A DNA stretch of 64,000 bases from an uncultured Campylobacter sp. (GTDB lineage: Bacteria; Campylobacterota; Campylobacteria; Campylobacterales; Campylobacteraceae), in assembly GCF_944323605.1 (NCBI RefSeq), contig NZ_CALUTC010000001.1:248001-312000 (forward strand), given 5' to 3'. The position numbers and the translations under genes are program-made. This document shows positions 1-64,000 of this stretch, one piece after another (the stretch's first letter is position 1; every line of letters starts with the position of its first letter). The notes under the pieces are model-generated. The model was not told the DNA's origin, ran no database searches, and saw only the letters and a list, made by a program, of their open reading frames with translations.

Positions 1-956
1 TAAGAGCCGATATGGACGCCTTACCTGTTGAAGAGGATACAAATTTATCTTATTCTTCCAAAGTAAAAGGCAAAATGCACGCTTGCGGACACGATGGTCA
101 TACTTCTGGCTTGCTTGGAGCCGCACTTATTTTAAATGAATTAAGAGATGAATTTAGTGGCACTGTAAAGATTATGTTTCAGCCTGCTGAAGAAAATGGC
201 GGTGGTGCAAAGCCTATGATAGATGAAGGAATTTTGGAAAATCCTAATGTAGATGCGGTTTTTGGTTGTCATCTTTGGGGACCTATGGTGGAAAATACTG
301 CACAAATTATATCTGGCGAGATGATGGCTGGAGTTGATATTTTTGATTTAGAATTTATAGGTAAAGGAGGGCATGGAGCTCATCCGCATACTACAATAGA
401 TGCTTTGCTTATGGCTGCTAGGTTTGTAAATAATATTCAAGCAGTTGTTTCAAGACGTATAAAACCTGTAGAGGCTGGAGTTATCACAGTTGGAAAGATA
501 GAAGCTGGAACAACTTATAATATCATACCTGAAAAATCAGTACTTAAAGGAACTGTGCGTTTTTTAAATGATGAAACCCAAGCAATCTTGCAAAAAAGCA
601 TAGAAGATACCGCTAAAGCTGTTGCGATAGAATTTGGAGGAGATTATAAACTTAATTATAAAAGAGAATATCCACCTTTGATAAATGATGAAAATATGGC
701 TCATATAGCTAGAAATGCTTTTACTAAGGTTATAGGCGAGGAAAATTTAATCACAAAAGCAAAAGCTGATATGGGTGCTGAGGATTTTGCTTTTTTAACT
801 AGGGCTAGAAAGGGAGCATATGTGTTTGTTGGGATTTCAAAGGATATTAACAGCCCTACCTTGCATCACAGCCCTCACTTTAGCTGGGATACAAAGAATA
901 TAAAGAATTTAATGCAAGGTGATGCTATGATGGCTCTTGAGTTTTTGAATTCTTAA
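1..956 (+). CDS. M20D metal-dependent amidohydrolase (hippuricase-like), 5' end outside window
   Basis: Hydrolyses N-acyl amino acids or related amides in the cytoplasm; family M20D, which includes Campylobacter hippuricase HipO. The frame is open from base 3 through an internal ATG at 12, so the N-terminus lies upstream of the window. Visible motifs are RADMDALP, the metal-ligand motif HACGHDGH, QPAEE, the dimerisation-domain motif GKGGHGAHPH, and a late MGAEDFAF metal motif. About 317 residues are present out of the usual 380-400. It is a divergent paralogue, so hippurate need not be the substrate; an N-acetyl or N-acyl amino acid is equally possible. The following gene is on the opposite strand. 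Confidence 0.9.
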   Translation, partial: RADMDALPVEEDTNLSYSSKVKGKMHACGHDGHTSGLLGAALILNELRDEFSGTVKIMFQPAEENGGGAKPMIDEGILENPNVDAVFGCHLWGPMVENTAQIISGEMMAGVDIFDLEFIGKGGHGAHPHTTIDALLMAARFVNNIQAVVSRRIKPVEAGVITVGKIEAGTTYNIIPEKSVLKGTVRFLNDETQAILQKSIEDTAKAVAIEFGGDYKLNYKREYPPLINDENMAHIARNAFTKVIGEENLITKAKADMGAEDFAFLTRARKGAYVFVGISKDINSPTLHHSPHFSWDTKNIKNLMQGDAMMALEFLNS

Positions 957-969
957 TTTAAGCATATTG

Positions 970-1003
970 TTTAGGTGTTAATTCTAAGTTAGCACCTAAA
1001 TTT
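970..1003 (+). terminator. Probable terminator after the amidohydrolase gene
   Basis: An 8-bp stem, TTTAGGTG (970-977) with CACCTAAA (993-1000), followed by a short T run. It lies 13 bases after the stop codon. The T run is weak, so efficiency is uncertain. The remaining bases to 1115 show nothing further. Confidence 0.5.
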
Positions 1004-1115
1004 GATTAATCATCTTAAAGTTAGCTTGTTTAATTTCTAGTTTTGTCTTTTTGCAATGTTTTGCTTGTTTAAAGATTTGTAAGAAATTTAGATAGTCAAA
1101 ACTTTTGCTAACTTA

Positions 1116-2186
1116 CTATCTGTTTTGAAATTTCTTTTTATTTGAAGCATATACAAAGCTTAAAACTTGTGCTACAGCTTCAAATAGCTCTCTTGGTATC
1201 ATATCATTTACTTCGCAAACTTTGTAAAGCTCTCTTGCTAATGGCGGATTTTCATATACCAAAACTCCATTTTCATAAGCTATTTCTTTGATTCTTAATG
1301 CTAAAAAATCAACCCCTTTTGCTAGAATTCTAGGAGCAGCTTCTTTGCTTGAATCGTATCTTAATGCTACGGCATAGTGTGTTGGATTTGTTATTACAAC
1401 ATCTGCACCAGCTACATCTTGCACCATTCTACGTCTTGCTGCTTCCATTTGCATTCTTCTAATTCTGCCCTTTACTTGAGGATCACCTTCCATTTGTTTG
1501 TATTCATCTTTTATTTCTTGTTTGCTCATTCTAAGCGATTTAAAATACTGAAAGCGAACTAATAACACATCAAGTATGCCTATAAAAATAAAAGCTATTA
1601 TCACTATGGCTGCTAATATTATAGCCTTTTCTCTTAGCCATATTAACTGAGATGCCATATCATAAAGCTCTACCTTTGGTAATTCCGTCATAAATTTAAG
1701 CAAGAAAACAAAAGCTATCCCAAAAACTATGCCAACTTTTAATACTATTTTTACAGATTCTATAAGTTTTTTCATAGAAAAAAGATTTTTAAGCCCTTTA
1801 ATCGGATCTATTTTGGATAGGTTTGGAGTTATTGGTTTTGTTGTAAAAATAAAGCCAAATTGCATTATATTTCCAAGAATACCGGCAATCATTATGGTTA
1901 AAACTATCGGTAAGATCATTATTACAACTTCCATTATAGTTTTTATGGTTATGGTTTGTAAAATTTTTATATCAAATTCTGTGCCTATAAACTCTTGATA
2001 ATACCTGTATAAATTCATTATCCTTTCTGATACAAAGCCTATTAAAAATAATACAACTACAAAACCAACCAGCAAGGTAACAACAGCTGCAGCGTCTTGA
2101 GACTTAGGAACATTTCCCTCTCGTCTAGCATCTTCTATTTTTTTGGAAGTGGCTTCTTCGGTTTTTTCTTGTTCGTCAGCTGCCAT
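1116..2186 (-). CDS. flhB: Flagellar type III export switch protein FlhB
   Basis: Inner-membrane component of the flagellar type III export apparatus that switches substrate from rod/hook to filament proteins. It is 356 residues, the usual length. There is a charged N-terminus, four hydrophobic segments over about residues 30-215, a linker, and a cytoplasmic domain with the autocleavage motif NPTH in VITNPTHYAVAL. FlhB also gates the flagellar late-gene cascade in Campylobacter. It lies 19 bases downstream of fabH on the same strand and may be co-transcribed with it. Confidence 0.97.
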   Translation of the reverse strand: MAADEQEKTEEATSKKIEDARREGNVPKSQDAAAVVTLLVGFVVVLFLIGFVSERIMNLYRYYQEFIGTEFDIKILQTITIKTIMEVVIMILPIVLTIMIAGILGNIMQFGFIFTTKPITPNLSKIDPIKGLKNLFSMKKLIESVKIVLKVGIVFGIAFVFLLKFMTELPKVELYDMASQLIWLREKAIILAAIVIIAFIFIGILDVLLVRFQYFKSLRMSKQEIKDEYKQMEGDPQVKGRIRRMQMEAARRRMVQDVAGADVVITNPTHYAVALRYDSSKEAAPRILAKGVDFLALRIKEIAYENGVLVYENPPLARELYKVCEVNDMIPRELFEAVAQVLSFVYASNKKKFQNR

Positions 2187-2205
2187 TTTTATTCTTTCTT
2201 ATTTT

Positions 2206-3192
2206 TTATAAATCCTCGTAATTCTTACCACCGAATTTTAGCAAGGCAGAACCCCATACGAAACCACCACCAAAGGCATCAAGCAATATTGTATGCCCTT
2301 GTTTTAAAAGCCCTTTTTCATAGGCTTCATTCATAGCCATTGGTATTGATGCTGCAGAGGTATTGCCAAATTTTTGCACAGTTAAAATACATTTTTCATC
2401 TGGTATTTCAAGCTTATCTTGCACAGCTTTAATAATCCTTAAATTTGCTTGGTGTGGTATAAAAAGGTCTATTTCACTTTTGTCTATATTATTGTTTTTA
2501 AGCATATTAACAGCGTCGTTTTGTAGTGTTTGAACTGCTACTTTGAAAACTTCATTTCCTTTCATTTTCATAGCTAAAGGTTTGCTTATAGAACTTTTTT
2601 CAGCCCTTTGTATCATAAGCAAATCAGAATAAACACCATCGCTTGCAGTATGTACGTCTATTATGGGATATTTATCGTCTTTGCTTACCACACAAGCACC
2701 AGCACCGTCACCAAAAAGAATGCAAATGCTTCTATCTGTATAATCCATAACAGAACTAGTTTTTTCTGCCCCGATAATCAAAACATTTTTCTTTAGACCG
2801 CTTTCTATAAAAGATTTTGCTACTTCTAGCAAATAAATAAAACCAGAACAAGCAGCTGATATATCAAAGGCTGTTATATTTTTTAGCCCTAAATTCGCAG
2901 CTATTTTACAGGCAGTAGATGGCATAGTGAAGTAATCAGGGCTTAAGGTAGCAACCACAATGGCATCTATTTCATCTTTTTGTATGCCGGCTCTTTCTAT
3001 AGCTAAAATGGCTGCCTTTGTGCCAAGATCACTTGTTTTTTCATCATTTTTTGCTATTCTTCTTTCTTTGATACCTGTTCTTTTGCTTATCCATTCATCA
3101 TCAGTATCAATCATCTTTTCTAGCTCTTTATTATCTAAGATATTTTCTGGTATATATGCAGCTATACTTTTTATAGAGGCTTTATTTTTCAA
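2206..3192 (-). CDS. fabH: Beta-ketoacyl-ACP synthase III (FabH)
   Basis: Initiates type II fatty-acid synthesis by condensing acetyl-CoA with malonyl-ACP. 328 residues. The Cys-His-Asn triad is visible as [13 protein letters not shown] and FGNTSAAS. The most upstream start is TTG at 3192, inside the 3' end of plsX (11-base overlap), which implies translational coupling. The plsX-fabH order is the conserved lipid-initiation operon. A second, divergent KAS III-like gene lies in the pse operon (19026-19943); this copy is the housekeeping enzyme. Confidence 0.97.
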
Positions 3193-4168
3193 AATTTGCT
3201 AGCTCACTTTCTATAACTTGATAAATGTTTGATTCGCTAAATTTTAGAGCTTGAAAAATAGCATTTTTAATAGCTCTTGAGTCGCTTTTTCCGTGACTAA
3301 CTATTACACAACCATTTATCCCAAGCAAGGGTGCTCCACCATATTCTTGCCAGTCTATGTGTTTTTTTAAGCCCTTAAATACAGGCTTCATTAACATAGC
3401 ACCTAGCATAGCCATTTTTGATTTTTTTGTTCTTTCTTTTAACATAGAGAATATAGCACCAGCAACACCTTCACAGGCTTTTAAAATAACATTTCCGCTA
3501 AAACCGTCGCAAACTAAAACATCTATGTTATTGTTAAATATGTCCTTGCCTTCTGCATTGCCTACGAAATTTTTTAATTTTTTGAGCAATTTATGACTTT
3601 CTTTTGTGAGTTCATTTCCTTTGCTTTCTTCTTCACCATTTGAAAGAAGTGCGATTCTAGGCTCTTTTAAGCCCATTATTTCTTTTGCATAAGCTTCGCC
3701 CATAACCGCAAATTGAAATAAATGCTCACTTTTGCAATCCGTATTTGCTCCAACGTCTAAAAATAGTGTTTTATCTTTTGTATTTGGCATTAATGTAGCT
3801 ATTGCTGGACGTAGAACATTTTTTAGCCTACCAACTCTAAGAGTAGCTAAGGACATAGTAGCACCGCTGTGTCCTGCTGAAACAACGGCTTGAACTTTTT
3901 TTATTCTTAGTAATTCAACAGACTTGTATATAGTGCTATTCTTGTATTTAAGAGCTTCAGTAGCACTTTCTTCCATAGGAAAAACAAAATCACTTTGTTC
4001 ATATTCTATAAATTGCCTCAGATGCTCTGGTATTTGTGGGCTAAGTAAATTTTCATCTCCAACTAATACAGCCTTGAATTTTTTAGTTTCTAAAGCTTGT
4101 ATAAGACCTTCTATTATGGGTTTTTCCCCATAATCTCCACCCATTGCATCTATGGCAATGCTTATCAT
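3182..4168 (-). CDS. plsX: Phosphate acyltransferase PlsX
   Basis: Makes acyl-phosphate from acyl-ACP for the PlsY route to phosphatidic acid. 328 residues, starting [17 protein letters not shown], the characteristic PlsX N-terminus. A second conserved stretch is DVGANTDCK, followed by CDGFSGN. The start codon directly abuts the rpmF stop (4169), so rpmF, plsX and fabH form one tight unit linking ribosome and membrane synthesis, as in many bacteria. Confidence 0.97.
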
Positions 4169-4315
4169 TTAGTATTCCTTAGTTAGAGGATTTGCTCTAT
4201 GAGGCATTTTGTATGAGCCATCTTTATCTCTAACAGGTCTTACAAGTGTTATTTTGTAGTGAGTTCTTCTCTTTGCTGCACGAGTTTTACTCACTCTTCT
4301 TTTAGGAACTGCCAT
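4169..4315 (-). CDS. rpmF: 50S ribosomal protein L32
   Basis: Small basic ribosomal protein, 48 residues, beginning [17 protein letters not shown], the typical L32 N-terminus. A good ribosome binding site (AAAGGAG) precedes the ATG at 4315. It lies between the DUF177 gene and plsX. This DUF177-rpmF-plsX-fabH order is widely conserved. It lacks the cysteines of zinc-binding L32 forms. Confidence 0.96.
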
Positions 4316-4334
4316 CTTAAACTCCTTTCAAAAT

Positions 4335-4685
4335 TTATTCGCATTTTTTGCAGTAAAAATATGAGCTTAAAAAACTTTCAAGCTCGGCATTTGCTATCTC
4401 TAAGAAATCTATCTTATCTCCATATAGTTCGATGATATCGCTTATAGAACCACCGCTATCTCTTACTTCTTCCGTGCTTAAAATAAGCCTTATATCCTCA
4501 TTTATATCTATTCTTAAGTCCTCACCACAGGAATTACAAAAGCTATCTATAAAACCTTGCATCTTCATATCAAGTTCTGCTAATTTACTTGTTTTTCTAG
4601 TGCAACGCCCGGTAAAACAGACATTTCCTATACTTAAATTCAAGTCGTAAGGAGACTTATTTAAACTTGAAAAATCAATAAGCAT
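4335..4685 (-). CDS. DUF177 (YceD-like) protein with C-terminal cysteine pairs
   Basis: 116 residues. DUF177/YceD proteins are encoded next to rpmF in most bacteria and are linked to 23S rRNA processing or ribosome assembly; that role is family knowledge. Two CxxC pairs are visible (CNSCGEDL and the terminal CKKCE), likely a zinc site. The gene starts one base after the ndk stop and ends 19 bases before rpmF. Confidence 0.85.
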   Translation of the reverse strand: MLIDFSSLNKSPYDLNLSIGNVCFTGRCTRKTSKLAELDMKMQGFIDSFCNSCGEDLRIDINEDIRLILSTEEVRDSGGSISDIIELYGDKIDFLEIANAELESFLSSYFYCKKCE

Positions 4686-4686
4686 C

Positions 4687-5100
4687 TTAGCTTATCTCGC
4701 TATCCTTAAAGAAAAAATTAATTTCTATCTTAGCATTTTCTAGGCTATCACTCCCATGAACGGCATTAGCATCTATGTTTTCAGCAAAATCAGCTCTAAT
4801 TGTTCCAGGTTTAGCCTCTTTTGGATTTGTAGCACCCATTAGTTCTCTATTTTTTAGGACCGCATTATCGCCTTCTAAGACAGAAACAACTACAGGACCG
4901 CTTATCATAAATTTTACTAAATCTCCATAAAAAGGTCTATCTTTATGAACTTCATAAAATTTTTCTGCTTGTTCTTTGCTAAGTTGTAGTTTTTTCATAG
5001 CGGCTATTTTCAATCCATTGCTTTCAAATCTATCCAGAATTTTGCCTATTACCTGTTTTTTGACAGCATCAGGTTTTATTATAGATAATGTTCTTTCCAA
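4687..5100 (-). CDS. ndk: Nucleoside diphosphate kinase
   Basis: Transfers the gamma phosphate between nucleoside triphosphates and diphosphates through a phosphohistidine. 137 residues, with [12 protein letters not shown] at the N-terminus and the catalytic histidine in NAVHGSDS. The start is TTG at 5100 preceded by AGGAGA; no ATG fits better. It is first in the ndk-DUF177-rpmF-plsX-fabH run, with a TATAAT-type -10 immediately upstream. Confidence 0.97.
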
Positions 5101-5130
5101 AATTTTCTCCTAGAAATTAGATAAAATTTT

Positions 5131-5136
5131 ATTATA
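5131..5136 (-). promoter_or_regulatory. -10 element for the ndk-rpmF-plsX-fabH operon
   Basis: On the minus strand this reads TATAAT, 31 bases before the ndk TTG, with A/T-rich DNA and no clear -35. That is the usual Campylobacter sigma-70 style. The start context (AGGAGA then TTG) lies downstream. Confidence 0.55.
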
Positions 5137-5166
5137 CTATTTTTTCTTTAAACAAAATTAAAAAGC

Positions 5167-6264
5167 CTAAACATTAAACCTAAAATGCATAACATCACCA
5201 TCTTTAACTACATAATCCTTGCCTTCAAGCCGCATTTTTCCAGCTTCTTTCGCTTTAGAGCCGTATTTTATATAGTCCTCATAGCTTACTACTTCAGCTT
5301 TTATAAAACCTTTTTCAAAATCATTATGTATTACTCCAGCCGCTTGTGGAGCTTTGCAGCCATTTTTTATAGTCCAAGATCTAACCTCTATTTCTCCGGC
5401 GGTGAAGTAGCTTATAAGACCAAGTTTTGAAAAAGATGCTTTTATTATTTGTTCTAAACCACTATCTTTAGCACCTAGAGAATTTAAAAGTTCATTACTG
5501 TCCTCATCGCTTAAGGCTATCATTTCTTCTTCTATCTTAGCACAAAGCTTTATGATTTCGTGCTTATTTTTTGCAGCATATTCTCTTAACTTTAGGACAA
5601 AATCATTATCTTTTATAAGGTGGGCTTCATCTACATTTGCACCGTAGATAACTTCTTTAGCAGATAATAACCTAAGCTCTTTAATAAGGCTTTTGTAGTA
5701 TGGATTTTCTTTGTCTTCAAAGGAATTTGCACTTAGATTTTGGTTGAGGTGTGCTAGTAAATTTTTTGCTACTTCAAGACTTTCTTTTGAGCCTTTTGCG
5801 TTTGATTTTGCTTCTTTTGTGAGTTTTTCTATCTTTTTGCTAAGTTGTTCTATATCTGCTAAAATTAGCTCTGTATTGATAATCTCTACATCTCTAATCG
5901 GATCTACCTTACCTTCAACGTGAGTAATATTCTCATCATCAAAACAACGCACTATATGTAATATTAGTTCCGTTTCTCTAATATTTGATAAAAATTTATT
6001 CCCAAGTCCCTCGCCCTTACTTGCACCTTTTACAAGTCCTGCAATATCCACAAATTCTATTAATGAATATAAAATTTTTTGCGACTTTGCTATCTTAGCT
6101 AGTTCTTTTAGCCTTATATCAGGGACTGGCACGAGTGCTTTGTTTGGCTCTATAGTGCAAAAAGGATAATTTGCACTTTCTGCGTTTTGTGCCCTTGTTA
6201 AGGCATTAAATGTTGTTGATTTGCCTACATTTGGTAGTCCAACTATACCAACTGATAAACTCAT
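5167..6264 (-). CDS. ychF: Redox-regulated ATPase/GTPase YchF
   Basis: Obg-family P-loop NTPase that prefers ATP and binds the ribosome. 365 residues. Seen are the P-loop GLPNVGKST, the G3 motif DIAGLVKGASKGEGLGN, a non-canonical G4 region (ANVDE) that explains relaxed guanine specificity, a coiled-coil insert (about residues 130-200) and a C-terminal TGS domain (WTIKNGCKAPQAAG). The start overlaps the pepA stop by 4 bases, indicating coupling. Confidence 0.96.
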   Translation of the reverse strand: MSLSVGIVGLPNVGKSTTFNALTRAQNAESANYPFCTIEPNKALVPVPDIRLKELAKIAKSQKILYSLIEFVDIAGLVKGASKGEGLGNKFLSNIRETELILHIVRCFDDENITHVEGKVDPIRDVEIINTELILADIEQLSKKIEKLTKEAKSNAKGSKESLEVAKNLLAHLNQNLSANSFEDKENPYYKSLIKELRLLSAKEVIYGANVDEAHLIKDNDFVLKLREYAAKNKHEIIKLCAKIEEEMIALSDEDSNELLNSLGAKDSGLEQIIKASFSKLGLISYFTAGEIEVRSWTIKNGCKAPQAAGVIHNDFEKGFIKAEVVSYEDYIKYGSKAKEAGKMRLEGKDYVVKDGDVMHFRFNV

Positions 6265-7712
6265 TTTTTATGCCTTAATAATGAAAATATAAAACTCATA
6301 CACATTCTAAGTCCAGCAGCACTAGCTCCAAAGCTATGATAAGACCAAGATTTTTCTACATATGCAGGTCCTGCTATGTCAAGATGTAACCACTTGTCTT
6401 TAAATTCACTTCTTATAAATTTATCTAAAAATATACCAGCTGTAATAGCTCCTCCATATCTACTAGAGCTTGTATTGCTTATATCTGCTATGTTTGACTT
6501 TACAAGCTCTCTTAAATGTGGATTAAAGTGTAAAACAGTCGTGTATTCTCCACTGCTTTTGCTAGCTTCGTAAAAATCATTTTGTAGTTTTTCGTTATTA
6601 CCCATTATTCCACTTGTGTATTCTCCAAGCCCTACTACACATGCTCCCGTTAATGTTGCAAGGTCTATTATAATGTCAGGCTTTAAGTCTTGAGCATAAG
6701 ATAAACAGTCAGCTAAAACCAATCTCCCCTCAGCGTCTGTATTTCTAACCTCTATACTGACTCCTTCCCTTGATATTAATACATCATCTGGCTTGTAGGC
6801 GTTGCCTCCTATCATATTTTCTGTAGCACCTATTATGCCGTGTGCTTCTATGTCTAAGTCTAATTCACTTATGGCTTTTATTATTCCAAGCACAGCCGCA
6901 CCACCGCTTTTATCATATTTCATAGTAAGCATATAATCAGCTGGTTTTAAGCTAAGACCACCGCTGTCGTAGGTTAATCCTTTGCCAACAAAAACTATCC
7001 TTTGCTTTGCATTTTTGCTTTTATAACTAAGATGAATCAATCTTGGTGGATGTATAGAAGCCCTATTAACTGCTAAAAATGCATTCATTTTTTCTTTTTC
7101 TAAAAATTTTTCATCATAAATTTTGCATATTATTTTTTTATCTTTTTTAGCTAAATTTTGGGCATCTTGTGCCATTTTTAAAGGTGTGTAAGTTTGTGGA
7201 ATTTCATTTACTATATCTTTTACAAAGGAGCAAGTTTTAGCTAAAATTTCACCTCTTTGAATACCTATCTTAGCTTCGTTTGCACTGAAATTTTTATCAT
7301 TTATTTCTGTGCTTGATATTATAAGTTTGTCTAATTTTGTTTCTTTTTTTTCACTTTTGTATTTGTTAAAATCATAGCTAGAAAATATAGCTCCTTCAGC
7401 CATAGCTACAAAACTTTTTACTACACAGTCATATATAATACAAGGACTTTTTGCAGTTTTTATATTTAATTTATTTATGGTTTTTAGTGCTGTAAAGAAA
7501 GCTAATCTAATGCTTTCATAATCTATTTCTTTTATAGATACATACAAAATTTTATTTTGTGCATCAAAAATAGTCCCATCACCTTTAAAATTATACAAAG
7601 TAAAAAGTTCTTTTGCCTTAGTAATTTTTTTTATGTTTTTTTCCGAAACAAAACTTATTTCTACATCAGCTTTGATTTGTTCTATTTTTTTTGTGTTGAA
7701 TTCAAGCTTCAT
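6261..7712 (-). CDS. pepA: Leucyl aminopeptidase (M17)
   Basis: Cytosolic two-metal aminopeptidase, 483 residues. The C-terminal catalytic half shows GKGLTYDSGGLSLKP, KYDKSGGAAV and NTDAEGRLVLAD, the M17 metal and active-site motifs. The N-terminal half is the less conserved hexamerisation domain. It overlaps dedA upstream and ychF downstream by 4 bases each, so dedA-pepA-ychF is one coupled unit. Confidence 0.96.
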   Translation of the reverse strand: MKLEFNTKKIEQIKADVEISFVSEKNIKKITKAKELFTLYNFKGDGTIFDAQNKILYVSIKEIDYESIRLAFFTALKTINKLNIKTAKSPCIIYDCVVKSFVAMAEGAIFSSYDFNKYKSEKKETKLDKLIISSTEINDKNFSANEAKIGIQRGEILAKTCSFVKDIVNEIPQTYTPLKMAQDAQNLAKKDKKIICKIYDEKFLEKEKMNAFLAVNRASIHPPRLIHLSYKSKNAKQRIVFVGKGLTYDSGGLSLKPADYMLTMKYDKSGGAAVLGIIKAISELDLDIEAHGIIGATENMIGGNAYKPDDVLISREGVSIEVRNTDAEGRLVLADCLSYAQDLKPDIIIDLATLTGACVVGLGEYTSGIMGNNEKLQNDFYEASKSSGEYTTVLHFNPHLRELVKSNIADISNTSSSRYGGAITAGIFLDKFIRSEFKDKWLHLDIAGPAYVEKSWSYHSFGASAAGLRMCMSFIFSLLRHKK

Positions 7713-8311
7713 TTATTATTCCTTTTTTTAAGTATTGATTTTTCAAGTTGTTTAAAAGCAAAAATAATAAGCGATAAAAAGCTTATTATAAGTAGTGCAG
7801 CATAATACCAATGCTCTCCAGCCCAAGATACAAAAAGCCAAATTTCTTTTCCAAAATACCAAGCTAAAAGTATGGTTATAGCAGCCCATATCCAAGCAGA
7901 TATTAAATTTACAAAGGCAAATTTTTTAGCACTATAACGCGTAACTCCAATACTCATAGGTATGACCGTTCTAAATCCATACATATATCTTTGTATAAAG
8001 ATTATTGGCCAACCAAATTTTTGTAACAAAAGATGTGCTACAGCAAATTTTCTTCTTTGTTTTTTTAATTTTTTTTGTATATATTTTTTATTATATCTTC
8101 CTATATAAAAATAAATTTGATCCCCAACAAAGCCACCAAGTCCGGCTACAAATATTACAAGAGCTAAATTTACATGTCCTTCGTGTGCGAATATACCAGC
8201 AAGTATGAGTGCTAATTCTCCTTCTAGCATACACCAGACAAATATTATAGGGTAGGCTAAATCCTGATAATCATATAAAACGCCCTTTAAAAATTCTTCT
8301 AAACCAAACAT
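7709..8311 (-). CDS. DedA-family membrane protein
   Basis: 200 residues with five or six hydrophobic stretches. Family features seen are an acidic LEGELALILAG segment, GGFVGDQIYFYIGR, and the re-entrant arginine motif region QRYMYGFRTVIPMSIG. DedA proteins are inner-membrane lipid scramblase or transporter relatives (undecaprenyl phosphate recycling in some bacteria); which substrate applies here is not visible. It lies one base downstream of apt. Confidence 0.9.
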   Translation of the reverse strand: MFGLEEFLKGVLYDYQDLAYPIIFVWCMLEGELALILAGIFAHEGHVNLALVIFVAGLGGFVGDQIYFYIGRYNKKYIQKKLKKQRRKFAVAHLLLQKFGWPIIFIQRYMYGFRTVIPMSIGVTRYSAKKFAFVNLISAWIWAAITILLAWYFGKEIWLFVSWAGEHWYYAALLIISFLSLIIFAFKQLEKSILKKRNNK

Positions 8312-8312
8312 T

Positions 8313-8861
8313 TTAAAACTCTAAAACACTATAGACTGAGGTGAATTTTTTTAGCCTTTCTTCTCCACCTAAATCTTTTAAATTTATCAAAAAACACGCT
8401 TCAACACACCTTGCTCCAGTTTGTTTGATTAGATTGCAAGATGCTATTGCTGTCCCGCCAGTAGCTATCAAATCATCAACTAGTAAAATTTTTGCATCTT
8501 TTTTGCCCAAGAAAGCGTCTTTGTGAATTTCCACCCTATCTTTTCCATATTCTAAATCATACTCCTCAAAAAATGTTTCATAAGGGAGTTTTTTAGGTTT
8601 TCTAATAGGCACAAAAGGAAGCTGTAGTTTGGCACAAAGCATAGAAGCAAATATAAAACCTCTGCTTTCTATACCAGCTACAAAGTCAAAATTTTCATCT
8701 TTATATCTAGTGCATAGGTGTTCTAACAAGAAACATAGCATTTCTTTATTGTTTAAAAGTGTTGTTATGTCCCTAAATTTTATACCTTTTTTTGGAAAAT
8801 CTTCTATGATTCTTATGGAAGCTGCTAAGCGATTTTTTTGTTCTTGTGAGAGTTCTTTCAT
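8313..8861 (-). CDS. apt: Adenine phosphoribosyltransferase
   Basis: Salvages adenine to AMP using PRPP. 182 residues. The PRPP loop is [11 protein letters not shown] and the flexible-loop region is [14 protein letters not shown] with the following [10 protein letters not shown], all typical of APRT. The start overlaps the end of the coiled-coil gene by 4 bases. Confidence 0.96.
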
Positions 8862-9196
8862 AATAATGCCTCTATTTTAGCTTCTAACTCTTTTATCTTT
8901 CGTCTTAGTTTGTCATTTTCTAAGCGATACTGTGAATTTCTAGTTCTTAGAGATGTTAGGTCATTTTTTATCTTGCTTAATTCTTCTGTTAATATATCGA
9001 TATTTCCTAAACTTCTTTGTAACTGCACTTGTAGCTTTCTTATTATTATTTCTGTGTCATCTAGATTGTTTTTAATAAAATCTTTTGAAATTCTTTCTTT
9101 GTTTAAAAGAGTCTTATAGTATAAAAGCATAACTGTAAGATAAAGACAAAGACAGATTAAAAAAGTTAAAATTAACCAGTTGCCAAACATCACCAT
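8858..9196 (-). CDS. Membrane-anchored coiled-coil protein of unknown function
   Basis: 112 residues: one N-terminal membrane segment ([20 protein letters not shown], about residues 8-27) followed by a long charged coiled coil to the C-terminus. A small gene of this shape lies between rpiB and apt in C. jejuni too. It overlaps rpiB by 7 bases and apt by 4. The function is not known to me. Confidence 0.75.
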
Positions 9197-9624
9197 ACCT
9201 CTATTTTTTGAATTCTTGTTTCGTGTCTTCCGCCGTCAAAATTTGTATTTATGAAAGTTAAGACTATATCCTTTGCCAAATCAAGCCCAAGCAACCTGCC
9301 ACCTAGTGCTAATACATTAGCATTATTATGTTTTCTAGCTAATTTCGCACTAAAACTTTCATTGCATAAAGCACATCTTATATTCTTATGTCTATTTGCA
9401 CTTATGCTTATGCCAATTCCAGACCCACATATTAAAATTCCAAAGCTATTCTCATCTATCTTTGAAGCTAAAAGATGAGCATAATCAGGGTAATCGCAAC
9501 TTTCATCACTTTTTGTGCCAAGATCTTCAAAAGATAAAAATTTTTCTTTAAAAAAAGAACATAATTCCTCTTTTAATCTGTATCCAGCATGATCGCTTGC
9601 TATATAAATTTTGTCTCTTAACAT
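9190..9624 (-). CDS. rpiB: Ribose-5-phosphate isomerase B
   Basis: Interconverts ribose 5-phosphate and ribulose 5-phosphate (pentose phosphate pathway). 144 residues with ASDHAGYRLKEEL, the active-site Cys region ILICGSGIGISISANR, and the C-terminal GRHETRIQKIE. It heads the minus-strand run rpiB to ychF; a divergent start region separates it from cheB'. Confidence 0.95.
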   Translation of the reverse strand: MLRDKIYIASDHAGYRLKEELCSFFKEKFLSFEDLGTKSDESCDYPDYAHLLASKIDENSFGILICGSGIGISISANRHKNIRCALCNESFSAKLARKHNNANVLALGGRLLGLDLAKDIVLTFINTNFDGGRHETRIQKIEVW

Positions 9625-9762
9625 TAACCCTCTTTGAATTAAAGCCGTATTTTAGCATACTAAAGTATAAAAACAGTAAAGTTTAGTTTATAATCTTTGT
9701 TTTTTGATAAATAAATGATAAAATTACCTTTTTTATATTCATCATAGTTGAGGTAAATATAG

Positions 9763-10326
9763 ATGAAAATAGTGTTAATAGGCTCTTCAACCGGAGGTCC
9801 AAATCAGCTTAAATTTCTTTTAAAAGATTTGTATATAGAAAATTCTTGTGTTGTAATAGCTCAACATATGAGTCATTCTTTTATACCGTCTTTTGTGAGG
9901 CAGTTTAATCAAGAGGCAAAAAGCGAAGTTCTTTTAGCTGCTGATAAAGAAAAATTGGAGATTGGAAAAATTTATATTTTGCCTAAAAATTCAGTATTAC
10001 AAGGATCAACTAATATAAGTTTGCATTATAGCGATGAAAGCACTATATTTAATCCAAATGTAAATTTATTATTTACTTCTGCTGTAAATGTAGCAAAAAC
10101 TAATGAAGTAATAGCCATACTTTTAACCGGTATGGGAGATGATGGAGCACAGGGTTTGTTTGATTTATATAAAAGTGGAGTTAAATGCTTTTGTGAAAAT
10201 GAAGAAGATAGCGTTGTATATGGTATGCCAAAAAGAGCAAAAGAGATAAATCCTAAACTAGAGCAAATAAGTTTGTTTAGCATAAAAAATGAGATTATCA
10301 AATTTGCAACAAATTCACAAGAATGA
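9763..10326 (+). CDS. cheB: CheB-type chemoreceptor methylesterase lacking a receiver domain
   Basis: Removes methyl groups from, or deamidates, chemoreceptor glutamates. 187 residues, consisting only of the catalytic domain: Ser in GSSTGGP, His in AQHMSHSF, Asp in GMGDDGAQG. The absence of the N-terminal response-regulator domain is characteristic of Campylobacter CheB', so phosphorylation by CheA cannot control it directly. A GAGG box precedes the ATG. cheR follows after 9 bases. Confidence 0.95.
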   Translation: MKIVLIGSSTGGPNQLKFLLKDLYIENSCVVIAQHMSHSFIPSFVRQFNQEAKSEVLLAADKEKLEIGKIYILPKNSVLQGSTNISLHYSDESTIFNPNVNLLFTSAVNVAKTNEVIAILLTGMGDDGAQGLFDLYKSGVKCFCENEEDSVVYGMPKRAKEINPKLEQISLFSIKNEIIKFATNSQE

Positions 10327-10335
10327 AAGGTTTAT

Positions 10336-11133
10336 ATGCAGGATTTAGGATTTAATGAAGAGGAATTGTATTCATTTATAAAGATTATGAATGAATACAC
10401 AGGAAATGACCTAAGCGAAAAAAAGAGTGCTTTGGCTGTGAAACTTAGAAGTTTTTTAAAAGAACTTAATGGAATTTCTAGTTTTAAAGAATTTTTAACT
10501 CGCTTACAATATGATAAAAAACTAAAACAAGAAACTATAGATTTTGTAACTGTTAATGAAACTTATTTTTATAGAGAATTACCACAGCTTAAAGAAGCGT
10601 TGTATTATCTTAAATCCTTAGATAAAAAGGTAAATGTGCTTTGTGCACCTTGTTCTAGCGGAGAAGAGGTTTATTCTTTAGCACTGCTTGGAGTGTTAAA
10701 TTTTTCTAAAGAAAACTTAAATATAGTTGGTATAGACATAAATAGCAAGGCGATAGAAAAAGCTAAGAATGCTGTTTATCAAGGCAGGAGTTTGCATCGT
10801 TTAGCAGATAGTGAAAAAATTAGATATTTTACAAAGGAAGGCGATTTTTATAAGATAAAAAAGGAAGAGCTTTGTCGTTGTAGATTTGAGCTTTGCAATG
10901 TTTTTGATAAGAAATTTCTAGAGCTTGGCAAATTTGATGCGATATTTTCTAGAAATATGATGATATATTTTGACTACGAATCAAGATTAAAATTCGCAGA
11001 AGTGCTGTATAAAATAGCAAACAATCAATGCAGACTTTACATAGGAAATGCTGATTTAATGCCTGATACCGAGTATTGGAGCAAGGTTTTTGTTCCAAGA
11101 GGTGGAACTTATTATATTAAAAATGATCTTTAA
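10336..11133 (+). CDS. cheR: Chemotaxis protein methyltransferase CheR
   Basis: SAM-dependent methylation of chemoreceptor glutamates. 265 residues: helical N-domain (1-75), then a Rossmann domain with CAPCSSGEEVYSLA, VGIDIN and FSRNMMIYFD, the CheR signature regions. It is co-transcribed with cheB'. The stop overlaps the convergent ctsF stop by 4 bases. Confidence 0.95.
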   Translation: MQDLGFNEEELYSFIKIMNEYTGNDLSEKKSALAVKLRSFLKELNGISSFKEFLTRLQYDKKLKQETIDFVTVNETYFYRELPQLKEALYYLKSLDKKVNVLCAPCSSGEEVYSLALLGVLNFSKENLNIVGIDINSKAIEKAKNAVYQGRSLHRLADSEKIRYFTKEGDFYKIKKEELCRCRFELCNVFDKKFLELGKFDAIFSRNMMIYFDYESRLKFAEVLYKIANNQCRLYIGNADLMPDTEYWSKVFVPRGGTYYIKNDL

Positions 11134-12311
11134 AATTTGTTTATAGAATTAAGCTCCCACATAGGTAGAAAAATTCCTAAAGCCAAAAATAGCACACCTA
11201 TAGCAACTACAAAAGTCATAAGAGGTTCTATTAAATTTAATATAAGGCTTAGCTTGTCATCTAATTTGACTTCATAATATCTTGATATGTTTTCACATAT
11301 TTTGCCTAGTTTCGCACTTTTCATAGCAGTGTTTAACATACTTATTACAAGAGTATCAAAAATTTTAACCTTATCAAAGGCTAATTCTAAGCTCAAGCCT
11401 TGTTCCATTAGTATTTGAATTTCTTTTATTTTTTGCTTTATAAATTTATTTTGAAAATTTGCAGATGCTAGTTTTACTGATTTTAAAGCTACTATATTTG
11501 CCTCACTTAAAACAGATAAGACAAAGAAAAATTGAGAACTTTGAGAATAAAAAATCAAACTTGATACAATGGGAATTTTACTTATTATCATATCCACGAT
11601 ATAAGCAAAATCTTGTCTGTTCTTATAAAGCAAAATAAAAATAAATATAAAGGCTACAAATGCAAAGATGATTACTAAGTAAAATTCACTCAAACAATCG
11701 TAAAAATTTAAAAACATTCTGGTTATAAGTGGCAATTCTATGTTAAATTCGTTAAATAAATTTTTAAATTGCGGCAAGATAAGCAGTATAATGGCACAAA
11801 ATGCGAATATAAGAGTGATAAAAACAAAACAAGGGTAGGATAGGGCTTTTTTTAATTTCTTTAAATTTTCAATCTTTTTTTCTTTTAGTTCGCATAATTT
11901 AGCAAAAATTTTAGCCAATTCTCCGCTATGTTCTGCTAGTTCTAGTAAGGTAAGCTCTGTATTATTAAAATAAAAAGAGCTATTTTTAAAAGCAGATGTT
12001 AAGTTTTGACCACTATTTAAAAGCTTTGATATATTGTTTAAAAATATCTTTAAGTCGGATTTAGCACTTTTTTCAAGTTCTTTGATAGCATTTTGCAAGC
12101 TTATGTTAGAGTCTAAAAGTATTGATAATTCTTTATAAAATATCAATAAAATTGAATCTTTTAGACGTTTTTTAAAAAAAATATTATTAGCTTCCTCGAT
12201 ATTTTCTACTTTTAAACCTTTATTAATGGCTATTTTTTGAGCTTGAAATTTGCTTTTTGCGTAAATTATAATTTCTTTATCACTATTATATAATTTAACC
12301 CTATATCTCAA
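11130..12311 (-). CDS. ctsF: Type II secretion/type IV pilus-like inner membrane protein, transformation factor CtsF
   Basis: GspF/PilC-family platform protein; in C. jejuni CtsF is needed for natural DNA uptake. 393 residues, two T2SF domains each with membrane segments (about residues 165-190, 210-235 and 360-385). It overlaps ctsE by 4 bases; the ATPase ctsE immediately upstream makes the pair a DNA-uptake motor and platform. Confidence 0.88.
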   Translation of the reverse strand: MRYRVKLYNSDKEIIIYAKSKFQAQKIAINKGLKVENIEEANNIFFKKRLKDSILLIFYKELSILLDSNISLQNAIKELEKSAKSDLKIFLNNISKLLNSGQNLTSAFKNSSFYFNNTELTLLELAEHSGELAKIFAKLCELKEKKIENLKKLKKALSYPCFVFITLIFAFCAIILLILPQFKNLFNEFNIELPLITRMFLNFYDCLSEFYLVIIFAFVAFIFIFILLYKNRQDFAYIVDMIISKIPIVSSLIFYSQSSQFFFVLSVLSEANIVALKSVKLASANFQNKFIKQKIKEIQILMEQGLSLELAFDKVKIFDTLVISMLNTAMKSAKLGKICENISRYYEVKLDDKLSLILNLIEPLMTFVVAIGVLFLALGIFLPMWELNSINKF

Positions 12312-13945
12312 CGCAAAACCCTATAAATTTCATCTATGCTACTTATTCCTAATCTAGCCTTTTGCAATGCGTTATCAAATATAGTTTTAAAGCCTTTTTC
12401 CTTAGCTTTTTGTAGAATTTGTGCTTTTGAAGCATTTATTCTTATTAATTCGCTAAGTTCTTCATCTATAAATAAACATTCGCTTACTAATTCTCTTCCT
12501 AAATACCCTGTATAATTGCACTCTTTACAAGAAGCAGCTTCAAAAAAAGTTCCATCAAATTCACTGTATTTTTTATCAGATATTTTTTTGCAATACGGAC
12601 ATAATTTTCTAAGTAATCTTTGTGCTATCACTACAGTAAGTGCACACGATATGAGATAAGGTTTTGCTTTCATATCAAGCATTCTAGAGATTGCAGAAAT
12701 AGAATCATTTGTGTGAAGTGTAGAAAAAACTAAATGTCCTGTTAATGAAGCTTTTATAGCTATGTCAAGACTTTGTTCGTCTCTAATTTCTCCTATCATT
12801 ATAACATCTGGATCTTGTCTTAGCATAGCTCTTAATGCGTTGTTAAAGTCAAGTCCAGCTTTTTCGTTCAGTAAAATTTGTTGCACTAAATCAATTCTGT
12901 ATTCTATAGGATCTTCTGCTGATATAATTTTTTTGCTTTCGCTTTTTATCTCATTTAAAGAAGCATATAAGGTGGTGCTTTTACCACTTCCAGTGGGACC
13001 TGTAAGGAGTATAAGTCCGTGAGGCAAATTTATACTTTTTTTATATTTTTGAAGCACGACTTCATCGAATTTAAGATCGTCTAAGCTTAGAATTTCAGCC
13101 TTTCTTTTTAAAATTCTAAGCACTATTGTTTCTCCATTTATAATAGGCAAAGATGAGAAGCGAAAGTCGTATTCTAAGCCTTCAAATTCCATAGAAAAAC
13201 TTCCATCTTGAGCCTTTCTTTTTTCAGCTACATTAAGATGTGCTAGTATTTTTATATAAAATATAAGTGCGTTGTATATATCTTGTTCTAGTTTTATAAA
13301 TACAAACATAATCCCATCTACTCTAAATCTTATAAGTGCATCTTTATCGTTTATTTCAAAGTGTATATCGCTTGAATTTAGTTTTATGGCTTCATATGTT
13401 ATAAGTCTAAAAAGTTTTGAAACAGCACTTTGTTCCTTGTCGCTTTTGCTTTTTAGTTCAAATTTTAGTTCTTTAAATAACTCTTTTAATTCTTTTTCTA
13501 AAATAAATTCATCTAAAATTTTTGAAATTTGTATCTTGCTTGATATGAAAATTTTAACCTTTTTGTCTTTGAATATAGAGCTTATTCTATCTAGTAAAGA
13601 TACATTAAAGCTATTGTAAGTGCTTACATAAATATACTTATCGTCCTCTTTAAAAAATACCAAATCCCTATTTTCCATAAAAGAAGGAGGCATTTTTTCA
13701 AGCAATGATAAGTCTATTTCTTCTTTTTTTAAGTCTATAAAGTCTAATTTTTTAAAATGAGCAAAATTGTGTAAAAAATCATCTTCTTTTATAGAAAGAA
13801 CTTTATTTATTTCATCTAAAGATATGCTTTTATCATCATAAAGTTCATATAAAACAATGTCGAAATTTTCTAAATTTTTTAGAGTTTTTACATCGTTTAT
13901 TTTATATTTTACTTTTCTTGAGATTCTCTTTAAAAACTCCTGCAT
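12308..13945 (-). CDS. ctsE: GspE/PilB-type secretion ATPase, transformation factor CtsE
   Basis: Cytoplasmic hexameric ATPase powering the competence pseudopilus. 545 residues. Walker A GPTGSGKST, an Asp box around SAEDPIEYRI, Walker B region RQDPDVIMIGEIRD, a His box with GHLVFSTLHTND, and a C-terminal zinc tetracysteine motif (CPYCKK ... CKECNYTG). The N-terminal domain (1-150) is divergent. The start lies 3 bases after the ktrA stop. Confidence 0.92.
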   Translation of the reverse strand: MQEFLKRISRKVKYKINDVKTLKNLENFDIVLYELYDDKSISLDEINKVLSIKEDDFLHNFAHFKKLDFIDLKKEEIDLSLLEKMPPSFMENRDLVFFKEDDKYIYVSTYNSFNVSLLDRISSIFKDKKVKIFISSKIQISKILDEFILEKELKELFKELKFELKSKSDKEQSAVSKLFRLITYEAIKLNSSDIHFEINDKDALIRFRVDGIMFVFIKLEQDIYNALIFYIKILAHLNVAEKRKAQDGSFSMEFEGLEYDFRFSSLPIINGETIVLRILKRKAEILSLDDLKFDEVVLQKYKKSINLPHGLILLTGPTGSGKSTTLYASLNEIKSESKKIISAEDPIEYRIDLVQQILLNEKAGLDFNNALRAMLRQDPDVIMIGEIRDEQSLDIAIKASLTGHLVFSTLHTNDSISAISRMLDMKAKPYLISCALTVVIAQRLLRKLCPYCKKISDKKYSEFDGTFFEAASCKECNYTGYLGRELVSECLFIDEELSELIRINASKAQILQKAKEKGFKTIFDNALQKARLGISSIDEIYRVLR

Positions 13946-13948
13946 TTT

Positions 13949-14602
13949 TTAGCTTAAAGAAAAATTCTCAAGGTCTTTTACTGTGCCTACTAAAATTATA
14001 TTATCTCCAACATCAACAAGTGTTGTTTCAAGCTCTGGAAACATAGACCAATCATCAGTGCCTTTTTTATAGGCTAGTATTTTCATATTTTGGGCTATTT
14101 GTTTTAGACTATGTCCAACAAGAGTGTCATCTACTAAGATTTTCACAGCTCTTATAGTATTTGCAGATAGGTCTATTACCTCAAATTTGCTATGAGATAA
14201 AATTTCTTTTGCAAGTCTTACTGCACTTTCTTTTTCTGGATAAATTACCTTAGAAGAGCCAAGCTTTGACAAAATTTGCCCATGAACTTGCGAGGTAGCT
14301 TTTGTTATAACTGTTTCAACGCCTATTTCTTTTAATGCCATTAAAGTAAGTATGCTTTTTTCTATATTTTCACCTATACTAACTATAACTATATCCACAT
14401 CTTGAAATCCAGCTTCCTTTAAAGCTGATTGATTTGATGAGTCTAATATATATGCGTAACTAACTTTGTCTTGCAGCTTTTTTAAGTTATTTTCATCTAT
14501 ATCAGCTATGACTACATTTTCTCCGCCATTAATTAGTTCTGTGGCTAATACAGAACCAAATTTGCCAAGCCCTATAATACCATAGGTTGTGTTACTTTTC
14601 AT
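13949..14602 (-). CDS. ktrA: Potassium uptake regulatory subunit (KtrA/TrkA type)
   Basis: Cytoplasmic RCK protein gating a KtrB/TrkH-type K+ channel. 217 residues: a Rossmann N-domain with the nucleotide loop GLGKFGSVLA and the acidic DIDENNL, and a C-terminal TrkA-C domain (about 135-217). It overlaps ktrB by 4 bases, so the pair is coupled. Confidence 0.92.
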   Translation of the reverse strand: MKSNTTYGIIGLGKFGSVLATELINGGENVVIADIDENNLKKLQDKVSYAYILDSSNQSALKEAGFQDVDIVIVSIGENIEKSILTLMALKEIGVETVITKATSQVHGQILSKLGSSKVIYPEKESAVRLAKEILSHSKFEVIDLSANTIRAVKILVDDTLVGHSLKQIAQNMKILAYKKGTDDWSMFPELETTLVDVGDNIILVGTVKDLENFSLS

Positions 14603-15945
14603 AGATATACCTTTCCTTGTGGATATCTTAAGAATTTTTCCTTTTCTTGAGTAAACATAGATATTAAAAATGCAAAAATTCCTATTCTACCTGTTATCAT
14701 AAGTAGTATGATTATTAATTTACTTTCATTGCTAAACAATGCAGAAAGCGATAATGTTCCGCCATCTCCTGTTGATACGCCTACAGTTGCAAATGCAGAA
14801 CTTACTTCAAAGAGAATATTTATAAACCTATACTCCTGTTCTAACAAGCTTACTATTATTACGCATATTATAACATACATTATAGAACCAACCGTTATAA
14901 CAAAAGCTTTTCGTATGGTTTCTTCTGGTATTTCATAATGAAAAATATGTGCAGCTCTTGCATTTTTTATAACCCAGTAAGTATATATGATTAAAACTGC
15001 AGCTGTTGTGATTTTTATACCACCTGAAGTTCCACCAGGACCACCTCCAATTACCATAAACAAAGAACCAAAAAATAAAGATGCATCTTTTAGTGTGCTT
15101 AAATCTATGGTATTAAAGCCTGAAGTTCTGTAATTTACCGATATAAAATAAGAGCTAAGAAGTTTGTCAAATAAAGAAAAGGAGCCTATACTATTTTTAT
15201 TTGCGTATTCAAACAAAAATACAACTACAGTAGCTAGTATTATAAGTATCACAGTCCCGCTTAATACAATCTTTGTGTGTATGCTAAGTGTGCCTAGTCT
15301 TTTCTTTTTAAATAAATAAAGCTCTAGTAAGACAAAATACCCAATACCACCTATAATTATAAGTGTAGTTACTATAAAATTTATCCAAAAATCTTGTCTG
15401 TATGGCATAAGACCGTATTCAAATAATGTAAAACCAGCGTTATTAAATGATGATATTGACAAAAATAAACCGTTCCAAATAGCTTGTGGCATACTCATTT
15501 CAAGTGCAAATCTAAGACTTAAAAGCACAGCACCTACAAATTCTGTAATAAATACAAATATTACTATCTTTTTAAGAAAATCAATAACCCCGTCTATGTG
15601 TGGATAAATAAGGGATTCTTTTAGCATATTTCTTTCATTAAATCCTATTTTTTTGCGTATGAGTAGGTAAAAGAATATGCCAAGTCCCATATATCCAAGA
15701 CCGCCAATTTGTATCAAAAACAATAAAAAAATTTGTCCCCATATGGTAAAATCAGTTGCTATGTTTTTAACTATTAAGCCTGTCATACTTATAGCAGAAG
15801 CAGAAGTAAATAAAGCATCTATAAAACTCATATCGCTTTTGCTCATTATATCAAGCCTTAGTATAAAAGCACCAAAAATAGCTATACCAACATATCCTAA
15901 AAATAAAACTCTTATACTTCTTCTGTCTAAGTGTGTTTGTTTCAT
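14599..15945 (-). CDS. ktrB: Potassium transporter membrane subunit (KtrB/TrkH type)
   Basis: Inner-membrane K+ uptake channel subunit, 448 residues, hydrophobic throughout. Four M-P-M repeats are visible through selectivity-filter regions such as SMTGLIV, FNNAGFT, YRTSGFN and ATVGVSTGD. The partner ktrA follows. The promoter must lie in 15946-16042, shared with the divergent tRNA. Confidence 0.92.
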   Translation of the reverse strand: MKQTHLDRRSIRVLFLGYVGIAIFGAFILRLDIMSKSDMSFIDALFTSASAISMTGLIVKNIATDFTIWGQIFLLFLIQIGGLGYMGLGIFFYLLIRKKIGFNERNMLKESLIYPHIDGVIDFLKKIVIFVFITEFVGAVLLSLRFALEMSMPQAIWNGLFLSISSFNNAGFTLFEYGLMPYRQDFWINFIVTTLIIIGGIGYFVLLELYLFKKKRLGTLSIHTKIVLSGTVILIILATVVVFLFEYANKNSIGSFSLFDKLLSSYFISVNYRTSGFNTIDLSTLKDASLFFGSLFMVIGGGPGGTSGGIKITTAAVLIIYTYWVIKNARAAHIFHYEIPEETIRKAFVITVGSIMYVIICVIIVSLLEQEYRFINILFEVSSAFATVGVSTGDGGTLSLSALFSNESKLIIILLMITGRIGIFAFLISMFTQEKEKFLRYPQGKVYL

Positions 15946-16042
15946 AAGTTCCTAAACTTTTAGAAATTAAACCAAAAAGTATAGCAAAATTTTTATAAAA
16001 AACAAAAAATAATGAATTTAGTTTTTTTTAAAAATAACTTGT

Positions 16043-16048
16043 TATAAT
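16043..16048 (+). promoter_or_regulatory. -10 element of tRNA-Phe
   Basis: A perfect TATAAT, 16 bases before the first tRNA base, preceded by T-rich DNA without a clear -35. This fits Campylobacter sigma-70 promoters. Confidence 0.6.
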
Positions 16049-16063
16049 ACCGCTTTTAGTTGT

Positions 16064-16139
16064 GGTTGGATAGCTCAGTCGGTAGAGCAGCAGACTGAAA
16101 ATCTGCGTGTCGGCAGTTCGATTCTGCCTCTAACCACCA
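16064..16139 (+). tRNA. tRNA-Phe (GAA)
   Basis: A full cloverleaf is readable: acceptor GGTTGGA pairs with TCTAACC, the D-arm contains AGCTCAGTCGGTAGAGC, the anticodon loop CTGAAAA has anticodon GAA, the T-arm is GGCAGTTCGATTCTGCC, and the CCA end is encoded. It stands alone between ktrB and the end of the pse operon. No integrated element is seen here. Confidence 0.97.
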
Positions 16140-16160
16140 CTCATTTATCTCTCGTGATTT

Positions 16161-16787
16161 TTAATCACTTTTTTTGTAAATTTTTAGTATAAATTTTTGT
16201 TTTTCTATGTAAAAAAATGCCGGAAATTCTTTATTTGAGCAAATTCTTAGTAGATTAAATTGCGATTTTATGCTTTTGTTTATATCTAACTCGCTATCTT
16301 TAGGGTATCTTCTTTTGTAAAAGCTTTCTTTACCTTTTTGTTTTTTTGCTTTTAATTTATCTATGTTTTTTACAAATTTTAAAGCCATTTTGTAGACTAA
16401 TTTAGCTTGCTTGTCCCTTAGCTCATTATATAATTCTAAGCCATTTAAAACAAGTTTTTCTTTTATATAAAATTCTCCATTATCCGCACTTTCATTTGCT
16501 TCAAACAAAGTAAAAATTATTTCTTTTTTACCCTCTAAAACTTGATGAAAAAGTGGAGCAAATCCTTTGCCTTTTGGTAAATTTGAGCTGTGAATTACTA
16601 TGTTATGTTTATTTTTTGAAAGGCTTTTTTTGTTTAAAATTTTATGATATGAAAGTATGAATAATATGTCGAATTTTTCTTTTATGTCGCTACTACTGTA
16701 AAAAAGTTTAGCATCTAATTTTTTTGCTAGATGTTTGGCATATCTTAAAAACCATTGATTTTTTGAGGTAAGTATGGCTATTTTCAT
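16161..16787 (-). CDS. Formyltransferase-like protein, probable sugar N-formyltransferase of the flagellin glycan pathway
   Basis: 208 residues. The motif HSSNLPKGKGFAPLFHQVLEG followed by NESADNGEFY matches the N10-formyl-tetrahydrofolate formyltransferase fold used by Met-tRNA and sugar formyltransferases. The length and the place at the end of the pse operon favour modification of a nonulosonic acid rather than Met-tRNA. Which sugar position it acts on is inference. The start ATG at 16787 lies where the pseH frame would end after a one-base slip in the G tract, so its translation may be switchable. Confidence 0.7.
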   Translation of the reverse strand: MKIAILTSKNQWFLRYAKHLAKKLDAKLFYSSSDIKEKFDILFILSYHKILNKKSLSKNKHNIVIHSSNLPKGKGFAPLFHQVLEGKKEIIFTLFEANESADNGEFYIKEKLVLNGLELYNELRDKQAKLVYKMALKFVKNIDKLKAKKQKGKESFYKRRYPKDSELDINKSIKSQFNLLRICSNKEFPAFFYIEKQKFILKIYKKSD

Positions 16788-16814
16788 GCAGATACCTCAA
16801 AAATGTATATGAGA

Positions 16815-17273
16815 TTATTTAAAGCCCCCCCCCCTCATAGCAAATTCTATACTTAGTAAATTACCGTGTTTCTTTGTGATTTTAAATCCAAATTTTTCAT
16901 AAAGTTTCAAGGCTTTTGTATTCTGTTCAAAAACCTCAGCTTTTATTTTTTTTAGTTTTAAATTTTTAAAACCGTATTCAAGCATTTTATTCATTAAAAT
17001 TTCTCCAACCTTTCTTTGAGTTATCTTATAAAGTCCAAAAAAACCTTCATCATTATCAATTCTTGTAAAGCTTATAACCCCTATCATTTCCTCATCATCA
17101 AAGAGTGCAAGATAAATGTCTTTGCTAAATTTTAACTTTTCTATGAATTCTAGGTGTTCATCTAAGCTTATATTCTTGTTTATAGCAAAATTTGCTACTT
17201 CTGGGCTATTTCTCTTTTCTAAAATTTGCTTTTTTTCATCTAGGCTTAATTCTGTAAAATTTTTAAATATCAT
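16815..17273 (-). CDS. pseH: GNAT acetyltransferase PseH (pseudaminic acid pathway)
   Basis: N-acetylates UDP-4-amino-4,6-dideoxy-AltNAc using acetyl-CoA, the third step of CMP-pseudaminate synthesis. 152 residues with an N-terminal [15 protein letters not shown] region and a GNAT acetyl-CoA core ([18 protein letters not shown]). It overlaps pseG by 4 bases. The last codons are encoded by a G10 tract giving MRGGGFK; slippage alters only the C-terminus and its relation to the next gene. Confidence 0.85.
16825..16834 (-). repeat. G10 contingency tract at the 3' end of pseH
   Basis: Ten C on the plus strand, ten G in the coding strand. With G10 pseH ends after GGGFK; with G11 it ends two codons earlier. 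With G9 or G12 the frame continues 13 codons and its TGA overlaps the ATG of the downstream formyltransferase gene. Confidence 0.9.
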
Positions 17274-18094
17274 ATCATCATTTCTACTTCATAGCCTTTT
17301 TGACCAAGCCAAGTAGCTATGTTTTCTTGATTTTTTGCTGTGCAAATAGCCTTAAAATTTGCTTTTAGCATAAGGGCTTCATTTATTAAAGAACTAGCCG
17401 AAATGATAAGTTTTTTGCTTTCATTCATTAATTTAGCTAGATTTTCGCTGTCTATTACTAGCGTTATATTACTTTTTGAAGCTACAAATTCTTTTAATTT
17501 ATCTAAATTTAGATTCGCACTTGTTGTTGCTATTATTATTTTTTTATCTTTTGATATTTCATTTGCTATGTTGGCTGATAGGTTTTTGCTATCAACTCCA
17601 CCCATACATATAAAAAAATCATATTTTTTCTCTCTTTGTATCTTAGCCTCTTCGTAAAATTCGTCTCTAATCAAGGCACAAGAAAATCCACATCTAATCT
17701 CACAAAATTTAGGGACAAGGTCTTTGTATTCGTCTATTTTTGCATAAGCATTTACATTTAAAAGTATATCACAGTAATGCTCTTTATACATATCATCAAG
17801 GCATAGAATTTTTACCCCGGTTTCAAGCTTTATAAGCATTTCATCATCTTTATCTATATCGTAGTGATCTATGATTAAAAAGTCAAATTTTTCCCTTTTT
17901 ATCAAATTTATAAGCTCATAAATACTAGCACTTGAAAGTTCATAAACGGTGTAAGGAATTTCATCTATTAACGAGCCTTGAAGTTCCATACAAGCAAAGC
18001 TTACATCATCATATTGTTTTGCTAAAACAAGGTCTCTTTTTATATGTCCGTGTCCTATGGTAGATGAGCTATCACTTCTTATTAAAACTTTCAT
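17270..18094 (-). CDS. pseG: UDP-sugar hydrolase PseG
   Basis: Cleaves UDP from UDP-2,4-diacetamido-2,4,6-trideoxy-L-altrose, step four of pseudaminate synthesis. 274 residues, a glycosyltransferase-B-like fold. The N-terminal loop [11 protein letters not shown] carries the catalytic His. CMGGVDSKN and [11 protein letters not shown] resemble the nucleotide-binding half. It overlaps pseF and pseH by 4 bases each. Confidence 0.88.
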
Positions 18095-18786
18095 TTGTTT
18101 TTTGCCTTTAGATTTATTTCAAACAAGGCTTTAGCAAAGTCTAAATCCTCTTTTGTATCTATATCGCAAACTAAATTTCTAGGTAAAATATAAACAGTAG
18201 AATACTGTTTAAATAAAAAATCTTTTTCAAGCCAAGCATTTTTAGTGCCAAAATAAAAAGCCCCAGCGTCGTGATATGCTTTTTCTAAATCCTGACTTCT
18301 TTTGTAATAATACTTTTCATCAAACATCTTTACTTTAGAATTTTCATCTAGCTTAAACGATCTTTGTATGGGGTATTCAAATTCCGTTGCAGCAAATAAA
18401 AAAAGACTTTTATCCTTTATGAATTTATCGTAGGCTTCTTTTAAAATTTTAGCGTTTATAAGAGGGGCTGTTGGGTAAAGTAAGCAAAGATTTTTTACAT
18501 TTTTTCCATTTTGTAATAGAGACTTTAAAGTGTATATAGCAGCCTTTGTGCTAGAGCTTATATCGTCTGCGTATTTATCTCTTTTGAAAATTTTTGCCTT
18601 AAATTTTAATGCTATGTTTAAAATTTCCTCATCATCGCTTGAAACTATAACCTCATCAAAAATTCCAGAATCAAGAGCATTTTCTATGCTATATGCTATT
18701 AGTGGTTTGCCGTGAAAATCCACTATATTTTTTTTAGGAATTCTTTTGCTACCACCACGAGCCGTTATCATGCAGATATTTGACAT
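18091..18786 (-). CDS. pseF: CMP-pseudaminate cytidylyltransferase PseF
   Basis: Activates pseudaminic acid with CTP, the last step before transfer to flagellin. 231 residues. The nucleotide loop [14 protein letters not shown] and PTAPL, followed by the CDIDTKED metal region, identify the CMP-nonulosonate synthetase family. The pse context supports PseF rather than NeuA or LegF. It lies 18 bases after the ACP gene. Confidence 0.88.
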
Positions 18787-18804
18787 ATCTATCCTTAGAT
18801 AGTA

Positions 18805-19029
18805 TTAATTTATATAGTCTAATATCTTATCTATGCTATTTAGTTCTTGAGTTTTTTCTATAGGTATTACAACATCATATTTTTCTTGTATATTTAAAAA
18901 TATATTTGCAATATCTAAAGAATCTATACCTTGATCGCTTAAGCTTTTATCGCTTTTTAAAGTATTTACATCTATTAAAACACCGGTTTCTTTTATGAGT
19001 TCTAATATATCTTCTACCTTAACTTTCAT
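18805..19029 (-). CDS. Acyl carrier protein of the flagellin-modification locus
   Basis: 74 residues; the phosphopantetheine serine is in GIDSLD. This is a second ACP, not the fatty-acid synthesis one. It overlaps the KAS III-like gene by 4 bases. In C. jejuni the glycosylation locus also carries ACP/FabH-like pairs with unknown products. The pair probably makes or transfers a small acyl group for decorating the glycan. Confidence 0.88.
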   Translation of the reverse strand: MKVKVEDILELIKETGVLIDVNTLKSDKSLSDQGIDSLDIANIFLNIQEKYDVVIPIEKTQELNSIDKILDYIN

Positions 19030-19943
19030 TTATCCTCCTTAAATTTTAATAAGCCCGAAGCATAGGATAGTCCCGTCCCAAAGCCCGTTATTAGAATTTT
19101 ATCATATCTTTTTTCTTTTATAAAATTTTCAAGCATTAGAGGTATTGATGATGAGACCGTGTTGCCATATGATGCGGCTAAGAATGGCACCTTATCTGGG
19201 TTTAAATTTAACCTTTTGCTTAAAGTGTCTATAATGTATTTGCTTCCTTGGTGAAATAAAAACAAATCAATATCATCTTTATTTAGATTGTTTTTAGATA
19301 AAAAATCATTTATGTGTTTGACAACAGTTGTTGCAGCGAAATTAAACACGGCTTGTCCATTCATACTTAAAATATCTTTTTCACAAAATATACTTTTATA
19401 CGCACTCCCATCAGTGCCAAAAGCAAAATTTTTAGCTTCTATTTTATAGTCTTTACTTATATATGTAACTGTTGCTGCATCGCCAAATAACAAAACAGTA
19501 TTTTTGTCATTTTTATCTATAATCTTACTGTAAGGATCGCACGTAAATAATAAGCCATTTTGCAAGCCATTAAAATTCATAAAAGAGATAATGTTTGAAA
19601 GTGCATAAACATAGCCACTACAAGCAAGAGCTATATCATAACAAGCACAATTTTTGCTTAAATTTAATTCACTTTGTAAAAGTGCTGAACTGTGAGGTAT
19701 CTTTATATCTTGATTTTGAGAGACTAAAACTAAGCAGTCTATATTTGATAAATCTATATTTAAATTTTCACAGGCTTTCAAGCACATAGATATAACGCTT
19801 TCGTTTTCATCTTTTATTTTTAAGCTTTCAAAGCCTATTTTATTTTTTATAAAATCATCGTTTATAGAAAAAAGCTCTTTTTTTTCATAATTGTTTATGT
19901 TTTTTGAAGCCTTGTAGCTTGAAATTTTAGTTATACCTAGCAT
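19026..19943 (-). CDS. Beta-ketoacyl-ACP synthase III-like protein of the glycosylation locus
   Basis: 305 residues from the ATG at 19943, which has an AAGGAG site. The Cys-His-Asn triad is complete: ALACSGY, LFHQGS and SYGNTVSS. It is paired with the adjacent ACP and distinct from housekeeping fabH at 2206. A frame also runs upstream from TTG at 19973 through the ribosome binding site. This matters because a one-base change in the neighbouring G9 tract would fuse the preceding gene to this one. The likely role is acyl-unit synthesis for glycan modification. Confidence 0.85.
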   Translation of the reverse strand: MLGITKISSYKASKNINNYEKKELFSINDDFIKNKIGFESLKIKDENESVISMCLKACENLNIDLSNIDCLVLVSQNQDIKIPHSSALLQSELNLSKNCACYDIALACSGYVYALSNIISFMNFNGLQNGLLFTCDPYSKIIDKNDKNTVLLFGDAATVTYISKDYKIEAKNFAFGTDGSAYKSIFCEKDILSMNGQAVFNFAATTVVKHINDFLSKNNLNKDDIDLFLFHQGSKYIIDTLSKRLNLNPDKVPFLAASYGNTVSSSIPLMLENFIKEKRYDKILITGFGTGLSYASGLLKFKEDK

Positions 19944-19944
19944 A

Positions 19945-20547
19945 TCACTCCTTCTTTGAACCAAAAAATACAATGCCCCCCCCCGTTGCTACACCTTCTT
20001 TGTATAAGATTATTTCACTTTTGCTTAATAAAAAATTAAAATTTGTTTTTAATCTTATTTCTAAAGGATAGCTTCTTTCTGGCAAGAGATTAGAATGAAT
20101 AAATTTAGCAAAATACCATTTTCCTTTTTTTTGTTTTTGTATAGTTTGTTGAACTAAGTATTTATTTAAGGCAACTATTTCTTCCATAAGAGTAAATTTG
20201 CTTGGACTGTTTAAAATGATACTTTCATCTTTTTCATTAAATATAGCATTTTGCGTTATTAGCTCTTCTTCATAAATTATACTTTCATTAGGTTTGGAGC
20301 TTTCATCTTTTATCCCGTAAAGTTCTTTTGTGTTATCATTTTCTATATATCTACATAAAAAGTAAAGATCTTGTTCTTTATTTGGTTTTTTATCGCTTAG
20401 TATTATGTTATTTTTCATAATGTTGTGAAAAGAGAGTTCAAAATAAGTTATCTTTTTTTTATTTAATATTTTCTCAATCTCATTATAAACATCAGGACCT
20501 TGTATGTAGTCTCTACTACCTTTAAGTTTAAAAGTTAATTTTTCCAT
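19945..20547 (-). CDS. Unrecognised protein of the flagellin-modification locus, phase-variable C-terminus
   Basis: 200 residues, soluble, no membrane segment and no motif that I recognise. It sits between the AAC(3)-like and KAS III-like genes, so a role in acyl modification of the flagellar glycan is inferred from position only. The coding strand has a G9 tract 12 codons before the stop; the current frame ends TGGGIVFFGSKKE. G8 or G11 would read through without a stop into the KAS III-like gene. Confidence 0.7.
   Translation of the reverse strand: MEKLTFKLKGSRDYIQGPDVYNEIEKILNKKKITYFELSFHNIMKNNIILSDKKPNKEQDLYFLCRYIENDNTKELYGIKDESSKPNESIIYEEELITQNAIFNEKDESIILNSPSKFTLMEEIVALNKYLVQQTIQKQKKGKWYFAKFIHSNLLPERSYPLEIRLKTNFNFLLSKSEIILYKEGVATGGGIVFFGSKKE
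19976..19984 (-). repeat. G9 contingency tract
   Basis: Nine C on the plus strand within the 3' end of the 19945-20547 gene. G9 ends at the TGA at 19945. G10 ends after a different 16-codon tail at a TAG within the next gene's start region. G8/G11 runs in frame into the downstream KAS III-like ORF. Confidence 0.9.
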
Positions 20548-20549
20548 AT

Positions 20550-21350
20550 TTATTTCCTAAATGGTTTTTCTTTGGGTTCTTCGCTCATCCAAGAATATAT
20601 ATCTTTTAAAAGCAATTCTATACTACTTTCGTAAAATTTTTTATAATCATAAATATAAATTTTATTTTTTCCAAGATTTATCTCTTTTATATTATTTCCT
20701 TTTTCTTTAAAGTATTTAAAAAATTTTATATTTAAATTTCTTTTCATAGCTATGTATTCTTTATAAAGCACATGAAGATAGAAATTTTTTCTAATTATTT
20801 TATCGTCAATTTTTATCGGATGATAAAATTCTTTTATGTATCTGTATGGCACGTGCATATTAAATTCCGCGTGATGTATTATAGAGCAGGTCGTATTTGG
20901 GGGCATTCCTACGCTAAACATTTTAATATTATCAAATTTTAGCATATTATCATAAGGCGATTTTATACCATAAGCAAAAGGGGTGCTTGTATCGCAAATA
21001 TAAGCATTTTTTCCAAGTGCTGTGTAAGAGGCAAAGGGGTGATTGCTTCTAATGCTATTTTTTTTATTTAGCAAATAGTTTGAAAAAGCCCCTAAATTCG
21101 CCCAGGTGTATCTTTCGTATGGTATATCTGTGTTGCATATTTGAAAACTCATACTTTGTGTCATAATCGTAGCATTATCTTTACTTGCTTTAAAAATTGT
21201 TTCTGAAACAGAATCTAATAAATCTAATTTATTTCTTGAATCAAACATTCCCAAATTTGCGAAATTTCCAGCCATAAAAACAATATCAGTTTTTTCATCT
21301 ACATTTTCTTTTATTATATTTTCAAAATCACTTATCTTATAATCAGACAT
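20550..21350 (-). CDS. Aminoglycoside N3'-acetyltransferase-like protein
   Basis: 266 residues, AAC(3)/YokD-like fold. Features seen are MTQSMSFQIC, RSNHPFASYTALG, and the SVGMPPNTTCSIIHHAE region, matching the family's R-S-x-HP and the later His-Glu motifs. Homologues in Campylobacter glycosylation loci presumably acylate a sugar, not a drug; the substrate is unknown. It is separated from the gene below by 2 bases and from yeiH-like by 10. Confidence 0.8.
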   Translation of the reverse strand: MSDYKISDFENIIKENVDEKTDIVFMAGNFANLGMFDSRNKLDLLDSVSETIFKASKDNATIMTQSMSFQICNTDIPYERYTWANLGAFSNYLLNKKNSIRSNHPFASYTALGKNAYICDTSTPFAYGIKSPYDNMLKFDNIKMFSVGMPPNTTCSIIHHAEFNMHVPYRYIKEFYHPIKIDDKIIRKNFYLHVLYKEYIAMKRNLNIKFFKYFKEKGNNIKEINLGKNKIYIYDYKKFYESSIELLLKDIYSWMSEEPKEKPFRK

Positions 21351-21360
21351 TTATTTCCTT

Positions 21361-22656
21361 TCATTTTATTAAAAAATTTTTCCAAAATTCTGCAAAAATA
21401 TAATTTGATAGCACAAATCCAAGCGGCAAATTTATTAAAACTCCTAAAAAAAACGCCAAGAAAGGCTTGTATGATAATTTTAAAAGCTCCTTGAAATTCG
21501 TGCTTAAGCCTATACACAAAAAGCTTAATGTGAAAATATGAGTTCTAAAATCTTTCATAGTGCTTAAAAATTCTTTTTCAAATGAGATTTTTAAATCATC
21601 TGCTAAGAAATGTAAGAATAATGTGCTTAAAATGCAAAGAGTGAAAAAGCCTAGTATAAATTTTGGAAATCTTTGAAATATAAGTTTTGCACTTGTTTTT
21701 TCTCCGGTTTTTTCCCAAACTGCAACAGATAAAAAAGTTACTAATAACGCCCAAATTCCTATAAACATATCGCGACCGACAACCTTAACCACAGTAAAAG
21801 CAGCCACAGCTCTTTCATCTGACAAAGAGGAAGCTGCAGCTAATCCAGCTGCGTCAGCAAATTCTGATGTCCCTATGAAAGCTCCAGCTATACCTGCATC
21901 TAAATTTAAGGCTTTACATAAAAATGGCAAGGCAAATACCATAATCAAAGCAAAAAATACCACTATGCTTATACTCGCAGATATTTGCTCCTTTTTAGCT
22001 TTACAAGCATTGCCTATGACTATGGCAGCACTTACTCCACAAATAGATCCTCCACCTGCTAAAGTTGCTCCAAATGGTTTTTCAAGATTAAAAATTCTAG
22101 TTGCAAAAAAATATATAGAAAAAAATGTTACAGTTGTTACTATACAAGCTTGTAGAATAGCTATGCCAGAAGCTTGTAATAACAAATTCAAGGTAAAATT
22201 AGCTCCCATAACTACTATACCGGTCTTTATGTAAAGTTCCGTGCTAAGACAGTTTTTTAAAAAGCTTGGAATTTTAAAAAAGTTAGTTATTATTATACCT
22301 AGTAATAAAGCTAGTAATGGGCTTTCAAGCTGCATATTTTTTATAAGATTATGCTTGCTTAACAAAAGCACAATGAAAAACAACAAAAACAATATGCTAA
22401 AACTGTAAAAAAAGTCCTTAAATTTATATCCTAAAAATACGGCAGATACTAAAAAACAAAGTAGTAAAAGAATGTATGTTGATATAAAAGATACAAAACT
22501 AAAATTTTCAAATCCTGATTTTATATCAAAATTTTGCCAACTAGATATTTTTAGATTAAAAAAGCTCAATAATTCTACATTTACAAAAAACAATACGCAC
22601 ATCAAGGAGAAAATAAAAAAGCCTATAATTATGCTAAAAGAATCTTCATTTTTCAT
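21361..22656 (-). CDS. YeiH/UPF0324-family membrane protein (putative exporter)
   Basis: 431 residues with about 11 hydrophobic segments. Family signatures are ESPLLALLLGII, GGGSICGVSAA and FADAAGLAAASSLSDERAVAAFTVVKVVGRD. YeiH proteins are annotated as sulfate or small-anion exporters on thin evidence. It is embedded in the pse operon, overlapping the DUF4910-type gene by 11 bases. I know of no pse-pathway role, so it may be a cargo gene. Confidence 0.85.
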   Translation of the reverse strand: MKNEDSFSIIIGFFIFSLMCVLFFVNVELLSFFNLKISSWQNFDIKSGFENFSFVSFISTYILLLLCFLVSAVFLGYKFKDFFYSFSILFLLFFIVLLLSKHNLIKNMQLESPLLALLLGIIITNFFKIPSFLKNCLSTELYIKTGIVVMGANFTLNLLLQASGIAILQACIVTTVTFFSIYFFATRIFNLEKPFGATLAGGGSICGVSAAIVIGNACKAKKEQISASISIVVFFALIMVFALPFLCKALNLDAGIAGAFIGTSEFADAAGLAAASSLSDERAVAAFTVVKVVGRDMFIGIWALLVTFLSVAVWEKTGEKTSAKLIFQRFPKFILGFFTLCILSTLFLHFLADDLKISFEKEFLSTMKDFRTHIFTLSFLCIGLSTNFKELLKLSYKPFLAFFLGVLINLPLGFVLSNYIFAEFWKNFLIK

Positions 22657-23983
22657 TTTTTACTCTTTTTATAAGCTTGTGTTTTAATAAACTGTCAATA
22701 AGATCTTTAAGCTCATAGGTTTGCATATCTAAGATATTTGCTACTTCAAACAATTCTCTTTCTCCATCTAAAAAAGCTAATAAATCACTTATTATAGGTT
22801 TTTTATTATCTAAATTTAATGTAGGATAAAGTCCTCTTTTGCCTAAATTTGGCTCACAAAAAACAGTGCTTTTGTATGTATCGTTGCATTCTAAATTCAA
22901 AATAAGCTCTTGTAAGCTTTTTAGTGAGTTTAACAAACCTTTTGCACTTATATAATTTAGATCATCAGCTGATGTGTGATACTGTTTAAAATCTGCGTAT
23001 CTAGTCCTGCAAATTCCTACCACTCCTAAATTCACCAAGGGGCTATTAAACTGTCTTTCATCACTTCCTCTAAATAAAAAACTAAATTCTTTAAAATTTT
23101 CTTTATTTTTGTATGTATGAAGTGCTATTTTATCGCTTAAACTGTTTCCTTTTGGGCTGTGTATAAGAGAATAGTTATCATCATCTCCCAAGCAAGAAAG
23201 GACAAAACCTGCTTTTACTCTTTTTTTGAGTTCTTTTAAATTTTTATTTATATATACTATCGAACCTATAGTTTCTGGTATTAAAACAAAGCGATAATTA
23301 TATTTTTTATTTTTAATACCTTTTAGCCATTTGGCTAAAAATGTAAGTATAATCGGACCACTAAGCTCATTGTTTGCCATAGAAGGATGACAAAGATAGC
23401 TTGAGATTAACACCTCATCTTTACTTTTTTTATCGGCTTTTATAAAGAAATCAGCATAGTTTAAAACACCATTCTTATCATGTTCTGCGTCTATATATAC
23501 TTTGTATAAGCCTTGTTTAAGCTTTTTTCTTTCATTGTGGCTTATGCAAAAACCCCATCTTCTCTTATAATAAGAAGTTACATAAGGTATAGAATCTGGC
23601 ATTTTTTCATTTGAGTATAGATGATTTTGCAATTCTTCCAAGCTTATTTCATCATTTACTGCTGTGCTGTAGTTTAAAACGTGAAGATTATGTTTTTTAA
23701 AATCACAAATTTTTTCATTTTCAGGAGTTATTATGTAAGCATCTTTTATGTGCCATTCATCAGGCACTTCCCAGTCATATACTTTGGTTCCACTTTTTAT
23801 TTCATATTTATTAAATGCCCCCCCCCGTTTGTCATTTTTATAAAATGCTTCTAATATATTTATTGATTTTCTAAAACCATCTCCTGTTATACTTCTGCAT
23901 ATAGGAAAAAGCTCTTGTGCTAATTTCATCATATCTTTTCCGATGATTTCATAATCTTTATGTCTGAAATCAAATTCTGTCAC
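22646..23983 (-). CDS. DUF4910-type aminopeptidase-like protein of the flagellin locus, phase-variable
   Basis: 445 residues from a GTG at 23983 preceded by AAGGAT; an upstream start at 24016 is possible but lies deep in pseC. An M28-like zinc-peptidase core is visible (DEVLISSYLCHPSMANNELSG, then FLFRGSDERQFNSP and KQYHTSADD), and a winged-helix-like tail. The C. jejuni homologue Cj1295 is involved in flagellin glycan methylation and carries a homologous G tract. Here a G9 tract (codons RGGA) keeps the frame open, so the gene is ON. Confidence 0.82.
   Translation of the reverse strand: MTEFDFRHKDYEIIGKDMMKLAQELFPICRSITGDGFRKSINILEAFYKNDKRGGAFNKYEIKSGTKVYDWEVPDEWHIKDAYIITPENEKICDFKKHNLHVLNYSTAVNDEISLEELQNHLYSNEKMPDSIPYVTSYYKRRWGFCISHNERKKLKQGLYKVYIDAEHDKNGVLNYADFFIKADKKSKDEVLISSYLCHPSMANNELSGPIILTFLAKWLKGIKNKKYNYRFVLIPETIGSIVYINKNLKELKKRVKAGFVLSCLGDDDNYSLIHSPKGNSLSDKIALHTYKNKENFKEFSFLFRGSDERQFNSPLVNLGVVGICRTRYADFKQYHTSADDLNYISAKGLLNSLKSLQELILNLECNDTYKSTVFCEPNLGKRGLYPTLNLDNKKPIISDLLAFLDGERELFEVANILDMQTYELKDLIDSLLKHKLIKRVKNEK
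23818..23826 (-). repeat. G9 contingency tract in the DUF4910-type gene
   Basis: Nine C on the plus strand about 55 codons into the gene. G9 is in frame; G8 or G10 would truncate the protein near the N-terminus. Confidence 0.9.
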
Positions 23984-25105
23984 AATTATCCTTTTTTGCA
24001 AGTTCAAATACCTCAAACAAGCTATCTTTTACAAAATTTGCATCTTTTAAACTCATACATTGATGAGCTGGTATGCTAAGTTCTGCTTTATAAAAATTAT
24101 CGGCATTTTCTAAAAAAATTTCACCAAAATTTTCTTTGTAGAAAGAAAATTCATAGCTTGGTTTATAATGCACTTGCACTCCTATCCCTTTTTCTATGAG
24201 TTTAGAAAAAATAAATTCTTTTTTGCAGTAAAATTCTGGATAAAGAAGTATAGGATAAAGATGCCTAGAGCTTTTTTTGTATTCTTTTATTTTGATTATG
24301 CTAAAGAAGTCATTTTTAGCTAAATGTTCGTCATAAAAAGAACATATCTCCTCTCTTTTTTTCAGCATTTCATCGATTTTTTTAAGTTGATTTATACCTA
24401 GCACACACGCCACATCGCTTAAGCGGTAGTTGTAGCCAAGTTTTATCATATCGCTATCCCAAAGTTTCTTTTTGATTATGCCGTGAGATCTTAATAGCTT
24501 TACATTTTCTATTAAACCCTCATCGTCGCTAAGCACTGCACCTCCTTCTAAGGTGGTTATAGGTTTTACTGGGTGAAACGATAGTATCGAAGTTTTAGCA
24601 AAAGAGCCTACTTTTTTACCTTTAAATTCTGCTCCTAAAGCGTGAGAAGCGTCATCAAGTATGGGTATGTTGTATTTTTTGGATAATTCTAAGATAGTAT
24701 CTATCTCTACACTATTTCCGGCAAAATCAACGACGCAAATTGCTGCTATATCATCGCTTTTTTTTTGTAGTCTTGCTTCTAGTTTTTTCTCGTCTATATT
24801 TCCATCGCTTTTTATATCTATAAATTCAACCTTTGCTCCTGCCATTAAAGCCGTATTTGAAGTCGCTGCAAAGCTTATAGCAGGGCATAAAACAGTTTTA
24901 TTTTTTACATTTAGGCTTTCAAAAGCTAAATGCAAGGCTGATGTTGCGGAATTTAAAACGGCTGCGTATTTTACACCTACATATTCACATAATGCATTCT
25001 CAAAATTTTCTACTTCCTTGCCACCTGTTAGTATATCTGATTTTAAAGCTTTTGTAACTACTTGTATATCGCTTTCATCTATGCTTTGATGAGAATAGCT
25101 AAGCA

Positions 25106-25106
<1 letters not shown>
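23970..25106 (-). CDS. pseC: UDP-4-amino-4,6-dideoxy-N-acetyl-beta-L-altrosamine transaminase PseC
   Basis: PLP-dependent aminotransferase, second step of pseudaminate synthesis. 378 residues of the DegT/DnrJ family. Seen are TGGKEVENFE, ATSALHLA, LDDASHALGAEFKGKKVG and the Schiff-base lysine region SFHPVKPITTLEGG. It begins at the last base of pseB. Loss of pseC in Campylobacter causes non-motility; that is family knowledge. Confidence 0.93.
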
Positions 25107-26122
<1,016 letters not shown>

Positions 26123-26180
26123 TCAATCATTGCTTAAAGTGAAAAAAGCAAAAATCATTCCAGTTTATATTAAAAATAAT

Positions 26181-26741
26181 TTATTTTAGAATTTTTGGCA
26201 AGGTTATACCTTCTTGTTTTTGATATTTACCGTTTTTATCAGCATAGCTAACATCACAAGCTTCGTCTCCTTGTAAAAATAATACTTGAGCTATGCCTTC
26301 GTTTGCGTAAATTTTGGCTGGAAGTGGGGTTGTGTTTGAAATTTCTATGGTTATATGTCCTTCAAATCCGGGTTCAAATGGCGTTACATTTACTATAATC
26401 CCACATCTTGCATATGTGCTTTTTCCAAGACAAATAGCCAAAACATCTCTTGGCATTTTAAAATACTCAACAGTTCTTGCTAATGCAAATGAATTTGCTG
26501 GCACTATGCAAACATCTCCTATAAAATCCACTACACTTTTTTCATCAAATGCTTTTGGATCTACAACTGTTGAATTTACATTTGTAAAAATTTTAAATTC
26601 TCTACCAACTCTTATATCATATCCATAACTTGAAAGACCGTAACTAACCACACCCTTTCCTATATTTGCTTCGCAAAATGGACTTATCATTTCATTTTCT
26701 AAAGCCATTTTTCTAATCCATTTATCAGCCTTTAAACCCAA
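26181..26741 (-). CDS. dcd: dCTP deaminase
   Basis: Deaminates dCTP to dUTP for dTTP synthesis. 186 residues. Seen are [12 protein letters not shown], the active-site region [15 protein letters not shown], and [17 protein letters not shown]. It is divergent from accB; a minus-strand TATAAT at 26774-26779 is a candidate -10. Confidence 0.95.
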
Positions 26742-26816
26742 TTTCTTCCTTTCTTAAATAAATCTACCTTGATATTATATCTCATAAAATTAATTAAAAT
26801 TTAATTTTTTGCTTTG

Positions 26817-26822
26817 TATAAT
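26817..26822 (+). promoter_or_regulatory. -10 element of accBC
   Basis: A perfect TATAAT 37 bases before the accB ATG, followed by an AGGAGA ribosome binding site at 26843-26848. There is no recognisable -35. Confidence 0.55.
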
Positions 26823-26853
26823 GATTATTTGCTAAAAATATTTAGGAGAATTT

Positions 26854-27315
26854 ATGAATAAAAACGACATAAAAGAGCTTATAGGTATGTTTGCAGAAGC
26901 AAATATAAGCAAGATAAAAATAAAAGAAAAAGACGGTTTTGAAATAGAACTTCATAGAGATTTAAAAGGAGAAAAAGTTCAAGAAGCACCTTTAGTCTGT
27001 CCTCCAAGCCCACAGCCCATACCACAACCAATAAATGTAAATGTAGTAAATGAAGCCACTCCTCATAAAAGTAATAAGCCAACATTAAATAGCCCTATGG
27101 TAGGAACCTTTTATCAAGCTCCAAGTCCCGGTGCAGCACCTTTTGTAAGAGCTGGTATGAATGTTAAAAAAGGTGATGCTATAGGTATAATAGAAGCTAT
27201 GAAAATAATGAATGAAATTCAAGCTGAGTATGATTGCAAAATTTTAGAAGTCTTAGTTGATGATGGTCAGCCTGTTGAGTTTGATATGCCTTTATTTGTA
27301 GTGGAGAAGTTATAA
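26854..27315 (+). CDS. accB: Biotin carboxyl carrier protein of acetyl-CoA carboxylase
   Basis: Carries biotin for malonyl-CoA synthesis. 153 residues: N-terminal helical region, Pro-rich linker (CPPSPQPIPQPI), and a C-terminal biotinyl domain with EAMKIMN, where the lysine is biotinylated. It lies 3 bases before accC. Confidence 0.97.
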   Translation: MNKNDIKELIGMFAEANISKIKIKEKDGFEIELHRDLKGEKVQEAPLVCPPSPQPIPQPINVNVVNEATPHKSNKPTLNSPMVGTFYQAPSPGAAPFVRAGMNVKKGDAIGIIEAMKIMNEIQAEYDCKILEVLVDDGQPVEFDMPLFVVEKL

Positions 27316-27318
27316 AAT

Positions 27319-28650
27319 ATGGAAATTAAGAAAATTTTAATAGCAAATCGCGGAGAAATAGCTTTAAGAGCTTTAAGAACCATAAAGGAGATGGGCAAAC
27401 AAGCTATATGTGTATATTCTAAAGCTGATAGAGATGCTCTTTACCTAAGATATGCTGACGCAAGTATTTGTATAGGTGGAGCTAGAAGCTCTGAAAGTTA
27501 TTTAAACATACCATCTATAATTTCAGCTGCTGAAATAGCTGAGGCTGATGCTATATTTCCTGGCTATGGTTTTTTAAGTGAAAATCAAAATTTTGTTGAA
27601 ATTTGTGCTAAGCATAACATTAAATTCATAGGACCTTCTGTTGAGTCTATGGTTTTAATGAGCGATAAATCTAAAGCAAAACAAGTGATGAAAAGAGCTG
27701 GAATTCCTGTTATACCCGGCAGTGACGGTGCTTTAAAAGATGTAGAAGCTGCAAAAAAAATGGCTAAAGAGATAGGATATCCAGTTATACTAAAAGCTGC
27801 TGCTGGAGGTGGTGGTCGTGGTATGCGTGTGGTTGAAAGCGAAAAGGATATAGAAAAGGCTTTTTGGTCAGCTGAAAGCGAAGCTATGACTGCTTTTGGT
27901 GACGGCTCTATGTATATAGAAAAATGTATATTAAATCCTCGTCATATAGAAGTGCAAATTTTAGGAGATAGTTTTGGCAATGTTATACATATAGGAGAAC
28001 GTGACTGTTCTATGCAAAGAAGGCATCAAAAGCTAATAGAAGAAAGTCCAGCAATACTCCTTGATGAAAAAACTAGGAAAAAGCTCCACGAAACTGCTAT
28101 AAGAGCTGCTAAAGCTATAAGCTATGAGGGTGCTGGCACTTTTGAATTTCTTGTAGATAAAAATTTGGATTTTTATTTCATAGAAATGAATACGCGTTTG
28201 CAAGTTGAACACTGTGTAAGCGAAATGGTAAGTGGCATAGATATAATAGAACAGATGATTAAGGTTGCCGAGGGTTATGCTTTGCCTCCTCAAGAAAGCA
28301 TACAGTTAAGAGGACATTCCATAGAATGCAGGATAACGGCTGAAGATTCTAGAAGTTTTATGCCAAATCCTGGAAAGATAACAAAGTATGTGCCACCTGC
28401 TGGTAGAAATGTGCGTATGGAGAGTCATTGCTATCAGGATTATTCTGTTCCGCCTTATTATGATTCAATGATAGGTAAGCTTGTAGTTTGGGGCGAAGAT
28501 AGAAATATGGCTATATCAAAGATGAGAGTAGCTTTAGATGAGCTTATAGTAAGAGGTATAAAGACTACTAGAACCTTTCATAGAAAGATGATGGATAATC
28601 CAGACTTTATAAATAATACCTTTGATACAACATATTTAGCAAAACACTGA
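27319..28650 (+). CDS. accC: Biotin carboxylase subunit of acetyl-CoA carboxylase
   Basis: ATP-dependent carboxylation of BCCP-biotin. 443 residues: KILIANRGEIALRALR, the ATP-grasp glycine loop KAAAGGGGRGMRVV, HIGERDCSMQRRHQK, and EMNTRLQVEHCVSE. It is the last chromosomal gene before the prophage. Confidence 0.97.
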   Translation: MEIKKILIANRGEIALRALRTIKEMGKQAICVYSKADRDALYLRYADASICIGGARSSESYLNIPSIISAAEIAEADAIFPGYGFLSENQNFVEICAKHNIKFIGPSVESMVLMSDKSKAKQVMKRAGIPVIPGSDGALKDVEAAKKMAKEIGYPVILKAAAGGGGRGMRVVESEKDIEKAFWSAESEAMTAFGDGSMYIEKCILNPRHIEVQILGDSFGNVIHIGERDCSMQRRHQKLIEESPAILLDEKTRKKLHETAIRAAKAISYEGAGTFEFLVDKNLDFYFIEMNTRLQVEHCVSEMVSGIDIIEQMIKVAEGYALPPQESIQLRGHSIECRITAEDSRSFMPNPGKITKYVPPAGRNVRMESHCYQDYSVPPYYDSMIGKLVVWGEDRNMAISKMRVALDELIVRGIKTTRTFHRKMMDNPDFINNTFDTTYLAKH

Positions 28651-28665
28651 TTTTGGTGTTTTGCT
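28638..28665 (+). terminator. Hairpin overlapping the end of accC
   Basis: A 10-bp stem, AGCAAAACAC with GTGTTTTGCT, loop of 8, spanning the stop codon. It lacks a strong T run, so it may be an mRNA-stabilising hairpin or a weak terminator. Confidence 0.5.
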
Positions 28666-28679
28666 CTACTTGATATATT

Positions 28680-28961
28680 TTAATTTAAGTCTTTATTTTC
28701 AAGCTTTTCTTTTGTTTCCTTAAAGACACTTACTTGCTCGTTATGTTCTTTATTTTCTTCTATAATGGCAAATCTCTTTCCGAAAAATAGTAATATAAAT
28801 AGTATTATTGTTAATATAACACTTATTATAGATCCAAGATCGTTAAAAATGAGAGTTAAGATTATCGCAGATATTATGAAAACCACTGCAGATATAATTG
28901 CTGAACCAATTAAAATGCGAATCGTCTCATATATCGTAGGTTTTTCTTGCTTTTTTATCAT
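28680..28961 (-). pseudogene. Small membrane protein, probably the 3' remnant of a gene cut by the prophage
   Basis: 93 residues from the first ATG (28961): two hydrophobic helices (about 15-37 and 42-60) and a charged tail. There is no convincing ribosome binding site. The frame stays open upstream to 29096 and encodes a soluble-looking stretch (TDGDEIALFASNSGKGYHDV) with no ATG, GTG or TTG start. That fits a longer host protein whose N-terminal part has been separated, with the prophage integrase immediately beyond. A functional short membrane protein is the alternative. Confidence 0.5.
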
Positions 28962-29096
28962 TTGTATGTTTGTTATGTTTTTAGTATAGTTTATAAAACT
29001 ATATACATCGTGATACCCTTTGCCGCTATTACTAGCAAAAAGAGCAATTTCATCTCCGTCTGTGTTAAGTGTTTTTTTGTTGTTTTGGTGTGGTAT

Positions 29097-29296
29097 TTAG
29101 GATTTTTGAGGCAAGAGCATGGGGGGTAAAAGCCCCAAACGCCCTTTTTTATGCTTATTTAAAAATTGGGGCTTTTTTCTTTCAAAAGCCTATCAAATAA
29201 GCTTTTAAAAAAATTGTGTCCTTGTAATTTTTGTTAAAAAAAAATAAAACTATTTTTTTAAAAAAACCGCTTATGAGGCGGATGAAAGGACAAAAA
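29097..29296. other. Prophage left-end boundary region
   Basis: No gene fits here. It holds the end of the truncated host-like frame (29096) and a long-range inverted repeat: AAAAGCCCCAA (29128-29138) with TTGGGGCTTTTTT (29166-29178). A small CCGC/GCGG hairpin lies before the integrase. The left attachment site is expected in or near this stretch, but the right end is outside the window so the core cannot be identified. Confidence 0.4.
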
Positions 29297-30424
29297 ATGA
29301 CTATAAACACTTTCACAAGAGGTAAAAAAATCTACCTTGATATGAGAGAAAACAAGAAACGCACGAGGTTGGCAACAGGCTTGAAAAACAGCCCTTTAGC
29401 TTTAAAATTTGTCAAGGCAAACTATGAGTTGTTTTTGAGCGACAAGAAAAAGGCACAGGCTAAATTTTATGAGCTAGAGGACGAAATATTTGGCAAAAAG
29501 CTTATGAAAGAGGAGAAAGATAAGACTTCTTTGCCCTTGAAAGATAAGCACTTTTATGAGATTAAAAATGAGATTTTATCCTCTTTTCACTTAAAGCGAA
29601 ATAGCAAAAAGAAGTTTCAAGTGCTTTTAAATAGCATTGAACTATTTCTAAAAAGCAAAAAGTTAGATATACAAAGCTTCAAAAAAAACGATATTGCAAG
29701 TTTTTACGACTTTTTTAAAGAAAAAAACAACAACAAAACCATAAAAAACAAATTAGCAATGTTTGCCAAAGTTCTAACAATAGCACAAGAAAGGGGCTTG
29801 ATAAATGAAAATCCTTTGCAGAAATTGCCTAAATTCTGCATCGATGAAAAGGAATTGCAAAAAAAAATTAATACTTATTTAAGCTACGAGCAGATGAATT
29901 TTGTGGTTAAAAATGCCACAGGTGTTTTGCAGGATTATCTTTTTATTGCCTTTTTCACAGGGGCTAGGACAGGAGAGATTTTAGCCTTGCAAAAAAAAGA
30001 CATACTTTTTGAGAAAAATTTAATCAACATTATAAAAACAAAGCACGATGACAACACTCTAGGCACACCAAAAACTAAAAATTCATACAGACAAATAGAC
30101 ATTTTGCCAATTCTTAAAAAAAGGCTTTTGCTTATGTGTGAGGGCTTGAAAGATGATGATTTTTTGATTAGAAAAAAAGTGAGTAAATTAAGAGCCGAGT
30201 TTAAAGAGCTTTTAAAAAGGCTTGACTTACCTGCAATGAGGCTTTATGATACCCGCCACACCTTTGCAAGTATTATGCTTTCAAAAGGCGAAGAGGCTAT
30301 GTGGGTTGGTTGCAAAATGCTAGGGCATAACGACCTAAATGAAACTTTTAAAACTTATGCGAAATACATTCCGCAAGACGTGAAAACAAGGGCTAGATTT
30401 ATCGATGAAAAGGATTTTTTATGA
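29297..30424 (+). CDS. int: Phage tyrosine integrase
   Basis: Site-specific recombinase. 375 residues from the ATG at 29297, which has an AAAGGA site 5 bases upstream; an earlier in-frame ATG at 29231 lacks one. SAM-like DNA-binding region about residues 95-190, catalytic region from 200. Catalytic residues: Arg in TGARTGEIL, the YDTRHTFAS box (His replaced by Tyr at the first position), LGHNDLNETF, and the tyrosine in KTYAKY. Its stop overlaps the next start (ATGA). Confidence 0.93.
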   Translation: MTINTFTRGKKIYLDMRENKKRTRLATGLKNSPLALKFVKANYELFLSDKKKAQAKFYELEDEIFGKKLMKEEKDKTSLPLKDKHFYEIKNEILSSFHLKRNSKKKFQVLLNSIELFLKSKKLDIQSFKKNDIASFYDFFKEKNNNKTIKNKLAMFAKVLTIAQERGLINENPLQKLPKFCIDEKELQKKINTYLSYEQMNFVVKNATGVLQDYLFIAFFTGARTGEILALQKKDILFEKNLINIIKTKHDDNTLGTPKTKNSYRQIDILPILKKRLLLMCEGLKDDDFLIRKKVSKLRAEFKELLKRLDLPAMRLYDTRHTFASIMLSKGEEAMWVGCKMLGHNDLNETFKTYAKYIPQDVKTRARFIDEKDFL

Positions 30425-30672
30425 GAGTGATAAACGATGAAAAAGAGGGGCTTAGACTTATGCACGATGAATTGCTAGAAAGCTTTATAAAGCTGCTTTG
30501 CATTGATACGAGAATGGCTTTTGTCTTTGCAGAAAACGTCCTTGCAAATATCAGAGCTTACGCAAGGATAAGCCAAAATAGCGAAAGCGAGTTTTTAGAG
30601 GATATTTTAATAACTAGCGATGAAAAAGCTGAAGTGATAGTGAAAAATTTTTTAAGAGAGGATAGGAGATGA
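30421..30672 (+). CDS. Small phage protein of unknown function
   Basis: 83 residues, acidic and helical, no recognised domain. Translation is coupled to the integrase (ATGA overlap) and to the next gene (ATGA overlap). An excisionase-like role is possible from position only; no winged-helix motif is visible. Confidence 0.6.
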   Translation: MRVINDEKEGLRLMHDELLESFIKLLCIDTRMAFVFAENVLANIRAYARISQNSESEFLEDILITSDEKAEVIVKNFLREDRR

Positions 30673-31304
30673 AAATAAAAGAGCTTACTAAGTTTGACAA
30701 AGCGTTAAAAAGGGAGTTTTGCACTTACTTAAAGAAGTATTTTAAAGAGGATTGTAAAGCAAACTGGATATTTGATGACAGAATATCGATTGATATTGAT
30801 TTTAAAGTTGTAGATGAAAAAGAGCCTATACATTTAATCATTACAGATAGGAGAAATTACAGAATAAGCTTAAATGAATTAGGAAGCGATATTAACATTC
30901 TAGACTTTAAAAAATATATAGATAAGTTTTTAAATAAGGAATATAAAAAGAAAGACTATATAAACACAAAGGATTTTAAAAAGATATGTGCTTTATATGA
31001 TAGCCTTGTTTTGAAATATAAAAAGGACGATATAAAAGAGTTTTACAACGCAATAGCCTCTGTTTTAAACAAAGATTACAAGCCGTATATTTTGGATAAT
31101 AATAAAATTTTTGCCTATTCTAATAAGCCACAAGCAAAACAAGATATATACAGCGATAAAAAAGGCCTTATCTTTACGTTGCGTGTATGGAATGATGAAA
31201 GAGTTATTAAAACGATTTTTGATGTTAATTGCAAACAAATAAACATTTTAGCACTAGCAGAGGAGCTGGTAAATATACAAAAGAAGCTGGAGGAACTTAT
31301 TTAA
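30669..31304 (+). CDS. Phage protein of unknown function
   Basis: 211 residues, lysine-rich and soluble, with alternating strand and helix character. No motif I can name. It starts inside the stop of the preceding gene and its last base is the first base of the next ATG, so it belongs to a tightly coupled early operon. Confidence 0.6.
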   Translation: MKIKELTKFDKALKREFCTYLKKYFKEDCKANWIFDDRISIDIDFKVVDEKEPIHLIITDRRNYRISLNELGSDINILDFKKYIDKFLNKEYKKKDYINTKDFKKICALYDSLVLKYKKDDIKEFYNAIASVLNKDYKPYILDNNKIFAYSNKPQAKQDIYSDKKGLIFTLRVWNDERVIKTIFDVNCKQINILALAEELVNIQKKLEELI

Positions 31305-31579
31305 TGAAACGATATGCCTTAAGTAGTATAGTTGGCGGACATTATAAGCTTTCTTTTTTAAAACAGTTTATTAAACCCTTAGTAGATGTTAAGTCTTTAG
31401 GTAAAACACAAGGTAATAAATCGCAGAAATTTTACACATTAGAGGAACTTAAGATAATTAGAAACACTTATTTAAAAAGAGTTGAAACAATGAAAATAAA
31501 ACATTACGCACAATGCGAGCGAGAAGATATTTTTTTGAAATTGGAAACATTTTTAAAAGGATTGGAGGGCTTAAAATGA
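31304..31579 (+). CDS. Small basic phage protein of unknown function
   Basis: 91 residues from the ATG at 31304 (stop-start overlap TAATG with the upstream gene). The frame is open earlier, but the overlap decides the start. Basic and helical; the middle part (FYTLEELKIIRNTYLK) could be a small HTH, unproven. It ends overlapping the next ATG. Confidence 0.55.
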   Translation: MKRYALSSIVGGHYKLSFLKQFIKPLVDVKSLGKTQGNKSQKFYTLEELKIIRNTYLKRVETMKIKHYAQCEREDIFLKLETFLKGLEGLK

Positions 31580-31794
31580 TATTTATACAAGAAAAAGATA
31601 AAAACAAAAGACAAAAGCAGATGTTAGAGTTTTACAAGGGACTTTTAGAAAGAAAAGAAGCCGTTATAAATCATCTAATAAGTGAGAACGAAAGGCTTAA
31701 AAGTGAGCTTTTTAGCCTAAAAGAAAAAACGCAAAGCTTACAAAGCCTAAACGAATGGCAAGACTTGCAAAAAGATAGCTTTATGAGGAGGTGA
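31576..31794 (+). CDS. Small coiled-coil phage protein
   Basis: 72 residues from the ATG at 31576 (ATGA overlap). A heptad-like stretch (about 20-60: AVINHLISENERLKSELFSL) predicts a coiled coil. It is followed by a strong GAGGAGGTG site serving the next gene. Confidence 0.55.
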   Translation: MIFIQEKDKNKRQKQMLEFYKGLLERKEAVINHLISENERLKSELFSLKEKTQSLQSLNEWQDLQKDSFMRR

Positions 31795-31795
31795 A

Positions 31796-32401
31796 ATGAG
31801 GGTTGAGGATTTTATAAAAAGAGTAAGAGTGAGGCTAAAAGATGAAGGTGCTTACAAAAGATACAGCGATGATGAGATTTTAGCCGTGCTTAATCAAGAG
31901 CAAAACATCATCATTTATGAGTTTGATATGAATGTGAATTATTTTAGCAAAGAAGTAAATGAAGAAGATAATACCCTAAGTTTGCCTAAGGTGATGCTTA
32001 AGGTGGTGCATTCAAAGCTAGATAATAAGGCTTTAAAGCTAAAGAATTTTAAAGAGCACATCACAAATGCTGATACTTCTTTGCATTTGATAAGCTATGC
32101 AAATATGCAAGTTGTGGGCGTTGTGCCAAAGCAAAGAGCAAGAGGGCTTTTAGAGCTTTGGGCTAATCTTTGTGTTTTTCACAATGACTTAAATGAGGAG
32201 CTTTTTGCTAATGATTTATTTGTAAATTTGCTTTTATATGGTTGTTTAAGGACGCTTTTACAAGCTGAAAACTCACAAGCGTCTTTACAAAAACTAGCCT
32301 ATTATGAAGCACTTTACAAAAAAGAATTAGCTAGCTTAAAAGATATAAATTCAAGAGTAAAAGAGGAAAATGTCTTTTACTCAAAAGTTAATAAAGTTTA
32401 A
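31796..32401 (+). CDS. Phage head-tail adaptor-like protein
   Basis: 201 residues. The N-terminus (DFIKRVRVRLKDEGAYKRYS then DDEILAVLNQEQ) matches the helical pattern common in podoviral adaptor proteins of the P22 gp4 type, which form the dodecameric ring below the portal. An excellent AGGAGGTG ribosome binding site precedes it. It is odd that it sits among early replication genes, far from the portal (57978). The assignment is by pattern only. Confidence 0.5.
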   Translation: MRVEDFIKRVRVRLKDEGAYKRYSDDEILAVLNQEQNIIIYEFDMNVNYFSKEVNEEDNTLSLPKVMLKVVHSKLDNKALKLKNFKEHITNADTSLHLISYANMQVVGVVPKQRARGLLELWANLCVFHNDLNEELFANDLFVNLLLYGCLRTLLQAENSQASLQKLAYYEALYKKELASLKDINSRVKEENVFYSKVNKV

Positions 32402-32411
32402 AGGATACAAA

Positions 32412-33491
32412 ATGATAATCAAACCAAAATACACTAAAAATTACACCATACTTCCAAATGAGCTTTTAAACTGCAAGGAGCTAAGCGACAAGGCTTTTAG
32501 ACTTGCTTGTTATTTGCTTTCTTTGCCTTCAAATTGGGAGGTAAATTCTTCTCATTTAGCTAAGGTAAATGCTTGCTCTACAAGATACATAAGAGCTTGT
32601 ATAAAAGAGCTTATAGATCTTGGCTTTTTGCAGAAATTGCAGCAAGTAGATGAGAAAAGCGGTAAATTTTTAAAGCAATGCACCTATGTTTTTGTAAATA
32701 ATGACGAGGAGGAATTTAACAAAGAAATCGATTTAACTTTGCAAAATGAAATAGATTTAGAAGTAAAAGATGAGCTAAACAAAAGCAAGATAGCACAAAA
32801 AATAAAAGAAATAAAAGATATGGATAAACAAGACTTACAAGAGGATAAAAAAGATGAGAGCGTGAATTTAAACGGCTTACTTGATGAAAAGCTTTTAAAA
32901 GATACGGATTTTAAGGACTTCAAAGATGCGGAAGTAAAACCGCCGTGCGGTCCTAGTTCCGACATAATAAATAAAGAATTTTTACAAAGTAAAAATTCAT
33001 TCCTTACAGATTTTAAAAAAGGCTTTTTTTCAAAAAACACCTATCTTTTTAAAACCTTTGACAAAGCTTGTCTTTTTATCTACGAAAAGAAAAATGTAAA
33101 ACCTTTAAAGCTTGATTTTTCTAATTTAAATGATTTTGAAATTTCAAAGATAAATGAATTTTTTGAATACAAGCAAAAAAGCAAAAAAAGGCTTTTGCTT
33201 ATGTCAAAACAAAAAATCATAAATCAATGCAAAAGCTTTAAGCTAGAAGGACAAAATATAGGCTTAATCATAGACAAAAGCATAAGAAACGGCTGGGCTG
33301 GACTTTTCGCACTTAAAAATGACTTTAGAAACAAAAAAGCAGATGAGCTAAAGCAAAAGGAAATTTTAAGGCTAGTTTTAGAGCAAGAGCCTAGCTTTGA
33401 CTTTAGTAAGGATTACGATTTAAGCAAGGTTAGCCTTAATGGCAAAAAAGTTAGCTACGATGAGAGCAAAGATGAATTTAAGGTATTTTAA
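32412..33491 (+). CDS. Replication initiator-like helix-turn-helix protein
   Basis: 359 residues from the ATG at 32412 (AAGGA upstream); an in-frame ATG at 32370 overlaps the previous gene. The N-terminal winged-helix region (LSDKAFRLACYLLSLPSNWE then HLAKVNACSTRYIRACIKEL) resembles DnaD or plasmid-type initiators. The middle is charged and low complexity (about 110-190); the C-terminal helical domain may bind helicase. It shares an operon with the DnaB-like helicase. It might define the phage origin; no iteron array was seen nearby. Confidence 0.65.
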   Translation: MIIKPKYTKNYTILPNELLNCKELSDKAFRLACYLLSLPSNWEVNSSHLAKVNACSTRYIRACIKELIDLGFLQKLQQVDEKSGKFLKQCTYVFVNNDEEEFNKEIDLTLQNEIDLEVKDELNKSKIAQKIKEIKDMDKQDLQEDKKDESVNLNGLLDEKLLKDTDFKDFKDAEVKPPCGPSSDIINKEFLQSKNSFLTDFKKGFFSKNTYLFKTFDKACLFIYEKKNVKPLKLDFSNLNDFEISKINEFFEYKQKSKKRLLLMSKQKIINQCKSFKLEGQNIGLIIDKSIRNGWAGLFALKNDFRNKKADELKQKEILRLVLEQEPSFDFSKDYDLSKVSLNGKKVSYDESKDEFKVF

Positions 33492-33820
33492 TGGCTTATC
33501 TTTACAAAAAGCAAAATCAAAGAGTAAAAATTCACTCTTCATCTTTTTACATAGAAGAGGAGCTTTTAGAAAAATTAAGCAAATTAGCCAAATATCAGCA
33601 TATTTCACGTTCTGTTTTAATCGAGCTAATTTTAAGTCTTTCTTTTAAAAGTTTTTTTGATGAAAGGATATTTTATGAAGAATTTCAAAAGTGCAAAAAC
33701 AAAATTAAGAAAAAAGTTTTTGCTTCACAAAACGGTTCTAAAAAAGCTAAAAAAAACAAGCAAAGAACAAGCTATGCCCAAAAACAAGATACTACACAAG
33801 GGCATAGAGCTTTATTTTGA
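33491..33820 (+). CDS. Ribbon-helix-helix-like protein 1
   Basis: 109 residues; its ATG shares a base with the stop of the preceding gene. Residues 17-52 (SFYIEEELLEKLSKLAKYQH then SRSVLIELILSLSF) fit a ribbon-helix-helix DNA-binding fold. The last third is basic and lies in the region that overlaps the next gene in another frame, so the length of the functional protein is uncertain. Confidence 0.55.
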   Translation: MAYLYKKQNQRVKIHSSSFYIEEELLEKLSKLAKYQHISRSVLIELILSLSFKSFFDERIFYEEFQKCKNKIKKKVFASQNGSKKAKKNKQRTSYAQKQDTTQGHRALF

Positions 33821-33890
33821 TAGCTTTTTAAAAAGCGATTTGTTTGTAAGTGAAATTTTAGAAAAAGAGTTAAACGATGAAAAAAGATGA
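33675..33890 (+). CDS. Ribbon-helix-helix-like protein 2, overlapping the preceding gene
   Basis: 71 residues from the ATG at 33675, chosen for the AAAGGA at 33664. FLLHKTVLKKLKKTSKEQAM then KNKILHKGIELYFDSFL reads as a ribbon-helix-helix unit. It overlaps the 3' part of RHH 1 by 146 bases in another frame, and overlaps the next gene by 14 bases. A single gene split by a frameshift is the alternative. Confidence 0.55.
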   Translation: MKNFKSAKTKLRKKFLLHKTVLKKLKKTSKEQAMPKNKILHKGIELYFDSFLKSDLFVSEILEKELNDEKR

Positions 33891-34218
33891 ATTTAAAGCA
33901 AATATTTTAAGCTCTGATTTTTGCAAATTTAGCAAAGATGAAAGAAAGTGTTTTTTGGAGCTTTTAGATAAGATTGAGCCTTTTTATAGTGATTTTTTTG
34001 AAAATGTTTATTTTGCTTTGATTTTAAAATGCAAGTTTTTTTATCTCAAAGAAATTTCCTTGCTTTTAAAAGAGGAGATAGAAAACGAGCTTGAAAAAAA
34101 GGCAAAGGAAGTTGGGATAAAGAATTTTAACTCAAAGCTTTTTTTGAGTGAAAACGAGCTTTTAAAAAGGTTTTTTAGAAAAAAAGTATATGAAAAATTA
34201 CCTAAATGGTTTATATGA
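33877..34218 (+). CDS. Phage protein of unknown function
   Basis: 113 residues, helical, mixed charge, no recognised motif. It starts within the end of RHH 2 and ends 9 bases before the helicase gene, so a replication accessory role is inferred from place only. Confidence 0.55.
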   Translation: MKKDEFKANILSSDFCKFSKDERKCFLELLDKIEPFYSDFFENVYFALILKCKFFYLKEISLLLKEEIENELEKKAKEVGIKNFNSKLFLSENELLKRFFRKKVYEKLPKWFI

Positions 34219-34227
34219 AAGGAAGAT

Positions 34228-35433
34228 ATGTTAGAGCAAGAGATACTAAAGTCATTCATTGCCTACCCACATTTAATAGATGATTTTTTAGAAAAAGCAC
34301 CGTTAAAATGCTTTTCAAAAGAAAGTGCGTATTATCTTAAAATTATCCTCGATTTAAAGGATAAAAATTTACTTTCTTTGTCTGTTTTTTTACAAAATGT
34401 AGATAAAAATCATCAGCAAAGCGAGTATTTTTTATCTATCTTAAGTGCTGATGAAAGCCCTTTGTTTTTGCAATACGCACCATTTTTGCTAAAAGAATAC
34501 AAGCTAAAACAACAAGAGCAAATCGCAAATACTTTAAGCGAGGCGAGCAAAGCTAATACCTTGCTTGATTTGGAATTACTTTCAAAGGATTTAGAGGTTG
34601 AAAGCAAGGACATTTTGGACCTAAATAAATGGCTTTTGTATTACGAAAAAAAGCCAAGTATGAGAAAATACCCCACCTCTTTAGCCTTTTTGGATAATGC
34701 CTTTGAAGGAGGCTTTGAACTAGCTCAGCTTATGCTTGTAAGCGGAGATGAGGAAAGCGGAAAAACAACGCTTTGCGTGCAAATTTTAGAGGAATTAGCA
34801 AAAAGCACTAAGGTTTGTTTTTTCTCTTTTGAATTTACTGTAGAGCAGTATTTAAGGTCTTTTAAGGAGCTAAACAAAAAAACCCGTTTTGAGAATTTCT
34901 TTTTGATAAATGAGGGATACGAATTAGGACAAATCGTAGAAAACATTAAAAAGATGGCTAAACAGGGCGTGAAGTTTTTTTTAGTAGACTCTCAAATGCG
35001 TATAGAGGTGTCAAATACGACAAAACAAGCCTTAAATATGGAGGAAAAAGAAAGCCTTAAATTTTCTACCTTAGCAAAGCTTTGTCATTCTTTGGAAATT
35101 TTCATTTTTTTGATAGTGCAAACCAGCAAAAGCGATACTACAAGCCCAACGGGTAGCAAAAAAGGAGCACACGAAGCAAGCATTATCTTGCGTATTGAAA
35201 AAATCAAGCCAAGCAAAGAAGACATCACGCAAAAAAACAATGAATTTGACGAGTTTAAAAGAATTTTAATACTTAGAAAAAACAAGCAAACAGGTAAGCA
35301 TTTTAAAGGCGAAGTTGCTTTTAATCCGCAAAAAAGAGCTTTTAGCGACTTAAAAAGCGAGAATGTAAAGCCAAAAAATTACATAGATATGAAAGAAATC
35401 AAAAGCGAATTAAGCTTTTTAGATATTTTTTAA
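34228..35433 (+). CDS. DnaB-like replicative helicase (RecA-fold ATPase)
   Basis: 401 residues. N-terminal helical domain (1-120), then a RecA core with Walker A GDEESGKTT, Walker B region VKFFLVDSQMRIEV and a glutamine or arginine-finger region near IVQTSKSDTTSPTGSKKGAH. It is shorter than bacterial DnaB (about 460) and divergent, like helicases of small epsilonproteobacterial phages. It works with the primase encoded at 36207. Confidence 0.82.
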   Translation: MLEQEILKSFIAYPHLIDDFLEKAPLKCFSKESAYYLKIILDLKDKNLLSLSVFLQNVDKNHQQSEYFLSILSADESPLFLQYAPFLLKEYKLKQQEQIANTLSEASKANTLLDLELLSKDLEVESKDILDLNKWLLYYEKKPSMRKYPTSLAFLDNAFEGGFELAQLMLVSGDEESGKTTLCVQILEELAKSTKVCFFSFEFTVEQYLRSFKELNKKTRFENFFLINEGYELGQIVENIKKMAKQGVKFFLVDSQMRIEVSNTTKQALNMEEKESLKFSTLAKLCHSLEIFIFLIVQTSKSDTTSPTGSKKGAHEASIILRIEKIKPSKEDITQKNNEFDEFKRILILRKNKQTGKHFKGEVAFNPQKRAFSDLKSENVKPKNYIDMKEIKSELSFLDIF

Positions 35434-35442
35434 GGAGAAAAA

Positions 35443-35685
35443 ATGTTGTCAAAACTAGCACAAGCAGAAAAAAAATTACACGAGTGCATTGTCATTTTAA
35501 AAAATGGCAAAATGATGAAATTTGTTGATTTTCAGATGAAATTTAACACCCTAGCTTACAATTTACAAGGTTACGAGCTTTGTGAGCAAAGCAAAGAGGA
35601 AATAGCAAAGTTAAGAGCTAAATTTTTAAAGATAAAAAAGCAAGCAAAGGCTAAAAATTTGAATAAATTTTATAAAAAAACTTGA
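35443..35685 (+). CDS. Small phage protein of unknown function
   Basis: 80 residues, basic and helical, with a good AAGGAG site. It ends at 35685, inside the -35 box of the next promoter. Function unknown. Confidence 0.6.
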   Translation: MLSKLAQAEKKLHECIVILKNGKMMKFVDFQMKFNTLAYNLQGYELCEQSKEEIAKLRAKFLKIKKQAKAKNLNKFYKKT

Positions 35686-35710
35686 CAAAACAAAGTAAAA
35701 ATGTTATAAT
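35682..35710 (+). promoter_or_regulatory. Consensus sigma-70 promoter (TTGACA - 17 bp - TATAAT)
   Basis: -35 TTGACA at 35682-35687 and -10 TATAAT at 35705-35710, spaced exactly 17 bases. Both hexamers are perfect, which is rare in Campylobacter, where the -35 is normally not conserved. It drives the 28-residue peptide gene at 35762 and overlaps an inverted repeat at the expected start point. Confidence 0.85.
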
Positions 35711-35712
35711 GC

Positions 35713-35747
35713 TTCTACAAAACAAATGCAAAAATTGTTTTGTAGAA
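35713..35747 (+). promoter_or_regulatory. Perfect inverted repeat between promoter and ribosome binding site
   Basis: TTCTACAAAACAA (35713-35725) and its exact complement TTGTTTTGTAGAA (35735-35747), 9 bases apart. It spans the expected transcription start and ends next to AGGAGG (35748-35753). It could be a repressor operator, or an RNA hairpin at the 5' end that controls access to the ribosome binding site. Confidence 0.8.
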
Positions 35748-35761
35748 AGGAGGCTAAAACA

Positions 35762-35848
35762 ATGGAAGTTTTAATACAAACAATAAACTTTCTCACGGCG
35801 GTTGTTTCTTTAATAACAGCCATTATCTTAGCGAAAAATAAAAGCTAA
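35762..35848 (+). CDS. 28-residue membrane peptide, type I toxin-like
   Basis: A single hydrophobic helix (NFLTAVVSLITAIILA) between an N-terminal LIQ segment and a short basic tail (KNKS). It has a near-perfect AGGAGG site, its own consensus promoter, a 5' inverted repeat and a downstream hairpin terminator, all within 200 bases. That is the layout of membrane-acting type I toxins or small regulatory membrane proteins. No antisense RNA can be shown by reading alone. Confidence 0.65.
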   Translation: MEVLIQTINFLTAVVSLITAIILAKNKS

Positions 35849-35850
35849 GT

Positions 35851-35885
35851 TAAGAGCAAAAACGCCCTCTTAAAATAATTTTTAT
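35851..35885 (+). terminator. Terminator of the micro-peptide unit
   Basis: Stem TTAAGAG / CTCTTAA (35851-35875 region) followed by AATAATTTTTAT, three bases after the peptide stop. Confidence 0.55.
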
Positions 35886-35911
35886 AATTATAGCATATTT
35901 AAGGAGAAAAA

Positions 35912-36013
35912 ATGACAGATTTAATACAATCAACACTAATATTAATCTTAGCCGTGCAAGTGCTTTACTTAACAGTTAAGATAAAAAGGAAAAAAGATGA
36001 TGAGTTACGATGA
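35912..36013 (+). CDS. 33-residue membrane peptide
   Basis: One hydrophobic segment (STLILILAVQVLYLTVKI) and a charged tail (KRKKDDELR). It has an AAGGAG site and a TATAAT 24 bases upstream of its ATG (35883-35888). It overlaps the HTH gene start. Its N-terminus (M-x-D-LIQ) resembles the 28-residue peptide just upstream (MEVLIQ), so the two may be diverged duplicates. Confidence 0.55.
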   Translation: MTDLIQSTLILILAVQVLYLTVKIKRKKDDELR

Positions 36014-36206
36014 ATTTTCTTTAAGGCTTAAAAACTTAAAGCTTTCTAAAAAGGAATTTGCGGAGAAAACGGGCTTAGAAGCTACGAGCGTAACGAACTG
36101 GAAGCAAGGAAATTTAGTAAAATCAAGCTGGGTGAAATCTTGGCTTGATAATTACGAAAAGGCTAAAAAATTTGACGAGCTTAAGGCTATTATAAAGGAT
36201 TTTTAG
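35997..36206 (+). CDS. Small Cro/CI-like helix-turn-helix protein
   Basis: 69 residues from ATG 35997 (or 36000). SKKEFAEKTGLEATSVTNWK is a clear helix-turn-helix with the recognition helix at about residues 31-40. It lies between the micro-peptide unit and the primase and is a candidate for the regulator that binds the palindrome at 35713-35747. No larger CI-type repressor is seen in the window. Confidence 0.72.
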   Translation: MMSYDEFSLRLKNLKLSKKEFAEKTGLEATSVTNWKQGNLVKSSWVKSWLDNYEKAKKFDELKAIIKDF

Positions 36207-37808
36207 ATGATTGAAAATGTAGAGGAGATAAAGCAAAAAGCCGATATTTTAACTGTGGTTGAAAATTTTATGCCCTTGCAAAAACACAACGGGCTTTTTA
36301 AAGGCTTATGCCCTTTTCATACAGAGAAAACGCCCTCATTTACATTAAATGTAAAATATAATTACTTTTATTGCTTTGGTTGCAATGAAAAAGGCGATGT
36401 TTTTTCCTTCGTGCAAAAATATAAGCACCTTGATTTTACAGAAGCCGTAAAGGAGGTCGCAAGAATTTGCAATATAGATATAAAAGAAAGCGAAAAATAC
36501 CTAAAAAAGAGCTTTTATACCGATGTTTATTTAAAAATCAATGACTTTTTAAAAGCCTCTTTAAAACAAAACACACAGGCTTTAGATGAGCTTTACAAAA
36601 GAGGTTTAAACGATGAGGATATAGAAAAATTTGAAATCGGCTTTTTAAAGGATTTATCGCCACTTTTAAGCATTTTAAGCAAAGATGAGATAAAAAAGCT
36701 TTGTGAATTAGGCTTTTTAGGACAAAGAAAGCTAAACAACGCCTTTTACAGCGTGTTTTCAAACCGCTTTACCTTTGCCTTGCGTGATACTTCTTACAAA
36801 ATCATAGGCTTTTCAAGCCGTAAAGCCTCATTTATCAAGTGTTTAAATGAGGAAGCAAAATACCTAAACTCCAAAGAAAGCTTTTTGTTTAAAAAGCAAG
36901 AGTTTTTATACAATCTAGTAAATGCAAAAACAAGCATTCTAAAAGAAAAAGAAGTGCTTATAGTAGAGGGCTTTTTTGATGTTTTTGCTTGTGTGAAATT
37001 TGCCTTTAAAAACTGTGTCGCTACTTGCGGCACGGCTCTTACTTTGTCTCATTTGGCTGCTTTGAAAAAGCTTGGCGATGATATAAACTATATACTTTTT
37101 TTTGATAAGGATAATGCTGGAGAAAATGCAAATCTAAAAGCTTTAAAAATGTTTTTTAAGGAAGGTATTTTTAAACTAAAGGTAAGAGTTTTAAAGACCA
37201 GGTGCAAGGATTTAGGGGATTTGCTTTTAAAAAAGGAAATAAATGCTGAAAATATCAAGGATTTTTTTCATGATTACACGGGGCTTGAGTATTACATAAA
37301 GCTAAATTTGCTAAGAGCAAATAAGGACAGCAGAAAAGAAAACGAGCTTTTTAAAGAGGTCAAAGAGCTTATAAACTCGCAAAATTTCTTTTTAAGAAGT
37401 GAGCTTATAAAAGAGGCTTGTCTTTATTTTAAGTGCGAAAGTCATCTTTTTAACATAAATGAAAACCTAAACAAAACAAAGCCCGTTCTTTCTTTAGAAA
37501 AAAGCATTTTAAAAGGCATAGTTGATAATGAAAAATTTGCTTTTTTAGCAAAAGAATATTTACACAAAGAGGATTTTAAAGAATTTAGCAAGGATTTTCA
37601 AGGGTATTTAAATGATAAAATTTTAAGTCAAAATTTACAAGCAATCTTACTAGATGAGAGCATTTTAACGCCAGATGAAAGCCTTTTTAAAGAATGTTTG
37701 AAGAGTTTGAAAAAAGCCTCTTTAAATGAAGAGCTTAAAAAGGCTAAGATGAGTTTTAATTTTTCTTTAATTGTTGAGCTTAAACAAAAGCTTAAAAGTT
37801 TAGTTTGA
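36207..37808 (+). CDS. DnaG-type DNA primase
   Basis: 533 residues. N-terminal CHC2 zinc finger (GLCPFHTEKTPSFTLN ... YCFGCNEKGDVFSFV, about 32-75), a central catalytic domain, and TOPRIM with LIVEGFFDVFA, CGTAL and LFFDKDNAGENAN (about 250-320). The C-terminal about 180 residues should contact the helicase. It begins directly after the HTH gene. Its 3' end overlaps the convergent membrane protein by 9 bases. Confidence 0.93.
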   Translation: MIENVEEIKQKADILTVVENFMPLQKHNGLFKGLCPFHTEKTPSFTLNVKYNYFYCFGCNEKGDVFSFVQKYKHLDFTEAVKEVARICNIDIKESEKYLKKSFYTDVYLKINDFLKASLKQNTQALDELYKRGLNDEDIEKFEIGFLKDLSPLLSILSKDEIKKLCELGFLGQRKLNNAFYSVFSNRFTFALRDTSYKIIGFSSRKASFIKCLNEEAKYLNSKESFLFKKQEFLYNLVNAKTSILKEKEVLIVEGFFDVFACVKFAFKNCVATCGTALTLSHLAALKKLGDDINYILFFDKDNAGENANLKALKMFFKEGIFKLKVRVLKTRCKDLGDLLLKKEINAENIKDFFHDYTGLEYYIKLNLLRANKDSRKENELFKEVKELINSQNFFLRSELIKEACLYFKCESHLFNINENLNKTKPVLSLEKSILKGIVDNEKFAFLAKEYLHKEDFKEFSKDFQGYLNDKILSQNLQAILLDESILTPDESLFKECLKSLKKASLNEELKKAKMSFNFSLIVELKQKLKSLV

Positions 37809-38018
37809 ATTTTTAAATTCTATTATTTTTGCTTTTGTCATATCCTCAACTACCTCTTTTGAGGTATTTAAATCTTGGCTTAACATTTGTTTTAATGCCG
37901 TATTTTCTGCAAAGAATTTTATATTAAGAGCGATTGAAAGTATTAAAGTGCCGATAATTGCAAGCCTAATGTATCTAAAATAAGACAATTTATCTACTTG
38001 TATTTTGTTGTCTATCAT
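37800..38018 (-). CDS. Small single-pass membrane protein of the lysis-like block
   Basis: 72 residues with one membrane helix (LAIIGTLILSIALNIKFFA, about 18-36) and a C-terminal charged helix. It is co-transcribed with the two following membrane genes (4-base gap to the next). Possibly a holin partner or antiholin; no specific family recognised. Confidence 0.55.
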   Translation of the reverse strand: MIDNKIQVDKLSYFRYIRLAIIGTLILSIALNIKFFAENTALKQMLSQDLNTSKEVVEDMTKAKIIEFKNSN

Positions 38019-38022
38019 TTTT

Positions 38023-38346
38023 TTATCCCTTTTTTCTAAGATTTAAAACTTTTTCTACTAATTCCATAGCCTTATCAACGCCTAAATATGCGATTAAAGC
38101 ACCAACGCAAATTTTAAAAATGTAAGGTAAGTCAGCTAAGGAAAGTAAGCCATAGATTAGAAAACAAAATATAGCACCATTTATGCCTTCTACAAAAAAT
38201 ATCTTTATAACTTGCATTTTTGAAGTTACTGTTGCATCATTTGTATCCTCTCTTAAAACCTCTGCACGCAAAGCCTTAAAAAGCCCCATAAAAAAGCCAA
38301 CTAAGATTAAGGGAAGGTATCCAAGCATTAAAAGTAAATCATTCAT
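38023..38346 (-). CDS. Holin-like membrane protein
   Basis: 107 residues with three hydrophobic segments (about 5-22, 55-72, 75-92) and a basic C-terminus (NLRKKG). Size and topology fit a class I or phage_holin-type lysis protein. It is divergently arranged with an M15 endolysin at 38721, which supports the call. Confidence 0.6.
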   Translation of the reverse strand: MNDLLLMLGYLPLILVGFFMGLFKALRAEVLREDTNDATVTSKMQVIKIFFVEGINGAIFCFLIYGLLSLADLPYIFKICVGALIAYLGVDKAMELVEKVLNLRKKG

Positions 38347-38358
38347 TTTAAAGCCTCT

Positions 38359-38526
38359 TTATAAAAAAATACTGATAAAAGTAGCAGAGCTAAAAGCTAC
38401 GCTTACAATTATCGCTCCCCAGAATAATTTATGTAAAAAAATAAATGTTTTTTTGCTTATAAAATTTAAATCACAGTGGTATTTACCGATTAAAAACCAT
38501 CTAAACAAAAAAAAGTATTTTTTCAT
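38359..38526 (-). CDS. Small membrane protein at the head of the lysis-like operon
   Basis: 55 residues from the ATG at 38526, preceded by AAAAGGAT; a frame extending to 38556 lacks a ribosome binding site. One clear membrane helix near the C-terminus (WGAIIVSVAFSSATFISI) and an aromatic N-terminus. Function unknown. It is first in the minus-strand unit that includes the holin-like gene. Confidence 0.5.
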   Translation of the reverse strand: MKKYFFLFRWFLIGKYHCDLNFISKKTFIFLHKLFWGAIIVSVAFSSATFISIFL

Positions 38527-38629
38527 CTGAAATCCTTTTAAAAACACAGGAGCCAAAGGAGAAAAGCTCCTGTAAAGTTTTGACCATACTGAAAGGACTT
38601 TAAAAGTGTAGTAAAAAAAGCTTTTATAA

Positions 38630-38667
38630 AAAAGGGTTAAAATTTTTACCTATTTTTTAAGCCTTTT
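38630..38667. promoter_or_regulatory. Divergent pair of phage boxes TTAA(C/G)CCTTTT
   Basis: AAAGGGTTAA at 38631-38640 (box facing left) and TTAAGCCTTTT at 38657-38667 (facing right). They lie between the lysis-like minus operon and the M15 gene. A TATAAA follows the right box at 38695. It is one of at least six sites of this kind in the prophage. Confidence 0.55.
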
Positions 38668-38720
38668 AACTTTTTGTTTTTTTGTGTTTAATTTTATAAA
38701 ATCACAAAAAAGGCTAAAAA

Positions 38721-39110
38721 ATGAAAGAAAACAAATACTTTAAAATAGATGAATTTAAGTGTAAGTGTGGCAAGTGTGAGTTGCCTAAAAATGTGCCAAG
38801 CGATGAGCTTGTAGATTTGCTTTGCGAGATAAGAGAGCATTTTAACGCCCCTTTAAGCATAAATAGTGCTTATCGCTGTCCTTCTCACAATGCAAAGGTT
38901 GGCGGTGCTAAAAATTCACAGCACACAATCGGTTCTGCGGTTGATTTTGTAGTAAAGGGCGTAAAAACAGCGGATTTACACAAGCACATTTTAGAAAAAT
39001 ATGGCGATAGAGCCTTAGGCATAGCCATTAAGCATAATTACAACGATGCTTATAAGGGTTTTGTCCATTTAGATACAAGAGGTAAAAAGGCAAGATGGAC
39101 TTACTCTTAA
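38721..39110 (+). CDS. M15 family peptidoglycan peptidase (probable endolysin)
   Basis: 129 residues. Zinc ligands in SQHTIGSAVDF (H-x6-D arrangement) and GFVHLDTR, the D-Ala-D-Ala carboxypeptidase-like M15A signature. YRCPSHNAKVGG is the conserved substrate-loop arginine region. There is no signal peptide, so release needs the holin-like proteins encoded divergently. Phage M15 enzymes cleave the peptide crosslinks. Confidence 0.9.
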   Translation: MKENKYFKIDEFKCKCGKCELPKNVPSDELVDLLCEIREHFNAPLSINSAYRCPSHNAKVGGAKNSQHTIGSAVDFVVKGVKTADLHKHILEKYGDRALGIAIKHNYNDAYKGFVHLDTRGKKARWTYS

Positions 39111-39127
39111 TCCTCACAAAAACAGGG

Positions 39128-39910
39128 TTATTTTAAGAGATTTCTTTTTTCACTTAAAACTTTTATTTGTATCTCATCTTTTATCCTTTCTTCTTTGTCA
39201 TTTAAGGCAAAAAAACTAAGGATAAAAGTGCCCTCATCTCTTGCTTCAAACAAGAAAGAAAAGCTTTTATAAACATTACCTTCAAATTCAAAACCATAAT
39301 CATCGCTTTGAAAGCCACAAATCGCACGTATTACCATACTTTCTCCTTTTATTAACTCAAGTTTTGGCGCTAAAATACTTACTTGCTTAATGTTTTTGTT
39401 TTCAAAACCTAGTTCAGACAATCCATTCAACAAGTCATTAAGCAATGGTGTGTAAGTTTTTAGCAAGTCGTTAGTGTTGTTTTTGCTGTCGCTATCTGCA
39501 CCGATTGCAAACACTGCGTTTTTAATCTCTGTGAAAAAGGTTTCCCAAGATTTTAGATTGCTTACATTTTGTGCGTTCATAACAGAGTTAAAAAGCCCAA
39601 CCAAAGCATTTGCTTTATTGATATTTGCATTATCCCAAACGCTTTTAAGCATTGTATGGCTTTGGATTAAGGACTTTAAAATCTCTCCTGCGGTGTGATT
39701 TAGCTTGTTTTTATACTCTAAATAAGTAAGCTCTAGCTTTTGTCTTGTTTCTTCTTCTTGTAATGCCATTTGTCTATTTTTTAAGTCTAATTCTTCAAGC
39801 TTTAAGGCAATATCAATAGAAACTTTTAATTTTTCCTCATCAAGCAAGTTGTATTCTTTCAAACTCTCGTGTGCTGTTTCTAAGTTTTTAAAAAAGTTTT
39901 GTGAATTCAT
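39128..39910 (-). CDS. Phage protein of unknown function, probable structural or tail-associated
   Basis: 260 residues. N-terminal half is a long coiled coil (about 10-100: LDEEKLKVSIDIALKLEELD). The C-terminal part (about 165-255) looks beta-rich (ESMVIRAICGFQSDDYGFEF). Such a layout suits a virion attachment or chaperone protein but is not diagnostic. It is driven from the palindromic box region at 39958. The divergent neighbour is a tail-like fragment. Confidence 0.6.
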   Translation of the reverse strand: MNSQNFFKNLETAHESLKEYNLLDEEKLKVSIDIALKLEELDLKNRQMALQEEETRQKLELTYLEYKNKLNHTAGEILKSLIQSHTMLKSVWDNANINKANALVGLFNSVMNAQNVSNLKSWETFFTEIKNAVFAIGADSDSKNNTNDLLKTYTPLLNDLLNGLSELGFENKNIKQVSILAPKLELIKGESMVIRAICGFQSDDYGFEFEGNVYKSFSFLFEARDEGTFILSFFALNDKEERIKDEIQIKVLSEKRNLLK

Positions 39911-39957
39911 TTAAAGCCTTTTTTTCTTTGAAAGATAGCATTTTTTAAAAAGCAAAT

Positions 39958-40001
39958 AAAAGGGTTAATTTTTTAACCCTTTTTGTTTTTTTTTTTTTTT
40001 T
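39958..40001. promoter_or_regulatory. Palindromic phage box pair with a T16 tract
   Basis: AAAAGGGTTAA (39958-39968) and TTAACCCTTTTT (39973-39984) form a near-perfect palindrome between divergent genes at 39910 and 40031. On the right side it is followed by G and then 16 consecutive T. The box matches those at 38630, 40711, 43265, 55182 and 60192. Confidence 0.6.
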
Positions 40002-40030
40002 GAAAAAATGCCTTTTAAAAAAGGTTTAAA

Positions 40031-40418
40031 ATGCTTTTGCTAAGTGGTGCAAGCTATAAAATATCTACACAAAACAGAGGCGATGTGTATGCAACTAACA
40101 CAAGCATTTTATTATCCTCAAATCCCTTTAAATAAGGAATGTTACTTAAAGCTTACGGTTCGTTCAAATGTTTGGGTTGGAGACCAGCATTTTGGACGCT
40201 TTAGCCTTTTTTCTTATAAAGATGTAGTTTCTTGGTGGCGTGGCATGCCAGGTGTTGGTGTTATTATGTATAAAAATGAGTTTTTTCACACTCCAAAAAC
40301 AACAGTCGGACTTGACGGCGTTTATAGGGTGTATTATGGTAATCCTAGCATATATGTTAATATGTATAATGAAAGCACAAGCTATTTTTCTTGCGATTTT
40401 GAAGTGTATTTTAATTAA
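40031..40418 (+). pseudogene. Tail or receptor-binding-like protein, frameshifted
   Basis: Two frames together make one reading. From the ATG at 40031 (MLLLSGASYKISTQNRG) the frame runs 34 codons to a TAA at about 40133. A second frame overlaps it and continues from PQIPLNKECYLKL to FEVYFN at 40418. The second fragment at 40787-41269 aligns through (I/F)LPLNKE and ends in a similar aromatic FYYN, so both are copies of a beta-rich C-terminal domain. One base inserted or lost around 40110-40130 explains the break. A genuine ORF from 40044 is the alternative. Confidence 0.5.
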
Positions 40419-40434
40419 GTTCTCATTTTAAGTT

Positions 40435-40691
40435 CTTTCACAGTTAAGAATTAGTATAATTTTTCTAATGTTTAAGACGACTGCTAGAGGCTTTAAAGCT
40501 TTTAGGAGGTCAAAGATGGTTGAAATAATTATCTTTATGATTGTTTTAATCGTCCTTGTCTTAGTTTCTAAAAACTAGACAAGAGACTAAAAAATAAATT
40601 TAAAATCTTTTAAATTCTATTCTCACTTTGCTTAGTCTAAACTTAAACATTTAAAAAACTTTTAAAGCCTCTTTGCAAGGTGGGAGGCTTT
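40435..40691 (+). promoter_or_regulatory. Module A: promoter, micro-peptide gene and hairpin; inverted relative to module B
   Basis: It contains a 25-nt block (40435-40459) ending in TAGTATAA(T), which is a good -10; the block recurs exactly, inverted, at 41393-41417. Then CTAATGTTTAAG (40465), the 20-residue peptide gene, a 19-nt block (40631-40649) that recurs inverted at 41470-41488, and a hairpin AAAGCCTC/GAGGCTTT (40664-40691). Confidence 0.7.
40516..40578 (+). CDS. 20-residue hydrophobic peptide, type I toxin-like
   Basis: Almost the whole peptide is a membrane helix (IIIFMIVLIVLVLV) ending SKN. A TTAGGAGG site lies 5-6 bases before the ATG. The upstream TATAAT (40455-40460) and the two downstream hairpins (CTTGTCT/AGACAAG and AAAGCCTC/GAGGCTTT) make it a self-contained unit. 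It is similar in style to the 28- and 33-residue peptides at 35762 and 35912. Confidence 0.55.
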   Translation: MVEIIIFMIVLIVLVLVSKN

Positions 40692-40710
40692 GTAAATCAA
40701 AACCCGCTTT

Positions 40711-40741
40711 TTAACCCTTTTTGTTTTTTTTTTTTTTTTTT
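40711..40741 (+). promoter_or_regulatory. Phage box TTAACCCTTTTT with a T18 tract
   Basis: TTAACCCTTTTT at 40711-40722, then G and 18 T. The next TATAAT is at 40809. It stands upstream of the second tail-like fragment, which lacks a start codon, so it appears to be a duplicated promoter region of the 40031 gene. Confidence 0.5.
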
Positions 40742-40786
40742 AAAAATTCTTTTTGAAATATTTTTTAAATTCTTTTGTTTTTTTAA

Positions 40787-41269
40787 ACTCCTTACAGCGT
40801 AAAGCATTATAATGGCTATTATGAAGGTTTTGAAAATAAAATTTCCTTTCTAAACTACACGGCTAATCACTTAAAATTAGACTTCTTGCCGCTAAATAAA
40901 GAGATAGTTTTAGAAAGTGAGCTTTTTTTAAATTTGCCTTTAAATCCCGATAGAGATGGCAATACTTGGCTTAAAATCGGCTTTGTGATAAATAATGCAA
41001 ATGAGATGAGAATGCTAGATAAAAACACGGCGTATTATATTTATAGCAATGATGGCTATCATCTTAGACTAGAGCTAACTCATACAAATTCTGCTCACGC
41101 ACAAAATTCTCTTCTTGCAAGTTCTTATTTAAAATTCATACTAAACTCAAGAACTCCTTACTATCAAGTGCATCGTATGGTCGTTGTAAATACTTTCTTT
41201 TCTTTGAAACAAATATGCGATAAAGCTACGCCTTACATAAGAGCAAATCTTAATTTTTACTATAATTAA
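40787..41269 (+). pseudogene. Second tail or receptor-binding-like fragment without a start codon
   Basis: The frame is open from 40787 to 41269 (161 codons) but has no ATG before FLPLNKE; the only start is a TTG at 40886 without a ribosome binding site. The sequence is beta-rich with aromatic residues (YNGYYEGFENKIS, YYIYSNDGYHLRLELT) and ends FYYN. It resembles the 40031-40418 fragment, so it is a silent or decayed copy of the C-terminal domain. The long homopolymer region upstream lacks the expected N-terminal part. Confidence 0.5.
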
Positions 41270-41358
41270 GCATTTTCTAGCCTTCTTTTATCATAAAGCC
41301 TTGCTTTTTTCGCCCATTCTAAAACCTGCATAAGATAAACGGGAGCGGGATTTTTCAA
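41266..41358 (-). CDS. 30-residue basic peptide ORF downstream of the inverted promoter block
   Basis: TTG start at 41358 with GGTAGGG just upstream; sequence core EWAKKARLYDKRRLENA. A TATAAA -10 within the inverted 25-nt block (41392-41397) faces it. Its stop overlaps the convergent fragment's stop. The AKKARL string also occurs in the 23-residue peptide at 53324. It may be a real small protein or the 3' remnant of a larger one. Confidence 0.35.
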   Translation of the reverse strand: MKNPAPVYLMQVLEWAKKARLYDKRRLENA

Positions 41359-41392
41359 ACCCTACCGAACCGAAGCCTTAACGATTTTGGAT

Positions 41393-41611
41393 TTATACTA
41401 ATTCTTAACTGTGAAAGTGCTTAAAAGCCTTGTCGTCCTACAACCAAGGCTTTTTATTTTTTATTTTTCTGTTTAAGTTTAGACTAAGTAGGACGAGTTT
41501 ATAATTCTAAATGATTTTAAACTTTAGCACATCTTAGCTTTTGATGGCTAAGATTAGTGCGGTTAAAGCGATCTTTAGCTAAAAGCCTTAGTCAGCCGCC
41601 TTAAACATTAG
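41393..41611 (-). promoter_or_regulatory. Module B: inverted, diverged copy of module A
   Basis: Read on the minus strand from 41611: CTAATGTTTAAG, a region with hairpin CTTAGC/GCTAAG and no hydrophobic peptide ORF, the shared 19-nt block (41488-41470), a strong hairpin (41423-41454), then the shared 25-nt block (41417-41393). The order of blocks differs from module A (the 25-nt block follows instead of precedes), so the pair arose by rearrangement, not simple inversion. Confidence 0.6.
41423..41463 (+). terminator. Strong, probably bidirectional terminator
   Basis: Stem AAAAGCCTTG / CAAGGCTTTT, loop of 12, followed by T-rich DNA on the plus side (TTTTTATTTTTT). It ends plus-strand transcripts running past 41269 and lies in module B on the minus strand. 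Confidence 0.8.
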
Positions 41612-41669
41612 ATAAATAATTTATCTTTTTAAGTGAATGTTAAACTTTAGATACAATCACAAAAGCTTT
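41470..41669. other. Intergenic region downstream of the terminase gene
   Basis: Apart from module B (to 41611) I see no gene; the last 60 bases before the terminase stop are A/T-rich spacer. Confidence 0.4.
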
Positions 41670-43232
41670 TTAAATTCTCCACTTGCTTGTGCTTATCTTT
41701 GTTTGGCTTGTGTTTCTTTGCCTTTGTTTTGCTTTGTTTTCTTCGCTTTGTGGTGCATAAACCTCGCTCATTGCTATGGCTGAAGCTATGCAGTCTATGC
41801 AGTCATCTTTTCTAAAGGGCTTTGCTGGATTAAAAGCTAGAAGCTCTTTTTTGATTTGATGTAAATTTCTAGCCTTGTTTAAAAAGACTAAAAAACCGCT
41901 GTTGTAGTAGGGTTTTATGGCTTTTATCTTTTCTACCTTGCTTATTTTACGGTTTGCGTTATAAGTTTTTATCTCATTTGTGATTATGCTTTTACCTTGC
42001 TTTTTAAGCTTTTCATTTACCCTAACTATCTCTTTTAAAAGCAAACGATAAAGCAAAATCCCGCCTCCGTCATTTTCTATAAAAAGCTTTGCCTTTGGAT
42101 AGCTTAAAAGGCTTTCAATGATATTTAAACAAGTTTTTTCCTCGTCCCAAATCCCATACAAGCAGTCCTTAACGATGTATCTTTCATTGCCTTGCATTCT
42201 ATCCACGCCTAAAACGATTATTGCACGGTTATCGGCGGTTGTTTCAACGCTTAAAGCATTATCTACAAAGATGTATTCATTGTGTTCGTTCATATCAAAA
42301 GAGGCTATCTCTTTAAAATACACCGCCTCAAAAAAGCCCGCCTCGCTTGCTTGTGGTTCTTGTTGATACTGTGTGCTAAATTCATCATCGCCCATTTGTT
42401 TTTTCAAGTCTTTTAGCTGTTCTAAGCTGTGTTTTAAAGCAAATAAAGGCTCATTTTTCTTTCTTTCGTATTTAAAACCATCGTATTCATAAGTTATAGG
42501 CTTTTCATTGATAGCTTCTAGCTTTACGATTTGCCATTTTTTGATTGTTTCTTTGTCAAAATTTCTTTCATCTAGCAAAAATCCGCATAAATCCTCATAT
42601 CCTAGCCTTTGCATTAGTATTGTGATGTTTGAGTTTGTATCTTGCAGACGGCTTAAAACGCTTTCTTTAAAATTTTGATTAACCAAATTTCTAGCCGAGC
42701 GACTAGACATTTCACTCACTTTTATAGGATCATCTATTAAAATGCTGTGAGCGTGAAAGCCCGTAATTGCACTTTTTAAGGTGGTTACAAAAAGTCCGCC
42801 ACCCTCTTTAAAGATGAATTCGCTTGAGTTATCTTGTAAAAATTCTGCCTTTTGTTTAAAAATGCTTTGCCAAAAGCTTGATTTTATCAAGTCTCTTACT
42901 TGATTACTTATCTTTTTGCAAAGCTCATCACTATAAGAAATGTATATAAATTTTCTGCTCCTATCATTTCCTAAAGCCCACGCTATAAATGTTCTTGCGA
43001 TAGTTTCAGTCTTGCCATAAGAAGGCGGCATATTTAGCATAAGCCTTTTTATAAGCTTGTCATCACTTGCCTTTGTATGCAAGGTATTGCTTAGCAACTT
43101 TGCTAAATACTCAAAATGCCAATTATCCAAAAAAGGTGCCTTGTTATACCTTTGCCATTTAAGCTTTAAGAAAAAGTAAAAATTCTTTCTTGCTAAAATT
43201 CTTGTTAATAATTCTTTTTTTGCTTCATTCAT
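41670..43232 (-). CDS. terL: Phage terminase large subunit
   Basis: Packaging motor ATPase and nuclease, 520 residues. Walker A MPPSYGKTET, Walker B HSILIDDPI with the catalytic acidic residue, and motif III ITILMQRLG form the ATPase (1-250). The C-terminal nuclease domain has acidic sites around IVLGVDRM, LFIENDGGG and FRKDDCIDC. Unusually it is on the strand opposite to the small terminase, portal and capsid genes, transcribed from the divergent box region at 43265. Confidence 0.93.
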   Translation of the reverse strand: MNEAKKELLTRILARKNFYFFLKLKWQRYNKAPFLDNWHFEYLAKLLSNTLHTKASDDKLIKRLMLNMPPSYGKTETIARTFIAWALGNDRSRKFIYISYSDELCKKISNQVRDLIKSSFWQSIFKQKAEFLQDNSSEFIFKEGGGLFVTTLKSAITGFHAHSILIDDPIKVSEMSSRSARNLVNQNFKESVLSRLQDTNSNITILMQRLGYEDLCGFLLDERNFDKETIKKWQIVKLEAINEKPITYEYDGFKYERKKNEPLFALKHSLEQLKDLKKQMGDDEFSTQYQQEPQASEAGFFEAVYFKEIASFDMNEHNEYIFVDNALSVETTADNRAIIVLGVDRMQGNERYIVKDCLYGIWDEEKTCLNIIESLLSYPKAKLFIENDGGGILLYRLLLKEIVRVNEKLKKQGKSIITNEIKTYNANRKISKVEKIKAIKPYYNSGFLVFLNKARNLHQIKKELLAFNPAKPFRKDDCIDCIASAIAMSEVYAPQSEENKAKQRQRNTSQTKISTSKWRI

Positions 43233-43264
43233 AACAAAATTATTCTCAAAAATTCACTTTTTTT

Positions 43265-43291
43265 AAAAGGCTTAAAATTTTTAAGCCTTTT
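43265..43291. promoter_or_regulatory. Palindromic phage boxes between terL and the giant gene
   Basis: AAAAGGCTTAA (43265-43275) and TTAAGCCTTTT (43281-43291) form an almost perfect palindrome, followed on the right by a T9 run and a GATAAT (43320-43325) before the giant gene ATG. The left-facing box precedes the terL start by about 35 bases. Confidence 0.6.
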
Positions 43292-43346
43292 ATTTTTTTT
43301 TCACTTTTGAAAAAATAAGGATAATTTTTAAATTCAAAGGGGTCTT

Positions 43347-46300
43347 ATGTATTTTGATTTTAACGCTTACGAAGCAAAAGGCGGAAACAAAGAACATTTT
43401 TTACAGCATGTAAAAAATTCTTACGAACTTGAAAATGATGATTTTGAAAGGCTAGAAAATGGGATTAAGTCTTTTAATGAAAAAAATAAAACAAATTTTG
43501 ATTTGTATGATTACCTAAAATACAATGCAAACAATATGAAATTTAAGAAAAAAGAAAATTTAGACATAAAAACAGAGCCTGAAAAAATAGAGCCTAAAGA
43601 TGAAGACTTTGAAAAATATAAAAAAGACTATGCAAAACAAGGCTTTTGGGGTGATGTGATAGATGATGTAAAAGATGATATTTTTATGGTTGATTTATTC
43701 TCTGATGATAGAAAAAAAGAAAAGGATTATCAGCAAAGAATTTTAGGAGAGGTTAAAGAAAAGATAAGCCAAAATTTAGATGAAAATAGCTTAGATGAAG
43801 CACAAAAGAAAGTTTTAAAAGACAAAGGCTTAAGCTTTAAAGATTTAAAGAAAAGACACGAGATAGCAAACAAAGACTATAAAGACTTAAGCGATGATGA
43901 AAAAAAGATAATAGAAAGTGAAAACGGCTTTTTAAATAGCACTTGGAATAATTTTTTTAATGAAAAAGATGCAAATCATAAAGAATTTAAAGAAAAATAC
44001 AATAGCGAGGGCGTTATCCTTAAGTCCTTGCAAGATAAATTAAACACCATTAATCACTTTCACAAGAAAAACCGTTTAGCAACTACCATCTTAAATCCTA
44101 GTGTAAGCGATGAAGATAACAAGGCTTTACAAAAGGATTATTTAAATTCAGTTTATGAAGTAGCTAAATTTGCTGGTTTTGATGATATAGCACAGGATAA
44201 AAATGGTGGGCTTTATTTGATAAAAGATGATAAGCAAAAAGGCGAATTAGCTTACAAAGTAAATGAGGGCTTTTTTGATAATTTCTTAGATAGTTTGCAA
44301 AATTCAAAGTTTGAGATAGCAAGTTCAGTAGCAGGAGGTATAAAAGGCTTTAATAGCGGAAAAAATCCTCGCTCTAAGGTAATAAGAGGTATCGCTGGTT
44401 CTGCTTTAGGTGCTACTGTAGGAGCTGGGGCTGATTATGCAGTATCATCTTATGACAAAGACAAAGATTTTAAGGATATGCTTGATTATAGTATAAATTC
44501 GGGCACACTTGATTTAGCTTTTGGCACAGCTTTAAGCACAGCAGGGCATTTTATAGAAAGATATGGAGTTAAAGAAGCACTTAAAAAGCCTTTTGCAATG
44601 GCAAATAAAGCTCTTGATTATACTCCTTTAGTTTCCACCACCAAAAACTTTCCTACGCAAAATATCAAAGCCGCACAGGATTTAGTAGAAAAAAGCGTGG
44701 ATTTAAACACACAAAAAGAGCTAGACGAGTTTTACAAAGCTTACGGCGGAAGGAGTGATTTAGCCGATAGCAAGGCACTTGATGCTTTGGTTGATACCTT
44801 TAAAGTAAAATTTGGCGAGGATAGTTTTATAAGCAAAAATACACAAAAGCTAAACGACATCTTAAATCTAAATTCGCTTTCAGCTAAGCAAAACGCCCTT
44901 TTTGAAGCGATAAGAGCTGATGAAAGCGGCTTTTTGCTACCTTATGTAAAAGAAGTCGCCTCTTACGATGTAAGGGCTTTTAAAAATCTCAAAAATATCC
45001 TAAATCTAAGCACACAAAGGCTTGAAAGCTCTCTTAAAAATCTTAATCTAAACAAAGGCGATATTAAAGGCATACTTGATGACTTAGAAAAAGGCACGAA
45101 AGAAGACTATAATGAAGTGATGAATGAAATTTTAGCCAAAACTTACGATGATAGATTTAAGGTGGTTTTGTCCCGCAGCGTTACGCCCGAAGCGACATCA
45201 AGCCATAATCTTGATAGCGTTATGACAAAAACACAAGAGCCGAAGATACTAACTCCACAAGGTGAAGCGATCACACCTCTTAGCCAAAAGCCAAGCGTTT
45301 TCTTAGATAGCACTTCGGCTGAAAAATCGCTATCCAACGCAGACGTCCTAAATCCGTCCTTAGTCCGAAGCCAAGTGCCATTATATAGCGATAAAGAGGC
45401 TCAAACGCTACTTCGTGGTTATAAGCCAGACGCTAATTCTTTTGCCTCTTCTAAGCAAAATTATAACATTTTAAACTTAAAAACACAGGCTAAAGATGAG
45501 GATTTTTTTAATGAAAGACTTAAAATACAAGAGCTTTTAACAGAACAAAAAGGCGAAGTTGTAAATAAAAATACTAATGAAACCGCACAGCTTAGTAACA
45601 AGGGCATTAAAAAAATGCTAAGCGATAAAGCTATTTCTAAAAGCGTAGATAATGGCTTTTCTAAAATGGAGCATTTACAAGCAGTAGCAAATATAAAAAC
45701 TCTTTTTGAAAATTCACAAAAAAGCTTAATAAAAAGCGATAAGGTAGATGATAAGCTTAAAATATACCGCTATAAAAGCGATTTTAATATAAACGATAAA
45801 GACGCACAGGCTTTAATAACTCTAAAAGAGTATGATGAAAACGGAAAAAAACTTTATAGCTTAGAATTAGATGAGCTAGTGCCAAATAAGCTAAAATCTA
45901 GGGGCGAGAGCTTAAGTGGTAATACTTCAAACCGTCCTCACGGCACCCCAAGCTCCGCAAGCGGTAGTGAAATACCTACTAGCCAAAACAATTATACCAC
46001 CTTCCGTAAGAATTTACAAGAGCAAGGCTTAGACATAGATAGAGGAGAAAGAAATATTTTAAAACTAAAAACTGATTTAAAAGATGAAGATTTTTTTAAG
46101 CAAAGAGACAAAATAATAAAAGATTTAAAAGCAAATAAAGGCGAGGTAATCAACTCTTACACGAATGAAAGTGCTATTTTAAGTAATGCAGGTATAAAAA
46201 AGATGAGCAGTGATAAAGCCATAGCTAAAAGCGTAGATAATGGCTTTTCTAAAATGGAGCATTTAGAAGCGGTAGCAAATATAAAAGAGTTGTTTAGAAA

Positions 46301-49300
46301 TTCTAAAAAACTTATAAGTAAAGGCGATGTTAAAAACAGCGATAATAACTTAATCATAAATAGATATGTAAGCGATTTAAATGTTAATGATAAAGAGGCA
46401 AAAGCCTTACTCACGCTTAAAGAATACAATGAAAACGGAAAAAGATTTTACAGCTTAGAATTAGAAAATTTAGAGCCCTTGTCATCGACCAAAAGGGGCG
46501 TAAATGGCGATAAAGGCTCTTTTTTTAATGGTGACCGAGACACCCCTAGCTTCTCGGCGCAAAACAATTATACCACCTTTAGAAAAAATTTACAAGAACA
46601 AGGCTTACTAGAAAATATGCCCTCTTTCACAGCTCCTAAGGATTTAAACACAAAAGAGATAGAAGAGCTAATAAAAAGATTTGATAATGTAGAAAATCTT
46701 AAAAAACACCTAAATTCAAGACCTGATGCAAAAGAAAGAATGACTTTGTTTTCTTTGCTAGATACCACGATGCAAGAGCCACAGCTTAAATGGCTAAAAG
46801 ATGGCAAGGATAAAAGATTAAAAAAATTTAAAAATGAAAATGATAGCTTAGAGCCTTATTTTTATTTGCTTGTTACAAAAGATAAGGATAAAACCTTTAT
46901 AACTCATTTAAAAACAAAGGATTTAAAATATCTAAATAAAGAACTTCAAAACGCAGATGAGATTTTAAAAGGTGCTGACATTATAGAGGGCTTTAGACAG
47001 CAGGCAGGTAGTGCCAATAATGGCATTTCACCCTCAACCTCCAAAAACAATTATACCACCTTCCGTAAGAATTTACAAGAGCAAGGGCTTTTAGATGAAG
47101 AGGCTATGAAGTTTTTAAACTATGTAGAAAATACTATTTATAATCCAAAGGGAGTTACTTTTACTCAGCTAAACAATGCCTTAAAAAACATCAACTCCTT
47201 TTACAAGCAAAGCACAAACCCGGGCTTTAAAGAACACATCAAAAACGCAGTTGAGAGCTTTTTAAGAGAGGATATAAAAAAGGGTATAAATGAAATCTTT
47301 AAGCAAGATAAAAATTTATACGCAAAGGCAAGTAAGCTTTATGAAACTTCCTTAGCTGAATACGCCCAGATGAAAGAATTACTAAAAGCAAGTGCTTACA
47401 AAAAGGCTAGAAATGAAAGCACAACACAAGTTAAAGCACTTGATGAGCTTATAAAATACTCCAAAGGACAAGGAAAAGATGGGCTAAACAATCTTGACTT
47501 TTTAAGGGCTAAGCTAGATGAAAAAGATATAGCCATTTTAGAGATGAATTTATTAAACCGACTTTATGAAAAAAGCCTTGCAAATACCGATGAGAGCTTA
47601 AGGGTTTTTGATAGCACTAGCTTTTTAAATGAGCTTAGCAGCTTACAAAATAATGCCTTTAAAAGCAAGGAAGCAAATGAGTTTATCGAGCTTGTAAAGG
47701 GCTTTGATAAGCTTTTTAAAAATGACGCAAAAATAGCTCTTGAACTAGCACCTGTTACAGCTAAAAAAGAAGGCTCTGCCCTTGCAACCTCCGCAAAGGG
47801 TGCGGTTTTGCAAAAGATTGTTAAAAGCGGCTTTGATCTGGTTTTTAGAAATTTAGGGCAAAATGTGCTTTTTGGTGCTTTTAAAGATAGCATACAAGGA
47901 GCGGCTTTAAGGTATCATCTTAAAAAAGCCCTGCAAAAAAGCGATACTATAAGCGAATTTAACAACACCCTAAGACAAAGCCTAAAAAAAGGCACTTTTA
48001 ACTCCAAAACAAAGGAACTTTCAAAAGAATTTTTAAATGAAGTAGATAAATTTTCTAAGTCCTTAGATGATGAAATTAATTTTACTATGCAAGAAAGCAA
48101 AGAAATACCTACAAAAACAGAGTTTAAAATCGATGAGAATTTACAAGCAAAATTAAATTTAGATACCGATGTTTTAAAAGCTGATTTACAAAAATTAAAA
48201 TCTACACACCCTGAACTTTTTGAAAATAAAGGAGCAGTTGCAAGGCTTATAAATAAAATAAAAGAAAATCCTACTTTTTTCTTTGATAATAATAGGCTTG
48301 ATATGAAGTTAGTAGGAGCTTATATTAAAGATAATTTTGCAGAGTTAGGCATAGTAACACAAGGTAAAAACACGGGCGATATAGGACATATACTAGAAAC
48401 TTCAAAAGCACAACAAAGAATAAAATCTTTGCAAAATAGAGAAACAAAAAGCCCTTTGGTCGAGACCGCCACCCTCGACACACTCCCTTACAATAAGGCA
48501 GATGGGCGGAATAGTGATATTTCACTTTCAAAGGACAAAGACAATTCTACCACAAATGTCGCCTCTTTGTCAAAAACAAGAGAACTTAGCAAGGATTTTT
48601 TAAACGATGTTGAAAATTTTTCTAAGAATTTAGATGATGAAGTTTTAAAGGATACAAAGCTAAGTGATGAAAGTTTAAAGGACTTACCCAAAGACTTACA
48701 AGAACAATGGATAAAAGAATTTAATCTTAAAAGCGTAGATGATGAGTTTGTTCCAAAGTTGCCAAAAGAGATAGAAAATATTTTTGAAGGTGGTATTCAT
48801 TTAAAGCTAGGTAGCTTGATAAAATTACAAGAACGAGATAGATTAGAGTTTTTAAAGAAAATCAAACCGACATTACAAGAGCCTGACGCAGTTCTTAGGC
48901 AAAACGATGGAGCTTATATTTTTATAAAAGATTTTAAGCAAAAGAAGTATTTTAGCACTGTTACTAGAAACGAAAACGGCGAATGGGTGGTTACAAGCAA
49001 TGCGCCAAAGACGCTAAACAACATCAAAAATAAAATTAGCGAGGGCGGAGAACTTGTTTATAACACTCTCCCCGAGCTTCCAATAATCGCTAAGCCCGAA
49101 TTACCCGCTAAAGCGTTGAATAGCGAGGGAGATGTTAGGCCTAATTCTAGCACAAATTTATCAAAAGAGCAAATAGAGCAAGGTAAGCCAAACATTAAAA
49201 TTCTTTCAAAAAGCTTTATTAAAGATGATTTATTAAATGTCGATGAAGATGTAAGTATAGCGGTTGTTAGCAAGGATTTTATCAAGCAAAATTTACAAAG

Positions 49301-52300
49301 AGGAAAAACACAATTTAGAAATAAAGAAAATTTAAACGTTATAAATGATATTAAAAATAATTTTAATCCAAGAGAGCATTTTAAACCAAGTTCAAACTTT
49401 GACGGCTTACCTTTGCTTACAAAAGATGGACTTGTAATAGCAGGAAATCACAGAAGCACCGCACTAAAAGAGCTTAATGAAAATGCTAAAAAAGAATATA
49501 TAGCAAAGGCAAAAGAAATTTATGGAGATGATGTTTTTAAGGGTTTTAATGAAAATGAAGCCTTTATAGTTAGAATTTTAGAAAACAATACAGATGAAAA
49601 TATAGAAAGATTGTCAAAGCTTTCAAATGACGGCAGACTTTTTGAAGAAGCTGAAAAATTTCATTCAGCAGGTGCAAAATATAAAGAAAAATTAGAAAAT
49701 ATCGTAGAAAATAAAAGTATTTATCAGATTAATAACGAAAAAGATTTAATGAGATATTTAGGCTCTAATGATATTTACGAAGCACAAAGAGCATTAATTG
49801 ATTTTTTAATACCAGATGCAAATGAAGCTGTGAAAAAATGGGAAAAGAAAAATAGCGGTGATGTTTTCTTTTCAAAAATGCTAAATGATAATGCTATAAG
49901 GCTTTTAAAATTCAAACAAGCTTTAAGCAAAAACAAGGCTTTACACGATGAAACAAAGGATTTTATAAATCTTTTTGCAAGAGCTATAGAGGGTTTAGCA
50001 CAAGAAGGCGAGTATAAAGGCAATAGTGATATTTACAAGATTTTAGAAAGGTATAGCTTACCTACTTTAGATTTTGGAACAGATGTAGGACAAAAACATA
50101 AGGACTTACAAGGCGATATTTTAGGATTTATTTTAAGATATGGAGATACGCTTACAAATCCTAGCGATTATCTAGCCAATCTTTTGCAAAATGCTACAAA
50201 ATTTGTAAATGATAATGTTTCAGCTAATATCTTTGCACCTGATGTAAAGATAAATAATTACGATATTTTAGAAACTATGCTAAAAGAACAAATTACAAAA
50301 AGTGAAAAATATCAAAAGCTAAAAGCAGGGGCTATAAATATAAGAAATGCTGAAAACAATTCAAACCTAACAAACAATAATTTAGACGAATTAAGAGCAA
50401 AGCAAAGAGCGTATGAAAACGAAAAATTAGATGATGAAAAATTAAATTTTTCTTTTAATTCTGAAAACAAACACATAAGAAGCTTAAGAGATGATTTAAA
50501 AACAAGCCTTAAAGATAATTTAAATGTAGATTTTACAAATAAGCAAACGGGTATAAAAGCAAGAATTTCAAGCGATGAGTTAAGAACAATGTCATCATCA
50601 AAAGAGGTGTTTAAAAGCGTAGATAATGGCTTTAAAAGAGAAGAATACTTTGAAGTAGCTAAAAATATTACAAATATTTTTAAAAATGCCAAGCTCAAAG
50701 AAAAGCAAGAAAGTGAGCTTAAAGGAAACAATATAAAGTCTATTTATACTTTTGAAAAAGATATAAAAATAAATGGTAAAGAAGCAATAGCTACTATAAA
50801 GGTTTTTGAAAAAGAACACGCAAATAATAAAATGAATTTTTTAAGATTGCAAGAATTAAAACCCGCCTTTTTAAAGCCTAGTGCGAAATCAGCAAAGACG
50901 GCAGATAATACTCAATCGACGGCAACCACGCACCCTGAACCCGCTAATATTGTAAAATCTGATAAAGAGTATTCTACCACAAATGTCGCCTCTTTGTCAA
51001 AAACAAGAGAACTTAGCAAGGATTTTTTAAACGATGTTGAAAATTTTTCTAAGAATTTAGATGAGGAAGTTTTAAGGGATACAAAAGCAAGCGATGAAAT
51101 CTTAAAGGACTTACCTAAAGAAAACATAAATAAAAAAGTGGCAGAGATAGCACCCTCCGATACCACTTCACAAAAGATTATTTCAAAGAAGCTAGAAAAA
51201 AAAGAAGAATTAGGCACTATAAAAGAAAGGAGCATTAAAGCCGTAGATAGATACGCACAAACACAAGCATTTAAGGCTTTAAGCAAGGATAAGCAAGAAG
51301 CTATTTTAAGCCTAAAAGATATAGTGCCAAGCCCTATGCCACAAGAAATAAAAGCTAATGATTTACAAAATTTAAAACTGCATTTTAAAGGTAAAAATGA
51401 TGAAATTCAAAGAAAAGAGCTTTTAAAACTTTTTGATATAACAAAACAAAAGCCCGATATAGAACTAAATATTAAGGTTAATAACGAGGATAGAAAAGAA
51501 TATATTAAGGCTTTTCAGCACAGAGAAAATAAGGACTTATACTATATAGCCATAACGCAAGATAAGGATAATATCTACATAACAGGTATTCCAACAACAC
51601 AGATTAAAAAAGTTATTAATGATATAGCAAAGAGTGAAGAGGTTTTAAAGCGGGGATTTTTGGAAGGATCTATTAACCCCGCCACGCCTTTAAATGAAAA
51701 TTTAAACAAAGCTTCCAACGTTCAAGAGTATTCTACCACAAATTCTATAAAATTACAAGCTAACCAACACTTAGGCACAGGTAATACTAAAAAAGTTTTT
51801 GATTTATCAAACAAAGATGATATGCAAGAGCTTAAAGCATTTTTTCATACACATAGCACAGATACACAAGAGGCAAAAGAATTATTTAATCGGGTTTTAG
51901 AACAGGCGCAACATTTCAAAATTAAAGTAAATTTTACTAATGATTTGCCAAGAGGGGCTTCAGGCGAATACGATAAATACTATTTAGTAAAGATTTTAGA
52001 TGATTACCACCCAGAGTATAAGGCACAAACATTATTTCACGAGCTTATCCATAGCGTTACAACAAATGCCATAATGTTAGTTAATGTTAGGACACATTTA
52101 GACAAAACAACACTATTACACCCTAAACAAATAGAAGCGGTAAATACTATAACAACAATCTATAAAGACATCAAAACCAAATTTCCAAAATTCAGTGCGG
52201 TATCACGGAACTATGGTATGAAAAATGAATTTGAATTTATCGCAGAATTAGCTAATCCAGAGTTTAGAGATAAACTAAAAAAACTTAATGTGTTTGAAAA

Positions 52301-52982
52301 GATTGTAGATGCTATAACAAAGATTGTAGTATATCTTAAAGATAGCGTAAGAGGCTATGGAAAACCAACGGGCAATGTGTATGAAAAAACAAAAAAAGCT
52401 CTAATAGATATAATCGATAACTACGATAAAGACTTTTTAGAGAGGTATCATAATACCTACAAAAAAGAGGGAATGAGTAGCCAAGCACATTATAACTTAA
52501 AGCTAGAATTTAAGTTTTTGAATGAAAAAGGAGAGATTGATTTTAGGGCTTTGGAGAGCGAAGCTGTTACGTTACCTAAGGCTTTAAAATTTAGTGCGTT
52601 TAAAGAAAGCATTTTACAAAGTAGTAATGCAAAGCCACAAAGCAATAATAAAGTGAGTTATAAGACTATCATAGGCGATATTAATATAAATTTGGGTTAT
52701 ACCTACTCACATTTTTTTAAAAATGGCAATGGCAAAGAAAACCGATTTAACCTCACAGGAGCTTTAACGCATATTTTAGATAATCCACTTTTTGTAACAA
52801 AAGATAAAAAGGGGGCGTATTATTTTTATAAACCCTTTAAGGACGAAAAAGGCTTTAAGCATTTAGTAAGCATTTCAGTAGATAAAAATGGGAAAATAGA
52901 GTATAGAACAAGTTATGAAGCCTCTAATACTAGACTTAAACAAATGATTAAAATGCACGAATTGGCATATTTAAAGGAGTAG
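43347..52982 (+). CDS. Giant polyvalent phage protein with multiple nuclease-like, ParB-like and zincin domains
   Basis: 3211 residues, the largest gene here. N-terminal charged region, then a glycine-rich membrane-active stretch (IRGIAGSALGATVGAGADYA, about 347-366). LPD3-like modules at about 705-850, 896-1048 and 2372-2508. Barnase/EndoU/colicin E5/RelE-like (PBECR2-type) modules at about 1089-1215, 1795-1910 and 2658-2765. A DUF3519-like module at about 1605-1705, a ParB/DdrB-like region at about 1950-2300 (VIAGNHRSTALKEL), a zincin with HELIH at 2898-2902, and a last nuclease-like domain at about 3105-3211. Polyvalent proteins are thought to enter the host with phage DNA (Iyer, Aravind and co-workers); that role here is inferred. 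Domain names are by pattern. An AAAGGGG site precedes the ATG. Confidence 0.85.
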   Translation: MYFDFNAYEAKGGNKEHFLQHVKNSYELENDDFERLENGIKSFNEKNKTNFDLYDYLKYNANNMKFKKKENLDIKTEPEKIEPKDEDFEKYKKDYAKQGFWGDVIDDVKDDIFMVDLFSDDRKKEKDYQQRILGEVKEKISQNLDENSLDEAQKKVLKDKGLSFKDLKKRHEIANKDYKDLSDDEKKIIESENGFLNSTWNNFFNEKDANHKEFKEKYNSEGVILKSLQDKLNTINHFHKKNRLATTILNPSVSDEDNKALQKDYLNSVYEVAKFAGFDDIAQDKNGGLYLIKDDKQKGELAYKVNEGFFDNFLDSLQNSKFEIASSVAGGIKGFNSGKNPRSKVIRGIAGSALGATVGAGADYAVSSYDKDKDFKDMLDYSINSGTLDLAFGTALSTAGHFIERYGVKEALKKPFAMANKALDYTPLVSTTKNFPTQNIKAAQDLVEKSVDLNTQKELDEFYKAYGGRSDLADSKALDALVDTFKVKFGEDSFISKNTQKLNDILNLNSLSAKQNALFEAIRADESGFLLPYVKEVASYDVRAFKNLKNILNLSTQRLESSLKNLNLNKGDIKGILDDLEKGTKEDYNEVMNEILAKTYDDRFKVVLSRSVTPEATSSHNLDSVMTKTQEPKILTPQGEAITPLSQKPSVFLDSTSAEKSLSNADVLNPSLVRSQVPLYSDKEAQTLLRGYKPDANSFASSKQNYNILNLKTQAKDEDFFNERLKIQELLTEQKGEVVNKNTNETAQLSNKGIKKMLSDKAISKSVDNGFSKMEHLQAVANIKTLFENSQKSLIKSDKVDDKLKIYRYKSDFNINDKDAQALITLKEYDENGKKLYSLELDELVPNKLKSRGESLSGNTSNRPHGTPSSASGSEIPTSQNNYTTFRKNLQEQGLDIDRGERNILKLKTDLKDEDFFKQRDKIIKDLKANKGEVINSYTNESAILSNAGIKKMSSDKAIAKSVDNGFSKMEHLEAVANIKELFRNSKKLISKGDVKNSDNNLIINRYVSDLNVNDKEAKALLTLKEYNENGKRFYSLELENLEPLSSTKRGVNGDKGSFFNGDRDTPSFSAQNNYTTFRKNLQEQGLLENMPSFTAPKDLNTKEIEELIKRFDNVENLKKHLNSRPDAKERMTLFSLLDTTMQEPQLKWLKDGKDKRLKKFKNENDSLEPYFYLLVTKDKDKTFITHLKTKDLKYLNKELQNADEILKGADIIEGFRQQAGSANNGISPSTSKNNYTTFRKNLQEQGLLDEEAMKFLNYVENTIYNPKGVTFTQLNNALKNINSFYKQSTNPGFKEHIKNAVESFLREDIKKGINEIFKQDKNLYAKASKLYETSLAEYAQMKELLKASAYKKARNESTTQVKALDELIKYSKGQGKDGLNNLDFLRAKLDEKDIAILEMNLLNRLYEKSLANTDESLRVFDSTSFLNELSSLQNNAFKSKEANEFIELVKGFDKLFKNDAKIALELAPVTAKKEGSALATSAKGAVLQKIVKSGFDLVFRNLGQNVLFGAFKDSIQGAALRYHLKKALQKSDTISEFNNTLRQSLKKGTFNSKTKELSKEFLNEVDKFSKSLDDEINFTMQESKEIPTKTEFKIDENLQAKLNLDTDVLKADLQKLKSTHPELFENKGAVARLINKIKENPTFFFDNNRLDMKLVGAYIKDNFAELGIVTQGKNTGDIGHILETSKAQQRIKSLQNRETKSPLVETATLDTLPYNKADGRNSDISLSKDKDNSTTNVASLSKTRELSKDFLNDVENFSKNLDDEVLKDTKLSDESLKDLPKDLQEQWIKEFNLKSVDDEFVPKLPKEIENIFEGGIHLKLGSLIKLQERDRLEFLKKIKPTLQEPDAVLRQNDGAYIFIKDFKQKKYFSTVTRNENGEWVVTSNAPKTLNNIKNKISEGGELVYNTLPELPIIAKPELPAKALNSEGDVRPNSSTNLSKEQIEQGKPNIKILSKSFIKDDLLNVDEDVSIAVVSKDFIKQNLQRGKTQFRNKENLNVINDIKNNFNPREHFKPSSNFDGLPLLTKDGLVIAGNHRSTALKELNENAKKEYIAKAKEIYGDDVFKGFNENEAFIVRILENNTDENIERLSKLSNDGRLFEEAEKFHSAGAKYKEKLENIVENKSIYQINNEKDLMRYLGSNDIYEAQRALIDFLIPDANEAVKKWEKKNSGDVFFSKMLNDNAIRLLKFKQALSKNKALHDETKDFINLFARAIEGLAQEGEYKGNSDIYKILERYSLPTLDFGTDVGQKHKDLQGDILGFILRYGDTLTNPSDYLANLLQNATKFVNDNVSANIFAPDVKINNYDILETMLKEQITKSEKYQKLKAGAINIRNAENNSNLTNNNLDELRAKQRAYENEKLDDEKLNFSFNSENKHIRSLRDDLKTSLKDNLNVDFTNKQTGIKARISSDELRTMSSSKEVFKSVDNGFKREEYFEVAKNITNIFKNAKLKEKQESELKGNNIKSIYTFEKDIKINGKEAIATIKVFEKEHANNKMNFLRLQELKPAFLKPSAKSAKTADNTQSTATTHPEPANIVKSDKEYSTTNVASLSKTRELSKDFLNDVENFSKNLDEEVLRDTKASDEILKDLPKENINKKVAEIAPSDTTSQKIISKKLEKKEELGTIKERSIKAVDRYAQTQAFKALSKDKQEAILSLKDIVPSPMPQEIKANDLQNLKLHFKGKNDEIQRKELLKLFDITKQKPDIELNIKVNNEDRKEYIKAFQHRENKDLYYIAITQDKDNIYITGIPTTQIKKVINDIAKSEEVLKRGFLEGSINPATPLNENLNKASNVQEYSTTNSIKLQANQHLGTGNTKKVFDLSNKDDMQELKAFFHTHSTDTQEAKELFNRVLEQAQHFKIKVNFTNDLPRGASGEYDKYYLVKILDDYHPEYKAQTLFHELIHSVTTNAIMLVNVRTHLDKTTLLHPKQIEAVNTITTIYKDIKTKFPKFSAVSRNYGMKNEFEFIAELANPEFRDKLKKLNVFEKIVDAITKIVVYLKDSVRGYGKPTGNVYEKTKKALIDIIDNYDKDFLERYHNTYKKEGMSSQAHYNLKLEFKFLNEKGEIDFRALESEAVTLPKALKFSAFKESILQSSNAKPQSNNKVSYKTIIGDININLGYTYSHFFKNGNGKENRFNLTGALTHILDNPLFVTKDKKGAYYFYKPFKDEKGFKHLVSISVDKNGKIEYRTSYEASNTRLKQMIKMHELAYLKE
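45986..47088 (+). repeat. Repeated junction encoding NNYTTFRKNLQEQGL, three copies
   Basis: Copies at 45986-46030, 46562-46605 and 47045-47087. The first and third share 42 identical bases; the second has drifted. They are 1059 bases apart (353 codons exactly), so recombination between copies 1 and 3 keeps the frame. Each copy directly follows a cassette. Confidence 0.85.
48544..51064 (+). repeat. 94-nt perfect direct repeat inside the giant gene
   Basis: 48544-48637 and 50971-51064 are identical over 94 bases, encoding STTNVASLSKTRELSKDF and onward. The spacing of 2427 bases is exactly 809 codons. A shorter relative of its start recurs at about 51728 (GAGTATTCTACCACAAAT). The segment between holds a nuclease-like module, the ParB-like region and the third LPD3-like module. 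Confidence 0.88.
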
Positions 52983-53316
52983 CCTTGCCTTGCGTATTAC
53001 CTAACCATTACACAATAATACGGCTCCTGACCATAGCACCACAATGGAGGTTGGCTTTTACTACTATGGCGGAAAAGGCAAAGGCTGTCTTTTATTTTAT
53101 CATAGTTTTTTACAAAATTCAATATAACCAACACATAGGCTTAGCAAGTGGAACAATAAGCGGAATTGAAACCGATGAAAATGGCAATATAACAGGCTTT
53201 GATCCGCAAAAGTTTGCTTTAGGCTTTTTAGTAACAGGCATTCCAACAAAGAAAAAGCTAAACACACTTAAAAAAGTTAAGCTTATTTTGATAGCTAGAT
53301 ATTTTATTTAAAGGAG
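52983..53316 (+). pseudogene. Decayed orphan 3' end of the giant gene family (tail copy 1)
   Basis: From 53126 the DNA encodes NQHIGLASGTISGIETDENG and then FDPQKFALGF, clearly homologous to tail copy 2 (54950-55153); after FALGF the reading diverges. Upstream, 52985-53120 contains readable pieces in other frames (for example TTMEVGFYYYGGKGKG) that look like a decayed module. No intact start; I treat the open frame 52985-53311 as a remnant. Confidence 0.6.
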
Positions 53317-53323
53317 ATGATAA

Positions 53324-53395
53324 ATGAACTATTTTAATTACTACAAATACATTGCTAAAAAAGCAAGGCTAAGATTTAGAATGATAGGTTATTGA
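53324..53395 (+). CDS. 23-residue basic peptide ORF
   Basis: ATG at 53324 preceded by AAGGAGATG, a strong site. The peptide is MNYFNYYKYIAKKARLRF plus RMIGY. Its stop overlaps the -35 of the next promoter. It shares AKKARL with the 41266-41358 peptide. Its role is unknown; it may be the end of a lost larger gene. Confidence 0.35.
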   Translation: MNYFNYYKYIAKKARLRFRMIGY

Positions 53396-53420
53396 CACGG
53401 ATACTTTTAATTGTTATAAT
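53392..53420 (+). promoter_or_regulatory. Consensus promoter of the accessory gene set (TTGACA - 17 bp - TATAAT)
   Basis: TTGACA at 53392-53397 and TATAAT at 53415-53420, spacing 17. Like the promoter at 35682 both hexamers are perfect. It drives the genes at 53446-54458 independently of the phage late boxes, which suits a cargo or immunity function expressed in the lysogen. Confidence 0.85.
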
Positions 53421-53445
53421 GGGATTTTATTCTAGAAAGATTTAA

Positions 53446-53579
53446 ATGAAAGCAAAAACAATAGAGATTAATAATAATCGTTTAAAAATATCTTTTATCC
53501 CTTTTTAGTATTAGCAAAGCAAGAATTGCTAAATTTAAAACAAAATTTAAAAAGCATTATAGAGGGATATAAAAAATGA
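53446..53579 (+). pseudogene. Small ORF split by a one-base slip in a T5 run
   Basis: ATG at 53446 reads MKAKTIEINNNRLKISFIPF to a TAG at 53508. One extra T in the CCCTTTTT run would continue as LVLAKQELLNLKQNLKSIIE and on to a TGA at 53577-53579 that overlaps the next ATG. The reconstructed product is about 44 residues with a helical C-terminus. The precise coupling to the next gene argues the intact version is real and that this copy is off, shifted, or mis-sequenced. Confidence 0.5.
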
Positions 53580-53917
53580 GCAATGCAGATCTTATCTCTA
53601 TGATGAGCACCTATTTAACCTATACTAGCATAATTATCGCTGCGATAACCCTTATTCTTGCTGCTATGACAATATGGATTACTATTCGTTTTAATAGAGA
53701 CGGAAAAAAGCTTATCCAAGAAAGTGCAAATAACTTTTTAGATAAAATATCAAAAGATGAAAATTTACGCAATGATTTAATTAATAAAATATTAGCAAAT
53801 AGGAATTTTATTCAAGAGTTTGAAAAGATGGTCGATATACATATAAGAAATAAAATAAATATGACCACAGAGGATAAGAAAGAAAAATCAAATATAGGAG
53901 GTTTAGACAATGTATAA
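53576..53917 (+). CDS. Single-pass membrane protein of the accessory set
   Basis: 113 residues: membrane helix (about 14-37: TSIIIAAITLILAAMTIWIT) then a charged helical cytoplasmic region. The ATG overlaps the TGA of the small ORF before it; its stop overlaps the start of the ImmA/IrrE-like gene. Candidate immunity or anti-toxin membrane component; no known family recognised. Confidence 0.6.
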   Translation: MSNADLISMMSTYLTYTSIIIAAITLILAAMTIWITIRFNRDGKKLIQESANNFLDKISKDENLRNDLINKILANRNFIQEFEKMVDIHIRNKINMTTEDKKEKSNIGGLDNV

Positions 53918-54458
53918 GGAAATTAAGAACAAAACTCCCTATGAAATTTTGGATATGCTTGAAATGAAAGAGGCACCTTTTAATCCTTTTGAAGTGGCAA
54001 GAAAATTAAATATCCGAGTAGAAACTACATTAGATTATGATAAGCTAGATACAGAGGGACAAATAAGTGTTAATGAAAGTGGAGAACCTATTATTTGGAT
54101 TAATCCGATAAAAAGCGAAGAGAGGCAAAGATTTACTTTAGCACACGAATTAGGACATTTGGCAAATGATATTTTACCGAGCTTAGATGACCCTATCATT
54201 GATAGGTATGAAACACTTTACAGAAGCAATGCTTATGGTGGCATCGAAACAAAAGCCAATCAATTTGCAGCAATGTTACTTATGCCACTAAAGCCATTAG
54301 AGGATTTTATCCAAGAATGCAGGAAAGACAATCCAAAATTAACAGCCAAAGAAGCTATCCTTTTAATTTCTTCAAAATTTGAGGTTTCCAAACAGGCGGT
54401 ATTTCATAGACTTCAAAATTTAGATCTTATCAAAAAAGATTATTCCTATCCATTTTAA
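53910..54458 (+). CDS. ImmA/IrrE-family metallopeptidase
   Basis: 182 residues with the zinc motif HELGH in FTLAHELGHLAND and a downstream NQFAAMLLMP stretch, the IrrE/ImmA (M78) signature. ImmA-type peptidases cleave repressors of mobile elements; others act as toxin or antitoxin partners. AGGAGG lies upstream of the ATG. Unlike classical ImmA there is no adjacent Xre-type repressor; the partner here is a membrane protein. Confidence 0.85.
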   Translation: MYKEIKNKTPYEILDMLEMKEAPFNPFEVARKLNIRVETTLDYDKLDTEGQISVNESGEPIIWINPIKSEERQRFTLAHELGHLANDILPSLDDPIIDRYETLYRSNAYGGIETKANQFAAMLLMPLKPLEDFIQECRKDNPKLTAKEAILLISSKFEVSKQAVFHRLQNLDLIKKDYSYPF

Positions 54459-54567
54459 TTGAAAAAGGCATAAACAAAATACAAGCCACTATTTAAACAC
54501 TATGTATTTAAGCAATTTCAAAGTCTTAATCTGTGAATTTGTGTGATATTTGTCTTTGTGCTTGAAA

Positions 54568-54669
54568 TTAAGATAGGCTTTTATCGTTGTTTTCAAGCAT
54601 TTTAACAATCATAAAGCCCGCAGCACAAAAAGTGATTAAAGCAAAACTTGCACAAATCATTCCTATCAT
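54568..54669 (-). CDS. 33-residue membrane peptide
   Basis: ATG at 54669 overlaps the stop of the upstream 76-residue gene (ATGA). One hydrophobic helix (MIGMICASFALITFCAAGFM) and a polar tail. It probably works with its upstream neighbour. Function unknown. Confidence 0.5.
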   Translation of the reverse strand: MIGMICASFALITFCAAGFMIVKMLENNDKSLS

Positions 54670-54896
54670 TGTAAATCCTCAAGTTTATTTAGATTTTTTA
54701 TTATCCTCTTTGCAATAAGATATAAAACAGCTAAAAGAAAGAATAAGCCGATAATAATGCCTATACCTTGTAATAAATTGATTTTTTGATAATTTATAAG
54801 TGTGAAGCCAAAAATTCCAAAGATAGCAGTTAAAAAGGCTAATATTAACGCTTTTAACACATCTATTTCGGCTTTAATGCGTTCTTTTTGGCTCAT
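54666..54896 (-). CDS. Two-helix membrane protein of unknown function
   Basis: 76 residues with two membrane helices (about 14-34 and 41-63) and charged ends. It is transcribed against the accessory genes from a promoter near 54925 (minus-strand TATGAT). Together with the 33-residue peptide it could be a superinfection-exclusion or immunity pair; that is inference from place only. Confidence 0.55.
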   Translation of the reverse strand: MSQKERIKAEIDVLKALILAFLTAIFGIFGFTLINYQKINLLQGIGIIIGLFFLLAVLYLIAKRIIKNLNKLEDLQ

Positions 54897-54949
54897 TATT
54901 CCACCCTTGACACAAACTATCTTTTAATCATAGCAAATTTAAAAGAAAT

Positions 54950-55153
54950 TTACAAGCTAACCAACACATAGGCTTAGCAAGTGGCACTCTTGCAGGGCTT
55001 GAAACAGATGAAGAGGGAAATGTAATAGGCTTTGATCCGCAAAAGTTTGCACTGGGCTTTTTGGGAGGCAGTGCGGGTAGTCTAGCAGTATCAAAGGGCT
55101 TTAAGCTTTTAAAAGAAAAGCCAGAATTAAAAGAAGCCTTAAAAAGAGAATAG
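54950..55153 (+). pseudogene. Orphan C-terminal tail of the giant gene (tail copy 2)
   Basis: 68 codons including stop: LQANQHIGLASGTLAGLETD, FDPQKFALGFLGGSAGSLAV, then a charged helix ending LKRE. There is no start codon of its own. It begins with TTACAAGCTAACCAACAC, which is identical to codons 2803-2808 of the giant gene (51753-51770) and in the same phase. Joining the two would give a 2869-residue protein ending with this tail. Confidence 0.75.
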
Positions 55154-55181
55154 ATTTAGCTTGTAGCCTTTTAAAGAAAAT

Positions 55182-55217
55182 TTAACCCTTTTTTAAAATG
55201 CTGTTTTGAAGTATTAT
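55182..55217 (+). promoter_or_regulatory. Phage box TTAACCCTTTTTT and -10 for the head gene operon
   Basis: Box at 55182-55194, TATTAT at 55212-55217 (30 bases from box start), ATG of the virion gene at 55238. The same 30-base spacing is seen at 60192. Confidence 0.55.
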
Positions 55218-55237
55218 GCAAATAAAAAAGGAAGAAA

Positions 55238-56539
55238 ATGCAATATTATTACTTAGATACTGTAAATAACTTCACTTTTACGCAGGATTTGTATTTTGTC
55301 AATAATGAGGCGTTTTTTTTGAATGAATTAAACGATGAGCAGTTGCAAGAGCTAAATTTAAAAAGAGTGCAAATAGAGCAAAACCCCGTGGTTAGTGAAA
55401 ATGTTACACAAAAATACACTCCCGCAAAAGAGGAGCTTTTACAAAACCTTGATTTTGATATTTTAAGCTTAAAAAGGATTAATGCCTTTGCACTTGAAAG
55501 CGAAGCTAAGCTTTATCTTTGTTTAAAAGATGAGAGTTTTAGTCCCACACTTAAAGGACTTGCTTTAATTTTGCAAAAAGAGGACTTGCAAAGCTTTGCA
55601 AATGAAATTTTAAGTCAAACACAAAAGCAAAGAGCTTTAAATTTGCTAAGTTTAAAAGAGTTAAACGACTTAAAAACAAAGGCACAAAGTGGCGAGGATT
55701 TGCAAGAAATTTACACAAAATGGCAAGACTTAAGCCTTTTGCACACGCAAAGTAAAGAAGTTACGGACTTTTTAAGCACTTTAAACGAAAAGCCTTTTAA
55801 AGCCCCTGATTTGTCTTTATTGTTAGAGAATTTCAAGCAAAATTTAAAGGCTGAAATTTTAGATGAGCTTAAAAAGCTTTTAGAAAAATACCAAAGCAAC
55901 ACAAAGCCTCCTGCTGATTTAACAAATGGCGAAAGCACAAGTGAAAACACAGCACAAGATAACGCACAAGATAACGCACAAGATAACGCACAAGAGGCAG
56001 CGGCGGCTTTGCCTGTGGATTTTGTGAAAAAGATAAGATTAAGTTTAGGTAGAAAAAACATCAAAACCTATATGAACCCGGTCGTTTTTCAAGGCTTAGG
56101 ACTTGTTTTGCAAGATGGTAAAGAAATCTTTGTAAATGCACTTGATGATCTAAGATACAAAGATTTAAATAATGTAGCTATTAGCATTAAAGCACCTTTG
56201 AAAAACCACGCAAATGGTAAAAATTGGAATATCGAAAACGCTTTAACTGATCGCTTTAAAAACGATGCGACTAAAACAACTTCATCTTATTTTTCAACTG
56301 CTACGACTGCAAATGCGGTGTATGATTTTGATTTTACCTTTGAAAATGCGGTGCAAATCAGCGGAGTAAGAGTAAATCCGCACACTCATGTAAAAAATAG
56401 AGATTTTACGCCTTATTTTAAGATTTCTTTATTTAATGATAAAGATGAGCTTTTAGCATCAAGTGTGAATGAATTTAGCACCGTAACACAAGCATACGGA
56501 ACAAGGCTTGGACTTGATGTAAAAGGTGGTGCGATATGA
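55238..56539 (+). CDS. Virion protein with C-terminal discoidin-like domain
   Basis: 433 residues. N-terminal region resembles short tail-fibre connectors (YYYLDTVNNFTFTQDLYF). Middle is helical with a low-complexity AQDN repeat linker (about 239-250). C-terminal 170 residues (from VDFVKKIRLSL) look like a galactose-binding or discoidin beta-sandwich. It is probably surface-exposed, such as a head fibre or adsorption protein; the exact role is unknown. Confidence 0.6.
   Translation: MQYYYLDTVNNFTFTQDLYFVNNEAFFLNELNDEQLQELNLKRVQIEQNPVVSENVTQKYTPAKEELLQNLDFDILSLKRINAFALESEAKLYLCLKDESFSPTLKGLALILQKEDLQSFANEILSQTQKQRALNLLSLKELNDLKTKAQSGEDLQEIYTKWQDLSLLHTQSKEVTDFLSTLNEKPFKAPDLSLLLENFKQNLKAEILDELKKLLEKYQSNTKPPADLTNGESTSENTAQDNAQDNAQDNAQEAAAALPVDFVKKIRLSLGRKNIKTYMNPVVFQGLGLVLQDGKEIFVNALDDLRYKDLNNVAISIKAPLKNHANGKNWNIENALTDRFKNDATKTTSSYFSTATTANAVYDFDFTFENAVQISGVRVNPHTHVKNRDFTPYFKISLFNDKDELLASSVNEFSTVTQAYGTRLGLDVKGGAI
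55952..55995 (+). repeat. 12-bp tandem repeat (GCACAAGATAAC x3 plus partial)
   Basis: Three exact copies and a fourth partial one, encoding AQDN repeats in the linker of the 433-residue virion protein. Gain or loss of units keeps the frame and changes linker length by four residues. Confidence 0.9.
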
Positions 56540-56739
56540 AAAGAATGATGAAGGTAATTTGCGTTTATTGGCTACTTTTTGCATCTGCACTTTTCGCAAT
56601 CTTTTGTTATGGCCTTGTCTTTTTGCTTTATCCGCTTTTAGAGGAGGAGAATAAAGCCTTGTTTAAATATTCCTTGAAAAATGTTTTTGCAGATTTTAAG
56701 GAGCTTAAAATTTCGCTTGAGGCTTTTTTTAATGTTTGA
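56536..56739 (+). CDS. Small membrane protein
   Basis: 67 residues, one long hydrophobic segment (about 8-32: VYWLLFASALFAIFCYGLVF) and a charged helix. It starts in an ATGA overlap with the virion gene and overlaps the small terminase start. A lysis or superinfection role is possible but unsupported. Confidence 0.5.
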   Translation: MKRMMKVICVYWLLFASALFAIFCYGLVFLLYPLLEEENKALFKYSLKNVFADFKELKISLEAFFNV

Positions 56740-57352
56740 TAAAGATTTTAAAGCAAAGGTTAGGCTTTTTTATGAAACACACGATATTGGCATAAAAGAG
56801 CTTAGCAAAGAGTTTGATTTGCAATACCGCACGGTGCTTAATTGGGTCAAAAAAGAAAAATGGCAAAGAGCAAAGGGGCTTAAGGATATTTTGCAAAGCG
56901 ATATTAAAAAAGAGCTTGTGAAAAAAGAATTTGGCACGGTTATCGATGCTACAAGTAATAAAATAAAAGAAAAAATCGCAAATAATCTAGGTGAAAGCTT
57001 ATACGATGTGAGTGAGATTGTGAGAAAAAACACGCTTGATAGCGTTAGTGATGAGCTTTTGCTTAAGGCGATGGGAATTTCTTTTTTGCAAAAAAATATG
57101 GCTTTAGGTGCGTTGATAGCAAAAGACGAGCTTTTAAGAATGATAGAGCTTAGACAGGCAAACAGATCCGATCCTGTAATAATAGCTTGTGCTGAAAAAT
57201 TTGTAAGCATTTTGCAAGACTTGCAAAAGAGTTTTTATAGTGAAAAGGAAAGTTATTTAAAACTAAATAGCTTAAATGATGAAAGTTTAGAGTTTGAAAA
57301 ACTAAGCGAAAGCGAAATTTTAGAGCTTTTAGCAAAAGAAAAAGACAAATGA
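56732..57352 (+). CDS. terS: Phage terminase small subunit
   Basis: 206 residues from the ATG at 56732. The N-terminal HTH (KELSKEFDLQYRTVLNWVKK) is typical of TerS proteins that recognise the packaging site; a helical oligomerisation domain follows. It lies upstream of the portal gene as expected, although terL is far away and on the other strand. Confidence 0.78.
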   Translation: MFDKDFKAKVRLFYETHDIGIKELSKEFDLQYRTVLNWVKKEKWQRAKGLKDILQSDIKKELVKKEFGTVIDATSNKIKEKIANNLGESLYDVSEIVRKNTLDSVSDELLLKAMGISFLQKNMALGALIAKDELLRMIELRQANRSDPVIIACAEKFVSILQDLQKSFYSEKESYLKLNSLNDESLEFEKLSESEILELLAKEKDK

Positions 57353-57362
57353 AGGAGATAAA

Positions 57363-57968
57363 ATGCCTATTTTAGATATAAGAACAGGAAATTCAAACGG
57401 CGTAAATGCGGCGGCTACAACCTTAATAGAAAGCTATCACACAAGAAGCAAGGCAATAAGTGATAATTTAAAGTCTTTAGGTGAGGGGATTATAAATTAC
57501 GCTTTGATTGATGATAAGTTTAAGACTAGTCAAAGTCAAAGGGATTTAATGGGTGCGCAAAAAGAGCTTACAAAAGAGAACGCAAGAGAGCAAAAATTGC
57601 AAAATTTCAGAATTCAAAAAGAAAATGAAATAAAATATGGCTTAGATGAGAATGCAAATCCTATAGATCCTAATAAGAAAACATTATATGAAGAAGAACT
57701 TGAAGCAAATATAAAAAACACAAAGTCAGGCACTAATTTAAATTATAATAGAGCTGAACTTATAAGAAAACAGAAACAAGGCCAACACATGCAAAATGCT
57801 ATACAAAACGCAGAAAACGTATTCTTAGTAAAGAACAGCCCTGTTGAAACTATTTATAACGCAGGAATGGGTGGTTTGCCAGGATACGAACAATATTTTA
57901 TGCAAACAGGGCTTATTACACAACGAGGCAAAAATGGCAAATTAATTTCTATAAATCCACTTAAATAA
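57363..57968 (+). CDS. Virion-associated protein of unknown function
   Basis: 201 residues. N-terminal half helical with an Ala/Asn-rich start (MPILDIRTGNSNGVNAAATT) and a coiled-coil middle; the C-terminal part is glycine-containing. It sits between terS and portal. It could be an internal head protein. No family recognised. Confidence 0.55.
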   Translation: MPILDIRTGNSNGVNAAATTLIESYHTRSKAISDNLKSLGEGIINYALIDDKFKTSQSQRDLMGAQKELTKENAREQKLQNFRIQKENEIKYGLDENANPIDPNKKTLYEEELEANIKNTKSGTNLNYNRAELIRKQKQGQHMQNAIQNAENVFLVKNSPVETIYNAGMGGLPGYEQYFMQTGLITQRGKNGKLISINPLK

Positions 57969-57977
57969 GAGCGTGAA

Positions 57978-59663
57978 ATGAAAAGTTTAGCTTATTTGAA
58001 AGAAATTTATAAAAACGATTTGAATTTTAATGCAAGTGCTTTAAAAGAGTATAAAGAAGCAGTTAGTTACTATCACGCAAATCAGTTAGCATCAAATATC
58101 TTAAGCATTATTTTAGAAAGGGGACAAAGCCCCGTTATTGAAAATATTTATAAGATGATTATTAATAAAATTTTAGGATACAAGGCACAAAGCATAAGTG
58201 AAATACGAGTGAGCGGGAGACAAAAGCAAGATGAGCTTTTAGCACATCTTTTAAACGACTTGCTAAAGGTTTTTTCGCATAGTGATTTTTATAATAAAGA
58301 GATAATGAAAAGAGATAGGGATCTGATTTTTGGACTTAGTGTAGTTGAGCTTTGGGTCAAAGAGGACGAGGAACAAAACAGATACATTGACTTTAAAAGC
58401 CTAGATACAACAAGCTTTTTGATAGATAAATTTAGTAGAGATTTTAACGCATCTGATGCGAGACGTTTTCACAAAAAGCTTAATATGGATTATTTTCAAG
58501 CAAAAGAGATTTTCAAAGACAAGGAAATTCAAAGGCTTGAAAATAGCAGTGGCTTAAGCGATACAAGAGCGATAATTTATGAAACTTGGCTTTTAGAGGA
58601 CGGCACTTGGAACCGCTACTTTTGGCAGGATAATAGCATTTTAGATTATGAAATTTCGCCACTAAAAACAAAAGAACACCCTTTTGTAATCGCAAAGTAT
58701 CAAATCGACGATAATAATATTTGGTATGGGCTTTTTAGGGATATTAAGCCTATGCAAGATTATATAAACTATGCAGAAAACAAAATGGGAAATATGCTAG
58801 GATCATTTAAAGCCCTTTTTGAAAGCGATGCAGTGGATAATGCTGATGAATTCATTGAAAGTTTTGGACTTGATAACAGCATTACAAAGGTAAAGCCCGG
58901 AGCATTAAGGGACGGAAAGCTACAAGTTATACAACATCACGCTGATATTCAAGCCCTTTCACAAAAAGCAAACGAAAAAAGGCAATTAGCAAAGATTTTA
59001 GCCGGTTTAAATGATGAATTTTTAGGAGTTGGTAACTCAAGATTATCGGCTGAAGCCATAGCGCACCGTAGAGAAACGGGCTTAATGGGCTTGCAAGACT
59101 TTTTAAACAGAGCTGATGATATGGATAAGCTGATTTTTAAAAAAGTGCTTGATTTAATGCAACATTATTTTACAAAAGAGCAAGTGTTTAAGATAGTAGA
59201 TGAGGATAGACATATAAGATATTTTGAGATAAACACAAAAGAGGATAATATCATAAAAATCGGGCGTTTTGACTTAGAATACAAAAGCCAACTAAAAATG
59301 CAAGGAAGCGAAGAGAGGTTTATGTATTGGTCTGAAATGATGAAGGTTATCGCAAATACGCAACCTGATTTAATAGCAGGGCTTTTACCTCTCATTTTAA
59401 AAGACAGTGATTCGCCCGTGGCTTTGGAAGTGCAAAAACTACTAGATGCAAAGGCAAAAGAAGCACAAGAATTAGCACAAAATAGCACTCAAGCAAAATT
59501 GCAAGAAATGCAAATTCAACTAGCCTTAGAAAAGGAAAAAGCACAAATCGATGAGACAAAGGCAAAGGCAGCTAAATACACAGCACAAGGGCTTTTAGCA
59601 CACGATATTAGTCAAGAAAGCAAAAATCAATCAATGCAAAAAAAGGGCATTGATTTAAGATAA
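57978..59663 (+). CDS. Phage portal protein
   Basis: 561 residues. Dodecameric ring at the packaging vertex. Regions like P22-type portals: ISEIRVSGRQKQDELLAHLL, then KRDRDLIFGLSVVELWVKED, NYAENKMGNMLGSFKALFES and the helical end (EEAQELAQN-type coiled coil from about 490). Its order with scaffold and capsid genes downstream supports the call. Confidence 0.82.
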   Translation: MKSLAYLKEIYKNDLNFNASALKEYKEAVSYYHANQLASNILSIILERGQSPVIENIYKMIINKILGYKAQSISEIRVSGRQKQDELLAHLLNDLLKVFSHSDFYNKEIMKRDRDLIFGLSVVELWVKEDEEQNRYIDFKSLDTTSFLIDKFSRDFNASDARRFHKKLNMDYFQAKEIFKDKEIQRLENSSGLSDTRAIIYETWLLEDGTWNRYFWQDNSILDYEISPLKTKEHPFVIAKYQIDDNNIWYGLFRDIKPMQDYINYAENKMGNMLGSFKALFESDAVDNADEFIESFGLDNSITKVKPGALRDGKLQVIQHHADIQALSQKANEKRQLAKILAGLNDEFLGVGNSRLSAEAIAHRRETGLMGLQDFLNRADDMDKLIFKKVLDLMQHYFTKEQVFKIVDEDRHIRYFEINTKEDNIIKIGRFDLEYKSQLKMQGSEERFMYWSEMMKVIANTQPDLIAGLLPLILKDSDSPVALEVQKLLDAKAKEAQELAQNSTQAKLQEMQIQLALEKEKAQIDETKAKAAKYTAQGLLAHDISQESKNQSMQKKGIDLR

Positions 59664-59673
59664 AAGGAGGTTT

Positions 59674-60012
59674 TTGAAAATGAAGCTAAAAGTTATTTTA
59701 GCCTTTGTGCTTTTTAGCCTCTTGCTTTCTTGCTTTTTTTATGTAAGATTTTTGCAAAGCGAAAATGAAAGATTGCAAAGCGAATTAATGCAAGTTATAA
59801 ACGCAAACAAGAGCCTAAATTTAGCTTTAGAGGAGGAAAACAAGAGGCATAAAAAGGAATTACAGGTTTTAAGCGAGTTAAAGCAAGATGAAAACAAGAT
59901 AAAAGAAAAAATCATAAAGGTAAAAGAATATGTTTATAAAAGCAATGAAAACAATCTCACTAAGCTTTTTAATGATGTGCTTTCTAGGCTGTGGCAAACA
60001 CACGGTAACTGA
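59674..60012 (+). CDS. Inner-membrane spanin (Rz-like)
   Basis: 112 residues: N-terminal membrane anchor (VILAFVLFSLLLSCFFYV, about 7-24) and a long periplasmic coiled coil. It works with the lipoprotein encoded in another frame inside its 3' end to fuse the membranes at lysis. Strong AAAAGGAGG site. Confidence 0.75.
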   Translation: MKMKLKVILAFVLFSLLLSCFFYVRFLQSENERLQSELMQVINANKSLNLALEEENKRHKKELQVLSELKQDENKIKEKIIKVKEYVYKSNENNLTKLFNDVLSRLWQTHGN

Positions 60013-60184
60013 AGCTAAAGTGATAAAACAAGAAATACCGCAAGACTTGCTAAGCCTTGAAAAGCTTGAAAAGCCAGAGGTTAAAAGCGATTTAGATATA
60101 ATCAATGCTTATTCTATCCTCTTTTTGCATTATAAACAATGCCAAATGAAGCTTGAAAAAATTAAAGCCTTGCAAGAAAATTAA
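59930..60184 (+). CDS. Outer-membrane spanin lipoprotein (Rz1-like), nested
   Basis: 84 residues with a signal peptide and lipobox (SLSFLMMCFLGC), cysteine at residue 21. It begins inside the Rz-like gene in the +1 frame (83-base overlap) and runs past it, the classical Rz/Rz1 overlapping arrangement. The C-terminal helix (YKQCQMKLEKIKALQE) would contact the partner. Confidence 0.75.
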   Translation: MFIKAMKTISLSFLMMCFLGCGKHTVTEAKVIKQEIPQDLLSLEKLEKPEVKSDLDIINAYSILFLHYKQCQMKLEKIKALQEN

Positions 60185-60191
60185 AAATATT

Positions 60192-60227
60192 TTAACCCTT
60201 TTTTTTAAATTTTAAAGTCTTTAAAAT
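60192..60227 (+). promoter_or_regulatory. Phage box TTAACCCTTTT and -10 before the scaffold-capsid genes
   Basis: Box at 60192-60206, TAAAAT at 60222-60227 (30 bases from box start), ATG at 60259. It provides extra transcription for the highly expressed capsid genes. Confidence 0.55.
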
Positions 60228-60258
60228 AAGCCTTAAACTTTTAAAAAAAGGAAAAATA

Positions 60259-60849
60259 ATGCAAGACATTCAAAGCAACGAGGATTTAAGCGCAAATCCT
60301 TACGATACTTCGCAAGACAAGGTAAGGGCACAGGCTTTAAAAGATGAGTTAGCACAAGCAGAACAAAGCTTAGAAAACGACTTTGTAGAATACTTAGTGG
60401 CTAATTTAGATGAAAAAAGCGAGGATTTGTTTTTTGACGACAAAAAAGCCTTTTTCACTCAAATTTTGCAAATGCAAAATCAATACTACAAAGAAAAGGT
60501 AGGCAATAAGCAACAAGAACTTGTTAGCTTAGAGCAAAACATAAGAGACAAGGAAAGCTTACAAGGTATAGCAAAGGCACAAGAAGAGTTTTTGCAAAAA
60601 CACCCTGAAGCAGATATGCAAGAACTCACAGAATTTTACAATGAGGATCTTGGCAACAAATACAAAAACGAGTTAAGTAAATTGCAGCCAAATGACTTTT
60701 TTGAATACTTATATCAGATTTTTCAAAGTGCAAGAGGCGGTGCAACAGAGCAAAAGCAAGGCTTACCAAAGCAATTACAAGCTAATGGGTCTGACGTAGA
60801 AAAAGGCGCATTTAATGCAAATGAAGACTTACCGATGACAAGAATTTAA
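60259..60849 (+). CDS. Probable capsid scaffolding protein
   Basis: 196 residues, acidic, mostly helical, with Gln/Glu-rich coiled-coil stretches and a polar C-terminus. It sits directly before the capsid genes, the usual place for scaffold. No catalytic motif. An internal core or ejection protein is the alternative. Confidence 0.6.
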   Translation: MQDIQSNEDLSANPYDTSQDKVRAQALKDELAQAEQSLENDFVEYLVANLDEKSEDLFFDDKKAFFTQILQMQNQYYKEKVGNKQQELVSLEQNIRDKESLQGIAKAQEEFLQKHPEADMQELTEFYNEDLGNKYKNELSKLQPNDFFEYLYQIFQSARGGATEQKQGLPKQLQANGSDVEKGAFNANEDLPMTRI

Positions 60850-60858
60850 GGAGCGAAA

Positions 60859-61227
60859 ATGGCAACAGTTCAATATGTAAATAATGTTTCTTATTTGACA
60901 AGGGCGGAAATAAGATTAAACGAGATAGAAAAAGAGAATTTTAAGGCTATCGCCTTGCCAAAAGGTGCGGAGATACTGCATTTAAGTGTTGAAATAACAC
61001 AAGCAGATACTCAAGGCAATACCTTAGATGTAGGTTTAAATGATGAAAAGAGCTTTTTTATCGCAAGTTTAGGACTTGATACGCAAAAAAGCGAATTAAG
61101 CGCGGTTGTTACAAGAGCAAAACAAAATAGCTTTGTTACCGTTAGCAGAAGTTTAGATAATGCCGATGGAATTGTAGTTTTAAGAGTGCATTATTTTCTT
61201 CCATCTTTAATAAAAACTGAATACTAA
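60859..61227 (+). CDS. Small head protein, possible capsid decoration
   Basis: 122 residues, beta-rich (ILHLSVEITQADTQGNTLDV), no signal. It lies between scaffold and major capsid with an AAGGAG site. The size and composition fit a decoration or stabilising protein of the capsid. Confidence 0.55.
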   Translation: MATVQYVNNVSYLTRAEIRLNEIEKENFKAIALPKGAEILHLSVEITQADTQGNTLDVGLNDEKSFFIASLGLDTQKSELSAVVTRAKQNSFVTVSRSLDNADGIVVLRVHYFLPSLIKTEY

Positions 61228-61241
61228 AACAAGGAGTAAGT

Positions 61242-62420
61242 ATGTTAAACGAACTTAATTTAATCGATATGAACCAGTGGAAAAACGATCCTAATGTTGC
61301 TGTGAATATTGGCAAGGTAATAGAAAAAGCCTCTTGGAAAAAATCCGTTTTTGAACCTCTTGTCGGAAGCGGAAGCGATAGAGGGATTAGAACCTATAAG
61401 GTGGATACGGCACAACCTTACCGCCCGAGACTGAAAGCACAATTAACAGGCGATGGCGTAAAAGGAAATGCGGACTTTGATACAAATTTTGACAATATGG
61501 AAATTCTAAGTCAAACAGTTTATCCCGATGTTGTGGGCAACTCTTTAAAAAGCCCTATTAAACAATACTCTGCAATAGCACAGATTGATTTTATCAAGGA
61601 AGCAACGCCTATTTTAACAGATTGGATAGTAGATAGAAGGGATAGATATTTTATAACTGCTTTAAGCAACGATCTTACAAATTGTGTGGTTTGCGATGCT
61701 ACAACGGGCTTTAAAGATACTTTAGCAGATAGAAGCGTGCAAAGTGCAAGTAGAAAAGTAGTTAAGGGTGATGTTTGTAATGTAAAGGCTTTAAGAAGAG
61801 CTATTTTTATGGCAAGAACGGGACTTAAATACAATGGCAAGGAAGCCTTTCCTTTAAAACCGATACGCGCTACAAGCCACACAGTTGGTGGAGTTACCTT
61901 GCAAAACTACTCTTATATAATCCTTCTTGATTCTTACCAAGCAAATCAACTCAAAAACGACCCTGAATGGGTAGCTATGCAAAAAGTAGGATTAAGAGGC
62001 GATAAAAATAACATTTTCACGGGTATAATCGGCTTAATAGATGAATGCCCTGTTTTGGATATGGGTGTTTGGACTAAGATGCAAAGTGGGCTTTTAAATA
62101 GCGAAGTAAGCGATGCAGACTACGAAAACAACATTTTGAAAGTAAATTTTGGTGGTAAGATAACGCCTCCTTCTTATTACACGGATACACAACCTTTAAG
62201 CATAGGTTTTTTGATCGGTGCGTCCTCTTTGCTAATGGTAGGTGCAGAAAGCACTAAATTTTACATAGATGATACGCAAGATGCAGGTAGAAAGATAGTG
62301 TGCGGTGTTGATAGATTAATGGCTATTTCTAAGGCTAGATTTCAAAGCCCACAAGGACAAAAGACACCTTATGATAACCAAGACTTTTCAGTAATAGGTA
62401 TCTTTTCTTCAAAAGAATAA
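61242..62420 (+). CDS. Major capsid protein (N4-gp56-like family)
   Basis: 392 residues. The N-terminal part (WKNDPNVAVNIGKVIEKASW then KSVFEPLVGSGSDRGIR) and the later SYIILLDSYQANQLKNDPEW match the N4-gp56/DUF4043 capsid family of podovirus-like phages. Probable HK97 fold. A strong hairpin follows the gene, typical after capsid genes. Confidence 0.8.
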   Translation: MLNELNLIDMNQWKNDPNVAVNIGKVIEKASWKKSVFEPLVGSGSDRGIRTYKVDTAQPYRPRLKAQLTGDGVKGNADFDTNFDNMEILSQTVYPDVVGNSLKSPIKQYSAIAQIDFIKEATPILTDWIVDRRDRYFITALSNDLTNCVVCDATTGFKDTLADRSVQSASRKVVKGDVCNVKALRRAIFMARTGLKYNGKEAFPLKPIRATSHTVGGVTLQNYSYIILLDSYQANQLKNDPEWVAMQKVGLRGDKNNIFTGIIGLIDECPVLDMGVWTKMQSGLLNSEVSDADYENNILKVNFGGKITPPSYYTDTQPLSIGFLIGASSLLMVGAESTKFYIDDTQDAGRKIVCGVDRLMAISKARFQSPQGQKTPYDNQDFSVIGIFSSKE

Positions 62421-62440
62421 GGCTTTTTTAAGCCTTATTT
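62416..62440 (+). terminator. Hairpin after the major capsid gene
   Basis: AATAAGGCTT, TTTT loop, AAGCCTTATT: a 10-bp perfect stem overlapping the stop codon, with a short T stretch after. Probably a partial terminator or mRNA stabiliser. Confidence 0.65.
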
Positions 62441-62459
62441 ACTAAAACAGGCGGCAAAG

Positions 62460-63413
62460 ATGAATTACACGAACGAGGCTTTAAATGCGATAGAAGAGAA
62501 ATTAAAGCAAAGCAAAGAGCTTTTAAGTGCTTTGCAAACAGATTTTTCACAAGAAAATTTAGAAAGCAAAATAAACGCAGAATTAAACGAAGCAAAAACA
62601 CAGTTGCAAGAGTTTTTGCAAAGCAAAGAAGCACAGATAAAAGATGAGTTAAACAAAACTCTAAACGAAAGTATAAAAACAAATTTTTTAGAGCTTTTTG
62701 AAAGCAAAAAAGAAGCAATAAAAAGCTTTATTGCAAGTAGTATAAATTTAGATGATTTAAGCCAAAAAACCGCACAAAGCTTTTTAGATGAAAATTTAGA
62801 AAATTTAAAAGAGCTTTTAAATCAAGCCTTAAAAGGTGATGAATTTTTTGCGATTTTAAATGAAAAAAGACAAGCTTTAAGCCAAAAAACACAAGAAGGC
62901 ATTTTAGAACTTGATAAAGAGATAAATAAAAATTTAAAAGAATTAGATAAAAAGATAGATGAGAGATTTTTACTTTATTTGCAAAGTCTAAAAGATCAAA
63001 GCAAAGAGATAGTAAAAGAGTATATAAACGAACATAAAGCAGAACTTTTCAAGCCTTTTAAGCTTGATTTTTTGAAAGAGGATATTTTAAAAGATGAGGA
63101 TTTTAAAAAAACTTATAAAGAAATAGCCTTGCAAAGCATAGTTACTCTTGTTAATACAAGCACTTTTAAGGCTGATATTGAAGAGATACTTTTACAAATG
63201 AATGCAAAGATAAGCGATGCCTTTTTTTCATCTGTTTATTTGCAAAAGCATAAATTTATATCAAATGCAATCTTAATGAGCGTATCTTTATCAAACGCCT
63301 TAACTGAAGTTTCAAAGCAGCTAGACAAGCATTTTTCAAAAGATGAAAGCCTAACGCAAGAAAAGCCAAATTTCATAAACAAAAAGCGAAAAAAAGTATT
63401 TAAGGTAGTATAA
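62460..63413 (+). CDS. Long coiled-coil virion protein
   Basis: 317 residues, almost wholly helical and Glu/Lys/Leu-rich (ELLSALQTDFSQENLESKIN) with a basic C-terminus (NKKRKKVFKVV). Likely a fibrous or internal virion protein downstream of the capsid gene. No family recognised. Confidence 0.55.
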   Translation: MNYTNEALNAIEEKLKQSKELLSALQTDFSQENLESKINAELNEAKTQLQEFLQSKEAQIKDELNKTLNESIKTNFLELFESKKEAIKSFIASSINLDDLSQKTAQSFLDENLENLKELLNQALKGDEFFAILNEKRQALSQKTQEGILELDKEINKNLKELDKKIDERFLLYLQSLKDQSKEIVKEYINEHKAELFKPFKLDFLKEDILKDEDFKKTYKEIALQSIVTLVNTSTFKADIEEILLQMNAKISDAFFSSVYLQKHKFISNAILMSVSLSNALTEVSKQLDKHFSKDESLTQEKPNFINKKRKKVFKVV

Positions 63414-63415
63414 AA

Positions 63416-64000
63416 ATGCAAGATAATCAATTTTTAGACAATAACTTAAGCAAAACAGATAATCAAAACGAAATGCTGCAAGAATTAAGCAAAAGTTTGC
63501 TTTTGGAAAAAAACGCAAATTCTAAAGATCCTACGCAAGAAAACAAAGAGCTTGATTTAACCAGCTTTATGAAAGAAAATTATGCGGAGTTAGATGAAAA
63601 AAACCAAAACAAGCAAGAAAAAATACAAGAAAATATCTTGCAAGAAAATTCAAAAAAAGAGGCGAGTGCTTTTGAAATTTATCACGCTAAAAAATACGGG
63701 TATTTTAATGAAAAATACCCTGAACTTGCGTATTCTCAAGGACAAGAAGCAAGTTTGGGTTTAAATCTTAAAAAACTAAGTGGCGATAAAGAATTTCAAG
63801 AGCTAAAAGCTGTAAATAACGCACTTGGCAACCTAAACACGATAATAAGCTTAAGTGATGATACAAGCGGGACGATAAATGCAATCGATAGAGGGCTTGG
63901 CTATCTTACGGGAAATTTTTTAACACCGAGTGAGAAAAACATTTTAAGGACAAATGCGGAAAGTAGCTTGAAAGCAAACTACTTAAACGCTGTTTCTTTA
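63416..64000 (+). CDS. Virion or ejection-type protein, 3' end outside window
   Basis: 195 residues visible from the ATG at 63416 with no stop. N-terminus is Asn/Gln/Glu-rich and disordered. From about residue 85 (FEIYHAKKYGYFNEKYPELA) it becomes ordered and helical. Position after the head genes fits a tail or ejection protein. Confidence 0.55.
   Translation, partial: MQDNQFLDNNLSKTDNQNEMLQELSKSLLLEKNANSKDPTQENKELDLTSFMKENYAELDEKNQNKQEKIQENILQENSKKEASAFEIYHAKKYGYFNEKYPELAYSQGQEASLGLNLKKLSGDKEFQELKAVNNALGNLNTIISLSDDTSGTINAIDRGLGYLTGNFLTPSEKNILRTNAESSLKANYLNAVSL

Follow-up and report, generated by a model that had tools for sequence, protein, structure and literature searches.

What is a 3211-residue protein that carries several nuclease-like modules doing in a prophage, and how are such modules gained and exchanged within one reading frame? 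The question is raised by a gene in a 64,000-nucleotide stretch of DNA (hereafter, the window) from an uncultured Campylobacter sp. (positions 248,001 to 312,000 of contig NZ_CALUTC010000001.1, assembly GCF_944323605.1). The original prediction of one uninterrupted gene was confirmed, because positions 43347–52982 of the plus strand form a single ORF of 3211 amino acids without an internal stop. The neighbouring genes are those of a podovirus-type prophage (integrase, replication initiator, helicase, primase, endolysin, terminase, portal, and major head protein). The gene, its conserved parts, and one module adjoining them are as follows.

43347–52982, plus strand: gene of the predicted polyvalent virion protein; one ORF, matching PHROG 4668 (E = 1e-157), PHROG 10859 (E = 4e-105) and, by tblastn, jhp1044-family phage proteins
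43833–45179, plus strand: conserved N-terminal backbone (residues 163–611), including a glycine-rich stretch (325–405); long matches to nine further genomes of the genus, and 90% DNA identity to the nearest relative, G003, over residues 423–607
47043–48077, plus strand: central backbone (residues 1233–1577), opening with the native copy 3 of linker A; 95% DNA identity to G003, together with an alignment of relatives
48087–48335, plus strand: unclassified module (residues 1581–1663), related by sequence comparison to the C-terminal module of G003; without a Pfam match

Both PHROG families are of unknown function, and NCBIfam returned no match for the protein. It was homologous to jhp1044-type Helicobacter phage proteins in a tblastn search of 145 phage records, and the core profile of the backbone also matched in Helicobacter phages. 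When single segments of the window were used to scan viral and genome contigs, nothing was found; an alignment as the query did recover the relatives there. A glycine-rich membrane segment had been proposed near the N-terminus; the glycine richness is real (15% in residues 325–405 versus 4% overall), but the best hydropathy value of 1.0 is too low for a transmembrane helix to be assigned with confidence. For the unclassified module (1578–1700), profile comparisons with PBECR1, PBECR3, and PBECR2 were negative.

By its sequence, the giant protein belongs to the jhp1044 "mosaic" polyvalent family. This jhp1044/HP1116 family was described from Helicobacter (pro)phages by Iyer et al. 2017 (PMC5512222): its basic set consists of four PBECR domains and a ddrB-ParB domain, members from outside H. 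pylori have LPD3 domains, and the mosaicism is extensive, with as many as 50 domain combinations. The window protein has the homologous backbone, PBECR together with ddrB-ParB, and LPD3 as in the non-pylori members. Its size is not extreme, because complete-looking relatives in the genus range from 2342 to 5014 amino acids. The original prediction, in which a polyvalent protein of a podovirus-type prophage carries several BECR-type modules, was right.

The modules other than the nuclease-like ones are listed below.

45513–45857, plus strand: LPD3 module 1 (Pfam PF18798)
46137–46472, plus strand: LPD3 module 2 (Pfam/HMM)
50475–50825, plus strand: LPD3 module 3 (Pfam E = 3e-16)
49248–49526, plus strand: ddrB-ParB domain (residues 1968–2060; Pfam PF18763, E = 8e-15)
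51747–52526, plus strand: zincin-like module, with HELIH at residues 2898–2902 (52038–52052), from the motif and 63% identity to an H. pullorum prophage region

Pfam confirmed the three LPD3-like modules (E = 1.4e-39 for the whole protein, in three stretches at residues ~723–837, ~931–1042, and ~2377–2493), and the ParB-like region proved to be a ddrB-ParB domain. Of the proposed HELIH zincin, the motif stood, together with the homology to Helicobacter pullorum, and EFEFIAE at residue 2961, downstream of HELIH, is kept in a relative, including its E. The zincin fold was not confirmed, as there was neither a Pfam match nor a fold match for the module, whose model was poor (pLDDT 57) and made the PDB search meaningless. 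The zincin assignment is thus a putative one, based on motif and homology. A DUF3519-like module had also been proposed, but PF12033 did not match the whole protein or its pieces at E ≤ 10, whereas the same model matched a relative, G045.

At least three PBECR2-type modules had been predicted, and four were recovered.

46635–46964, plus strand: PBECR2-type module 1 (residues 1097–1206; H1121, R1131, K1160, T1186); Pfam E = 0.004, profile E = 3e-31
48708–49061, plus strand: PBECR2 module 2 (H1818, R1832, K1861, T1883); Pfam E = 4e-14, AF2 model with pLDDT 78
51318–51644, plus strand: PBECR2-type module 3 (H2679, R2689, K2721, T2746); profile E = 1e-25, without a Pfam match
52707–52952, plus strand: C-terminal PBECR2-type module 4 (H3122, R3133, K3162, T3188); profile E = 6e-15, Pfam E = 0.008

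When the protein was scanned in pieces, the Pfam PBECR2 model matched clearly at residues 1788–1905 and weakly at 1117–1201 and 3127–3201, so that the Pfam cut-off is reached by module 2 but not by modules 1 and 4, and module 3 was assigned by the iterative profile only. This profile, started from residues 1785–1915 and built on the collected loci, placed residues 1090–1207, 1794–1903, 2658–2766, and 3121–3202 in one family (E = 3e-31, 1e-37, 1e-25, and 6e-15, respectively). The segment at 2658–2765, singled out by the original prediction, is therefore BECR-like too, and the predicted terminal nuclease-like domain is of the PBECR2 type. The residues H, R, K, and T align at near-constant spacing in all four modules, although the alignment at the His of module 2 is shifted, and each module pairs an N-terminal His with a Thr in a late strand (H1121/T1186, H1818/T1883, H2679/T2746, and H3122/T3188). 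In the AF2 model of residues 1792–1905 (pLDDT 78, pTM 0.74), a long helix is followed by four strands and a helix; the helix-then-four-strands order is as expected for BECR, which is suggestive but not proof of this fold. A PDB search with the model gave no significant match (best E = 0.21), and the best of these non-significant matches included BECR-type toxins (the CDI toxins 7m5f and 6cp9, HigB2 5ja8, and BrnT 3u97). The alignment of H, R, K, and T in all four modules makes the suggested action against host RNA or rival elements plausible. On the other hand, contrary to what had been supposed, so many nuclease modules are nothing out of the ordinary for this family: the basic set already comprises four PBECR domains and ParB, relatives reach 3756 and 5014 amino acids, and the module richness of the protein is normal for the family.

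The protein had also been proposed to travel in the virion. HPy1R gp12 (199.56 kDa), a protein of an H. pylori podovirus, was identified in the structural proteome with 64 unique peptides and 43.8% coverage (PMC9319048 Table 2), and tblastn identified it as a homologue of the giant gene. Packaging of the giant protein is thus supported by an orthologue, one that comes from an H. pylori phage and has a different module set.

The organisation of the gene became apparent from repeats between its modules.

45984–46028, plus strand: linker A copy 1 (NNYTTFRKNLQEQGL); matches copy 3 at 43/43 nt
46560–46604, plus strand: linker A copy 2; 89.6% identical to copy 1 over 48 nt (88–90%)
48003–48077, plus strand: native copy of linker B at the end of the central backbone (LSKTKELSKEFLNEVDKFSKSLDDE), from the repeat comparison
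48534–48695, plus strand: linker B copy 1; 92.5% identical to copy 2 over 161 nt
50961–51122, plus strand: linker B copy 2; 92.5% identical to copy 1 over 161 nt
45240–45320, plus strand: 81-nt island (residues 632–658), present with 81/81 nt in G003 at a different distance from the backbone
53134–53231, plus strand: apparent relic of a displaced cassette end just 3' of the stop codon (GLASGTISGIETDENGNITGFDPQKF); 78% DNA identity to two cassette ends of G003

Linker A, a 15-residue stretch, occurs at residues 881, 1073, and 1234. The copies of linker B, of 54 residues, are at 1730 and 2539, and its core recurs at 1553. The linkers are far more alike (A1–A3 and B1–B2 above) than LPD3 modules 1 and 2, which share just 72–76% DNA identity. 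Linker A is the start of the central backbone and linker B is its end. Relatives in which the site is empty read straight through (VVLDR-TKYENIKKDFLENGV), and thus the LPD3-LPD3-PBECR series occupies one backbone site, with a copy of the backbone junction after each module. Two short, weak matches aside, linker A DNA was confined within the genus to the window gene and G003 (81%). Silent positions share in the identity, in 13 of 14 codons for A1–A3, in 42 of 45 for B1–B2, and in 18 of 18 in a relative, G048, although the repeat pairs were picked by DNA similarity, so that these biased tests are supportive for the recent pairs only; the older copies, A2 and B0, showed no excess over the modules. 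The linkers have no core in common between sites or phages, and both site-specific recombination and a universal protease site were rejected on this ground.

Comparisons with other phages revealed the same pattern at several backbone sites. Between stretches of shared backbone, the window has LPD3-LPD3-PBECR2-type where G003 has PBECR3, and ART modules lie downstream in G003, which includes two ART cassettes with nearly identical ends and diverged middles. A second site, in the backbone stretch FKSKEAREFLE, is empty in the window protein, in G003, G033, G010, G034, G040, and G044, and in H. pylori phages, but it is filled by LPD3 in G045 and by PBECR in G048, L050, and L051; in the latter two, approximately 21 backbone positions were matched on both sides of the PBECR. 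Between G045 and G048, the modules at this site are unrelated and the backbone is 85.4% and 84.0% identical, whereas the linkers are identical at 73/75 (97.3%) and 80/81 (98.8%) positions. Similarly, the PBECR cassettes of L050 and G048 agree at 422/444 positions (95.0%) in backbones of 84–86% identity. Under the backbone rate, the chance of such agreement is P = 4e-4 and 2e-5 for the two G045–G048 linkers and P = 2e-11 for the L050–G048 cassette.

Cassettes were also found in shifted positions. The genome of G010 contains a second, broken copy of the gene, in which 1315 nt of backbone are 99.5% identical, and a 950-nt LPD3 block is 99.7% identical between the copies but shifted by ~3.2 kb. 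The linker SLNAKTQEGLKQDVQ precedes the LPD3 block in both copies and also stands before PBECR2 modules there. In the H. pylori phage L040, a PBECR1 cassette lies between two copies of QDLSPxELAKAEKLAKLE that are identical at 53/54 nt; L045, which agrees with L040 on either side, has a single linker and lacks the module, and in L041, the PBECR1 cassette plus linker occurs at another place. In L041 and L038, a stretch similar to this module lies on the other side of ParB. Rearranged module order was observed among the orthologues. The comparison took in relatives rather than a population closely related to this particular phage, and the direction of change, gain or loss, is read from the empty sites.

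Some relatives display further rearrangements. Two PBECR modules of L051 (ORF residues 891–1000 and 1361–1474) share 94% DNA identity in the N-terminal half and 65% in the C-terminal half, which points to a crossover inside a nuclease domain. The 5014-residue relative in L031 (2147–17191) contains an in-frame tandem duplication, which must be very recent because ~970 nt are nearly 100% identical. One genome carries three backbone copies (L030, L034, and G010:C1:455193), of which two are interrupted by stop codons, and such broken copies may serve as module donors.

These comparisons establish that modules differ at fixed backbone sites, that cassettes occur at differing positions, and that, in several independent comparisons, linkers are more alike than the backbone or the modules. 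From this we infer that homologous recombination between linkers is the process behind the exchange. The window gene probably encodes a jhp1044-type packaged protein with effector modules, and is itself a cassette array that exchanges them by linker recombination. The giant protein would be packaged in the virion, as seen for the orthologue, and probably ejected with the DNA; in the cell, host RNA or defences would be the targets of the BECR-type RNase modules and the ParB domain, perhaps after the zincin module has cut the protein itself. The gene would consist of a conserved backbone with a few insertion sites, at which homologous recombination brings modules in and removes them, and short linkers, several of them copies of the backbone at the insertion point, would provide the homology for the crossover. 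Since the linkers copy the backbone at that point, an insertion would keep the frame and leave a further linker for the next event. Such recombination probably takes place during phage replication or between co-resident prophages. With somewhat less assurance, we favour the view that the array renews itself, each module bringing a copy of the backbone junction and each insertion leaving a new homology target, which would permit in-frame effector exchange at several internal sites in phages of both Campylobacter and Helicobacter without a site-specific recombinase.

A possible, though unlikely, alternative is that the protein serves mainly as a structural or ejection-conduit component, with the BECR modules being inactive nucleic-acid binders that coat or pilot DNA, as proposed for MuF of phage Mu. 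The abundance of HPy1R gp12 in virions by peptide count, the glycine-rich N-terminal region, and the conserved backbone would all suit such a role, and an inactive PBECR in Mu MuF was noted by Iyer et al. 2017 (PMC5512222); however, the aligned H, R, K, and T residues at near-constant spacing in all four modules argue against inactivity, and rapid module exchange is typical of conflict effectors, not of structural parts. We consider it improbable that the likeness of the linkers stems not from recombination but from selection at the protein level, for example on recognition sites at which the zincin or another protease cuts between modules. The linkers do stand between modules, a protease-like module is present, and self-processing by such domains was proposed in the same study (PMC5512222), but the linkers of a single protein differ wholly in sequence from site to site, as do those of different phages, several linkers belong to the backbone itself, and the flanking DNA shows higher identity than the backbone does. 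This reading fits less well because the linkers share no motif and because the silent positions are identical in recent pairs, although older pairs show no such excess. A role in segregation, in which the protein would partition an episomal phage as proposed for an H. pylori prophage gene with a DUF3519 domain (PMC11321410), is very improbable: the giant protein does have a ParB-like domain, but Iyer et al. 2017 (PMC5512222) regard the DdrB-type ParB as a DNase-like domain found in injected proteins, DUF3519 has no match in the protein, the orthologue HPy1R gp12 is in the virion, and most of the protein is not ParB.

The preferred reading, a packaged effector protein encoded by a cassette array, has counterparts in several known systems. 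The jhp1044/HP1116 family shares the homologous backbone, the PBECR, ddrB-ParB, and LPD3 modules, the extensive mosaicism, and the phage context, whereas the window member comes from Campylobacter-type hosts, carries modules within its backbone, and has both a zincin-like module and four copies of the BECR2 type. HPy1R gp12 shares the homologous backbone and ParB and was found in virions by mass spectrometry (PMC9319048), but differs in its length (1757 amino acids) and module set. The N4-like virion RNA polymerase and other virion-packaged polyvalent proteins are likewise giant virion proteins with several enzymatic domains, often including a metallopeptidase; in contrast, no RNA polymerase domain was found in the window protein. 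The polymorphic toxin systems Rhs and CdiA exchange toxin-like modules at conserved flanks by homologous recombination and leave displaced relics beside the gene. In those systems, the C-terminal toxin alone changes and the immunity gene travels along with it, whereas the modules of the window protein are exchanged in frame at several internal sites.

The protein itself adds a member to a known family; what is new is the linker organisation, which we did not find described in open-licence papers. Linker copies of the backbone are absent from Iyer et al. 2017 (PMC5512222), in which "linker" and "shuffl" occur 0 times; a cassette-like recombination was suggested there for another group of polyvalent proteins, without mention of linkers. 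The mosaicism of the jhp1044 family has been known since 2017 without a mechanism described in open-licence papers, and the linker copies offer a simple and testable one. Furthermore, they give module boundaries at nucleotide precision, which is useful for assays of single modules, and they join phage-injected effectors to the cassette exchange of bacterial polymorphic toxins.

No paired immunity gene was seen for the giant gene in the window, where a small membrane-protein gene (53576–53917) lies downstream, followed by an M78 (ImmA/IrrE-like) peptidase gene (53910–54458), just 3' of the giant gene. SocA/Panacea-type antitoxin genes lie at or near the giant gene in L031 (17374–17913) and L025 (16673–17206), the latter with M78 close by; these could be immunity or counter-defence genes, although no consistent pairing with the giant gene emerged. 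Finally, a stand-alone PBECR2 protein of 224 amino acids, 32% identical to the module 2 region of the window, is encoded in L036 (7687–8361, contig 11) directly 3' of a TraG/TraD-like coupling protein gene, and therefore on a T4SS-type element rather than a phage.
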